Part shown: piece by piece, positions 1 through 39,753 of the stretch
How positions within the stretch are numbered: the first letter of the stretch is position 1
Layout of the letters: every line of letters begins with the position of its first letter
Assembly (NCBI GenBank): GCA_022616665.1
Contig: JAKEFJ010000001.1
Span: 1-39,753 of the forward strand
From: Acidobacteriota bacterium
GTDB taxonomy: Bacteria; Acidobacteriota; Polarisedimenticolia; Gp22-AA2; AA152
Direction: 5' to 3'
DNA length: 39,753 bases
Made by a program: the position numbers and the translations under genes
Notes under the pieces: generated by a model
What the model saw: the letters and a program-made list of their open reading frames with translations, nothing else
Told to the model about the DNA's origin: nothing
Databases searched by the model: none

Positions 1-626
1 GCGCGCGGCCGCTGCTTCGCAGCGGCGCTCGACCGGGGGATACGATCTACGTGTCGGGGAGTCTTGGGGGAGCGGCGCTGGGGCTGAGCCTCCTGCGCGC
101 CGGGTGGCGCTGGGAGGCCATCACGCAGCGCAAGCATCGCGCCTCGTCACCAGCGACGAAGCTGGCCGCCGGCGCTCTCAAGAAGCACCTCGCTCCGGAA
201 CCGGAGCTGGAGCTGGGCCGGCTCCTGGCTCGGCACTCGCTGGCCACCTCCGCCATGGATTTGAGCGACGGCCTGTCGCTCGATTTACACCGGCTCTGTC
301 GGGCCAGTCGAGTTGGGGCGCGCATCTTCTCCGCCGCCCTTCCGCTGGATCAGGCTGCGGTGGCGTACCTGGGGGAGGAGCAGGCTGGGCGATTGGCCCT
401 CCATGGAGGTGAGGACTATCGACTCCTCTTCTCGGTTCCCCCCAGCCGGGTAAACCGCCTGTGCCGCCTGGCCCCACTCGATCGCCTCCACCCCATTGGG
501 CAGTTCGTCCCACCTCGGGAAGGCATCAAGCTCCAAGACGAGGCGGGCAAGTTGGTTCCCCTGCCTCCCCTGGGCTATGACCATTTCGTCTCCGGCGGGG
601 CGATGCAGCGCCCCAAGCGTCGCTGA
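1..626 (+). CDS. thiL: Thiamine-monophosphate kinase, C-terminal part (cut by window start)
   Basis: ThiL phosphorylates thiamine monophosphate to thiamine diphosphate with ATP, in the cytoplasm. The reading frame is already open at base 3 and begins ARPLLRSGARPGDTIYVSG, so the first bases belong to the gene and the GTG at 51 is internal. Family motifs seen are GDTIYVSGSLGGAALG, DLSDGLSLDL and HGGEDYRLLF, all from the C-terminal half of the AIR synthase-like fold. About 207 residues remain of a usual 310-340, so the N-terminal third lies outside the window. The gene ends 180 bases before the sigma factor gene. No terminator is obvious between them. Confidence 0.93.
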   Translation, partial: ARPLLRSGARPGDTIYVSGSLGGAALGLSLLRAGWRWEAITQRKHRASSPATKLAAGALKKHLAPEPELELGRLLARHSLATSAMDLSDGLSLDLHRLCRASRVGARIFSAALPLDQAAVAYLGEEQAGRLALHGGEDYRLLFSVPPSRVNRLCRLAPLDRLHPIGQFVPPREGIKLQDEAGKLVPLPPLGYDHFVSGGAMQRPKRR

Positions 627-806
627 GCCCGCGGGTGCCCTCCCCACTCCGTCGAGGTAGAATGTCCGGCGGAAGTCAAGCTGGATGAAGACCTTGCGAG
701 AAATCGCCAAAATTAGTCTAGACGCCACGGCCAATCCCTTCGTTTGTAGAGAGGAATCGGTTCTCCTCCTGCATTCAGGGCTGTCCCGTGCGGGGGTCCG
801 CTGAGG

Positions 807-1388
807 ATGGATGAGCGGGAGCTGATTCGACTGGCCCAGGCAGGGGACCTCCAGGCGTTCGAGCAGCTGGTGAAGGGGTGGCGTGAGCAGGTCTTCAGGA
901 TTGCCCGTCAAATCGTCGGGGAAGAAGAGGGCGCCAAGGACGTGGCGCAGATGGTCTTCATCCGCCTCTGGCAAGTCCTGCGCAGGTACCGCGAAGGGGG
1001 AAGCTTCGCGGCTTACCTCCATCGGATCACCGTGAACCTGGCCATCGACTTCTGTCGCGAGCAGTCCCGACGCGCCACGGCCGAATCCTGGGACCCCGCG
1101 GGGATGGACGCGCTGCCGTCACTGCCGGCCGGGCTTGAACAGAGTCCCTCTCCGGGAGAGCTGCAGAAGATTTTCGAAATCCTTTCACGGCGGCTCTCGC
1201 CGAAACAGCGGGCCGCCTTCGTCCTGAGGGAAATCGAGGGGATTCCCACGGAAGAGGTCTCGGAAATTCTTGGAATGAGGCAGTCCACGATTCGCACGCA
1301 TGTCCAGGAGGCCCGGAGGATTCTGCAGGAGTCTTTGCGGCGGCTCTATCCCGAGTATGCGCGGGGAAGCCAGGAGAAGCAGCGGTGA
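807..1388 (+). CDS. ECF-type RNA polymerase sigma factor
   Basis: This is a 193-residue sigma-70 family factor of the extracytoplasmic-function type. Region 2 spans about residues 7-90 (core-binding helix with DVAQMVFIRLWQ, then the -10 recognition part around FAAYLHRITVNLAIDF). A short variable linker follows, then region 4 at about 120-180 with the helix-turn-helix near 146-170 (IPTEEVSEILGMRQSTIRTH). There are no region 1 or 3 domains. The stop overlaps the GTG start of the next gene (GTGA), so the two are probably translated together, as is usual for an ECF factor and its regulator. The pilus/secretion operon starts about 620 bases downstream and is a plausible target, which is inference. 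No ECF promoter was recognised upstream. Confidence 0.9.
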   Translation: MDERELIRLAQAGDLQAFEQLVKGWREQVFRIARQIVGEEEGAKDVAQMVFIRLWQVLRRYREGGSFAAYLHRITVNLAIDFCREQSRRATAESWDPAGMDALPSLPAGLEQSPSPGELQKIFEILSRRLSPKQRAAFVLREIEGIPTEEVSEILGMRQSTIRTHVQEARRILQESLRRLYPEYARGSQEKQR

Positions 1389-1810
1389 AAGAGCTGCGCG
1401 ATCCATCGGATTTCTTCCGACCCCTGAAGGAAACCCATCCTCCAGAGGAGTTTTGGGTCGGATTCTGGCCCTCGGTGCGCTCCGGAATCCGTGAAGCCGA
1501 GATGTCCCGCCGTCCGATGCTGACCCCTGCGGGAGCGCTGCTATTGGGCTCATCCGCGGGCGTGATGGTGGCGGCGGCGGTCCTCGTGCTCGGATTCCTG
1601 GTCGTGCCGGCCTTGCGAATGGCCCCGCAACCGGCTTCCTACCCCGCCACCGCCCTGCAAGCCTCCGTCCAACATGGCGAGGAGACGACCTCTCCACCGG
1701 TCCTGGAAGATCTCGGCTCGGCATCCGCCAGGGTGTATACCTTCCACGTGGGGGAAAAGGCGGACGCGACGGATGTCATATTCATCGTGGATGAATCCAT
1801 TGATCTATAA
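1385..1810 (+). CDS. Small membrane protein, probable anti-sigma factor
   Basis: The predicted protein has 141 residues and starts at a GTG overlapping the sigma factor stop. The N-terminal 45 residues are soluble and include the segment PPEEFWVGFWPSVRSGI, of the amphipathic kind seen in short anti-sigma domains. One strongly hydrophobic segment spans about residues 48-78. The rest (about 60 residues) would be periplasmic and ends in the acidic, hydrophobic tail DVIFIVDESIDL. No zinc-binding HxxxCxxC motif is present, so it is not a classical ZAS anti-sigma. The role is inferred from position, topology and translational overlap. It could also be an unrelated small membrane protein. Confidence 0.6.
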   Translation: MKELRDPSDFFRPLKETHPPEEFWVGFWPSVRSGIREAEMSRRPMLTPAGALLLGSSAGVMVAAAVLVLGFLVVPALRMAPQPASYPATALQASVQHGEETTSPPVLEDLGSASARVYTFHVGEKADATDVIFIVDESIDL

Positions 1811-1833
1811 GACCGAGCGATGTGCATCCGCTC

Positions 1834-1952
1834 TTGCAGGCGACGGACTGAAAAGCAGTCCGCGCCTGAAGTGCGGGAATAGAGGAAGGCACCGGAAAGT
1901 ACTTTCCGTTGCAAGCGACGGACTAAGTGCAGTCCGCGCCCGGAGTGTGGCC
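1834..1952 (+). promoter_or_regulatory. Leader with two hairpin repeats and a 16-bp palindrome
   Basis: Two imperfect copies of a 42-43-base unit lie at 1834-1876 and 1909-1950. Each has the core GCGACGGACT, a short loop, then AGTCCGCGCC, and so folds into a stem with an asymmetric AC/G internal loop. Both copies start TTGCA and share a GxxxGTGxGG tail. Between them, at 1893-1908, is the perfect palindrome CGGAAAGTACTTTCCG. The block lies between the anti-sigma stop and the first gene of the secretion operon. It could be a structured 5' leader RNA or a protein-binding site. It does not match the c-di-GMP (GEMM) riboswitch consensus as I know it. Confidence 0.5.
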
Positions 1953-2007
1953 TATCCGACTGATCGATCCCATACTGCTTTGAAGGCACGTGGAGAGCGA
2001 GGGAGTC

Positions 2008-2742
2008 ATGAAGCGACCCGTTGAGAGGATTGTCCGTGCTTGCCTGCTCGGTTTGCTCCTCTTCCTGTGCCCCGGATCCCCGCATCCGCAGAGCAGCCCC
2101 GAGCCGAATGCGCAGCGCCTGCCGACCCAGCTGTTCACCGTGCGATTCAAGGATGTGAACGATGTCTATCTGCTCATCGAGCCACTGCTCTCGGCGAAGG
2201 GCTCGGTGTCGATGCAGCCAAGGTTGAAGACTCTGGCCGTCACCGACGACGAGGACACGCTGCGCCGAGTCGAAGAGATGATACGCAGCTACGACCTTCC
2301 TCCGAAAAACGTCGAAGTGGCTCTGCAGCTCATCCTGGCCTCAACCGAAGGGCAGCCCGAGAAGATCTCGCCGCGCATCCGGGGGGTCATCGACAAGCTC
2401 AATGAGATCTCCACCCGCTGGTCCGACTACCGGCTGCTGGGAAGCGCCACGGTCACCGCCAGCGAAGGGGAGAAGGCCAGCGTGGAGATGGGCCAGGACT
2501 ATCGCATCAGCTTCGCGGTGGATTACGCATCCGGCGAGCAGCAGTTGGTTCACTTCAAGCGCTTCACTTTGGACCGGCGGGACGCCGCAAAGGGACCCGA
2601 GACTTCGGGGGAGACCTATACCCGGGTCCTGGACACAGCGCTGAACCTCAAGGAAGACAAGCTCTACATCTTCGGGGCCTCGAAGATGGAGGGCAGTAAC
2701 CGGGCGCTGTTCATGACCATCACCGCGTCCGCCCAGCAGTAG
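2008..2742 (+). CDS. Small exported secretin-like protein (N1-type domain)
   Basis: This 244-residue protein starts at the ATG preceded by a GAGCGAGGGAG stretch; an in-frame GTG at 1990 would only lengthen the signal peptide. Residues 5-24 form a signal peptide (RIVRACLLGLLLFLCPG). Residues 40-97 read as a secretin N1-type fold, with FTVRFKDVNDVYLLIEPLL and a conserved LAVTDDEDTLRRVEEMI. The second half carries SEGEKASVEMGQ (about 152-163), which closely resembles SEGEKASVKIGD in the full secretin encoded at 9485-11881. It is far too short to form a secretin ring. It may be a periplasmic accessory of the secretin or a degenerate paralogue. It is the first gene of the operon and ends 13 bases before pilC. 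Confidence 0.65.
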   Translation: MKRPVERIVRACLLGLLLFLCPGSPHPQSSPEPNAQRLPTQLFTVRFKDVNDVYLLIEPLLSAKGSVSMQPRLKTLAVTDDEDTLRRVEEMIRSYDLPPKNVEVALQLILASTEGQPEKISPRIRGVIDKLNEISTRWSDYRLLGSATVTASEGEKASVEMGQDYRISFAVDYASGEQQLVHFKRFTLDRRDAAKGPETSGETYTRVLDTALNLKEDKLYIFGASKMEGSNRALFMTITASAQQ

Positions 2743-2755
2743 GAGAGCCGGGACC

Positions 2756-3973
2756 ATGCCCGAGTTCGTCGCCAAGATGGGAACCGCCGAGGGGGATGTC
2801 ATCGAGCGGGTCTACCTTTCGGAGAACGCCGATGCCCTGCGGCGCGACCTGGAGAGGAAGGACTTCCTGGTTTTCTCCATCCGCCGCAAAGCGGGGTTCG
2901 GCTCCCTCCTCCCCGGCATGGGCCGTGGCCGGATCAAGATGAAGGAATTCCTCATCTTCAACCAGCAGCTGGCGGCGCTTCTCCAGGCGGGGCTCCCCAT
3001 CATCTCCTCACTGGATGTCCTCCTGGAGCGCCGCAAGAATCCGTCGTTCCGGAAGGCCCTCACCGACATCCGCGATCAGGTCAAGGCGGGGACCTCGCTC
3101 TCCGAGGCGTTCGCATCCCAGGGGGATCTCTTTCCGCCCATCTACTCTTCCTCCCTGGCCTCCGGCGAGCGAAGCGGCGAAGTGGCTTCCGTCCTGCGAC
3201 GCTACATCACTCATACCAAGAAAGTGCTGGGCCTGAAGAGCAAGGTGATCGCGGCGCTCATCTATCCCGCCATCCTCTTCCTCATGTCCTTCATGGTGAT
3301 CGCAATCCTGATCTATTTCGTCATTCCCAAATTTTCTGAAATCTACGCCGGCTTCGGCGGGATCGAGAATCTCCCGCTGATCACCAAGATACTTCTGGGG
3401 GTCTCGAACTTCGCCACGCAAAACGCCGCGCTCATGGTGCCGGGGCTCCTGGCGGCGTTCCTGGGCTTCACCGCCTGGCGGCGGACGGCGTCGGGAGCGC
3501 TTACGGTAGACAGCTGGGTCCTCAAAGTCCCCTTCGTTGGAGGCATCATCCACAAGTACTGCGTCTCGCGCTTCACGCGCACCCTGGGCACTCTCGTGGC
3601 GGGAGGCATCCCGCTGGTCAACTCGCTGGAAATCGCCGCTCCCGCGGCAGGCAACCGGTTCTTCGTGAGCAAGCTTTCCACCGTCCCGGGGAAAGTGCGG
3701 GAAGGAAACGCCCTGGCCACCTCGCTGGAGCAGACCGGGCTGTTCTCCGATTTGGCGCTCGAGATGATTAAAGTCGGGGAATCCACCGGGGCCCTGCAGG
3801 AAATGCTGGACAACGTCTCGTCGCTTTATGACGAGGAGATCGACGACAGCCTCCAGAACATCGAAGCGCTCATGGTGCCCGTGATGCTGGTGTTCATGGG
3901 GGTGTTCATCGCGTTCATCATGCTGGCCATCTACATGCCCCTCATCAAGAGCTACGGAATGCAGGGGCGCTAG
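2756..3973 (+). CDS. pilC: Inner-membrane platform protein PilC/GspF
   Basis: At 405 residues this is the normal length for the polytopic platform protein that links the assembly ATPase to the pseudopilus. The N-terminal part (residues 1-45) is the small YcjW-like cytoplasmic segment common in PilC. Two T2SSF domains follow, at about 70-195 and 270-395, each ending in hydrophobic spans (for example ALIYPAILFLMSFMVIAI and VPVMLVFMGVFIAFIMLAIY). The family segments FNQQLAALLQAGLPI and TLGTLVAGGIPLVNSLEIA are clear, and each marks the start of a repeat. The gene sits between the small secretin-like gene and the ATPase gene with short gaps. Confidence 0.93.
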   Translation: MPEFVAKMGTAEGDVIERVYLSENADALRRDLERKDFLVFSIRRKAGFGSLLPGMGRGRIKMKEFLIFNQQLAALLQAGLPIISSLDVLLERRKNPSFRKALTDIRDQVKAGTSLSEAFASQGDLFPPIYSSSLASGERSGEVASVLRRYITHTKKVLGLKSKVIAALIYPAILFLMSFMVIAILIYFVIPKFSEIYAGFGGIENLPLITKILLGVSNFATQNAALMVPGLLAAFLGFTAWRRTASGALTVDSWVLKVPFVGGIIHKYCVSRFTRTLGTLVAGGIPLVNSLEIAAPAAGNRFFVSKLSTVPGKVREGNALATSLEQTGLFSDLALEMIKVGESTGALQEMLDNVSSLYDEEIDDSLQNIEALMVPVMLVFMGVFIAFIMLAIYMPLIKSYGMQGR

Positions 3974-4000
3974 GGATCGGGTGAAGAAGGGAGGAGGGTC

Positions 4001-5677
4001 TTGGCCCAGGAAGTGAAGCAACGCAAGCCCGCCGCGGTGGCGGAGGCGAGCACCGGGACGATTCAGCCTGAACCCCAGGTCCCTCGCGAGGCCGAGACTC
4101 TCTCCGAGGACCTCCTCGCACAGCGGTTGGCGGAGAGGCTGAAGGTCCCTTACGTGAACCTCAATGATTTCCAGATTGACGCCGATCTGTTCCGCTCGAT
4201 TCCCGTGGACCTCATGTTCCGGTACAACTTCGTTCCCTGGAAAATGGAGGAGGGACGATTGCTGGTGGTGATTGCCGATCCCAGCAACGTCCTGATGATG
4301 GACGACCTGGAACTCCTGCTGGGCCGCCCCTTGATCCCGGCGGTTGGAAGCTCTTCCGCCATCCAGGAGATCCTCAAGAAGAGCGAATCTTCCCAGCGGG
4401 TCCTGGAAGAGGCCACCGAGGAGTTCAAGCTCCAGCTCATCCAGGATGACGAGAGCGGCGAGGATCAGCTCACCATCGACAAGCTCACCTCCGACCAGAG
4501 TCCCATCGTCAAGCTGGTTGACACCACCATCTTCAACGCCCTCCAGCGCCGGGCCTCCGACATCCACATCGAGACCCGGGATCGGGAGGTGATGATCAAG
4601 TACCGCATCGACGGGGTGCTCATGAACGCCATGGAGCCCATCGACAAGAAGTTTCATTCGACCATCATCTCGCGCATCAAAGTCATGTCCGAGCTGGACA
4701 TCGCCGAGAAACGGATTCCCCAGGACGGCCGCTTCAAGCTCAAGATCCGCGGCCGGGCCATCGACTTCCGCGTCTCCATCATGCCCAGCGTCCACGGCGA
4801 GGACGCGGTCATCCGAATCCTGGACAAGGAATCGGTCAACCAGGAATTCTCCGAGCTCCGACTGGACGTGCTGGGATTCAGCGCCGAGGATCTCAAGAAG
4901 CTGCGGAAGTTCATCCGGGAGCCCTACGGGATGATCCTGGTCACCGGGCCCACCGGCTCGGGAAAGACCACCACCCTCTACGCCGCCCTCTCGGAGATCA
5001 AGAGCGTGGAGGACAAGATCATCACCATCGAGGATCCGGTGGAGTACCAGCTTTCCGGGATTACCCAGATTCCGGTGAACGAGAAGAAGGGTCTGACGTT
5101 CGCCCGGGGCCTCCGTTCCATCCTGCGGCACGACCCGGACAAGATCATGGTGGGAGAGATCCGCGACGAGGAAACGGCGCAGATCGCCATCCAGTCGGCC
5201 CTCACCGGACACCTGGTATTCACCACCGTCCACGCCAACAATGTGGTGGACGTGCTCGGGCGATTCCTGAACATGAAAGTGGAGCCCTACAACTTCGTCT
5301 CGGCCCTGAACTGCATCGTGGCCCAGCGGCTGGTGCGGCTCATCTGTGCCAAGTGCAAGCATCCGATGACCTACCCGGCGACGTTCATCGAAGAGAGCGG
5401 GTTGGATTCAGCGCGCTACGCCGCCCACGTGTTTCAGGAGGGGCGCGGTTGCCTGGATTGCAACGGCACCGGGTACAAGGGACGGATGGCCATCGCCGAG
5501 ATTCTGGACATGTCCGATCAAATCCGTCAGCTGATCCTCGACCGGCGCTCCGCGGCGGAGATCAAGAAAGCGGCGCGCGAGGAGGGGATGGTCTTCATGC
5601 GCGACGTCGCAGTGGCCCGCGCGCTGGAAGGGCACACCACGCTTCGAGAAATCAACAAAGTTACGTTCGTGGAGTGA
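4001..5677 (+). CDS. pilB: Type IV pilus/type II secretion assembly ATPase PilB/GspE
   Basis: This 558-residue hexameric ATPase powers pseudopilus extension at the cytoplasmic side. The start is a TTG behind GGGAGGAGGG. Residues 34-126 form the N-terminal T2SSE_N (MshEN-like) domain. The catalytic domain has Walker A GPTGSGKTTT (about 316-325), an Asp box near 340-350 (ITIEDPVEY), Walker B IMVGEIRDEE (382-391) and the His box LVFTTVHANN (405-414). A zinc site of four cysteines is complete (CAKC at 449-452 and CLDC at 484-487), typical of PilB/GspE and absent from the retraction ATPase PilT. No PilT gene accompanies it. Confidence 0.95.
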   Translation: MAQEVKQRKPAAVAEASTGTIQPEPQVPREAETLSEDLLAQRLAERLKVPYVNLNDFQIDADLFRSIPVDLMFRYNFVPWKMEEGRLLVVIADPSNVLMMDDLELLLGRPLIPAVGSSSAIQEILKKSESSQRVLEEATEEFKLQLIQDDESGEDQLTIDKLTSDQSPIVKLVDTTIFNALQRRASDIHIETRDREVMIKYRIDGVLMNAMEPIDKKFHSTIISRIKVMSELDIAEKRIPQDGRFKLKIRGRAIDFRVSIMPSVHGEDAVIRILDKESVNQEFSELRLDVLGFSAEDLKKLRKFIREPYGMILVTGPTGSGKTTTLYAALSEIKSVEDKIITIEDPVEYQLSGITQIPVNEKKGLTFARGLRSILRHDPDKIMVGEIRDEETAQIAIQSALTGHLVFTTVHANNVVDVLGRFLNMKVEPYNFVSALNCIVAQRLVRLICAKCKHPMTYPATFIEESGLDSARYAAHVFQEGRGCLDCNGTGYKGRMAIAEILDMSDQIRQLILDRRSAAEIKKAAREEGMVFMRDVAVARALEGHTTLREINKVTFVE

Positions 5678-5684
5678 AGGCTTC

Positions 5685-6728
5685 GTGCTCGCACCTCAGC
5701 TCGAGATGATTCTGCAGAAAATCGGCCTGGTGCCGGGCGTGGGACCCGCCAGGCTCAAGCCACGCCTTCCCCAGGTGGCGGTGATCGTCCTGCCGGACCG
5801 CGTCGGAGTGGTGCGCCTGTCGGGGCCCGCCACGCGCGGCGCAACCGGGAGCTCCCGCCCCTCGCTGATTGCCTACAAGGAGGTTTCGATTCCACCGGGA
5901 GTGGTGCTGCCCTCCTTGACCCACGCCAACTTCGTCGATTCCGGCCCGGTGGATCAGGCGCTGCGCGCGGCCTTTTTGGAGGCGGCGCCGAAGGACGATC
6001 GGATCTGCCTGGTGGTTCCCGACAGCATGGCGCGGGTTTCCATTCTGAGGTTCAACCGGATGCCGGCGAACCGCAGGGAAGTTCTGGACCTGATCCGCTT
6101 CCGCATGCAGAAGGTCCTCCCGTTCCGCGTCGAGGAGGCGGCGCTGGATTACCAGCTGCTGTCGGAGTCTGCGGCGGCGGAGCCGGACTTTCTCGTGACC
6201 CTCGCCCAGAGGACCGTTCTCTTCCAGTACGAACGGCTCCTGACCAGGATGAATCGGTTTCCCGGCCTGGTGGATCTCGAGAGCTTCAGCCTGGTGAACC
6301 TGCTCTTCAGGGACCCGGAGATGGCCGGGATGGACAAAGGAGATTGGGCCTTGGTGAACGCCGGGCCGGGCTATCTCACGGTGCTGTTCTTCCGGGAAGG
6401 CTCGCTCTGCTTCTACCGCTCGAAAGCGGTGGCCGATGAGGAGCGCTCCCCCGACCGGTTCCATCCGGCCCTTCGCCGGGAACTGGCCTCGTGCGCCTCC
6501 TTCTACCGGGAGCACCTCTCGGGCTCGGCGCTGGCACGCGCCGTCCTGAGGACCTCCAACGGGGAATCCCGCTTCCTGCCGGGAATGGTTCAGGAGGAGC
6601 TGGCATGCCCCGTCGCCATGCTGGATGCCGGAAAGGCCGTCGCGCTTCCGGCCGGCTCCGACCCGGCGGATCCGAAATGGCAGGCCCTCGCACCGGCCAT
6701 CGGCGCCGCGCTGGGGAGGCGGGCATGA
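5685..6728 (+). CDS. pilM: PilM-like actin-fold assembly protein
   Basis: This 347-residue protein starts at GTG 5685, seven bases after pilB. PilM is a cytoplasmic actin-like protein that binds the N-terminal tail of PilN and joins the inner-membrane alignment complex. The similarity rests on overall pattern: a beta-rich N-terminus with PQVAVIVLPDRVGVVRLSG, the segment RFRMQKVLPFRVEEAALDYQLL typical of PilM/GspL, and a length equal to PilM. Identification is supported mostly by the fixed order M-N-O-P-Q. The stop overlaps the pilN start as ATGA. A GspL-type cytoplasmic domain is the closest alternative. Confidence 0.82.
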   Translation: MLAPQLEMILQKIGLVPGVGPARLKPRLPQVAVIVLPDRVGVVRLSGPATRGATGSSRPSLIAYKEVSIPPGVVLPSLTHANFVDSGPVDQALRAAFLEAAPKDDRICLVVPDSMARVSILRFNRMPANRREVLDLIRFRMQKVLPFRVEEAALDYQLLSESAAAEPDFLVTLAQRTVLFQYERLLTRMNRFPGLVDLESFSLVNLLFRDPEMAGMDKGDWALVNAGPGYLTVLFFREGSLCFYRSKAVADEERSPDRFHPALRRELASCASFYREHLSGSALARAVLRTSNGESRFLPGMVQEELACPVAMLDAGKAVALPAGSDPADPKWQALAPAIGAALGRRA

Positions 6729-8122
6729 GGCTTCTGGAGATCAACCTTGCCACCCGTCCCTTTCGAAACAACACCCTTTATTGGGTGGGATTCGGATCGG
6801 CGGCTTTCATCCTGCTGGTGCTCACGGGCATGAACGGCTGGCTCTTCTTCCACTCGGGCACCTCGGTCAAGCATTACGAGGAGGAGATGGTCCTCAAGCA
6901 GCAGAAGCGCGATGGACTCTCCCGGGACGAGCAGCGCCTGGGCGTGAAGCTCACCAAGCTCGATTTCAACGGCCTGCGGCAGCAGGCGGAATTCGCCAAT
7001 GATGCCATCCGGCGGCGCGTCTTCTCCTGGACGGAGCTGTTCAACCGGCTGGAAGAGGTGGTTCCCCCCGCGGTGATGCTTACGGCGGTGCGGCCTGAAA
7101 TCCAGGCTGAGGGGATCTCCATCGTGGCGGAAGGGATGGCCAAGGATCAGGAAGGGCTGCTGGATTTCGAGGAGGGTCTCATCCGCAGCGCTTACTTCGC
7201 CCGGATCTACCCGGGCAGCGAGCGCAGAGAGCAGCGGGGTGGAGAGCTCCACTTTTCGCTGAAATTCGATTACTTGCCGGGTGGCCGGCCGGATGCGGCG
7301 CCGGCGGCTCCCGCGAAAAAGCCGGTGAAGCCGGCAAGCGAGGTGGCCGGCGATTCGACGAAGGGGTCGGAGCCACCCCACGAGACGGTGAAAGCCCCTG
7401 CGGCTCCACCGCCCCAGCCCGCCCCGAGCAACATTCCGGCAGGTGGATCCGGCCTTCTCGCCGCACAAACCCCAGCGCTTCCAGCGGCGACCGGCGTGGC
7501 TCCCGCCCCGGCGGCGACGGCTCCGGCCAATCCACAGCCGGTCCCGGCTCCGGTGGCAAATGATTCCCATGCCACGGCGCCTTCCAAGGCCCCGCCGAAA
7601 GCATCTTCAGGGTATCAGGGGGGGCGAACCCCTCCGGCACCCGGCACCAATCCGCGATTCACGCTCAACGCGAAACGCGGCGGCCCGGCCGGCCGTTCCA
7701 TGCTCAAACCCAAGATGGGAGTGGCGACTCGCATCGCAGGGGCGGAGGCGGGTCCCGGTCCCGAGGAACAGAAGATGCTGGCGGAAGCCGCGGCTGCGGC
7801 CTCCTTCAACGACAAGCCTCTGGAAGACGTGATCGCCTATCTGATGAAGAACCGCTCCATGACCTTCGTCTTCGATGGGAGCTTCGACTTGAGGCAGAGG
7901 GTGACCATGGACGTCTGGGAAAAGGAGCAGCGGGAAATCGTCGACATGCTCGCCGCCAAGCTGGGCGCGGTGGCCAACCAGGACGGTGAGAACAACTATC
8001 GTTTCTCGAAGCCTCCGGAGACACTTGAGGAGCCTCCCGTGGAGGAGGAGCCGGTGCCCGAGGAGCCCGCGGAAGAGCCGCCTCCCAAGGATGACGGCCA
8101 GAAAGAGGATGGGAATGTTTAA
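6725..8122 (+). CDS. pilN: PilN-like protein with an added C-terminal STN-like domain
   Basis: The ATG at 6725 overlaps the pilM stop; an open frame extends upstream but lies inside pilM. The N-terminus MRLLEINLATRPFRNN is the classic PilN motif that docks on PilM. One membrane span follows at about 19-41, then a coiled-coil and ferredoxin-like periplasmic part to about residue 185. Unlike ordinary PilN (about 180-220 residues), this protein has 465. A Pro/Ala-rich linker (about 185-345) leads to a C-terminal domain at about 350-430 that reads as a secretin/TonB short N-terminal (STN) fold, with FNDKPLEDVIAYLMKNRSM and VTMDVWEKEQREIVDMLA. The end is acidic and Pro-rich. The fusion could let PilN touch the secretin N-domains directly. 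Confidence 0.82.
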   Translation: MRLLEINLATRPFRNNTLYWVGFGSAAFILLVLTGMNGWLFFHSGTSVKHYEEEMVLKQQKRDGLSRDEQRLGVKLTKLDFNGLRQQAEFANDAIRRRVFSWTELFNRLEEVVPPAVMLTAVRPEIQAEGISIVAEGMAKDQEGLLDFEEGLIRSAYFARIYPGSERREQRGGELHFSLKFDYLPGGRPDAAPAAPAKKPVKPASEVAGDSTKGSEPPHETVKAPAAPPPQPAPSNIPAGGSGLLAAQTPALPAATGVAPAPAATAPANPQPVPAPVANDSHATAPSKAPPKASSGYQGGRTPPAPGTNPRFTLNAKRGGPAGRSMLKPKMGVATRIAGAEAGPGPEEQKMLAEAAAAASFNDKPLEDVIAYLMKNRSMTFVFDGSFDLRQRVTMDVWEKEQREIVDMLAAKLGAVANQDGENNYRFSKPPETLEEPPVEEEPVPEEPAEEPPPKDDGQKEDGNV

Positions 8123-8726
8123 CCGATTCGACATTCGAGAGGAGCGGGTGAAGGTTGCCGCCATCCTGGGGGTGCTTGCGGTGGTGAACCTGGCTCTCTA
8201 CATCACGCTCAATCTCCCTCGGATGCATCGGCAGGCCGTGGAGGAGCGTCGGGTGTCGGATCTGACGCAGAACCTGGCCGAGGTGTCGCGCCGGGTGGCG
8301 TTGATGAAGGATCTGGATCAGCGCTTTGAAACGGAAAAGACCAAGGTTGATACTTTCTATGACGATGTGCTGGGGGCCAAGGACATCCGGATGATCCAGA
8401 TCCAGCGGGAGGTGCGAGGCATCGCCGCCTCGCTGGGGATGGATCCCGAGACCATCGCCTACCAGCCGGACATCCTGGACAAAGTCGGCCTGATTTCCTT
8501 CAACATCAACGTGCCGCTGGTGGGTGATTACCGTAACCTCCGGCAGTTCATCAACAAGATCGAGAAATCGCAGAATTTTCTCATCGTGGAAAGCGTCAGC
8601 CTGGGTGGAGCGAAGGACGGCGGCGCGCTGTTGGATCTGAACATCCGCCTCTCCACCTATTTCGATGCGCCGGAGCTGCGCGAAATTCAGAAGGCGCCCG
8701 CAGAAAAGCGGCCGGGGAAGAGTTGA
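8115..8726 (+). CDS. pilO: PilO-like inner-membrane alignment protein
   Basis: PilO pairs with PilN in the inner membrane and links it to PilP. I place the start at ATG 8115, six bases after AGAGG; an ATG at 8109 is equally in frame and adds two residues. Both overlap the pilN stop. The protein has 203 residues, a normal PilO length. One membrane span lies at about 14-34 (VAAILGVLAVVNLALYITL), then a coiled coil (about 40-85) and a ferredoxin-like domain that contains the PilO segment LVGDYRNLRQFINKIEKSQ. The pilP start follows the stop by one base. Confidence 0.85.
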   Translation: MFNRFDIREERVKVAAILGVLAVVNLALYITLNLPRMHRQAVEERRVSDLTQNLAEVSRRVALMKDLDQRFETEKTKVDTFYDDVLGAKDIRMIQIQREVRGIAASLGMDPETIAYQPDILDKVGLISFNINVPLVGDYRNLRQFINKIEKSQNFLIVESVSLGGAKDGGALLDLNIRLSTYFDAPELREIQKAPAEKRPGKS

Positions 8727-8727
8727 G

Positions 8728-9435
8728 ATGGATCTTGCCTTCGAGCTGAAAAAGCGGCGCCGGGAGCTGACTCTGGGCGGCGCGCTGCTGGTGGTCCTGA
8801 CGGTCTTTTTCTATACCCAATCCGGCGGAGGGCCATCCGGAGGAGCGGGGGAGGAGACGGTGATGGTCACCGGTCCGCCGGCGGCGGTGGCCAAGGCGAT
8901 GGCCAAGATCGGCTCCGTCAAGCTCCCGGGAGTCCTGCTGGAGCGGTTGAACGATGATCGGGTCCCTTACGATCCGACCCAGCGGAACATCTTCCGCTAC
9001 GGAAATCTGCCGCCCCCTCCCCCGAGCCCCGAAGAGCTGGCCCGGATCGAGGCGGCAAAACAGGCGGCGGAGCAGGCCCGCCAGGCGGCCATCCAGGCGG
9101 AGCTTGACGCGCAGAAGAACCGGGCGGCGGCGGAGGCGGCGGCCCTGAACCAGCCCCCCATCGATCCTGCGACCGGTCTGCCGGTTGGCGTGGCGCCGCC
9201 TCCTCCCCCCAAGCCGATGCCTCCGGCGATCACGCTGCGGTACTCGGGCTACCTGGGCGCGGAGCGCGACAAGATGGCGGTGCTTTACAGCGGTGAAGAC
9301 ATGCTCCTGGCTCGCGCCGGAGATGTGGTGGAGAGGCAATTCCGCGTTTTAGACATCGGCTACGATTGGGTTAAGATTGGCTACGTCGACCCCCAATTTG
9401 CGGACCAGTATCAGAAACTCCGGATGGGACCGTGA
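8728..9435 (+). CDS. pilP: PilP/GspC-like periplasmic linker protein
   Basis: This 235-residue protein starts at ATG 8728, one base after the pilO stop. It has a short basic N-terminus, one membrane span at about 15-31 and no lipobox. A helical, Ala/Gln/Glu-rich stretch (about 105-145) follows, then a Pro-rich linker. The C-terminal beta domain (about 165-235, with RYSGYLGAERDKMAVLYSG and GDVVERQFRVLDIGYDWVKI) is of the PilP/GspC homology-region type that docks on the secretin N0 domain. Classical PilP is a lipoprotein, so this membrane-anchored form is closer to GspC in topology. Confidence 0.78.
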   Translation: MDLAFELKKRRRELTLGGALLVVLTVFFYTQSGGGPSGGAGEETVMVTGPPAAVAKAMAKIGSVKLPGVLLERLNDDRVPYDPTQRNIFRYGNLPPPPPSPEELARIEAAKQAAEQARQAAIQAELDAQKNRAAAEAAALNQPPIDPATGLPVGVAPPPPPKPMPPAITLRYSGYLGAERDKMAVLYSGEDMLLARAGDVVERQFRVLDIGYDWVKIGYVDPQFADQYQKLRMGP

Positions 9436-9484
9436 GGCGGGAAGGTTTTTCCTTAACGGGAGTGAGACCCCCGAGGCCAAAGTG

Positions 9485-11881
9485 ATGATCAAGCCAAGGC
9501 AGGCAACATCGCGAGTCGCCATTCTGCTCCTGGTCCTGATTCCCCTGGCGGCCTGCGCCAGCACGACCCCGTACAGGCAGGGGGAAAAGTTCATGGAAGC
9601 GGAGAATTTTGACCAGGCGGTCCTGTCTTTCTCCAAGGCGCTGGCCCAGAAGCCAAGTGAGATCAAATACCAGGTGGCTTTGGCCCGGGCCCGGCTGCGC
9701 GCCTCCCAGCTACATTTCGATCGGGGGCAGAAGTACTCCGCTGCAGGGCAGACCGAGTCGGCCATCGGGGAAATGCAGCAGGCGGTCCTGCTGGATCCCT
9801 CCAACCAGTACGCCGCCAACGAGCTGGCGAAGCTCGTCGAAGTGTTCAGGAATCAGAGGGGACAGGGGCCCAGCGAAATCGAGAAGATGAAGCAAAAGGC
9901 CAAGATGGTCGGCCGGCTCACACCCAGGCTCAACCCCAAGTCGAACATCCCCATCGCCCTGAAATTCAAGGACGAGACCGTTCGGAAGGTCTACGACGCC
10001 TTGAGCAAGGCCACCGGCGTGAATTTCCTCTATGACGAGCGGGTGGACCTCAACAAGAAGGTCACGGTGGAGCTGACGGACGTCACCTTCAGCAAGGCGC
10101 TCGACAACCTCATGGCGCAGAACAAGCACTTCTTCAAAGTGTGGGACGAGAACACCATCCTCATCGCCGACGAGAACCAGCAGAAACACAAGGAATATGA
10201 CGACCTGGTCATCCAGACCTTCTACCTGAGCAACGCCGACGTCAAAGACGTCCAGGTCCTGCTGCGAACCCTCCTGGATGCGCGTCAGCTGGCCCAAAAC
10301 GACCGGCTCAACGCCATCACCATCCGCGACACGCCGGAGCGTGTGCAGGTGGCGGAGAAGATCATCGAGTCCAACGACAAGGCGAAATCCGAGCTGATCA
10401 TCGACGTGCAGCTCCTGGAGCTGAACCGCAATCTGCTGCAAAACCTCGGCATCGACCTGACGGGCGCGAGTGGCGGCTCAGGGAAATCCCTCACCATCGG
10501 ATACACCGCGGGGACCACGGTGCCGCTGAACAACCTGGGGCTGCTGCAGCAGCTGGGAAACTACGCCCTCGGACCCATCCCGAGCGTCATCATCAATTTC
10601 CTGCGCACCGACGCCGACGCCAAGGTGCTGGCCAAGCCCCAGCTGCGGGTCTCGGAGGGGGAGAAGGCGTCCGTGAAGATCGGGGATCGGATCCCGATTC
10701 CCACCACCACCTTCAACACGGCCACCACCGGAGGCAGCGTCTTCGCGCCCATCACCTCCTTCACCTACCAGAACGTCGGGATCAACATCGACGTGGAGCC
10801 GAGGGTTCATCACAACAAGGAGATCACCCTCAAGCTCAAGGTGGAGCTATCGAACGTAGCGGGAGTCGTGTCAGCCGGAGGCGGAGTCAGCCAACCCATC
10901 ATCGGAACGCGTGAGATCGAGACGCAGATTCGCTTGAAGGACGGCGAGACCAACCTCCTGGCGGGGCTCATCCGGGAAGAGGAGCGCTCCACCCTGAGCA
11001 GCGTGCCCGGGCTGGGGCAGATTCCGGTCCTGAAGCACCTTTTCGGCACCACGGAAACGGAGAGGAAAGAGACCGACATCGTTCTGACTCTGACGCCCCA
11101 CATCATCCGGGTGCCCGACATCAACCAGGCGGATCTGGAGCCCCTCTGGATCGGGACGGACCAGGATGTCGGATTGCGCGGCGCCTCCAAGACCAGCCCC
11201 TTCGGCGCTCCTTTTGAATCCGACGGCACCGGCGATGAGGAGTTGCCGCCGGAAGCGCGTGGCGCGGAGCAGGAGCCGTTGAATCCCAACCAGGGAGCGG
11301 TTCCCCTGGTGGCCGCCGTGGGTGCTGGAGGTCAGGCGGTCCCCGCGGCGCAAAACGGGACTTCCAACGGCGCGCAGACTGGCAGGCCGGTGGCGTCGGG
11401 AGGGGGAGCCCCGCCGGCGCCTATACCTCCCACTCCCACGGTCCTTACGACTGTCTCGTTTAATCCTCCCAATGTCCTCGCGACGGTGGGGGACACGATG
11501 ACCATTCAGGTCATGATCACCCAAGGCGCCCGGGTCGGGAGCGTGCCGTTTCATGTCGCCTACGATCCCAAGATCTTGCAGTTCGATTCAGCGCACAGCA
11601 GCGAAGGCGGCTTTCTGAAGCAGGACGGAGCGACCACCATCTATAACGCGCAAGCCAGCTCCCTCAACGAGGTATTCGTGGCACTGGCGCGGGTGGGCGT
11701 GCCCACCGGGGCCGGCGGGGACGGCTTGCTATGCACCCTTTCGTTCGTGGCTATCGCGACGGGAACCACGACCCTGAGCTTCACCGAGGCAGCGGTGCTG
11801 GATCCCCAGGGACAGCCAACGCTCTATCAGTTCGCGAACCCCGTGCAAGTGCAGGTGAGTCCGAGTCAGAAGGCACAATGA
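9485..11881 (+). CDS. pilQ: Lipoprotein secretin with TPR and cohesin-like domains (PilQ/GspD)
   Basis: This is the outer-membrane gate of the machine. I choose ATG 9485, which gives a lipoprotein signal (AILLLVLIPLAAC, lipid Cys24); the frame is open further upstream without signal character. Order in 798 residues: TPR-like helices 28-110; STN/N0 domain about 155-215 (FKDETVRKVYDALSKATGVN); secretin N1 domain about 225-290 (IQTFYLSNADVKDVQVLL); secretin core about 295-545, with SEGEKASVKIGD near 390 and the C-terminal signature SSVPGLGQIPVLKHLFG. A low-complexity linker leads to a cohesin-like beta-sandwich at about 655-790 (VPFHVAYDPKILQF). Only one N1-type domain is visible, fewer than in GspD. 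The stop overlaps the first pseudopilin start. Confidence 0.9.
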   Translation: MIKPRQATSRVAILLLVLIPLAACASTTPYRQGEKFMEAENFDQAVLSFSKALAQKPSEIKYQVALARARLRASQLHFDRGQKYSAAGQTESAIGEMQQAVLLDPSNQYAANELAKLVEVFRNQRGQGPSEIEKMKQKAKMVGRLTPRLNPKSNIPIALKFKDETVRKVYDALSKATGVNFLYDERVDLNKKVTVELTDVTFSKALDNLMAQNKHFFKVWDENTILIADENQQKHKEYDDLVIQTFYLSNADVKDVQVLLRTLLDARQLAQNDRLNAITIRDTPERVQVAEKIIESNDKAKSELIIDVQLLELNRNLLQNLGIDLTGASGGSGKSLTIGYTAGTTVPLNNLGLLQQLGNYALGPIPSVIINFLRTDADAKVLAKPQLRVSEGEKASVKIGDRIPIPTTTFNTATTGGSVFAPITSFTYQNVGINIDVEPRVHHNKEITLKLKVELSNVAGVVSAGGGVSQPIIGTREIETQIRLKDGETNLLAGLIREEERSTLSSVPGLGQIPVLKHLFGTTETERKETDIVLTLTPHIIRVPDINQADLEPLWIGTDQDVGLRGASKTSPFGAPFESDGTGDEELPPEARGAEQEPLNPNQGAVPLVAAVGAGGQAVPAAQNGTSNGAQTGRPVASGGGAPPAPIPPTPTVLTTVSFNPPNVLATVGDTMTIQVMITQGARVGSVPFHVAYDPKILQFDSAHSSEGGFLKQDGATTIYNAQASSLNEVFVALARVGVPTGAGGDGLLCTLSFVAIATGTTTLSFTEAAVLDPQGQPTLYQFANPVQVQVSPSQKAQ

Positions 11882-12399
11882 TCATGATCCGAATCGGCAA
11901 GCATGAACCGGCTCCCGGCAGCCCCTGTCCCAGGAATTCGGGGCAGAGGCGGGACTCGGGGCTGTCGCTGCTCGAGGTGCTGGTCTGCATCGCCGTGCTC
12001 CTGGTTCTGGCCGGGGCGGCGATGCCGGTGGCGAAGACCACCCTCAAGCGCCAGAAGGAGCTGGAGCTTCGCCGCGATCTGCGGATGATTCGCGAGGCCA
12101 TCGATCTCTACAAGGAGTATTCGGACAAGGGGCTCATCGAGAAGGAAGGCCTCGACTCGGAAGGTTATCCCCCTGATCTCGAGACGCTCGTGGAAGGAGT
12201 GCCCCAGGTGGGCTCCACGAAGAAATTGAAATTCCTGCGCCGCATTCCCATCGATCCGTTCACCCATCGGGACGAGTGGGGATTGCGATCCTATCAAGAC
12301 GATTTCGACTCGAAGTCCTGGGGCCGCCAGAATGTCTATGACATTTATACGGAGTACTCGGGCACGGCCCTGGACGGCAGCAGGTACGAGGATTGGTGA
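11878..12399 (+). CDS. Type II secretion pseudopilin, GspG-like (first copy)
   Basis: This 173-residue prepilin starts at an ATG overlapping the secretin stop (ATGA). The prepilin site is DSG/LSLLEVLVCIAVLLVLAG, with cleavage after Gly28 and the conserved Glu at +5. Position +1 is Leu rather than the usual Phe. The leader of 28 residues is long. The C-terminal region has PIDPFTHRDEWGLRSYQDD and ends ALDGSRYEDW, a GspG-like tail shared with the next gene. The sequence favours a pseudopilin of the secretion apparatus over a major pilin, because it lacks a C-terminal disulfide loop. Confidence 0.85.
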   Translation: MIMIRIGKHEPAPGSPCPRNSGQRRDSGLSLLEVLVCIAVLLVLAGAAMPVAKTTLKRQKELELRRDLRMIREAIDLYKEYSDKGLIEKEGLDSEGYPPDLETLVEGVPQVGSTKKLKFLRRIPIDPFTHRDEWGLRSYQDDFDSKSWGRQNVYDIYTEYSGTALDGSRYEDW

Positions 12400-12818
12400 G
12401 AAGCTTGAATTGGCCGGAGATGCGAAACAGAAAAGATTCAAGCGAGCGTGGGTTTACGCTGCTCGAGCTCCTCGTCGTGATAGCCCTCATTGGGATCATC
12501 TCGACGATCGCGGTGACCCAGTTCAGGCACATGCCGCAGAGGGCCAAAGAGGCGGTGCTCAAGGAGGACCTCTACATTCTTCGGGATGTCATCGATCAGC
12601 ACTTCGCCGACAAGGGGAAGTACCCCTCGACGCTCCAGGACCTGGTGGAGGCGGGCTATATCCGGAAGGTGCCGGTGGATCCGCTCACCGACTCAGCGGA
12701 TAGCTGGGTGATCGAAACCGTCCCCGCGGAGGAAGGTGAAGAGGCTGGAGGGGTCTATGATGTTCACAGCGGCGCCCCGGGCATGGCGCTGGATGGATCA
12801 AGCTACGCGGAGTGGTAA
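12396..12818 (+). CDS. Type II secretion pseudopilin, GspG-like (second copy)
   Basis: This 140-residue prepilin has a textbook cleavage site ERG/FTLLELLVVIALIGIIST, with Phe at +1 and Glu at +5. The start is uncertain: GTG 12396 overlaps the previous stop and has ACGAGG upstream, while ATG 12420 also gives a usable short leader. The body has the GspG pattern DLYILRDVIDQHFADKGKYP followed by VPVDPLTD and ends ALDGSSYAEW. The shared ALDGSxYxxW ending shows that the two neighbouring pseudopilins are paralogues. This is the better candidate for the major pseudopilin. Confidence 0.88.
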   Translation: MRSLNWPEMRNRKDSSERGFTLLELLVVIALIGIISTIAVTQFRHMPQRAKEAVLKEDLYILRDVIDQHFADKGKYPSTLQDLVEAGYIRKVPVDPLTDSADSWVIETVPAEEGEEAGGVYDVHSGAPGMALDGSSYAEW

Positions 12819-12858
12819 GTCTCGGGGAGGTCATCCCCGGAAGGGAGCAAGGGAATCC

Positions 12859-13677
12859 ATGAATACGACAAAAGGAATTCTACCCGTGCTGGGAGCCGCG
12901 GCGGGCCTCATGATCGTCGCGTGCGGCGTGGCGCTGACCGCCTCGTGCCGCGGATCCGATCAGGTGGCGCCTGAAGGGTCCACCATCACGATAGCGGCGA
13001 ACCCCGCGACCATCGTCATCGCGACGCCTGGCGGCAGCGGCAGCTCGGATGTGGTGGCGACCGTCTACAGCGCCGCGGGCGTGCCCCAGGAAGATCAGGA
13101 CGTGCGCTTCTCGAGCAGCGCCGGCTCCCTCTTTACTCCTCCGCCCGATAATCAGCCTGCTGCGAACATTCCGATTCCCACCGATAACCTCGGCAATGCC
13201 CACGTCGTGCTGACGACGACCACGACCACCACCGTGACCGCTCGTTCCGGGACGGCAACGGGGAGCCTGAGCTTGAGCACGGTCAACGGGAACCTGAATG
13301 CGATCACCATTAACCAGGACGACCCAGGCGGCAACTGCAAAGATACAATCACGGCCTGCAGCGATACCATATGTGTGACAGCGCAGGCAGTGGACGATGA
13401 AGGGATGGGGATACCCGGCGTGGTCATCGTTTTCAGCCAGTTGGACGGAACGAACAGCGATGGGGATCCCTTCGTTGTACAGTTCTCCCCGCTAACCCAG
13501 GTTACTACCGATGCGGGTGGATTTGCACACGCCACAGTCAAGGTGAAAGACTCCGACTGCGACGTATGTTCGGTCAGCACATCACCACCAACACCGTGCA
13601 CTGGAAACCTGCAGGCCTCCCTGCAAGGAGGCGGTTTCCCCAGCGGACCGCTGGAATTCACAGCGGCCATCAATTAA
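12859..13677 (+). CDS. Secreted or lipid-anchored Ig-like repeat protein
   Basis: This 272-residue protein starts at ATG 12859 with GGGAGCAAGGGAA upstream. The N-terminal hydrophobic segment holds two possible lipid cysteines, in IVAC (Cys22) and TASC (Cys30), so a lipoprotein is likely. Two Ig-like domains of the bacterial Big/invasin type follow (about 38-130 and 140-270). Typical phrases are DVVATVYSAAGVPQEDQDVRF and its second-domain counterpart VTAQAVDDEGMGIPGVVIVF. The second domain has several cysteines (CKDTITACSDTIC and DCDVCSVS) that could form disulfides in the periplasm. A run of Thr marks the join. Its place between pseudopilin genes suggests a surface or periplasmic part, or a cargo, of the machine; function is unknown. 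Confidence 0.7.
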   Translation: MNTTKGILPVLGAAAGLMIVACGVALTASCRGSDQVAPEGSTITIAANPATIVIATPGGSGSSDVVATVYSAAGVPQEDQDVRFSSSAGSLFTPPPDNQPAANIPIPTDNLGNAHVVLTTTTTTTVTARSGTATGSLSLSTVNGNLNAITINQDDPGGNCKDTITACSDTICVTAQAVDDEGMGIPGVVIVFSQLDGTNSDGDPFVVQFSPLTQVTTDAGGFAHATVKVKDSDCDVCSVSTSPPTPCTGNLQASLQGGGFPSGPLEFTAAIN

Positions 13678-13688
13678 GGGAGGAAGCC

Positions 13689-14522
13689 TTGAAATCGTCT
13701 TCTTCCGAGTCCGGCCACCTTCTCCTGGCGCTCATGATCGGGCTGACGGTGATGGCCATCTTCCTGACCGTGGTGGCGCAGCAGTGGAGCACGCTGGAGC
13801 GGCGGGAGAACGAGAAGGAGCTGGTTTTCCGGGGGAACCAGTACATCAAGGCCATCAAGAAATACCAGCAGGAGCACGGCGGCGCCTACCCGACCCGGCT
13901 GGAAGCTCTCATGGAGCTGGGACCGCGGCGGCTTCGGTATATCCGGAAGCTTTATCGCGATCCCATGGCCCCCGACGGGAAATGGGGGATTCTCCTGGCA
14001 GATCCTTCAGGCAAAGGGTTCATCAACCCCAACGCGCCCCCGGCCGAGGAGGGTGTGCCGGGGCTGGAGGATCTGGGCAAGGGCTTCACCACCTCATTGG
14101 AGGAGAAGATTCGCAACTCAAACTTTAAGAATGAGGGGCGGAGGAAGCTCTTCGCGGGCAAGGGGGGCTTCTCGGATTGGGACAATCCCGATGAGGACAG
14201 CGAAGAGGGAAAGGAGTCGGTCACGGCCCCTGGGCAGCCCACCGGGCCGATTGTGGGAGTCGTGAGCCTGTGGGACCTGGCCTCATTCAAGCGCTATCAC
14301 GAGCACGAGAATTACACCGAGTGGACTTTCAGCATCTTCGATCTCCTGGAGCAGCAACAGCAGCAGAACAATCAACAACCGGGCACAGCGGCGCCCACTC
14401 CCGGGTTCGGCGTCGGCCCCGGCGGCAGCCAGACCATCATGGGTGGAGACAGCTGTTGTGGTCCTCAGTGCCCACCGGGCTCCAAGTGCGGAGATAGGAT
14501 GAACGCAGGCTCAAATAAATAA
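13689..14522 (+). CDS. Atypical pseudopilin-like protein without Glu5
   Basis: The 277-residue protein starts at TTG 13689, five bases after GGGAGGA; the open frame upstream overlaps the previous gene. The N-terminus MKSSSSESG/HLLLALMIGLTVMAIFLTVVA looks like a prepilin leader with Gly-1, but position +5 is Ala, not Glu. GspK-type tip pseudopilins also lack this Glu. A helix (residues 34-65, RENEKELVFRGNQYIKAIKK) is followed by the pseudopilin pattern YRDPMAPDGKWGILLAD. The C-terminal third is rich in Gln/Gly and ends with a cysteine cluster (SCCGPQCPPGSKC). It is the last gene of the operon and could form the pseudopilus tip, which is inference. Confidence 0.72.
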   Translation: MKSSSSESGHLLLALMIGLTVMAIFLTVVAQQWSTLERRENEKELVFRGNQYIKAIKKYQQEHGGAYPTRLEALMELGPRRLRYIRKLYRDPMAPDGKWGILLADPSGKGFINPNAPPAEEGVPGLEDLGKGFTTSLEEKIRNSNFKNEGRRKLFAGKGGFSDWDNPDEDSEEGKESVTAPGQPTGPIVGVVSLWDLASFKRYHEHENYTEWTFSIFDLLEQQQQQNNQQPGTAAPTPGFGVGPGGSQTIMGGDSCCGPQCPPGSKCGDRMNAGSNK

Positions 14523-14639
14523 GCTATCCGCGACACCCAGTCCACGCTCCAGCGCCAGCACCCCGATGGTCTTGCCCTCATCCACGACCAGCTGAACTCC
14601 GCAAGACTCCACATGAGGTATCGAACTTCCTCAGCAAGT

Positions 14640-16067
14640 TCAGGAAGGATGGACGTGTCCGGGCGCAGTGGGGTGACTGCCGGCACCCTGATAGCGGATG
14701 CGCAGGAAGAAGTGGTAGGAATTCGGGCTGCTGCCGTAGAAGGGGTCCAGGTCCGAGGGAAAGCGATAGAGGATCGCGTCGGCGCCCGCGCCGAATAGCC
14801 AACCCTTCTTTGCGAAGAAATCCCGCGTGTAGCCCAGCGTGAAGGAGTTGACCGTGAAGGAACCGATCCCCTGCGCCTCGAAGATCGCCTCCTGGGCCGG
14901 GTCGTTTCCGAACAACTCGTCCCTGTCCAGGCGCTCCAGCCTCCCGAAAAGATAGTTCTTCTCCTTGAAGTTCCAGTTTCCCTCCAGCAGGTAGGAGTTC
15001 AACGTCTGACCATCGGTCTCAAGATCATTGCGCCCCCAGATGGCGCCGGCGGTCACGTGCCCCGACGCTATGGGGTGATACCAAAGGACCGATGCGGTGG
15101 TCCGGGTGATGTCCTGGGGGTCATGCTCCTCGGGCTCATTCAACCTTCCGCGGGATATCTGCGCCACCCACTCGGGAGTCGGGCGCCACGTGAGCCGCGC
15201 CGAGTAGGAGTCGATGGGGCCGGACTCGATGTCCCAGCGCTGATCGTCCGGCTCCGCCCCGTGAAATACGGACGCTTCCAGCCTGAACTTGTCCACGTCC
15301 CACCCGGCGGTGAGGACGTCGTAGAGGATGTGGGTCGAATCCTGCACGTGGTGCCCCAGGGTGGCCACCGGGTTCTCATCGTTGCTGACCCGGTGGGGAA
15401 ATGCCACGGGGCCCAGCGCCGGGTCTCCCACGGGCGCCGCATACAACAGCAGGAACGATTTTTTCCCGAGCGGCCGGGAGTAGGCGAAGGCCAGCTCCAT
15501 GAAGAAATCATGGGGATGCTGGCCATCCACGATCGGCTCGCCATCGGCCACCTCTCCAGTCTGGAAGAGCAGCGGATAGAAGCCGTGCCGGATCGTGGCC
15601 GGCTCCAGGCTCAGCATGGCGCGCAACAGAATGGCGCCTTCGCCCGCAGAGCGGGTCGCCATGATCATCGCCCAGTTGGGAGAGAAAACCTGGTCTTCAC
15701 CGCGGGGACCGGTCTCCTGGGCATCCACGAGAAAGGCCTGGCCGTGAAACATGAGAGTCCAGGCCCCCTTCATGACGTGCCCCGCATGCATTCCGACGGA
15801 AGCAGGATTCAGAGAGGTTCCGGAAGCGAGGTTCATCAGCAGCGCGGCCGACGCGGTGGCGAATGAGGAGGCTGAAGATCCGGCTGTCATTGCCTCATGG
15901 TCGTGCTCCATGGGAGAGGTCTGGGCTGGAGCCGGCGCATCCTGAGTTTGCTGCGCCGCCGTGGGGTGAGGGTGTTCCGGTGGCTCCTCGGCCGGGATTG
16001 GTGAAACTGACGCCCCGATCATCGAGAGCGTGAGAAGGATTTGGGCCGGCCACGCATTTCGGTGCAA
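14640..16067 (-). CDS. Exported His-rich predicted outer-membrane barrel protein
   Basis: I do not recognise a named family. The likely start is TTG at 16067, six bases after GGAG, giving 475 residues with a signal peptide (AWPAQILLTLSMIGASVSP); the longer open frame runs into the divergent promoter. After cleavage comes a His-, Pro- and Gln-rich stretch (EEPPEHPHPTAAQQ, MEHDHEA) that could bind metal. The body has many alternating beta segments with aromatic girdle residues and ends in an aromatic-rich strand region (NSYHFFLRIRYQGAG), as in outer-membrane barrels. Conserved-looking motifs are GMHAGHVMKGAWTLMFHG and GQHPHDFFMELAFAYSR. A role in metal handling is only a guess. Confidence 0.6.
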   Translation of the reverse strand: MHRNAWPAQILLTLSMIGASVSPIPAEEPPEHPHPTAAQQTQDAPAPAQTSPMEHDHEAMTAGSSASSFATASAALLMNLASGTSLNPASVGMHAGHVMKGAWTLMFHGQAFLVDAQETGPRGEDQVFSPNWAMIMATRSAGEGAILLRAMLSLEPATIRHGFYPLLFQTGEVADGEPIVDGQHPHDFFMELAFAYSRPLGKKSFLLLYAAPVGDPALGPVAFPHRVSNDENPVATLGHHVQDSTHILYDVLTAGWDVDKFRLEASVFHGAEPDDQRWDIESGPIDSYSARLTWRPTPEWVAQISRGRLNEPEEHDPQDITRTTASVLWYHPIASGHVTAGAIWGRNDLETDGQTLNSYLLEGNWNFKEKNYLFGRLERLDRDELFGNDPAQEAIFEAQGIGSFTVNSFTLGYTRDFFAKKGWLFGAGADAILYRFPSDLDPFYGSSPNSYHFFLRIRYQGAGSHPTAPGHVHPS

Positions 16068-16114
16068 GTGATTCTCCAGGGTAAAAAGCAAAGCATCATA
16101 CCCAAAAAACGCTG

Positions 16115-16152
16115 TGCTATACTCTGGTCTCGTCCCCGCTAGGGGGGCGGGG
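16115..16152 (+). promoter_or_regulatory. Extended -10 promoter and leader hairpin for the M16 peptidase gene
   Basis: TGCTATACT at 16115-16123 is a good extended -10 element (TGN plus TATACT). No convincing -35 is seen at the right distance. Downstream at 16134-16152, CCCCGC and GCGGGG form a 6-bp stem with a 7-base loop in the probable 5' leader. The coding start is at 16192. Confidence 0.45.
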
Positions 16153-16191
16153 ATCCCGCAAATTCCTCTCGGCCGGTCCCGGAAAGTCTTC

Positions 16192-17457
16192 ATGGAACTT
16201 ATTAATAGAAAACAACTTAGCAACGGCCTCACGGTCGTGACCGAGCGCATGCCGAACCTTCGCTCCATCTCCCTGGGAGTCTGGCTGAAAAAAGGCTCCC
16301 GCCACGAGTCGGAGACCGAAAACGGCATCTCCCATTTCATTGAGCATCTTCTGTTTAAGGGAACCGCCAACCGCAGCGCCAAAGAGATTGCCTTGACGAT
16401 TGACTCCATCGGCGGGCACATCGATGCCTTCACCTCCAAGGAGTACACCTGCTTTTACGCCAAGGTCCTGGACGAGCATCTCCCCGTGGCGTTGGATCTG
16501 CTCTCCGACATCGTGCTGCACCCCCGTTTCGACCCCGCGGAGATCGAGAAGGAGCGCAAGGTCATCTTCGAAGAGATCCGGATGGTGGACGACACGCCCG
16601 ACGAGCTGGTCTACGACCTGTTCAACGAGTATCTCTGGCCCAACCACCCGCTGGGCCGGCCCATCCAGGGAACCGTGGAATCGGTCTCGGGCATGACCCC
16701 GGAGATTCTCAACCGCTACTTCCGGGAGAGCTACCACCCGGGAAATCTTCTCATCACCGCCACGGGAAATCTGGAGCACGAAAAACTCGTGACTGAGATT
16801 CGCCGCGCTTTCGAGCCCCTGACCAACGGCGCCGCGCCTCCTGCGACGTCGCCGCCGCGCCTCAATCCGGGGCTGGTGATCCGGGACAAGAAGGAGCTGG
16901 GGCAGATCCACCTCTGCCTGGGCGTGAAGGGTTTCCCGCTGAACCACGAGCACCGCTTTCAGGAATTCGTCCTCAACACGCTGCTGGGAGGGGCCATGTC
17001 CAGCCGCCTCTTCCAGGACATACGGGAAGAGCGTGGCCTCGCCTACAACGTTTTTTCCTCGGTGAATTCGTTCCGCGACACGGGCTACCTGATGGTCTAC
17101 GCCGCCACCTCTCCCGAATCGGCGGAGCAGGTGGTGCGCCTCGTGCTGGAGGAATTCGTCGCGCTCAAGGAGAAGGCACCCGAGGAGCGGGAGATGAAAA
17201 TGGCCAGGGATCACTTGAAGGGGAGCCTCATGCTCAGCCTGGAGAGCAGCTCCTCGAGGATGTCGAACCTGGCCAGGCAGGAAGTCTATTTTCAGCGCCC
17301 GTTCACCCTCAATGAAATCCTGGAGGGGATCGATCGGGTGAGCGGCGAGGAAGTCAGAAACCTCGCCCGGGAAATGTTCGAAAGCTCCACCTGCACCATG
17401 GCGGTTCTGGGAAACACGTCGAAATTCAAAATGACCCGGAGCGATCTCGTTTTCTGA
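16192..17457 (+). CDS. M16 family zinc metallopeptidase
   Basis: This 421-residue protein resembles bacterial processing-peptidase-like M16B enzymes, which cut small peptides inside a clam-shell chamber. The start ATG 16192 has GGAAAG upstream and yields MELINRKQLSNGLTVVTE, the normal M16 opening. The inverted zinc motif HFIEH is complete (His48, Glu51, His52), and the second zinc Glu lies in VIFEEIR near residue 128, the expected spacing. The C-terminal half has the second M16 fold with LLGGAMSSRLFQDIREERGLA. There is no signal peptide, so it should be cytoplasmic. It is followed by dut after 30 bases, a common arrangement. Confidence 0.92.
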   Translation: MELINRKQLSNGLTVVTERMPNLRSISLGVWLKKGSRHESETENGISHFIEHLLFKGTANRSAKEIALTIDSIGGHIDAFTSKEYTCFYAKVLDEHLPVALDLLSDIVLHPRFDPAEIEKERKVIFEEIRMVDDTPDELVYDLFNEYLWPNHPLGRPIQGTVESVSGMTPEILNRYFRESYHPGNLLITATGNLEHEKLVTEIRRAFEPLTNGAAPPATSPPRLNPGLVIRDKKELGQIHLCLGVKGFPLNHEHRFQEFVLNTLLGGAMSSRLFQDIREERGLAYNVFSSVNSFRDTGYLMVYAATSPESAEQVVRLVLEEFVALKEKAPEEREMKMARDHLKGSLMLSLESSSSRMSNLARQEVYFQRPFTLNEILEGIDRVSGEEVRNLAREMFESSTCTMAVLGNTSKFKMTRSDLVF

Positions 17458-17487
17458 TTCTCGGCGCCCTGCGGGGCGGATGCCAGG

Positions 17488-17979
17488 ATGGGTGCGAACC
17501 CCCAGCTTTCCAGTTCCCACGAGGATTTCACGGAAGTAAAGGTCCTGATCCGGCGGACCCAGGAGAGCTCCGACCTGCCTCTGCCCAGCTACGCAACCGC
17601 CGGTTCCGTGGGGCTGGATCTGCGGGCCTGCATCTCCCAACCCATCACACTGGTTCCCGGCGGCCGCGCCCTGGTCGGGACGGGTGTTGCGGTGGCGCTG
17701 CCCGCCGGAACCGAAGCGCAGATTCGCCCGCGCAGCGGCCTAGCCGCGGAGCATGGCGTGACACTCCTGAACTCCCCCGGCACGGTCGATTCGGATTATC
17801 GAGGCGAGATCCGCCTCGTCGTGATCAATCACGGGCAAGCTCCCTACACCATCCAGCGCGGCGATCGGATCGGCCAGATGGTGGTGGGGAGAGTGTTAAG
17901 AGTTGCACTGGAAGAAGTCAGCAAGCTGCCTGAAAGCGAGAGGAACACCGGCGGATTCGGTCACACGGGCAAGAACTGA
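17488..17979 (+). CDS. dut: dUTP pyrophosphatase
   Basis: Dut hydrolyses dUTP to dUMP and pyrophosphate, keeping uracil out of DNA and feeding dTMP synthesis. All five trimeric dUTPase motifs are present in 163 residues: AGSVGLDLRA (1), RPRSGLA (2), GTVDSDYRGEIRL (3), GDRIGQMVV (4) and RNTGGFGHTG (5). The last normally reads RGxGGFGSTG, so Asn replaces Gly at its second position. The N-terminus has about 17 residues before the conserved core, slightly longer than usual, but no better start is visible. It lies between the M16 peptidase and the MBL hydrolase. Confidence 0.95.
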   Translation: MGANPQLSSSHEDFTEVKVLIRRTQESSDLPLPSYATAGSVGLDLRACISQPITLVPGGRALVGTGVAVALPAGTEAQIRPRSGLAAEHGVTLLNSPGTVDSDYRGEIRLVVINHGQAPYTIQRGDRIGQMVVGRVLRVALEEVSKLPESERNTGGFGHTGKN

Positions 17980-17981
17980 TT

Positions 17982-17998
17982 AGGAGGGGCCTCCCCTG
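17982..17998 (+). promoter_or_regulatory. AGGAGG ribosome binding site that sets a CTG start
   Basis: A perfect AGGAGG (17982-17987) sits eight bases before CTG at 17996. Upstream of the CTG the frame has no ATG, GTG or TTG before the dut end. The first usual start (GTG 18038) would remove the conserved GSGSVGNA loop and has no such ribosome site. Confidence 0.65.
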
Positions 17999-18763
17999 CG
18001 CCTGGCCATCCTGGGAAGCGGCAGCGTTGGCAATGCGGTGTATCTGGAGGCGTCAGGGCTCAGGGTCCTGGTGGACGCGGGCTTCTCTTGCCGGGAAATG
18101 GAGGCGCGGCTGGCTGCGCTTGGAGTGGACCCAGCTGCACTGGATCTGATTCTGCTTTCTCACGAGCATGGGGATCATGCCCGGGGCGCCGCGCGATTCG
18201 CCAGGCGTTTCGGTTGCACAGTGGCGGGGACTGCCGCGACGCTGCGCTGTCTGGGCTTGAGCCGTGTTTCGCCGCGTCCCCTGACGGTGGAGAGCGGCAG
18301 AGCCTTGCGGGTGGGGAGCTGGATCGTTACGGGAGTGGCGGTCCCGCACGACGCCGCCGACCCGGTGGCATTCCGGCTGGACACTCCCGAAGGAAGCATC
18401 GGCTACGCGCTGGACCTGGGGCATGCTCCAGAGCCAGTCGTCAGGAATCTGGAAGGCTGCCAGGTGCTGATCGTGGAATCGAACCATGATCCCGATCTCC
18501 TGGAGCAGGGTCCCTACCCTCGCGAGCTGAAGCAGCGGCTGAAAGGGCCGCGCGGGCACTTAAGCAATGGAGAGGCAGCCGAGTTCATCGCCGGCGCAGC
18601 CACGCGGGAGACCAGGAATCTGGTGCTGGCCCACCTGAGCCGCACCAACAACCGCGCCGATCTGGCGTTGCTCTCCGCGCACCGGGCGCTGGGCAAGCAG
18701 TCCGGATCTATTCGGATGAGCGTCGCGGAGCAGGGACCGGGAAATGGATGGATCGAATCTTGA
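17996..18763 (+). CDS. MBL-fold metallo-hydrolase, YycJ/WalJ-like
   Basis: With the CTG start this protein has 255 residues and opens MRLAILGSGSVGNAVYLEA, matching the family start (GSGSxGN). The metal-binding motif SHEHGDH is complete (His56, His58, Asp60, His61), with further ligands likely in VPHDAADP, DLGH and the C-terminal LAHLSRTNN. Relatives such as WalJ/YycJ are cytoplasmic two-metal hydrolases, some with 5' DNA exonuclease activity. That substrate is family knowledge and is not shown here. It follows dut by 16 bases and precedes purB by 48, so it may share one transcript with both. Confidence 0.88.
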   Translation: MRLAILGSGSVGNAVYLEASGLRVLVDAGFSCREMEARLAALGVDPAALDLILLSHEHGDHARGAARFARRFGCTVAGTAATLRCLGLSRVSPRPLTVESGRALRVGSWIVTGVAVPHDAADPVAFRLDTPEGSIGYALDLGHAPEPVVRNLEGCQVLIVESNHDPDLLEQGPYPRELKQRLKGPRGHLSNGEAAEFIAGAATRETRNLVLAHLSRTNNRADLALLSAHRALGKQSGSIRMSVAEQGPGNGWIES

Positions 18764-18811
18764 GCAAGTTTCAGCGCGAACCGGAATGTTGAACCGGAAA
18801 GGGAGTGAATC

Positions 18812-20125
18812 GTGATTCCTCGTTACACCCGGCCGGAAATGGGCCACATCTGGACCGACGCCCACCGCCTGGAAAAGTGGCTGGAGGTCGAGCTGGCGGT
18901 GTGCGACGCGCTTGCGGAGGCGGGGGAAATTCCGAAGGACGCCGCCGCCAACATTCGAGCGAAAGCGGCGTTCGATCCCGAGCGGGTGCTGGAAATCGAG
19001 AAGACCGTCCAGCACGACGTCATCGCCTTTCTCACCAACGTGGCGGAGCGCGTGGGTCCCGACTCCCGCTTCATCCACTTGGGCCTGACCTCCTCCGATG
19101 TGGTGGACACCGCCCAGGCGCTGCTCTTGCAAGAGGCGGCGGATCGAATCCTGGCGGGGGTGGATCGGCTGCGCGAATCGGTGAAGAAGCGCGCCCTGGA
19201 GCACCAGCGCACTCCGTGCATCGGCCGGACGCACGGCATCCACGCGGAGCCCACGACATTCGGCCTCAAGATGGCGATCTTCTTCGAGGAGTTCGGCCGG
19301 GCCAGGGAACGAGTGGCCCGGGCCAGGGAAGCGATTTCGGTGGGGAAGCTCTCCGGGGCGGTGGGAACGTTCGCCCACCTGGACCCTTCCATCGAGCAGA
19401 AAGTCTGCCTCCGGCTGGGGCTCAAGTCTGCGCCGGTATCGAACCAGGTGATCCAGCGGGACCGCTACGCCGAGTACATGGCGGCGCTGGGAATCCTCGC
19501 AGCTTCCTTGGAGAAAATGGCCACCGAAATCCGCCACCTGCAGCGCACGGAAGTGGGGGAGGCGGAAGAGCCCTTCGGCGGCGGGCAGAAAGGCTCGTCA
19601 GCCATGCCCCACAAGCGCAATCCGGTGGGCTGCGAGCAGGTTTGCGGTTTGGCCCGGGTGGTAAAGAGCCACGTGCTGACGGCCCTGGACAACGTGGCGC
19701 TCTGGCACGAGCGCGACATCAGCCATTCCTCGGCGGAGAGGGTGATCTTCCCTGACGCAACCATTCTGATCGATTACATGCTGCACCGGATGACCGGAAT
19801 CCTGGAGCGGCTGGTAGTCTATCCCGAGGCGATGCGCAAGAACCTGGACGCGACCGGCGGGCTCATCTACTCCCAGGAGGTGCTGCTGGCGCTGGCACGC
19901 AAGGGCGTGACGCGCGAGGAAGCCTACGCCTGGGTGCAGGATTCCGCCATGAAGGCACGCGACGGGAAGGGCACTTTCAAGGAGAATCTGCGCTCGCAGG
20001 CGGGAATCAAGAAGATCCTGTCGGAGTCTGAGCTGAAACGCTGCTTCGATCTCGAACAGCAGCTGCGCAACGTGGATGCCATCTTCCGCCGGGTATTCCG
20101 GGAATCAAAGGATGCTTCAGAGTAG
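18812..20125 (+). CDS. purB: Adenylosuccinate lyase
   Basis: PurB acts twice in purine synthesis, releasing fumarate from SAICAR and from adenylosuccinate. The 437-residue length fits the bacterial short form. The start is GTG with GGGAG upstream (MIPRYTRPEMGHIW). The fumarase/aspartase superfamily signature SSAMPHKRNP is intact, and the TSSDVVDTAQ and GRTHGIHAEP motifs that bring catalytic His residues are present. It leads the cluster purB-purS-purQ-purL-purF, with purS 15 bases downstream. Confidence 0.96.
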   Translation: MIPRYTRPEMGHIWTDAHRLEKWLEVELAVCDALAEAGEIPKDAAANIRAKAAFDPERVLEIEKTVQHDVIAFLTNVAERVGPDSRFIHLGLTSSDVVDTAQALLLQEAADRILAGVDRLRESVKKRALEHQRTPCIGRTHGIHAEPTTFGLKMAIFFEEFGRARERVARAREAISVGKLSGAVGTFAHLDPSIEQKVCLRLGLKSAPVSNQVIQRDRYAEYMAALGILAASLEKMATEIRHLQRTEVGEAEEPFGGGQKGSSAMPHKRNPVGCEQVCGLARVVKSHVLTALDNVALWHERDISHSSAERVIFPDATILIDYMLHRMTGILERLVVYPEAMRKNLDATGGLIYSQEVLLALARKGVTREEAYAWVQDSAMKARDGKGTFKENLRSQAGIKKILSESELKRCFDLEQQLRNVDAIFRRVFRESKDASE

Positions 20126-20140
20126 TGATACACGGGGGTC

Positions 20141-20389
20141 ATGGGTATGAAGGTCAGAGTGACGGTCATGGTCAAGAAGGGGGTCCTGGATCCCCAGGGG
20201 AAAACCATCCTGGCCTCGCTGCACCTGCTGGGCTACAAGGAAGTCACCGACGTGAAGGCCGGCAAGATTTTGGAGCTGTCGCTGCCGAAAATGGGGAAGG
20301 CCCAGCTGGAGAAAAAGGTTAAAGAGATGTGCGATCGGCTCCTGGCGAACACGGTTATCGAGGATTACGAATTCGAGGTGGGGGAGTGA
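20141..20389 (+). CDS. purS: FGAM synthase subunit PurS
   Basis: PurS is the small scaffold subunit that joins PurQ and PurL into the three-part phosphoribosylformylglycinamidine synthase. The protein has 82 residues, the usual size, and shows the family pattern [19 protein letters not shown], then [15 protein letters not shown]. The start is ATG 20141 with GGGGG just upstream; ATG 20147 would also serve. The gene lies 19 bases before purQ. Its presence shows that this organism uses the split enzyme, not the large fused PurL. Confidence 0.94.
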
Positions 20390-20408
20390 GACGAACCGGG
20401 GGAACAGC

Positions 20409-21092
20409 GTGAAATTCGGCATCGTGGTGTTTCCCGGCTCCAACTGCGAGCACGATTGCTACCACGTGGTGAAGCACGTCCTCCGGCAGGATGTTAGCTT
20501 CCTCTGGCACAAAGAGAAGACGCTGGCCCGCTCCGACTGTGTGATCCTCCCGGGCGGCTTCGCGCACGGCGATTACCTGCGCTGCGGCGCCATGGCCAAG
20601 TTCTCGCCCATCATGGAGAGCGTCACCCGCTTCGCCTCGGAAGGGGGGCCGGTGGTGGGCATCTGCAACGGCTTTCAGATTCTCGCCGAAGCGGGGTTGC
20701 TGCCCGGCGCCCTCATCCGCAACCGCACGTTGCACTACCTTTGCCAGGACGTGTACCTGCGAACCGACTCCAACGCCTCTCCGTTCACCCGGAAAATCCC
20801 CCATGGAAAAGTCCTGAAGATGCCCATCGGGCACGGCGAGGGGTGCTACTACGCCGATGCCAAGACGCTGAGCCGCCTGGAGGTGGAAGGGCGCATCGCC
20901 TTCCGCTACTGCGATCCCAAGGGGAATCTCGACGAGGAGTGGAACCCCAACGGCTCCCTCAAATCGATCGCCGGCGTCCTGAACGAACGGGGCAATGTCC
21001 TGGGGCTCATGCCCCATCCCGACCGCTGTGCCGAGGCGATTCTGGGCAACGAAGACGGCCGGGTCCTCTTCGAATCGGTGATCGGCCTATGA
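20409..21092 (+). CDS. purQ: FGAM synthase glutaminase subunit PurQ
   Basis: PurQ is a class I glutamine amidotransferase that supplies ammonia to PurL. The 227-residue protein starts at GTG 20409. The catalytic Cys lies in [11 protein letters not shown], and the His/Glu of the triad fit [12 protein letters not shown] near the C-terminus. The opening [14 protein letters not shown] is diagnostic. The stop overlaps the purL start by ATGA, which suits equal production of two subunits of one complex. Confidence 0.96.
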
Positions 21093-23326
21093 GCGAGCCA
21101 CTCACGCAGGAACCATCGGTGGATCTGGAACTGGCGCAGGCTCACGGCCTCACCCCGGAGGAGTTTGAAAAGGTGCGCACTATTTTGGGGCGCACTCCCA
21201 GTTTCACCGAGCTGGGCATCTTCTCGCTGATGTGGTCGGAGCACTGCTCCTACAAGTCCTCCCGCATCCACCTGAAGCGCTTTCCCACGACCGGGCCGCA
21301 AGTGCTTCAGGGCCCCGGCGAGAACGCCGGCGCCATCGATATCGGCGGGGGACTTGCGGCGGTCTTCAAGATGGAAAGCCACAACCACCCCTCCTACGTG
21401 GAGCCCTACCAGGGGGCCGCCACCGGAGTGGGCGGCATCCTCCGTGACATCTTCACCATGGGAGCCCGCCCCATCGCTTCCATGAACTCCCTGCGCTTCG
21501 GCTCGCCGGATCATCCCCGCACCAAGTACCTGGTGGGGGGCGTGGTGGCGGGGATTGCGGGCTACGGGAATTGCATCGGCATTCCCACTTTGGGCGGCGA
21601 GGTCATGTTCCATCCAGGCTATGACGGAAACATCCTGGTGAATGTCATGAACCTGGGCATCGCGCACGCCGGCCGCATTTTCAAGGGTCAGGCGAGAGGC
21701 CCGGGAAACACCGTCTTCTACGTCGGCTCCCGCACGGGGCGGGATGGCATCCACGGAGCGAGCCTGCTGGCTTCCGCATCGTTTGAGGCTGACTCGGAAT
21801 CGAAGCGCCCCACGGTGCAGGTGGGAGATCCGTTCGCCGAAAAGCTGCTGCTGGAGGCCTGCCTGGAGCTGATGAAGACCGACACCATCATCGGCATCCA
21901 GGACATGGGCGCGGCGGGGCTCACTTCGTCCTCGGTGGAGATGGCGGGGCGCAGCGGCACCGGAATCGATCTCGATCTGGATCGCGTTCCGGTGCGCGAA
22001 GAGAGAATGACTCCCTATGAAATGATGCTCTCGGAGTCCCAGGAGCGGATGCTGGTGGTGGTGCGCCGTGGGACGGAGGAGAAAGTCCGCGAGATCTTCC
22101 GCAAGTGGGACCTGGAAGGAGTCGCGGTGGGGGAGGTGACTTCGACGGGCCACCTGCACGTCCAGTTCAAGGGCAAGCGGGTTGCCGACATCCCGGTGAA
22201 GCCTATCGCCGAGGGCGCGCCGATTCTCAAGCGACCCGTGGAGCGCCCCGCCCGGGAGGAAAAGGATTCCCGCCTGGATCTGGCGCGCATCAAAGACGTG
22301 GCGACTCCAGGAAAGGCGCTCAAGGGGCTGCTGGGCTCGCTCAACCTTTGCAGCCGCGAGTGGATTTACCGCCAGTACGATCACATGGTGCGCAGCAATA
22401 CCATCGTTCGCCCCGGCTCCGACGCCGCGGTGATCCGGATCAAGGGATCGCCCCATGCCCTGGCGCTGACCACAGACTGCAACAGCCGTTACTGCTATCT
22501 GGACCCGCGCGCCGGGGCCCGCATTGCCGTGGCGGAGGCCTCCCGCAATCTGGCTTGCTCCGGAGCGGTGGCGCAGTCCCTCACCGATTGCCTGAACTTC
22601 GGAAACCCGGAACGCCCCGAGGTGATGTGGCAATTCTCGGAGTGCGTGGACGGCATCGCCGAAGCGTGTCAGTCTCTGGAGATTCCGATCATCAGCGGGA
22701 ACGTCTCTTTCTACAACGAGACGGAGGGAAGGGGGATCTTTCCGACTCCTACCATCGGCATGGTGGGGATTATCGAAGATGCCCGCTCGGCCATGCACAG
22801 TTACTTCGCGCGGGAGGGAGACCTGATTGTGCTCGTGGGAACTTTGGGCGAAGAGCTGGGCGGTTCGGAATACCTCTCCCAGGCTCACCAGCTGGAAGCC
22901 GGCGCCATTCCCCATCTCGATCTGGCGCGTGAGGAGGCGGTGCAGTACGCCTGCATCGACGCTATCACCGAAGGGCTCGTCTCTTCTGCTCACGACTGCT
23001 CGGAGGGAGGAATCGCCGTGGCGCTGGCGGAATGCTGCTTCCATCCGGAAGCCATGCTGGGGGCGGAGGTGAAGCTCCCGGCAGGCAAGCGGCTCGATGC
23101 GCTGCTGTTTGGCGAGAGCCAGTCCCGCATCCTCCTTTCCCTGCAGAAGGCGAATCTTCCGAAGCTCGAGAAAATCTGCCAGGAGAGAGACGCTCCGTTT
23201 TCAGTGGTGGGGGCGGTAGGAGGCAATCGCCTCAAAATCAGCGTGGGTCAGGATGCCGAGATCAATGCCACCGTGGCCGAGCTGAGGAGGCCCTGGTCCG
23301 AGGCGTTTCCAACTTGGATGGTATAA
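21089..23326 (+). CDS. purL: FGAM synthase large subunit PurL (small-type)
   Basis: PurL turns FGAR, ATP and ammonia from PurQ into FGAM. The start is the ATG overlapping the purQ stop; the frame is open further back only inside purQ. At 745 residues it is the small PurL used with PurS and PurQ. Motifs seen are [10 protein letters not shown], a nucleotide-binding [21 protein letters not shown], and the paired AIR synthase-like halves, the second with [12 protein letters not shown] and [16 protein letters not shown]. The stop TAA overlaps the purF ATG (TAATG). Confidence 0.96.
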
Positions 23327-24765
23327 TGCAGTCCTCCATGGGCATGAAAGAGACCTGGTTCGACGACGATCGATTCCATGACCAGTGCGGCGTTTTCGGG
23401 ATCTTCGGACACCCCGAGGCGGCCCACCTGACGTACCTGGGGCTGCACGCCCTGCAGCACCGCGGCCAGGAATCGGCCGGCATCGTCTCCTCCGACGGCT
23501 CCCGCCTGTTCGCGGAGCGAGGCATGGGGCAGGTGGGCAAGGTGTTCACCAAGTCCCACCTGGAGCGCCTGGCGGGAACCATGGCCATCGGGCACGTGCG
23601 CTATTCCACGGCGGGGGAGAGCAAGCTGATCAACGCCCAGCCGCTGCGCATCGAGAGCCACCGGGGCGAGATGGCCATCGGGCACAACGGAAACCTGGTG
23701 AATGCCTCCCAGATCCGCAACGACCTGGAGCGCTCCGGCTCCATCTTTCAGACCACCTCCGACACCGAGACGATCCTTCACCTCATCGCCCGCTCGCAGA
23801 AGGAGAGCCTGGAGGAGGCCATCGTGGACGCGCTCGGCCAGGTGGAGGGCGCCTACTCTCTGGTGTTTCTCTTCCCCGGCAAGATGATCGCCGTTCGCGA
23901 CCCGCGGGGTTTCCGCCCCCTTTCTCTCGGGCGAATCGGCTCCTCCACCATCGTCACCTCCGAGTCGTGCGCCCTGGATCTCATCGATGCGGAGTTCGTG
24001 CGGGACATCAAGCCGGGAGAGATGGTCGTGGTCACGGAGGACGGCACCTCCTCGTACCATCCGTTCCCGGCGGTCCAGCCGGCGCCCTGCATCTTCGAGT
24101 ATGTCTATTTCGCCCGGCCCGACAGCCTGCTGTACGGGCGGAGCGTCAACGTGGTGCGCAAGCGTCTGGGACGGGAGCTGGCCAAGGAGCAGCCGGCCGA
24201 TGCGGACCTGGTGGTGCCGGTACCCGACTCCGGCGTCTCGGCCGCGCTCGGGTTCGCGGAAGAATCGGGACTGCCTTTCGAGTTCGGCCTGGTGCGCAAC
24301 CACTACGTGGGGCGCACCTTCATCGAGCCGCGCCAGTCGATCCGGCACTTCGGCGTCAAGCTGAAGCTCAACACGGTGCGCAACATCATCGCCGGAAAGC
24401 GCATCGTCCTGGTGGATGACAGCATCGTGCGGGGCACCACCAGCCGGAAAATCGTCTCGATGGTGCGCTCCGCCGGGGCGAAGGAGATTCACGTGCGCAT
24501 CTCCTGCCCGCCCACCACGGGACCCTGCCACTACGGCATCGACACGCCGCGCCGCTCGGAACTGATCGCCTCCAGCCACTCGGTGGATGAGATCTGCAAG
24601 TACATCCAGGCCGATTCCCTGGGCTACCTGAGCCGCGACGGCATGTACCGCGCGGTGGGCGACTTGAAAGCCGAATTCTGCGATGCCTGCTACACGGGCA
24701 ACTACCCCGTTCCGATTCCCCGCGAATCCAAGACCTCGGCGCGCAACGGGGCCCGGGTCCGCTAA
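23326..24765 (+). CDS. purF: Amidophosphoribosyltransferase
   Basis: PurF makes phosphoribosylamine from PRPP and glutamine, the committed step of purine synthesis, and is normally feedback-inhibited by AMP and GMP. From ATG 23326 the protein has 479 residues. A 20-residue propeptide precedes Cys21 (CGVFGIFGHPEA), the N-terminal nucleophile exposed by self-processing in this family. The PRPP loop reads RIVLVDDSIVRGTTS. Cysteines in APCIFEYVYFARPDS, SCPPTTGPC and CDACYTGNYP match the [4Fe-4S] ligands of the Bacillus-type enzyme. Two further ATGs (23338, 23344) would only shorten the propeptide. Confidence 0.96.
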   Translation: MQSSMGMKETWFDDDRFHDQCGVFGIFGHPEAAHLTYLGLHALQHRGQESAGIVSSDGSRLFAERGMGQVGKVFTKSHLERLAGTMAIGHVRYSTAGESKLINAQPLRIESHRGEMAIGHNGNLVNASQIRNDLERSGSIFQTTSDTETILHLIARSQKESLEEAIVDALGQVEGAYSLVFLFPGKMIAVRDPRGFRPLSLGRIGSSTIVTSESCALDLIDAEFVRDIKPGEMVVVTEDGTSSYHPFPAVQPAPCIFEYVYFARPDSLLYGRSVNVVRKRLGRELAKEQPADADLVVPVPDSGVSAALGFAEESGLPFEFGLVRNHYVGRTFIEPRQSIRHFGVKLKLNTVRNIIAGKRIVLVDDSIVRGTTSRKIVSMVRSAGAKEIHVRISCPPTTGPCHYGIDTPRRSELIASSHSVDEICKYIQADSLGYLSRDGMYRAVGDLKAEFCDACYTGNYPVPIPRESKTSARNGARVR

Positions 24766-24797
24766 GGCGGAATCCCCCATGCCCGCGGGGCCCGGGT
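24747..24797 (+). repeat. 12-bp direct repeat at the purF end and redoxin fragment start
   Basis: CGGGGCCCGGGT occurs at 24747-24758, inside the last purF codons, and again at 24786-24797, exactly where redoxin homology begins. The copies are 39 bases apart and in the same reading frame. In both, the frame reads GARV. Confidence 0.7.
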
Positions 24798-25053
24798 GCT
24801 GGCCATCAACCTGGGCGAGCCCCACCGCAAGATCGAGCGCTACGCCCAGGAGCACGGCCTCAAATCTACGATCCTCCTCGATTCCCGCGGCAAGGCCGCG
24901 GAGGCCTTCGGCGTGGTCGGCCTTCCCGCCACCCTCGTCATCGATCCGGAGGGCCGCTTCACAGGACAGATCGAGATGGGGAACCTCAACCTGGAGTCAT
25001 TGGAGAGGTTGATTTCTACGGGTGCGGGGCCGGAGAGAAAGCAGGAGGATTAG
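24796..25053 (+). pseudogene. C-terminal half of a TlpA/ResA-like thioredoxin (truncated)
   Basis: The open frame gives 85 residues from GTG 24796. Its sequence fits the second half of a TlpA-type thiol-disulfide oxidoreductase: VLAINLGEPHRKIERYAQEHG, ILLDSRGKAAEAFGVVGLPAT and VIDPEGRFTGQIEMG, including the cis-Pro loop GLPAT. The first strand, the WCxxC active site and any signal or membrane anchor are missing; just upstream is purF and 30 bases of spacer. The fragment cannot act as a redoxin. It is probably a remnant of a deletion, or a sign of a rearranged or misjoined sequence. Its stop overlaps the convergent gene by three bases. Confidence 0.7.
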
Positions 25054-25358
25054 AGAAGGAAGCGAAGGAGCATCGGCAGCGCTGTCTCCATCCCGGAGCG
25101 GGAGAGGTCCGAGAGAAGGGACGGCGATTCGCCATCTTTTGAGCTGCGGCCGGGCTGGGCGAGGATGAACCCCGCTGCCGCGGCGCTCAAGGCGCTTTCG
25201 ACGGGATGGCGCTGGACCCAGCCGCGGATGTTGAGAGGATTGAATACTTCCCGCTGGCGGAGCTGCGCGAGCGCCGCGCCCAGGCGCTGCCGGGCCTGCT
25301 CGATCTCGGCGAGGGTCGCCTCGACCTCCGGGTCGCTCACGACAGGTTTTTCAGCCAT
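25050..25358 (-). CDS. DUF3618-like (YqjK-position) small protein
   Basis: This is a 102-residue protein with start ATG 25358; a longer open frame upstream is antisense noise over the next gene. The pattern EVEATLAEIEQARQRLGAALAQLRQ followed by WVQRHPVESALSAAAAGFILA fits DUF3618: an amphipathic helix, then a short membrane-contacting segment. The function of the family is unknown. The start overlaps the end of the YqjE-like gene by about 22 bases, and the order YqjD-like, YqjE-like, DUF3618-like is a common three-gene unit in proteobacteria. Confidence 0.68.
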   Translation of the reverse strand: MAEKPVVSDPEVEATLAEIEQARQRLGAALAQLRQREVFNPLNIRGWVQRHPVESALSAAAAGFILAQPGRSSKDGESPSLLSDLSRSGMETALPMLLRFLL

Positions 25359-25774
25359 TCCGCGTCCCGCTTCAAATCGGCCCGGCTCTCGCTGAGAAGG
25401 CCGCCCATTTTCCGGATTCGGTTCCAGGCGATCGCAAGAGTCAGCAGCCCGCCGAGAAGATAAATCCCAGCCACGAGGAGCAACGCGCCGCCGGGCGAGC
25501 CGACCCACGGAACCAGGAGCATCGCCAGTCCAGCGCCGGCGAGTCCGAGCGCCAGGATGACCAGCACCACCACGCCCACGACCAGTCCGGCGGCTCGCAC
25601 CAGCGTGCCGATGTCCTGGGAGACCTCCCGCTCCGCCAGTAAGAGCTTTCCGGAGAGCAGCGCCCCCAGAGACTTGAGGATCGTGAGGATCAGCTCGATC
25701 AGGGAGGGGGAGCCGGTGGCCACGTCCGCATCGGGAGCTGCTCCCCCGCCGGGTCCATCCGCAGGCTCGGTCAA
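25337..25774 (-). CDS. Phage-holin-family membrane protein, YqjE-like
   Basis: The 145-residue protein has a Gly/Ala/Pro-rich N-terminus and then the YqjE/DUF1469 pattern: an amphipathic helix (LIELILTILKSLGALLSGKLLLAEREV) and two membrane spans at about 62-88 and 92-115. A cytoplasmic basic helix with SRADLKRDAEWLKNL closes it. Database names such as 'phage holin' come from fold similarity only; no phage genes are nearby. It lies three bases after the YqjD-like gene and overlaps the DUF3618-like gene, so all three should be co-expressed. Confidence 0.8.
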   Translation of the reverse strand: MTEPADGPGGGAAPDADVATGSPSLIELILTILKSLGALLSGKLLLAEREVSQDIGTLVRAAGLVVGVVVLVILALGLAGAGLAMLLVPWVGSPGGALLLVAGIYLLGGLLTLAIAWNRIRKMGGLLSESRADLKRDAEWLKNLS

Positions 25775-25777
25775 AGG

Positions 25778-25996
25778 CTACCTCCGCCGCAGAAGGCGCC
25801 CGAGGATGTAGCCGGCCGCCAGTGCGCCCACCAGGGTCTTCCCCGGGTTGGCCTTCATCCACTCCTTGGTGTCGTGGAGCAGCTCCTCAAGGCTCTTCTT
25901 CTTGATCTCGTCCAGTTTCTCGCGGGAAGCCTCGGCAAACTCGCGAACTTTCCGCGCCGCGGCGTCGCCGACCGAGGCCGAACCATCCTGGGTCAT
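25778..25996 (-). CDS. YqjD/ElaB-like DUF883 membrane-anchored protein
   Basis: This 72-residue protein has a charged N-terminal helix (residues 12-45, KVREFAEASREKLDEIKKKS) and a C-terminal Gly-zipper membrane segment with the family ending NPGKTLVGALAAGYILGRLLRRR broken here as NPGKTLVGALAAGYILG plus a basic tail. YqjD of E. coli anchors ribosomes to the inner membrane in stationary phase; whether this one does is unknown. The start ATG 25996 has GGAGGTG upstream. It is first in the three-gene operon and is read from an extended -10 promoter. Confidence 0.8.
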   Translation of the reverse strand: MTQDGSASVGDAAARKVREFAEASREKLDEIKKKSLEELLHDTKEWMKANPGKTLVGALAAGYILGRLLRRR

Positions 25997-26035
25997 GACA
26001 CACCTCCCAGACCGTCACTTGTCAATGAACGCTGC

Positions 26036-26044
26036 ATTATACCA
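26036..26044 (-). promoter_or_regulatory. Extended -10 promoter (minus) for the YqjD-like operon
   Basis: On the minus strand TGGTATAAT is a perfect -10 hexamer with the TGN extension. No clear -35 is seen. The predicted leader to the start codon is about 33 bases. Confidence 0.55.
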
Positions 26045-26067
26045 GAGCCCGTACCCGCACCCGCGCG

Positions 26068-26076
26068 TGCTAGAAT
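26068..26076 (+). promoter_or_regulatory. Extended -10 promoter (plus) for the hydrolase gene
   Basis: TGCTAGAAT carries a TGN extension and a hexamer one base from consensus. It lies back-to-back with the minus promoter and about 60 bases before the hydrolase start. Confidence 0.4.
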
Positions 26077-26136
26077 GCGCCCTCGAATCGAGACGCACGC
26101 CCGCGCCCGGCGCTTATCCCAACGGGGTCCGGCGAC

Positions 26137-27018
26137 ATGCTGCGCAAGACTCTCATCGTCGCCGTCCTGATGATAATCCTGGGCGTCGTGGGTGCGTGGG
26201 TCGCGGGATCGGTGGTGCTGCACTCCTTCCGTCAACCCTGGAAGGAGGTGATGCCGCTTGAAGGAATTGAGCCGGTCAGCTTCGCGGCCTCGGATGGTGT
26301 CGACCTGAAAGGGTGGTGGTGGCCCGGCCCAGACACCACCCGAGCGGTCATCCTCCTGCATGGGATTGGCGCGAATCGGCTCCAGATGCTGGAGCGAGCC
26401 CAGTGGCTGCATGAGTCCGGCTATTCGGTTCTGTTGTTTGACTTCCGTGGCTGCGGAGAGAGCGGCGGCCAGAGCACCCTGGGCTTCGCGGAGCGCTACG
26501 ACGTGCAGGCTGCCATGAAATTTCTGAGAGAGAAGAAAGGCGTGCAGCAGATGGCTCTGGTTGCGCAGAGCATGGGCGCTGCGGCGGTGGTCATGGCCGT
26601 GGAGCACTGGGCCGGCATGCGGGGAGCCGTATTGGAAGGCCTTTACGACCGGCTGGAGAACGCGATCCGCACGCGGGTCCGAAACCGGGTGGGGTGGCTC
26701 GAGCCGGTGATCTCCCCGCTTCTGCTGTGGCAAGTGCGTCCGCGCCTCGGTTTCTCGCTGGAGGATCTCACGCCGGTGAAACAGATCGGAAAAGCGAAAT
26801 GCCCCATTCTTCTTGGGTACGGCGGGAAGGACCGGACAGTTCCGCCATCGTCGCTCGGCGCACTGTTCGCCGCGGGCCCGTATCCGACCACCCTCTGGAC
26901 CTTGCAGCTGGCGGGGCACGAAGATCTCTATCGCTTCGATCCGGCAGCCTACAGGGCGAAGGTTGGAGAGTTCCTCAGGCAGCACCTGGGTCCGCCGGTC
27001 GTGGAGCGCAAGGAATGA
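26137..27018 (+). CDS. Membrane-anchored alpha/beta hydrolase
   Basis: This 293-residue protein has an N-terminal membrane anchor at residues 5-26 (TLIVAVLMIILGVVGAWVAG) with no clear cleavage site. The fold follows, with LLHGIGANRLQML as oxyanion strand-loop, nucleophile Ser145 in VAQSMGAAA (AxSxG rather than GxSxG), Asp232 in GYGGKDRTVP and His261 in LAGHEDL, a full catalytic triad. It resembles the YqkD/BEM46-type serine hydrolases, whose natural substrates are mostly unknown. The stop overlaps the next gene's ATG (ATGA), so the flavoenzyme is probably co-translated. Confidence 0.88.
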   Translation: MLRKTLIVAVLMIILGVVGAWVAGSVVLHSFRQPWKEVMPLEGIEPVSFAASDGVDLKGWWWPGPDTTRAVILLHGIGANRLQMLERAQWLHESGYSVLLFDFRGCGESGGQSTLGFAERYDVQAAMKFLREKKGVQQMALVAQSMGAAAVVMAVEHWAGMRGAVLEGLYDRLENAIRTRVRNRVGWLEPVISPLLLWQVRPRLGFSLEDLTPVKQIGKAKCPILLGYGGKDRTVPPSSLGALFAAGPYPTTLWTLQLAGHEDLYRFDPAAYRAKVGEFLRQHLGPPVVERKE

Positions 27019-28196
27019 CACAAAGGAAGGGGACCTCGCTGGTGGTGGGTGGCGGGATGTTCGGCGTGACCGCCTCCAGGGAGCTGCAAGCGCGCGGCTG
27101 GCAGGTGACGCTGGTGGATCCGGGGCCCATCCCGCACCCGCTGGCCGCCTCCACCGACATCAGCAAGATTGTTCGTCTTGCCTACGGGAGCGACGAGACC
27201 TACACCGAGCTGATGGAGGAGGCGATGGAGACCTGGCGGGAGTGGAACCGCGGCTGGCCCGAGCCGCTCTTCCACGAGACCGGTGTGCTGATGCTCACCC
27301 GGTCGCCCATGGCCCCGGGGAGTTTCGAGTATGAGAGCTTCCGAGTCCTCGAGGAGCGACGGCGCCGCCCGCTGCGGCTGACTCCCGCCGATCTGCGCAA
27401 GCGCTTCCCAGGCTGGAAGGCCCAGAGCTACGTGGACGGTTTCTTCCAGAGCGAAGGGGGCTACGCTGAAAGCGGCCGCGTGGTCGCCCGCCTGGTGGAG
27501 CTGGCCAGCGCCGAGAGAGTATCGGTGCGGCCCGACGTGTCAGTGGCCGGGCTGCTGGAGGAGGGAAATCGGGTCACGGGCATTCAGACCTCACGTGGCG
27601 AGCGCCTGCTGGCCGATCAGATCATCCTCGCCGTCGGCGCCTGGACTTCGAAGCTGCTGCCACACCTGGCGGGATCCCTGACGCCCAGCGCCCACCCCAT
27701 CTACCACTTCCGCCCGCCCAGCAAGCGCCTCTACACCCAGCAGCTCTTTCCGGTCTTCACGGCGGATATCTCAGCCACCGGTTGGTACGGATTTCCCATC
27801 AATCGCGACGGGATTGTGAAGATCTCGAACCACGGAACGGGGCACAAGCTCGATCCCGACATCCCGCGCCAGGCGCCGGCGGATGACGAAACCGCCCTGC
27901 GACGCTTCCTGGATGAGACCTTCCCCACACTGGCCCCCGTGCCCATCGTCGAGAAGCGATGGTGTTTCTACTGTGACACCAGGGATGAGCACTTCTGGAT
28001 CGATCGCGATCCGCAGCGCGAAGGGTTGATCGTGGCCGCGGGCGACAGCGGCCACGCCTTCAAATTCGCGCCGGTCATGGGCCGCCTCATCGCCGATGCG
28101 GTGGAGGATGTCCCGTCGCCCTGGCGCCAGAAATTCCGCTGGCGCCCCGATGCCAATCCGCCCCGCGGCGAAGAAGAGGCTCGCCACCACGGCTGA
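27015..28196 (+). CDS. FAD-dependent oxidoreductase, sarcosine oxidase-like
   Basis: This 393-residue flavoprotein starts at the ATG overlapping the hydrolase stop. The Rossmann motif is LVVGGGMFGVTASRELQARG. The fold matches monomeric sarcosine oxidase/N-methylamino-acid oxidases of the DAO family. The region KRWCFYCDTRDEHFWIDRD (Cys near residue 317) corresponds to the site where such enzymes bind FAD covalently; they usually read CxYTxTxDexF, so a second Cys replaces Thr here. The C-terminal AAGDSGHAFKFAPVMG is the family FAD/substrate loop. The substrate is probably a secondary or tertiary amine, but the sequence does not say which. No signal peptide is seen. Confidence 0.87.
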   Translation: MTQRKGTSLVVGGGMFGVTASRELQARGWQVTLVDPGPIPHPLAASTDISKIVRLAYGSDETYTELMEEAMETWREWNRGWPEPLFHETGVLMLTRSPMAPGSFEYESFRVLEERRRRPLRLTPADLRKRFPGWKAQSYVDGFFQSEGGYAESGRVVARLVELASAERVSVRPDVSVAGLLEEGNRVTGIQTSRGERLLADQIILAVGAWTSKLLPHLAGSLTPSAHPIYHFRPPSKRLYTQQLFPVFTADISATGWYGFPINRDGIVKISNHGTGHKLDPDIPRQAPADDETALRRFLDETFPTLAPVPIVEKRWCFYCDTRDEHFWIDRDPQREGLIVAAGDSGHAFKFAPVMGRLIADAVEDVPSPWRQKFRWRPDANPPRGEEEARHHG

Positions 28197-28269
28197 TCCA
28201 GCCGGACTCCACACAACGATTCAAGACCCAATCTCGTTCAGAGATCGAGCTGGGAGCAGGCGCTTTAGC

Positions 28270-28298
28270 TTGACATCCTGGTGGAGTCGACGTAATAA
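28270..28298 (+). promoter_or_regulatory. TTGACA-type promoter for the kelch/MopE gene
   Basis: TTGACA at 28270-28275 is a perfect -35. After exactly 17 bases TAATAA (28293-28298) is a weak -10 at three of six positions. The gene starts 25 bases further on, with GGGGGTG as ribosome site. Confidence 0.45.
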
Positions 28299-28323
28299 GT
28301 ACAGAAAAAGCCTGGGGGTGCGC

Positions 28324-31300
28324 ATGCGGAAAGTCCTGCTGGTCATCGCAGCGTCTCTGCTGGCAATCCCAGAGGGTCGCCCCTCCGCACCTCGCCCACG
28401 AGCCCTGACCCTGGAAGATCGAGTCCGCGCCCAGCTCGCCATCGACCGCGTCTACTACTCATATCAGGAAGGAACCAACAAGCCTTTCGAGAAAGCCGTT
28501 TCGCAGGAGGGGGTCGAGCAGAAAGTTCGAACGGTTCTGAAGCAATCCCTCGCCCTCGAAAAGTTCTGGCACACCCCCGTCACGGCTGCGATGCTCCACG
28601 CGGAATCGGAGCGCATGGCGCGAACGACGCCGATGCCCGGGAGGCTCCGCGAGCTTTACGCTGCGCTGGGAGATGACAGCTTCCTGATCGATGAGACGCT
28701 TGCCCGTTCGGTCCTGATCAACCGCCTCGTCAGAAACTTCTACGCCTACGATCAGCGCCTCCATGGAGAAGAGAGACGACGGGGCGAGGCAGTGAGGGAA
28801 ATGGTTCGCCGGTTGGGACCCGATAGCGCCGCCGAAGGAGCCGAACGTGTTGAGGTCGAGCTCTCGCTTTCCGAGAGGCCGGATTCGCCGCCTGCCACGC
28901 AATCCCGATCCCCCGAAGTCTTGGGCGGGCGCATTCATGCAGCTGGGGTCCGTCGCTTGACGGTTTCCCAGGCAGAGCTGGAGCAGGCTCGCGCCCAGGC
29001 TCCGGCGAATATTGCCGAGATAGGACCTGTGAAGGAGGACGGGGAGGGTTTCACGATTCAGGCACTTCTCGAGAGCAGATCCGATCGGATCAGGATCGCA
29101 AACTACAAAGTGCCGAAAAAGTCGTTCGATATCTGGTGGCGGGAGGTGCGTGACAGCTTGAGAGAGCACGAGGTCGAAGTGGTCGCCGCACCTGGAGAAG
29201 CCTTGCCGGAAATTGTGGGATCGGCCGGGGGCTTTGTACCATCGGCTGCCGGACCTGTTCTTCCTGCGACGACTTGCACTCCCGATAACACCTGGCTTTC
29301 GATGATCGGAAATACCGCTCCGGGCTCGAGACGGAATGCCTCGGTGGTCTGGACCGGCAGCAGGATGATTGTCTGGGGAGGCGCCTCTGCATACATGCAA
29401 GACACAGGCTCCTCCTATGATCCGGCGACGGACACCTGGACGCCGGTCTCGAAACTTGATGCACCGGCGGCTCGACACCAGCACACCGCCGTGTGGACAG
29501 GGAGCCGGATGATTGTCTTCGGCGGCCGTGACGTTGGGAATGTACCCTTGTATGACGGCGGCCTCTATGATCCCCTCAACGATCAGTGGAGCCCGATGAA
29601 TTCATACGGCGCGGGTCCAGGTCGCTACCAGCACACCGCGGTTTGGACCGGCAACCGCATGGTGGTCTGGGGAGGATTAGGCCAGTGGGTTGACACCTAT
29701 GCCCACGTCTACGACCCATCGAGCAATACCTGGTCGCTGATCTATGGAACGACCGAAGGGCCAACGGTACGTTATCTGCATTCCGCCGTCTGGACCGGAA
29801 CGGAGATGGTGATTTGGGGTGGATTCGATGCCGCGACTGGCAACCCATTGAAGACGGGGGGGCGCTACAATCCCGTCACCGATATCTGGACTGCGACCCG
29901 CGTCAATCCAGGAGCACCCCCTGCGCGATTCTCGCACTCCGCGGTATGGACCGGGAGCCGGATGCTCATCTGGGGCGGCTCCACCGCCGCCGGAGCCACC
30001 AGCTCAGGGGCCAAGTACGATCCAGTGGGGAACACGTGGGAATCGATGGCGGGCAGCGGCGCTCCTGTGGCTCGCTACAGCCACTCGGCGATTTGGACCG
30101 GAGGAAGAATGATCGTCTGGGGAGGAACCGACGGCACTTCATACTTCTCCTCGGGCGGGAGCTATGATCCCTTGGGCGATGCCTGGAGCGCCACCTCCGG
30201 AATGAACGCTCCTCCGGGGCGACAGGATCCGCTGGCCGCCTGGACAGGTTCTCAAATGGTCGTCTGGGGGGGCACGGACGGTGCAGGATACGGTCTCTTG
30301 ACGGGTGGCCGTTACGATGCCGCCAGTGACTCCTGGACTCCGGTATCCGTCCATGACGCTCCGGAATCAGGAGCTGGTAACACGACCATCTGGACAGGAT
30401 CTCACATGGTGGTCTGGGGTGGAGGGGAGCGGCTTGCCGGTTTCCCGGTTGCCACTGGAGGGCGCTACGATCCGGCGACCAACGACTGGAGCCATACCTC
30501 CTTGGTGGGTGTTCCAACCCCCCGCTACAATCACACGGCGGTCTGGGCAGGGACCCACATGATCGTGTGGGGTGGAACAGGCTTTGCCGGCTTTACGAAT
30601 GAGGGGGGGCGCTATGATCCGATTCTCGATTCATGGAGTTCTACCTCAACTATCAATACGCCGGCACCCCGGGAGGGCCATGACGCGGTTTGGACCGGCA
30701 GCGAGATGATCGTTTGGGGAGGAACTAACTTTGAGTTCCTGCCGACGGATACCGGCGGTCGCTACAATCCGGCGAGCGACACATGGGTGCCTACGAGCAC
30801 CGTCGGCGCTCCAACGCAGACCCAGAGCACCGTAGTCTGGACCGGGAGCCGGATGGTCATCTGGGGAGGAAGGGATGCCGGCGGATCCTACGTCAACACA
30901 GGCGCGCGATACGATCCTTCGACCGACACCTGGCAGGCCACATCCACCCTGGGCGCTCCGTCCCAACGTACCTATCACACGGCAGTTTGGACCGGGAGCC
31001 GGATGGTGATCTTCGGAGGATACGATGGGCCGCATCCCTGTGGGAGTTTCACCTGCTCCGGCTTGGCGGACGGGGGAAGATACGATCCCGTCGCCGACTC
31101 CTGGCAGCCCATGGCCACGAATTTTCGAATTTTTGACCATACCGCGGTGTGGGCCGGTCCAGGTGCGGGAATGATCACCTGGGGCGGGAGGTGGGAAAAC
31201 TTTGGTGTATTCGGAGACATCTATACCGCATGGGGCTTTCGATACAATCCCGCGACGAACACGTGGAGCCAAATTTCGGGTTCCGGAGCGCCACGGGAGC

Positions 31301-32469
31301 GCATTTTTCACACCGCCATTTGGACGGGGAGCTTCATGATCGTGTGGGGAGGTGAAACCTACTATCCTGACCTCGTACTTACGGACGGAGGACGGTACGC
31401 CTTTGGCCAGGGGCTGGATGATGACGGAGACGGCTTCAGCGAATGCGAGGGGGATTGCAACGATGCCAATGGGCAGGTCTACCCCGGCGCGCCCGAGATT
31501 TGCGATGGTCTGGACAATGACTGCGATGGGACCCTGCTCGAGAACGCTGACAGCGATGGAGATGGTGTCACCATTTGTGGCGGCGATTGCAACGACGCCA
31601 ATGCCTTCGTCCGACCGGGGATGCCGGAATCGTGCAACGGAATCGACGAGAACTGCAATGGATCCATCGATGAAGGCTTCACCGATGTAGACGCCGATGG
31701 CTATGCATCCTGCACCGATTGCAATGATCAGGATGCAGCCGCCCATCCCGGGGCTGTTGAGACCTGCGACGGGATCGACAACGATTGCAACGGGGCCGCC
31801 GATGAAACCTTCGTCGATGCAGATGGAGATGGCTACGCCACCTGCGTCGACTGCAACGACTCCAGCGCCGCGATTCATCCGGCCGCTGCGGAGGTCTGCA
31901 ACGGGATGGACGATAATTGCGCGTCCGGCATCGATGAGGGGTTCCCGGACGCCGATGCGGACGGCTATGCTTCCTGCGTCGACTGTGACGATTCCAGCGG
32001 TTCGATCCACCCCGGCGGATCCGAGGTCTGCAATCTTCTGGACGATGACTGTAATGGTGTTATTGATGACGGATTCGACCTGGATGAGGACGGGCACAGC
32101 TCCTGCTTTGACGATTGTGATGATCAGGAGCCGGGGGTCTGGTCCGAGCCCTTCGAGGTTCAAGGTCTACAGCTTCAGGGGGGAGCTTCCTCCACTCAAT
32201 TGGGCTGGAGCGACATGGCTCCGCTCGTGGGTCCCCTCACCCTCTACGACGTCTATACAGGAACCCTTGCCTCGTCCCCAGGAATCAGTTTCTCCTCGGC
32301 CACCGGTCTCTCGCTTGGCCAGGTGGAGACAAGCTTCACAGATTTTCAGGCGAACCCCTCGGTAGGGAGCGGTTACTGGTACCTGCTCAGAGCTCTGAAT
32401 CTCTGCGGATTCGGGACCTTCGGCACGGACAGCAATGGGCAGGAGCGAATCCTCCCCGTTAGTCCATGA
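28324..32469 (+). CDS. Large secreted protein: SurA-like N-terminus, 14 kelch repeats, MopE repeats
   Basis: From ATG 28324 the protein has 1381 residues; the frame is open upstream but overlaps the flavoenzyme and promoter. A signal peptide (VLLVIAASLLAIP) comes first. Residues 27-150 are helical and resemble the N-terminal chaperone part of SurA-type isomerases, without a PPIase domain. Residues 338-1026 hold 14 kelch units of about 49 residues, each with HTAVWTGSRMIVWGG, then GGRYDPxxDxW, enough for two propellers. Residues 1031-1273 hold five full and one partial MopE units (DxDGDGYxxCxDCND, CDGIDNDCNG), which bear Asp-rich, Ca-binding-like loops and paired cysteines. A beta-rich end domain (about 1275-1381) resembles fibronectin III. 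Location: surface or secreted; partner unknown. Confidence 0.88.
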   Translation: MRKVLLVIAASLLAIPEGRPSAPRPRALTLEDRVRAQLAIDRVYYSYQEGTNKPFEKAVSQEGVEQKVRTVLKQSLALEKFWHTPVTAAMLHAESERMARTTPMPGRLRELYAALGDDSFLIDETLARSVLINRLVRNFYAYDQRLHGEERRRGEAVREMVRRLGPDSAAEGAERVEVELSLSERPDSPPATQSRSPEVLGGRIHAAGVRRLTVSQAELEQARAQAPANIAEIGPVKEDGEGFTIQALLESRSDRIRIANYKVPKKSFDIWWREVRDSLREHEVEVVAAPGEALPEIVGSAGGFVPSAAGPVLPATTCTPDNTWLSMIGNTAPGSRRNASVVWTGSRMIVWGGASAYMQDTGSSYDPATDTWTPVSKLDAPAARHQHTAVWTGSRMIVFGGRDVGNVPLYDGGLYDPLNDQWSPMNSYGAGPGRYQHTAVWTGNRMVVWGGLGQWVDTYAHVYDPSSNTWSLIYGTTEGPTVRYLHSAVWTGTEMVIWGGFDAATGNPLKTGGRYNPVTDIWTATRVNPGAPPARFSHSAVWTGSRMLIWGGSTAAGATSSGAKYDPVGNTWESMAGSGAPVARYSHSAIWTGGRMIVWGGTDGTSYFSSGGSYDPLGDAWSATSGMNAPPGRQDPLAAWTGSQMVVWGGTDGAGYGLLTGGRYDAASDSWTPVSVHDAPESGAGNTTIWTGSHMVVWGGGERLAGFPVATGGRYDPATNDWSHTSLVGVPTPRYNHTAVWAGTHMIVWGGTGFAGFTNEGGRYDPILDSWSSTSTINTPAPREGHDAVWTGSEMIVWGGTNFEFLPTDTGGRYNPASDTWVPTSTVGAPTQTQSTVVWTGSRMVIWGGRDAGGSYVNTGARYDPSTDTWQATSTLGAPSQRTYHTAVWTGSRMVIFGGYDGPHPCGSFTCSGLADGGRYDPVADSWQPMATNFRIFDHTAVWAGPGAGMITWGGRWENFGVFGDIYTAWGFRYNPATNTWSQISGSGAPRERIFHTAIWTGSFMIVWGGETYYPDLVLTDGGRYAFGQGLDDDGDGFSECEGDCNDANGQVYPGAPEICDGLDNDCDGTLLENADSDGDGVTICGGDCNDANAFVRPGMPESCNGIDENCNGSIDEGFTDVDADGYASCTDCNDQDAAAHPGAVETCDGIDNDCNGAADETFVDADGDGYATCVDCNDSSAAIHPAAAEVCNGMDDNCASGIDEGFPDADADGYASCVDCDDSSGSIHPGGSEVCNLLDDDCNGVIDDGFDLDEDGHSSCFDDCDDQEPGVWSEPFEVQGLQLQGGASSTQLGWSDMAPLVGPLTLYDVYTGTLASSPGISFSSATGLSLGQVETSFTDFQANPSVGSGYWYLLRALNLCGFGTFGTDSNGQERILPVSP
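29338..31400 (+). repeat. Fourteen tandem kelch-coding repeats of about 150 bp
   Basis: Each unit encodes a W-T-G-S-x-M-hydrophobic-W-G-G strand pair. The DNA copies have drifted apart, so the array looks old, and unit length varies from about 45 to 57 codons. The last two units are the most irregular. Confidence 0.85.
31418..32143 (+). repeat. MopE-type Cys/Asp-rich repeats
   Basis: Five complete units of about 37-47 codons and a sixth partial one follow the kelch array in frame. The unit core is DGYASCxDCND followed by HPGAxExCDGIDNDCNG. Each unit keeps about five cysteines, and the spacing of the first two units is longer. Confidence 0.85.
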
Positions 32470-32472
32470 GCC

Positions 32473-32486
32473 GCGGCCCGGGCCGC
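32473..32486. terminator. GC palindrome just after the kelch/MopE gene
   Basis: GCGGCCCGGGCCGC is a perfect 14-bp palindrome beginning three bases after the stop codon. It can form a strong hairpin, but no T-run follows, so termination is only a possibility. Confidence 0.3.
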
Positions 32487-32506
32487 ATCCCGGCAGTAAG
32501 GTCCTC

Positions 32507-32529
32507 GCTCCTTGAACCGCCCCGATTTC
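32507..32529 (+). repeat. 23-bp direct repeat, intergenic copy
   Basis: This stretch is identical to 32728-32750 inside msrA. It begins GCTCCTTGAACC and ends CCGATTTC. Flanking bases differ on both sides. It lies 38 bases after the kelch/MopE stop. Confidence 0.85.
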
Positions 32530-32530
32530 G

Positions 32531-32552
32531 CGTGCCGTGTCGAGAAGGCACG
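32531..32552 (-). terminator. Hairpin downstream of msrA
   Basis: CGTGCC and GGCACG form a 6-bp stem with a 10-base loop, 24 bases past the msrA stop on the minus strand. There is no T-run, so it is a weak terminator candidate. Confidence 0.25.
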
Positions 32553-32575
32553 GCGCCTCAGAGCTCAGGGAATGC

Positions 32576-33313
32576 TCAGGGAGTACCCCAGAGCTCTTTC
32601 AGGCGCTGGTCGCGGCCGCAGTTGTAGCGGTAGAACTTGTAGCGGATGGGGTTTTTCTTGTAATAGTCCTGGTGGTATTCCTCGGCAGGGTAGAAGGCCG
32701 TGGCCGCCACGATCTGCGTGACGATCGGCTCCTTGAACCGCCCCGATTTCTCCAGCTCCTTCTTGGATGCTTCCGCCAGACGCTTCTGATCCTCGTCATG
32801 ATAGAAGATGGCGCTGCGGTACTGCTCCCCCACGTCGCAGAACTGCCGGTCACGGACCAACGGATCGATGTTGTACCAGAAGACCTCGAGCAGCTTTTCG
32901 TAGCTGACGCGGCTCGAATCATAGGTGACATGGAGAGCCTCGGCATGGCCCGTGGTGCCCGAAGAAACCTCTTCATAGGTGGGATTCTCGGTGTGGCCGC
33001 CGGTGTAACCGGAGATGGTTGAAACCACTCCGTCGACTTTGTCGAAGGGAGGTTCCATGCACCAGAAGCAGCCTCCGGCGAACGTGGCAATTTTGATCTT
33101 CTCATCCATGGTCTGATTTCCTCCTTGCTTGCTGTTCCCTGCGCTTTTCGCGCTGCCATTGGCGGCGCAGGCAATGAGCGACCCCGCCACCACGGCGGCA
33201 GCGCAGGCCGCCCACAGTGCGCTGCGGCCCATTACCGTGGTCGCTGGCGAGCGCTCTTGCAGTGGGCTCGGCGCACCCGCCCATGGTGCCAATCCTTCCT
33301 GCTTCACGATCAT
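32576..33313 (-). CDS. msrA: Peptide-methionine (S)-S-oxide reductase, exported
   Basis: MsrA repairs the S-epimer of methionine sulfoxide in proteins. The catalytic motif GGCFWC is complete (Cys82 with the start given), followed by GVVSTISGYTGGHTENPTYEEV and a normal C-terminus. The start is not settled: ATG 33313 overlaps the msrB stop (ATGA), giving 245 residues, whereas ATG 33232 gives a neater lipoprotein signal (ALWAACAAAVVAGSLIAC). In either case a lipobox precedes the enzyme, so it acts outside the cytoplasm. It is the second gene of an msrB-msrA operon. The second resolving-Cys region reads RYNCGRDQRL. Confidence 0.93.
   Translation of the reverse strand: MIVKQEGLAPWAGAPSPLQERSPATTVMGRSALWAACAAAVVAGSLIACAANGSAKSAGNSKQGGNQTMDEKIKIATFAGGCFWCMEPPFDKVDGVVSTISGYTGGHTENPTYEEVSSGTTGHAEALHVTYDSSRVSYEKLLEVFWYNIDPLVRDRQFCDVGEQYRSAIFYHDEDQKRLAEASKKELEKSGRFKEPIVTQIVAATAFYPAEEYHQDYYKKNPIRYKFYRYNCGRDQRLKELWGTP
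32728..32750 (+). repeat. 23-bp direct repeat, copy inside msrA
   Basis: This is the msrA-internal copy of the repeat at 32507-32529, 221 bases away. On the minus strand it encodes the msrA segment around GRFKEPI, so it is the original copy and the intergenic one is the duplicate. Confidence 0.85.
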
Positions 33314-33843
33314 GTCCTCAATGCGGGCAAGGCCTGCCCTTCGGGCACGAACTCCAGGGCAAGTCCGTTATTGCAGTAGCGCTGCCCTGTCGGTGGCGGC
33401 CCGTCGTTGAAGACATGCCCCTGGTGTCCGCCACAGCGGGCGCAGTGGTACTCGGTGCGCGGCAGGATCAGCTTGAAATCCCGCCTGGTGCCCACCCTGC
33501 CCGGCATCGCCTGGAAGAAGCTGGGCCACCCCGTGCCGCTGTCGAACTTGGCCTCCGAGCTGAACAAGGGCAGGTAGCAGGCGGCGCAGATGAAGACTCC
33601 GGCATGCTTCTCCTCGTTGAGCGGGCTGGTGCCCGCGCGCTCCGTCGACTCCTCGAAGAGGATCGCGTAGCGATCGGCCGGCAGGATCTTCTTCCATTCG
33701 GCTTTCGGCTTGCTCAGCGGCTCGAATCCATTCATCTGCTTGGCTTGCGCCATCGTCTCCTCCTTCGGCCGGGCACAGGCTGGAAAGAATGCAAACGCGA
33801 GCACTGTGCCCACGCCGGTCGTCAAAAAACTCCTTCGTTCCAT
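33310..33843 (-). CDS. msrB: Peptide-methionine (R)-S-oxide reductase, exported
   Basis: MsrB repairs the R-epimer of methionine sulfoxide. The 177-residue protein opens ERRSFLTTGVGTVLAFAFFPAC, a twin-arginine-type signal ending in a lipobox, so it is probably exported by Tat and lipid-anchored. The zinc site has both CxxC pairs (CAAC at 86-89 and CARC at 134-137), and the catalytic Cys lies in QRYCNNGLALEF (Cys157). Relatives often read RYCINS there. The core FDSGTGWPSFFQ is intact. It is the first gene of the msrB-msrA pair, which together would protect envelope proteins from oxidation. Confidence 0.94.
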   Translation of the reverse strand: MERRSFLTTGVGTVLAFAFFPACARPKEETMAQAKQMNGFEPLSKPKAEWKKILPADRYAILFEESTERAGTSPLNEEKHAGVFICAACYLPLFSSEAKFDSGTGWPSFFQAMPGRVGTRRDFKLILPRTEYHCARCGGHQGHVFNDGPPPTGQRYCNNGLALEFVPEGQALPALRT

Positions 33844-33999
33844 ACGATATGCCCTCTTTCTTTGGGAATCCGATCAGCCTGCGCTTGGTAACCGGCGCTT
33901 ATTGCTTCCGACCTGGCTTGCCTCGCGCGCTATAGGATCCGCCGCCCGGGGACGCCGGCCCACTTAAGATGCTTTTTTGGGTCGGAGGTGTCTGAAAAT

Positions 34000-34017
34000 C
34001 TTCACTTTATTTTGAAG
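34000..34017 (-). terminator. Weak terminator-like hairpin after the MscS gene
   Basis: On the minus strand CTTCA and TGAAG form a 5-bp stem with an 8-base loop, followed by ATTTTC. It lies 33 bases beyond the stop of the channel gene. The rest of the 206-base gap to msrB shows no gene. Confidence 0.3.
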
Positions 34018-34049
34018 TAAGCCGGGCACGACCGCCGGCGCCGGTTGCC

Positions 34050-35183
34050 TTATTCGGTCGATTCTCCGGGTCCGGCATCGGTGGGAATATCCCCTCCCGC
34101 AATAAATCTCTCGCGCAGGCTTTCGCTACGCTCCGGTGGCAAGTCCAGGGTGCGGGTAGGGAAGGGCATGATGATGCCTTCCCGGGCATAGCGCAGGTGC
34201 AAGCTCTTAATAAGGTGATGGCGCAGCCCCGCGCTCCCGTTATGGTTGCGAGCGCGATTCACCACCACCAGATTGATGCTGGATTCCCCGAACCTCTCGT
34301 ATCGGACCTTGGGCTCGAAGCCCTCCGCAGCCTCCGGATGGAGGCGCTGGATCTCCCTGGCCACTTCGAGAGTGACCTGTTCCACTCTTTCGAGGTCGCT
34401 GTCGAAATGGACTCCGACTTCCACCCGTACATCCACCTCCGGCTCAGGAAGGTTGAAGTTGGTGATGAGACTTTCGGTGAGCTTCGAGTTGGGAACCAGG
34501 ACGGTGCTGTTCCCGGCAGTCTGGATCCGGGTCGTCCGCCAGCTCATGCGGGTGACGGTCCCCTCAATCCCCCCTTCCAGACGGATGAAGTGACCCGGCT
34601 CGATGGCCTTGTCGAGGATGATCTGGATGCCCGCGAACAGGTTGGCCAGGGAATCTTTCAGCGCCAGAGCCACCGCCAGGCTGCCGATCCCGAGAGAGGC
34701 CAGGATCGGCGTAATGGAGATCCCGATGCTGTCCAGGAAGACCAGGATTCCCAGGGCGATGATGATTCCCCGGATCATCCCCTGGACGAGACCCCGGGCC
34801 CCCTGCAGGACGGCGTGTTTCTCGGAGAGCCTGTCCAGAACGCCGCGGCAGGCCAAATCCACAAAAAGAACCAGTGCCAGCGCCATGGCGCCAGCCATGA
34901 CGATGTCGAAGGCCCGGTCCCACTCCGGAGAAAGCGGGAGGATGCGCTCCAGAATCAGCAGGCCGCTGGCCAGGATGGGAAGCAGCAAGGGGCCCGAGAG
35001 GGAACGCACCAGGACGTCGTCCCAGGTCCAGGCCGTTCGCTCAGCCGCCCGCTGCATCCACTTCAAGGCGTAGCGCTTGACCGCCATGAAGAGGAAGACC
35101 CAGAGTATAAAGACCACCGGCCCCAGGAGCCAGGGGGAATTCAAATATCCATCCAGTGGCGAGTCGGCTAGAAAGGAAGACAT
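34050..35183 (-). CDS. MscS-family mechanosensitive ion channel
   Basis: MscS channels open under membrane tension to release solutes during hypo-osmotic shock. I choose ATG 35183, seven bases after GGAGGTGA, giving 377 residues; ATG 35219 is less well placed. Four or five membrane spans are visible (about 15-40, 60-80, 92-115, 135-155), then the pore-lining TM3 with SLGIGSLAVALALKDSLANLFAG, which is Gly/Ala-packed as in MscS. The beta domain follows (GHFIRLEGGIEGTVTRMSWR and STVLVPNSKL) and then the mixed C-terminal domain. It transcribes away from the RND operon, with a 248-base gap between. Confidence 0.93.
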   Translation of the reverse strand: MSSFLADSPLDGYLNSPWLLGPVVFILWVFLFMAVKRYALKWMQRAAERTAWTWDDVLVRSLSGPLLLPILASGLLILERILPLSPEWDRAFDIVMAGAMALALVLFVDLACRGVLDRLSEKHAVLQGARGLVQGMIRGIIIALGILVFLDSIGISITPILASLGIGSLAVALALKDSLANLFAGIQIILDKAIEPGHFIRLEGGIEGTVTRMSWRTTRIQTAGNSTVLVPNSKLTESLITNFNLPEPEVDVRVEVGVHFDSDLERVEQVTLEVAREIQRLHPEAAEGFEPKVRYERFGESSINLVVVNRARNHNGSAGLRHHLIKSLHLRYAREGIIMPFPTRTLDLPPERSESLRERFIAGGDIPTDAGPGESTE

Positions 35184-35431
35184 GAGACCGTCACCTCCGG
35201 GGGTTTCTGGACGCGGCACAGTCTAACCAAACTCACCACCGTCAGCCACCCAGCCGATTCCCCTCCAGACGCTTGCGGCTCCCTCCCACCCGCTCGAAGG
35301 TGAGGCACCATGGGGCGCCTGGTCAGGTCGGGGGCCCCAAAGAAAAATTCCGGGAACTCTCGGTCGGACATATCCGTACTTCATGCTGTTGGGTGGGCGA
35401 ACGCGATCCGGTCACTTCGAGGGGAAAAGCC

Positions 35432-36628
35432 ATGCGATACCTGGCAGGCCGAAAGCGCCTGTATTGGATTATCTTCGCGGTAATCCTGGCGGTCGGCGGA
35501 GTGGTGGGCTATTTCGCACTGACCGCCTCCCGTTCCGCGGCAAGTGCCAAAGCCCAAACCAGTCCGGCTTCCGGCAAGCCGGGCGGTGCCGTTCCCGCCA
35601 GTAAAAAAGCCGAAGCTGCCGCCGAGCCCGAAGGGAAAGCCGCCGTCCCGGTGAGCGTGGCCTCGATTCAGGAAGGGGAAGTTTCCTCTTACATCACCTC
35701 CACCGCGAATCTGGTGCCTGAAAACGACGTGAAGGTTCTGGCGGAATCGGAAGGAAAGGTGGCCGAGATCCGGGTGGAGGAAGGGGATCGTGTGGCTAAA
35801 GGGGAGATCCTGGCCCAGCTGGACCAGGGAGATGCCGAAATAACCCTGAAGAAGGCCCAGGTCAAGGCCTCCAACGCCAAGCTCAATTTCGATCGTGCCG
35901 CGAAGGTGCTCGCTGAAAACCTCATGAGCCGCGAACAGTACGACAAAGTCGCCACCGAGAACGAAGTGGCCCGCCAGGAGGAGGCGGAGGCGGCCTGGAG
36001 ACTCGAAAAGACCACCATACGCGCCCCTTTCTCCGGGCACCTGACCGAGCGGATGATTCGTCCCGGGCAGCACATCAGGCCGGGAGACGTGCTGTTCAGC
36101 GTGGCCGATTTCGACCCGCTCATCGCGCGGATCTACCTGCCCGAGAAAGATGTCCTGGGTCTTACCGAAGGGCGGGGCGTGAGAATCACCCTGAAGGCCA
36201 ACGAGACCACGCAGGTGAAAGGGCGCATACGGCAGATCAGCCCGGTCGTGGATCCAGCCACCGGCACGGTCAAGGTGACCGTGGAGGCGGTCGCGCCTCC
36301 GCCCGAGCTGAGGCCCGGGGCGTTCGTTACCCTGGCCATCGTCCGAGAGACCCATCCGAAAGCTCTCCTCGTCCCCCGGGAAGCGATCCTTTGGGAGATG
36401 CAGGATTCCTACCTGTTCGTCGTGGACGGAGCCGTGGCGCGCCGGCGTCCCGTGTCGCTGGGACTCGAGGAGGAGGGGCACGTGGAAGTGGTGCGCGGCC
36501 TCACCGCCGGGGACCAGGTCATCGTTGCGGGACAGGGCGGGCTCAAGGACGGGGCTTCCGTGAAGGTCCTCCCTTCGGCCCAGGCTTCGGATTCGCGCGT
36601 TTCCCGCGGCCCCCGGGCGCGAGGATGA
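35432..36628 (+). CDS. RND efflux adaptor (membrane fusion protein)
   Basis: This 398-residue periplasmic adaptor joins an RND pump to an outer-membrane channel. The start ATG 35432 has GAGGGGAAAAG upstream; an open frame from 35273 is not supported. Residues 10-32 form the membrane anchor. A Lys/Ala-rich linker follows, then the split lipoyl domain (VLAESEGKVAEIRVEEGDRV and TTIRAPFSGHLTERMIRPGQ) around a short helical hairpin (about 125-165), then beta-barrel and membrane-proximal domains. The short hairpin is typical of HAE1/MdtA-like adaptors. It lies three bases before the permease gene. No outer-membrane factor gene is within the window. The 248 bases upstream hold no convincing promoter. 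Confidence 0.9.
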   Translation: MRYLAGRKRLYWIIFAVILAVGGVVGYFALTASRSAASAKAQTSPASGKPGGAVPASKKAEAAAEPEGKAAVPVSVASIQEGEVSSYITSTANLVPENDVKVLAESEGKVAEIRVEEGDRVAKGEILAQLDQGDAEITLKKAQVKASNAKLNFDRAAKVLAENLMSREQYDKVATENEVARQEEAEAAWRLEKTTIRAPFSGHLTERMIRPGQHIRPGDVLFSVADFDPLIARIYLPEKDVLGLTEGRGVRITLKANETTQVKGRIRQISPVVDPATGTVKVTVEAVAPPPELRPGAFVTLAIVRETHPKALLVPREAILWEMQDSYLFVVDGAVARRRPVSLGLEEEGHVEVVRGLTAGDQVIVAGQGGLKDGASVKVLPSAQASDSRVSRGPRARG

Positions 36629-36631
36629 CGC

Positions 36632-39600
36632 ATGAGCCTCATCCAGTTCTCCTTGAAGCGCCGGGTCACCATCACCATGGGTGCCGTGGCGCTGGTAATC
36701 TTTGGCTGCGTTGCCTACACGCGGCTTCCCATCAACCTTCTTCCTGAGCTTTCCTATCCCAGTTTGACCGTCGAGACCCGCTACGCCGGGGCCGCCCCCG
36801 GCGAAGTGGAGTCCCTGGTCACCCGCCCGGTGGAAGAAGCGGTGGGCGTGGTGGCCGGGGTGCAGCGGATCACTTCCTCGTCCAGGCCCGGCCTGTCGCA
36901 GGTGACCCTGGAGTTCGGCTGGGGCCGGAACATGGACTTCGCCGCCATGGATGTCCGGGAAAAGCTGGACCTCGTGGCTCTGCCGCGGGAATCCGAGAAG
37001 CCGGTGGTCCTCCGTCTGGATCCAGCCAACGACCCGATCGTCCGGCTCTACCTGACGGATGGGCAGAACCTGGCGCAGCTGAGGTACGTGGCTGAAGAGT
37101 TGATCAAGAAGGATCTCGAGTCCTCCGCCGGCGTGGCCGCCGTCAAGATCAACGGAGGACTGGAGGAGGAAATTCAAGTCACGGTGGACCAGGGAAAACT
37201 GTCTCTGATGGGCCTCAGCATCCAGGACGTCAACCAGCGATTGTCGCGGGAAAACGTCAACCAGGCGGGCGGGAGCCTGTACGAGCAGGAGGCGCGTTAC
37301 CTGGTCCGCTCGCGTAACGAATTCAAGGACCTGGGGGATATCCGGCGAATCGTGCTGACCACGCGGGAGGGGCGCGAAGTGCTCCTCTCGGACGTGGCGG
37401 AAGTGACCCGGGGGCACAAGCAGCGGGATGCGATCACCCGGTTTGGCGGCGCCGAGGCGGTGGAGATGGCGCTTTACAAGGAAGGGGATGCCAACACGGT
37501 CTCCGTGGCCCGGGGGATCCAAAGTCGCCTGGAGAATGTGCGAAAGGAGCTTCCCGCGGGCATCCAGGTCATCACCGGCGTAGACCAGTCGCGTTTCATT
37601 CAGGACTCCATCCAGGAGGTCATCACCAACGCCCTGGAAGGAGGACTCCTGGCCATTCTCATCATCCTGCTCTTCTTGAAGGATATCTGGAGCACGATCA
37701 TCATCAGCGTCTCGATACCCATTTCCATCATCGCGACCTTTTTCCTCATGTACCAGACCGGGACCAGCTTGAACGTCATGTCCCTGGGAGGCTTGGCGCT
37801 GGGAGTGGGCATGCTGGTGGACGACTCCATCGTGGTACTGGAGGCGATCTACAAACGCCGGGAGCGGGGCGAGTCGGGTGGAGTGGCGGCTTTGCGGGGA
37901 GCTCAGGAGGTCGGCCGCGCTGTGGTGGCCTCGACGCTGACGACCATCGCCGTGTTCGCCCCGGTGGTGTTCGTGGAGGGGATCGCGGCGCAGCTTTTTC
38001 GCGACCAGGCTCTGACCGTGTCGTTCTCGCTGCTGGCCTCGCTGGTCGTTTCGCTGACGCTGATCCCGATGGTCGCGGCGCTGCGGGACAGAACGGCCGT
38101 GCCCGTCATCCTCGAAGCATCGTCCGCTCCTGCCGAAGGGAAGGTTCGCAGGGGGTTGCGCGCCGCTTTCGTTACCGGTCCAGCCGTCGGGCTTCGGTGG
38201 CTACGCATCGGATCGTCCAAGCTCGGGTCGTTCCTGGCGCTGCTCGCCCGGCCCGTGAGCGTCGTCTTCGACCGGGGCATGGACGCCCTGATGGCAGGCT
38301 ATCCCGGCGTCTTGCGGTGGGCCTTGCGCACTCCGGGAACGGTACTGGTGGTGGCGCTAGTGGCGTTCCTCGGCTCTTTGGCCATGTCGCGAGGACTGGG
38401 CATCGACCTGATCCCATCATTCTCCCAGGGTGAGTTCGTCTATCTCATTCAGCTTCCCGAAGGAACGCCTCTGGAAACAACCGACCGATTCGTCCAGGAG
38501 GTCCAGGAGACCCTCTCGGGAGATCCTCGGGTGGACGCCGTCTCCAGCATCGTAGGAGGCGCGGGGCTTTCCTTGCAACAAACCGGCACGGAAGGGGAGA
38601 GCGCGGCGCGCATCCAGGTCCGGATGAAGCCCGGCATGCGCCGCAAGGATGAGGAGGCGGTGGCGGTCATCCTCCGGCAGCGCCTGGAGGCGGCCAAGAG
38701 CGCCCGGTTCAAATTCGAGCGTCCCTCTTATTTCACCTTCCGTACTCCGGTTGAGGTGGAGATCTACGGCGACGACCTGGCGCAGCTGCAAAGCGCCTCG
38801 GCGTCTCTCAGGCGGGAAGTCGAGCATCTCCCCGGGCTGGTGGACGTGAAGTCTTCCATGGACGGCGCCAATCCCGAGCTTCAGGTCCTGTTCAACCGGG
38901 AGCAGGTCAGCCGACTGGGATTGGACTTGTTCCAGGTGGCGGCGACGATGCGCAACAAGGTGCAGGGGGAAGTGGCGACGCGCTTTCTGGAGGGGGATCG
39001 GGAAATCGGCATCGCCGTGAGGTCGGTCGCAGCCGGAAAGGCCTCGGTGGAAGACGTGGGGAGTCTGATCGTCGGACAGCGCGAGGGAGTGCCTATCTAC
39101 CTCAAGTCGGTGGCGGACATCCGCCTCGCCCGGGGGCCCGGCGAGATTCGGCGCGTGGGGCAGAAGCGTGCAGCGGTGATCTCGGCCGATCTGGCGGGAA
39201 GGGATATGGGGACCGTCGCCGCCGACATCCGGCAGGTCATCTCCAGGCAGAGCTTCCCTCCCGGCATCACCGCCGATCTGAGCGGACAGGAAGAAGAGAT
39301 GCACCGCTCGTTCAATTCGCTGCGCATGGCGATGTTCCTGGCCATCTTCCTGGTCTACCTGGTCATGGCCTGTGAGTTCGAGTCGTTGCTCTATCCGTTC
39401 GTGGTCATGTTCACAGTGCCATTGGGGGTGATCGGGGCGGTAGGGGCGCTCTACGTGACCGGACACTCCATCAATGTGGTGGCCATGATCGGCGCGGTGA
39501 TGCTGGCGGGAATCGTCGTGAAGAACGCCATCGTGCTTATCGACGCCGTGAACATGCTCCGCGATGAGGGGGTACCCAGGGAGCAGGCGCTCATTGAGGC

Positions 39601-39753
39601 AGGGCTCAAGCGCATGCGCCCGATACTCATGACTTCCGCCACGACCGTGCTGGGGCTTCTTCCCATGGCCCTGGGGCTGGGCGACGGAGCGGAGCTGCGC
39701 GCCCCGCTGGCCATCACCGTGATCGGCGGGCTGAGCGTGGCCACCATCCTGAC
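36632..39753 (+). CDS. RND efflux transporter permease (cut by window end)
   Basis: The frame is open from ATG 36632 to the last base, 1040 codons without a stop; the family usually has 1030-1080, so only a short tail is missing. It is an AcrB/HAE1-type proton-driven exporter. The N-terminus reads FSLKRRVTITMGAVALVIFG. TM4 has LGVGMLVDDSIVVLEAI, with the two adjacent Asp of the proton relay, and TM10 has AGIVVKNAIVLIDAVNML. Two large periplasmic loops lie at about residues 35-330 and 600-880. An extra polar loop after TM6 (about residues 490-550) is longer than usual. The substrate is not predictable. Confidence 0.93.
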   Translation, partial: MSLIQFSLKRRVTITMGAVALVIFGCVAYTRLPINLLPELSYPSLTVETRYAGAAPGEVESLVTRPVEEAVGVVAGVQRITSSSRPGLSQVTLEFGWGRNMDFAAMDVREKLDLVALPRESEKPVVLRLDPANDPIVRLYLTDGQNLAQLRYVAEELIKKDLESSAGVAAVKINGGLEEEIQVTVDQGKLSLMGLSIQDVNQRLSRENVNQAGGSLYEQEARYLVRSRNEFKDLGDIRRIVLTTREGREVLLSDVAEVTRGHKQRDAITRFGGAEAVEMALYKEGDANTVSVARGIQSRLENVRKELPAGIQVITGVDQSRFIQDSIQEVITNALEGGLLAILIILLFLKDIWSTIIISVSIPISIIATFFLMYQTGTSLNVMSLGGLALGVGMLVDDSIVVLEAIYKRRERGESGGVAALRGAQEVGRAVVASTLTTIAVFAPVVFVEGIAAQLFRDQALTVSFSLLASLVVSLTLIPMVAALRDRTAVPVILEASSAPAEGKVRRGLRAAFVTGPAVGLRWLRIGSSKLGSFLALLARPVSVVFDRGMDALMAGYPGVLRWALRTPGTVLVVALVAFLGSLAMSRGLGIDLIPSFSQGEFVYLIQLPEGTPLETTDRFVQEVQETLSGDPRVDAVSSIVGGAGLSLQQTGTEGESAARIQVRMKPGMRRKDEEAVAVILRQRLEAAKSARFKFERPSYFTFRTPVEVEIYGDDLAQLQSASASLRREVEHLPGLVDVKSSMDGANPELQVLFNREQVSRLGLDLFQVAATMRNKVQGEVATRFLEGDREIGIAVRSVAAGKASVEDVGSLIVGQREGVPIYLKSVADIRLARGPGEIRRVGQKRAAVISADLAGRDMGTVAADIRQVISRQSFPPGITADLSGQEEEMHRSFNSLRMAMFLAIFLVYLVMACEFESLLYPFVVMFTVPLGVIGAVGALYVTGHSINVVAMIGAVMLAGIVVKNAIVLIDAVNMLRDEGVPREQALIEAGLKRMRPILMTSATTVLGLLPMALGLGDGAELRAPLAITVIGGLSVATIL

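Follow-up and report, generated by a model that had tools for sequence, protein, structure and literature searches.

In type IV pilus and type II secretion machines, coupling between the inner-membrane platform and the secretin of the outer membrane is known mainly as a single contact, in which the HR domain of PilP or GspC sits on the secretin N0 domain. The HR domain of GspC contacts strand 1 and helix 1 of GspD N0, with Phe5, Phe9, Thr20 and Asn24 named in the account of PMC3169554, and PilP is described as binding the PilQ N0 likewise (PMC3441751). In type II secretion an added inner-membrane protein, GspB/OutB, reaches the secretin N0 beside GspC, in this case by an HR domain (PMC9239104). 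A different arrangement is that of PupR, which crosses the inner membrane once and binds the N-terminal STN domain of PupB by its own C-terminal STN domain together with a juxta-membrane subdomain; its authors called this C-terminal placement previously unobserved, and in the pull-downs they describe PupB was not bound by the isolated STN subdomain, which either does not suffice for binding or does not fold by itself (PMC7186176). We describe here a PilN-like protein that carries an STN-like domain at its C terminus. Its component parts are of known kinds; their combination and placement appear to be new, and a search of the open-licence full-text literature found nothing on a PilN with an STN domain or on such an operon.

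The gene lies within a 39,753-nt stretch of contig JAKEFJ010000001.1 (the window, meaning the whole stretch of DNA that was analysed; all coordinates are positions in it). Like type IV pilus PilN (PF05137), the protein takes its place in a PilM-N-O-P-secretin order, between pilM and pilO/pilP and ahead of the secretin gene, and has one transmembrane (TM) helix and a PilN-type domain. Ordinary PilN proteins beside secretins stop soon after that domain, whereas this one continues into a long linker, an STN-like domain and an acidic tail (Table 1). We call it PilN-like since its PF05137 score (15.7 bits) is under the curated cut-off (22.8). Its N-terminal segment, residues 1–184, has an identity of 0.68–0.76 to L006 and L005 and finds matches across the host's acidobacterial class. 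The curated cut-offs for GspE, GspF, GspD and PilQ were likewise not reached, the secretin scoring 169 bits against the NCBIfam GspD model (cut-off 351) and 136 bits against that for PilQ (cut-off 284), so we refer to a T2SS/T4P-like machine.

Table 1. Features of the PilN-like gene and its operon (window positions)
Feature	Coordinates	Strand	Basis
Lone Secretin_N (N1-type) domain protein	1990..2742	+	PF03958 30.9 bits; conserved upstream of gspF
GspF/PilC-type platform protein	2756..3973	+	PF00482; GspF 320 bits, cut-off 424
GspE/PilB-type assembly ATPase	4001..5677	+	PF00437 and MshEN; GspE 542 bits, cut-off 630
PilM-like protein	5685..6728	+	TIGR01175 E 1.6e-13, below cut-off
PilN-like inner-membrane protein with C-terminal STN-like domain, 465 aa	6725..8122	+	Intact ORF, translation; PilM-N-O-P-secretin order
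Predicted cytoplasmic start, one TM helix and PilN-type periplasmic domain, residues 1-184	6725..7276	+	Topology predicted from sequence
Pro/Ala-rich linker, residues 185-345, ~165 residues	7277..7759	+	Gapped within family f1
STN/N0-type domain, ~85 residues, residues ~350-434	7772..8026	+	Profiles, model, conservation
Acidic Pro/Glu tail, residues 435-465, 31 residues	8027..8119	+	Alignment of nine members
PilO/GspM-like protein	8109..8726	+	PF04350 22.8 bits, cut-off 22; GspM 25 bits, below cut-off
PilP-like protein	8728..9435	+	Position, conservation; C-terminal part HR-like by eye
Secretin: TPR, STN/N0, Secretin_N, secretin and cohesin domains	9377..11881	+	Pfam
Cognate secretin N0/STN region	9911..10180	+	Family profile match 9932-10156, E 5.2e-14

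The first-pass annotation had put the protein at about twice normal PilN length and read its last 110 residues as an N0/STN fold starting at 7771. The length claim is right: about 280 residues follow the PilN domain here, compared with 4–127 in 32 secretin-adjoining PilN ORFs from outside the class, 26 of which have 26 or fewer. The stretch read as a domain has two parts, an STN-like domain of ~85 residues and a Pro/Glu tail of 31 residues; the start given for it is off by one base, and in frame it becomes 7772 (residue 350). The copies compared below fall into family f1, to which the window copy belongs (four copies), and families f2 and f8, which together with f1 make up a set of nine members. 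Within f1 the linker has an identity of 0.34–0.45. A short basic stretch in it (window 7680–7730, KRGG..GRSMLKP) recurs in f1, and by eye G-K-P-x-L-K-P-like stretches lie near the ends of some domain-less PilN tails of another family, f4; from sequence, a linear motif shared by the two is possible.

The window copy alone matched no Pfam model over this domain, a phmmer search of the PDB with its domain gave no match at E≤10, and a PF07660 (STN) search of the window's genome did not report the PilN tail. The PF07660 check that had been proposed with the original identification thus came back blank for the window copy, while by E value five of the nine members match this model, whose cut-off is set in bits (28.4), with a best E of 1.1e-5, and FecR_C (PF16344) matches four of nine (best E 1e-4). 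Against the PDB, the nine-member profile gave weak matches among some unrelated chains, to the FecR-like 4m0n/4m0h (E 0.11) and to the PilQ N0 4ar0 (E 0.32). We therefore rely on a profile built from the four f1 copies, used to keep out help from the clearer f2 copies. In 2586 ORFs it recovered f2 PilN tails, with E between 4.5e-10 and 8.8e-7, and secretin N0s, the strongest of them at E 6.6e-7, and its best 40 matches listed were solely PilN tails and secretin N0s. By hhalign, f1 aligned to f2 with a probability of 97.6% (E 2.7e-12), in an alignment extending through the acidic tail, and to secretin N0 with 96.0% (E 4.9e-9). Profile comparison thus shows the tail domain to be homologous to accepted N0 domains. 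When whole genomes were searched with the family profile, the sole other match was the N0 of the operon's own secretin in all 11 carriers; within the genome this cognate N0, itself recognizable by the PilQ N0 of 4ar0 (E 2.1e-4), is the nearest relative of the PilN tail domain. In a tree the PilN tail domains form one clade (support 98/100) separate from secretin N0s, with long branches inside it; in the tree as a whole, f8, PilQ and the f1 stem are long branches. The least sure member is the f8 copy, L008, which entered alignment A2 by eye and which a profile built without it finds only at E 2e-4 (17.3 bits, 1049 ORFs). The domain shares profile homology and fold with secretin N0/STN (PF07660; PilQ N0 4ar0, GspD N0 4jtm) and differs in its setting: STN/N0 domains usually stand N-terminally, as at the N terminus of the outer-membrane secretin, whereas here the domain ends an inner-membrane protein, an unusual place for an STN.

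AlphaFold gave no usable fold from two rows, the window copy and L003 (pLDDT 55.7). A four-row AlphaFold2 job, with two PilN tails and two secretin N0s as input, gave a model of pLDDT 80.1 and pTM 0.65 (four of its five models near 79) with a helix followed by β-α-β-β-α-β-β; it contains two β-α-β motifs and has N0/STN topology, a result not independent of homology because two of the rows are secretin N0s. A disordered tail or an unrelated fold had been named beforehand as the outcome that would speak against the identification, and the four-row model points to neither. The best Foldseek match was 4m0n (E 2e-4), then 4m0h, the phage tail protein 3cdd and PupR (6ovk_R), with InvG, PilQ (6w6m) and the GspD N0 (4jtm) further down. 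VIA-align Z scores were 8.7 for 4m0h, 8.5 for 4m0n and 8.4 for 6ovk_R, and about 6 to 7 for secretin N0s; phage baseplate proteins likewise scored 6 to 7. The best solved matches of the model are therefore the C-terminal STN domains of FecR/PupR-type regulators, followed by secretin N0s. Taken together, profiles, model and conservation support the N0/STN identification of the first-pass annotation.

The operon head (window 807–2742) encodes an ECF sigma factor, a small one-TM protein and the lone-Secretin_N protein. In all five carriers read upstream, the genes run ECF sigma, one-TM protein, Secretin_N protein, GspF, GspE, PilM, PilN. Ten further regions from the class contained the Secretin_N gene in 10, the ECF gene in nine and the one-TM gene in three; one of them is from a carrier (G017, f8), where the region stops short of any ECF gene. 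A link of the ECF and Secretin_N genes to the fusion was rejected, since they lie upstream likewise where PilN has no such domain. Elsewhere in the window, pilin-like genes flank the gene of an Ig-like protein (12736–13677; Big_1, below cut-off), which both f1 and f2 have conserved.

The fold matches, together with the ECF sigma and one-TM genes, would suit a FecR-like sensor in which the PilN domain reports the state of the secretin to the ECF sigma factor. We think this highly improbable. All nine ECF genes of the further regions come from genomes with a domain-less PilN, and a Pfam search of the whole 465-aa protein (E≤10) matched PilN alone, with no anti-sigma domain and no CJM subdomain. 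The tail domain has its best fold matches in FecR/PupR-type anti-sigma regulators (FecR_C PF16344; 6ovk, 4m0n), but in place of their anti-sigma domain and juxta-membrane all-β subdomain the protein has a PilN domain and a long linker.

Within f1, dN/dS was 0.28–0.46 for the tail domain (two gap sites at most, length kept), 0.03–0.24 for the PilN domain and 0.34–0.70 for the linker; for the acidic tail, five of six pairs gave 0.13–0.29 and the remaining one 0.89. These values are rough, synonymous sites being near saturation in several pairs. The tail domain is under purifying selection, and is less constrained than the PilN domain. The start of the acidic tail (ETLEEPPVEEEP) corresponds in the nine-member alignment to an f2 motif, GGEP-L-x-E-x-P-V-x-EEP. 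This conservation between f1 and f2, and a dN/dS under that of the domain in five of six pairs, would fit a role within the platform or at the cell wall, with the domain serving PilN self-pairing, contact with PilO or as a spacer in the peptidoglycan zone and the acidic tail being the real binding motif; long disordered PilN tails without the domain, which are common in the class, fit it also. We nevertheless regard it as improbable, given that the nearest relative of the domain is the secretin's own N0 and that the folds it matches best belong to domains pairing across the envelope.

PilN matches were found in 36 of the 41 genomes of the class, and strong matches to the nine-row domain profile (E 5.9e-25 or better) in 11, comprising all four genomes of f1, six of eight of f2 and the single one of f8. 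The two non-matching f2 genomes are one whose contig starts inside the operon (G005) and one that is 63% complete (G011), and among the 30 class genomes without a domain match some owe this to broken assembly. An artefact of frameshift or assembly was ruled out as the origin of the fusion, because PilN and STN domains lie in one ORF in nine of the 11 carriers (G000–G004, G007, G008, G010 and G017; the ORF of G001 is cut at its 5' end), the two domains being on separate contigs in G006 and G009. Of 199 genomes sampled from the phylum, 73 had a match to the domain profile. We examined all 56 matches outside the class: 52 lie within ORFs that match the secretin-core profile, two (L098 and L076) are cut by contig ends and two (L074 and L075) are STN-like without a secretin core; none is a PilN. 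Thirty-two of these loci also hold a PilN ORF, and these are the ORFs whose lengths after the PilN domain are given above. The survey of how often the fusion occurs, which the first-pass annotation had called for, thus gives 11 of 41 class genomes and no such PilN outside the class in the phylum sample, and within this phylum, for fusions close enough for the profile to find, the spread of the domain is limited to one sub-branch of the class. Besides L074 and L075, a third ORF from other acidobacteria, L078, is likewise small; each of the three has one or two STN-like domains and lacks a secretin-core match.

Among 18 PilNs of the class that are not carriers, tails are 15–267 residues long and the domain is absent (this set omits L026, which has a run of N in the ORF, and L029, at a contig end; L010 is a contig-cut carrier). 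Tail lengths inside and outside the class point to a likely order of gain from short PilN to long disordered tail to STN domain. The domain was probably gained once, in a sub-branch of the class, and its most likely source would be a secretin-type N0 copied onto the end of a long flexible PilN tail.

A different bridge between platform and secretin had been suggested at first. This idea is weakened by the presence of both a PilP-like gene and the secretin's own N0 beside the fusion, and by the same machine being found without a PilN-borne domain in most of the class. Because the operon is alike with and without it, we see the domain as added and as no substitute for the PilP bridge; it is a dispensable accessory of a standing machine. 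That it replaces a lost secretin N0 was rejected, as all 11 carriers have the secretin N0. The secretin of the operon, which probably starts at the ATG at 9485 where a lipobox is seen by eye, begins with a TPR region and has a cohesin domain at its C terminus, both unusual for pilus secretins. The genome also holds a second, PilQ-like secretin (L001, G000:C273; AMIN and STN by eye); the machine encoded in the window is therefore not the only one of this genome.

The second bridge-related possibility is that the tail domain mimics N0, binding the PilP-like protein at its HR-type domain, on the face used by the secretin N0, and so competing with it, or holding PilP until the secretin is present. 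The known HR contacts with N0, made at its strand 1 and helix 1 (PMC3169554, PMC3441751), speak for it, and helix 1 is the segment of the f2 tails most like the cognate secretin (identity 0.36). Two positions were compared across the families. In our alignment PilN residues 372 and 376 are presumably those of GspD Thr20 and Asn24, a map that depends on the GspD numbering assumed. Both f1 and f2 secretins have Ala/Ala there, and six of six f2 PilN tails have Ala/Ala as do seven of seven f2 secretins; in f1, the window's own family, four of four PilN tails have Tyr/Asn instead. This makes such mimicry plausible in f2, whereas for the window copy it is less plausible. Moreover, the HR fold of the PilP-like protein is unconfirmed by sequence, searches having found no PilP/T2SSC family match and no HR-domain relative in the PDB, and retention of N0-like features may be mere ancestry. 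Overall we consider competition for PilP rather unlikely, although it ranks second.

The reading we place first is that the N0/STN domain, added to a PilN-like protein, docks near the junction of secretin N0 and PilP as an additional tether; on profiles, model and analogy, belief and doubt are about evenly matched. The order of preference is thus this tether, then PilP mimicry, then a platform or cell-wall role, then signalling. The N terminus of the PilN-like protein would lie in the cytoplasm with PilM and the remainder in the periplasm, and the ~165-residue linker would allow the domain to extend to the secretin's periplasmic opening, the expected meeting point of PilP and the N0 ring. Once docked, it would form a second, flexible tether from inner to outer membrane beside the PilP bridge, and the inner platform would as a result be recruited or aligned under the pore more effectively. 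By analogy with PupR/PupB, direct contact of the STN domain with the N0/N1 region of the secretin would be our first choice. The arrangement recalls that of GspB, with the difference that GspB binds N0 by an HR domain (PMC9239104), whereas here the added domain is itself N0-like. Several points count against an added tether: the result that the isolated PupR STN subdomain did not bind in pull-downs, which argues against a simple transfer of the PupR model to PilN; the lack of a counterpart in PilN to the juxta-membrane subdomain; the dependence of the four-row model on its secretin N0 rows; the dispensability of the domain, with an operon that is alike around PilNs lacking it; and the faster evolution of the tail domain relative to the PilN domain.

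A broader, tentative reading, which we hold to be doubtful, is that one rule may be common to secretin machines and TonB-dependent signalling, by which an STN domain at the end of an inner-membrane protein pairs with the STN/N0 domain that opens the periplasmic part of its outer-membrane partner, with the PilN-borne STN domain as a pilus-type counterpart of PupR/FecR, copied from the secretin's own N0. If true, this would give the machine two populations of N0 domains, one per membrane. The protein adds a further case of an STN domain placed C-terminally on an inner-membrane protein. With one lineage that has an N0-type domain on the platform side and sister lineages that lack it in the same operon, the coupling of platform and secretin becomes testable by comparison, and deletion of a single domain could likewise test it.

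Follow-up and report, generated by a model that had tools for sequence, protein, structure and literature searches.

A liposecretin of Acidobacteriota with N-terminal TPRs and a flexibly tethered C-terminal cohesin

The liposecretin HxcQ of Pseudomonas aeruginosa carries its own lipid anchor and is not known to have a TPR module or a C-terminal cohesin. Cohesins are docking domains that are best known from cellulose-digesting machines. Among related secretins, the pilotins PilF and TadD are TPR lipoproteins (PMC10499894), and the S-domain at secretin C termini, which binds pilotins, lies on the periplasmic side, since no part of the secretin but its top rim is embedded in the outer membrane (PMC6532946). 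In this study, we analyzed a secretin gene within a stretch of 39,753 nt from an Acidobacteriota bacterium (GCA_022616665.1, contig JAKEFJ010000001.1, positions 1 to 39,753; here called the window) and found that it encodes a liposecretin with a lipid-anchor sequence and a TPR module at its N terminus and a cohesin on a flexible linker at its C terminus. The gene lies in an operon that specifies an Acidobacteriota machine of the type IV filament/type II secretion (T2SS)-like kind. We found no description of a secretin-cohesin fusion in the literature searched, which included few subscription papers; automated domain annotation would reveal the fusion, and database entries may therefore show this architecture already.

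Table 1. Features of the secretin operon and of the secretin itself (positions are those of the window)
Feature	Coordinates	Strand	Evidence
Stand-alone Secretin_N (N1) protein, operon head	1990..2742	+	PF03958 30.9 bits; kept in relatives
GspF/PilC-like inner-membrane platform protein	2756..3973	+	Pfam T2SSF 5.7e-56
GspE/PilB/MshE-like ATPase	4001..5677	+	Pfam T2SSE 1.2e-131 and MshEN
PilM-like protein	5685..6728	+	Pfam PilM_2 below cut-off; synteny
PilN-like protein	6719..8122	+	Pfam PilN below cut-off; synteny
PilO-like protein	8106..8726	+	Pfam PilO above cut-off
Protein in PilP position	8665..9435	+	Position alone; no Pfam PilP match; synteny kept
Secretin: signal peptide and lipobox (LAAC, Cys24)	9485..9556	+	Translation; Cys column kept in 42/48 orthologues
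Secretin: TPR helices, residues 29-142	9569..9910	+	Pfam TPR_2 above cut-off; helices mostly pLDDT >90
Secretin: N0/STN domain, residues about 157-229	9953..10171	+	Pfam STN below cut-off; GspD N0 weak; model secondary structure
Secretin: N1 domain (Secretin_N), residues 242-302	10208..10390	+	Pfam PF03958 above cut-off
Secretin: core, residues 303-542	10391..11110	+	Pfam PF00263 1.3e-43; Foldseek top match PilQ 6w6m
Secretin: conserved segment 3' of core, PLWIGT...LRGxxxxxPF	11111..11224	+	Orthologue alignments
Secretin: low-complexity disordered linker, residues about 566-652	11180..11440	+	Model pLDDT; length differs among orthologues
Secretin: cohesin domain, residues 653-792	11441..11860	+	Pfam PF00963; model pLDDT 97.4; Foldseek
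GspG-like pseudopilin 1	11878..12399	+	N_methyl, weak GspG; ATG overlaps secretin stop by 4 bases
GspG-like pseudopilin 2	12393..12818	+	N_methyl above cut-off; GspG below equivalog cut-off
Predicted lipoprotein, Big_1-like Ig domains	12859..13677	+	Pfam Big_1 27.2 bits, cut-off 34.9

The secretin gene is an ORF of 798 amino acids that runs on the plus strand from the ATG at 9485 to the TGA at 11881 without an internal stop (Table 1). Four Pfam families exceed their cut-offs in it: TPR_2, Secretin_N (34.3 bits), Secretin (PF00263; 149 bits, residues 373 to 542), and Cohesin. The full-length structural model (mean pLDDT 80.7), a monomer that carries no information on the ring, shows the TPR helices, N0, N1, the core to residue 542, a low-confidence stretch at residues of about 566 to 644, with pLDDT of about 36 to 40 across residues 571 to 640, and the cohesin. 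It contains no folded S-domain, the core being followed by the disordered linker and then the cohesin. An earlier note on this DNA had described a secretin with a lipid anchor, TPRs, and a linker, and all of these are confirmed. One orthologous secretin (L008:5866-8223) contains a stop codon that splits it in two ORFs and is either a genuine break or an assembly error.

The arrangement of N0, N1, and secretin core resembles that of PilQ and GspD. A Foldseek search with the full-length model returned PilQ of V. cholerae (6w6m) as the best PDB match, followed by GspD and T3SS secretins, with cohesins also listed. Unlike PilQ and GspD, this secretin has an N-terminal lipid anchor and TPRs, a single N1 domain, a C-terminal cohesin, and no folded S-domain. 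NCBIfam places the core among the secretins, though it does not reach the cut-offs for the GspD equivalog TIGR02517 (169 bits versus 351), the PilQ subfamily TIGR02515 (136 bits versus 284), or MshL. The likeness to HxcQ lies in a secretin with its own lipid anchor. The core is also matched by the NCBIfam profile of the Amuc_1098 family, a type IV pilus outer-membrane protein of Akkermansia, but with a score of only 58.5 against a cut-off of 750; the same profile matches the N-terminal TPR region in 9 of 19 orthologues.

At the N-terminal end, Cys24 within the lipobox qualifies the protein as a liposecretin, and lipidation is predicted. The lipobox Cys is present in 42 of the 48 aligned orthologues, three others having a gap and three (family f16) another residue at this position. 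The f16 proteins L099, L101, and L132 keep the cohesin and lack the lipobox Cys, so the modules at the two ends are separable in evolution. All 19 orthologues scanned (19/19) have a TPR match at this end, and its profile resembles TPRs in general rather than any single pilotin family; PilF is absent among the PDB matches listed for it. A lipidated N terminus followed by TPRs is what the pilotins PilF/PilW, Tgl, and TadD have, and weak NCBIfam matches to PilW and Tgl were obtained. Unlike in those pilotins, the TPR module is short and fused to the secretin, and the scores lie far below the TPR-pilotin equivalog cut-offs (PilW, 25.8 bits versus 154; Tgl, 22 bits versus 225). Because PilF and TadD are TPR lipoproteins and the TPRs are here fused behind a lipobox, we infer that the lipidated TPR end may allow the secretin to pilot itself. 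The TPR matches being general ones, descent of this end from a pilotin is one possibility.

The C-terminal domain is, by family score and predicted fold, a true cohesin. PF00963 matches residues 661 to 774 with 29.1 bits in the whole protein (cut-off 24.1) and with 33.7 bits when the domain is taken alone. When the C-terminal domains of 34 orthologues were aligned and then scanned singly, 33 matched PF00963 on their own (E ≤ 0.01). A single-sequence phmmer search of the PDB found no cohesin; a profile built from the orthologue alignment did reach cohesins, matching more than 20 solved ones by sequence (best E value, 6.5e-9). The AlphaFold2 model of the domain alone (pLDDT 97.4) has the beta-sandwich (jelly-roll) fold of cohesins, and its best 50 Foldseek matches in the PDB are all cohesins (50/50), led by the non-cellulosomal cohesin 2xdh of Archaeoglobus fulgidus (E 2.8e-11; TM-score 0.79). 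The domain thus shares its fold with 2xdh and with cellulosomal type I and II cohesins and differs from them in its identity of about 18%, in being borne by a secretin as a single copy, and in usually having no genomic dockerin outside the window's class. Mean conservation is about 1.46 on the face usually used for dockerin binding and 1.23 on the other sheet, a small gap between faces that were assigned by strand alternation. The cohesin proposed in the earlier note is therefore upheld, and the alternative it had named, an ordinary secretin S-domain without a cohesin match, is not what we found. Its view of both ends as additional modules for interaction also appears right, and binding of a cargo or partner by the cohesin is plausible.

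The neighboring genes resemble type IV pilus and T2SS loci in their PilM/N/O-like products, MshE-type ATPase, and GspG-like pseudopilins. What recurs across the class is a set comprising the Secretin_N protein, GspF, GspE, the PilM/N/O-like proteins, the protein in PilP position, the secretin, two pseudopilins, and the Big_1-like lipoprotein. That lipoprotein (12859-13677), conserved 3' of the pseudopilins, is a candidate component of the machine. Elsewhere in the window, at 28327-32466, lies a gene for a large Kelch-repeat protein with several MopE-type metal-binding repeats (PF11617) at its end.

Among 27 genomes of the class to which the window belongs, comparison of coordinates showed the PF00963 match in frame with a secretin in 24. 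In one further genome (G008) the secretin runs off the contig, in another (G010) the domain falls below the genome-search threshold yet can be aligned with the others, and in G020 no cohesin-bearing secretin was detected. Across 159 sampled Acidobacteriota genomes, cohesins were found in 83 and dockerins in 64, the counts of cohesins per genome being minimum values, as one in G014 escaped the scan. Of 40 loci retrieved, 37 came from 36 genomes that do not belong to the class, and the fusion was verified in 32 of these 36. Its retention throughout the class and in 32 further genomes of the phylum argues that it is kept by selection. A metagenome-assembled genome labeled Deltaproteobacteria also carries the fusion (L019); we did not take this as evidence of spread beyond the phylum, as its cohesin groups with those of Acidobacteriota in the cohesin tree with 100/100 support.

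A search for dockerin-like domains, which the earlier note had proposed, returned two above the cut-off in the window's own genome. One, on C215, belongs to a 281-amino-acid FnIII-dockerin protein with a signal peptide; its gene is followed directly, on the minus strand, by that of a cohesin lipoprotein (L077:1105-2567, G000:C215). The other, on C90, sits within an ORF of 1205 amino acids. In this genome, which is incomplete (89.5%), the orthologue profile detected just two cohesins, that of the secretin and that of the C215 lipoprotein. Pairs related to the C215 pair occur in G001, G002, G003, G004, and G017, and in f3 genomes there is an FnIII-dockerin-like gene without a cohesin beside it. 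Several FnIII-dockerin genes, with or without a nearby cohesin, adjoin a histidine kinase and response-regulator-like pair, so named from its sequence. In G003, G004, and G014 a separate secretin-type cohesin gene lies close to a dockerin gene. Separate, anchored-looking proteins with secretin-type cohesins adjoin dockerin genes on the minus strand at L130:2474-3697 and L129:2779-3516, and at L091:232-1362; the N terminus is hydrophobic in the L130 protein and lipobox-like in the L091 one. In the cohesin tree, which has many long branches and is built on few columns (141), the free cohesins share one clade with the secretin cohesins of the class (support 90/89). Dockerins (E up to 0.01) were detected in 26 of 27 class genomes versus 2 of 14 controls, with two mismatches: no dockerin was detected in G016, a carrier of the fusion, and no cohesin-bearing secretin in G020, where dockerins are present.

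Our results are consistent with a model, to which we give a probability of roughly 0.45, in which the protein is a self-piloting liposecretin whose leashed periplasmic cohesins serve as arms for docking partners. The cohesin is most likely a tethered docking arm in the periplasm at the channel mouth, because secretin C termini lie on that side (PMC6532946). The lipidated TPR end would be a built-in pilotin that takes each subunit to the outer membrane, and the assembled ring would present about a dozen or more leashed cohesins to the periplasm. Tethered by some 80 disordered residues, each cohesin could sweep the space around the channel, where the arms would catch a protein partner, either another component of the envelope or a folded cargo waiting to be exported, and hold it at the mouth. 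Within the class, one plausible candidate would be a secreted protein that bears a dockerin, for example the C215 FnIII-dockerin protein; elsewhere in the phylum the partner could not usually be a detectable dockerin. The identities of the domains, their retention in the class and the phylum, the conserved operon, the lipobox in most orthologues, the precedent of TPR-lipoprotein pilotins, and the periplasmic position of secretin C termini all argue for the model, as do the dockerins of the class, the signal-peptide-bearing FnIII-dockerin protein encoded beside a cohesin lipoprotein, and the clade of free cohesins. Against it stand the scarcity of dockerins outside the class, the lack of association between cohesins and dockerins among genomes, the cohesin that the C215 dockerin already has as a neighbor, the mismatch in G016 and G020, and the TPR end that is not specific to pilotins.

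Several other explanations bear on the same observations. The secretin cohesin might bind the type I dockerins of secreted proteins such as those on C215 and C90 and so select export substrates. The two dockerins in the genome itself, their presence in nearly all genomes of the class, the grouping of dockerin-linked free cohesins with secretin cohesins, and the f3 FnIII-dockerin-like genes that have no cohesin beside them favor such recruitment, and dockerin binding may occur within the class. We nevertheless consider it unlikely that dockerin-specific cargo selection accounts for the domain. The C215 dockerin has a nearer cohesin neighbor in the adjoining gene and so may not need the secretin, and cohesin counts per genome are minimum values. 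Beyond the class, dockerins were found in 20 of 67 genomes with cohesins versus 28 of 74 without (Fisher p = 0.37), and just 4 of 32 verified carriers of the fusion have a detectable dockerin, divergent dockerins being able to escape detection. A dockerin as the general partner was rejected over the 159 genomes; with none detectable in 28 of the 32 outside carriers, the capture of dockerins is unlikely to be what the domain generally does.

The cohesin could instead be a purely structural module for assembly or stability that replaces the S-domain and contacts neighboring subunits, peptidoglycan, or a machine component, with no role in cargo. It does occupy the place of the GspD S-domain in a model without one, and genomes throughout the phylum retain it whatever their dockerin status. 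We regard this as rather doubtful, if a little less so than dockerin-specific recruitment, since a linker that is disordered and differs in length among orthologues does not sit well with a rigid contact in the ring, and targeting is already provided for by the predicted lipid anchor. Because of that anchor, the pilotin-like partner suggested in the earlier note should not be needed for targeting. That note had also raised binding to the outer leaflet or surface adhesion. For syntrophic bacteria, an adhesin role of cohesin and dockerin proteins has been suggested (PMC10553843), and a cohesin reaching the outside could bind other cells, matrix, or polysaccharide; the C termini of known secretin structures are periplasmic, however (PMC6532946), and no outward route is apparent, which makes binding to the outer leaflet less likely and adhesion the least likely of these readings and improbable overall. 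The earlier interpretation is partly supported. Beyond what the sequence alone could show, the fusion is phylum-wide, and most of its carriers outside the class have no detectable dockerin.

It is not yet settled how T2SS-like machines select the folded proteins that they export, and a phylum-wide secretin with a recognizable, leashed docking domain offers a concrete and testable handle on that selection. A bolder version of the docking model, which we think unlikely, is that the ring of leashed periplasmic cohesins catches folded partners and delivers them to the channel, the tag being a dockerin in the class and an undescribed ligand elsewhere. If true, this would mean recruitment of substrates by a cohesin-type docking code in an export machine of Acidobacteriota, which abound in soil and have seen little experimental study, and it would widen the range of cohesins beyond extracellular scaffolds to include the periplasmic face of a channel for export.
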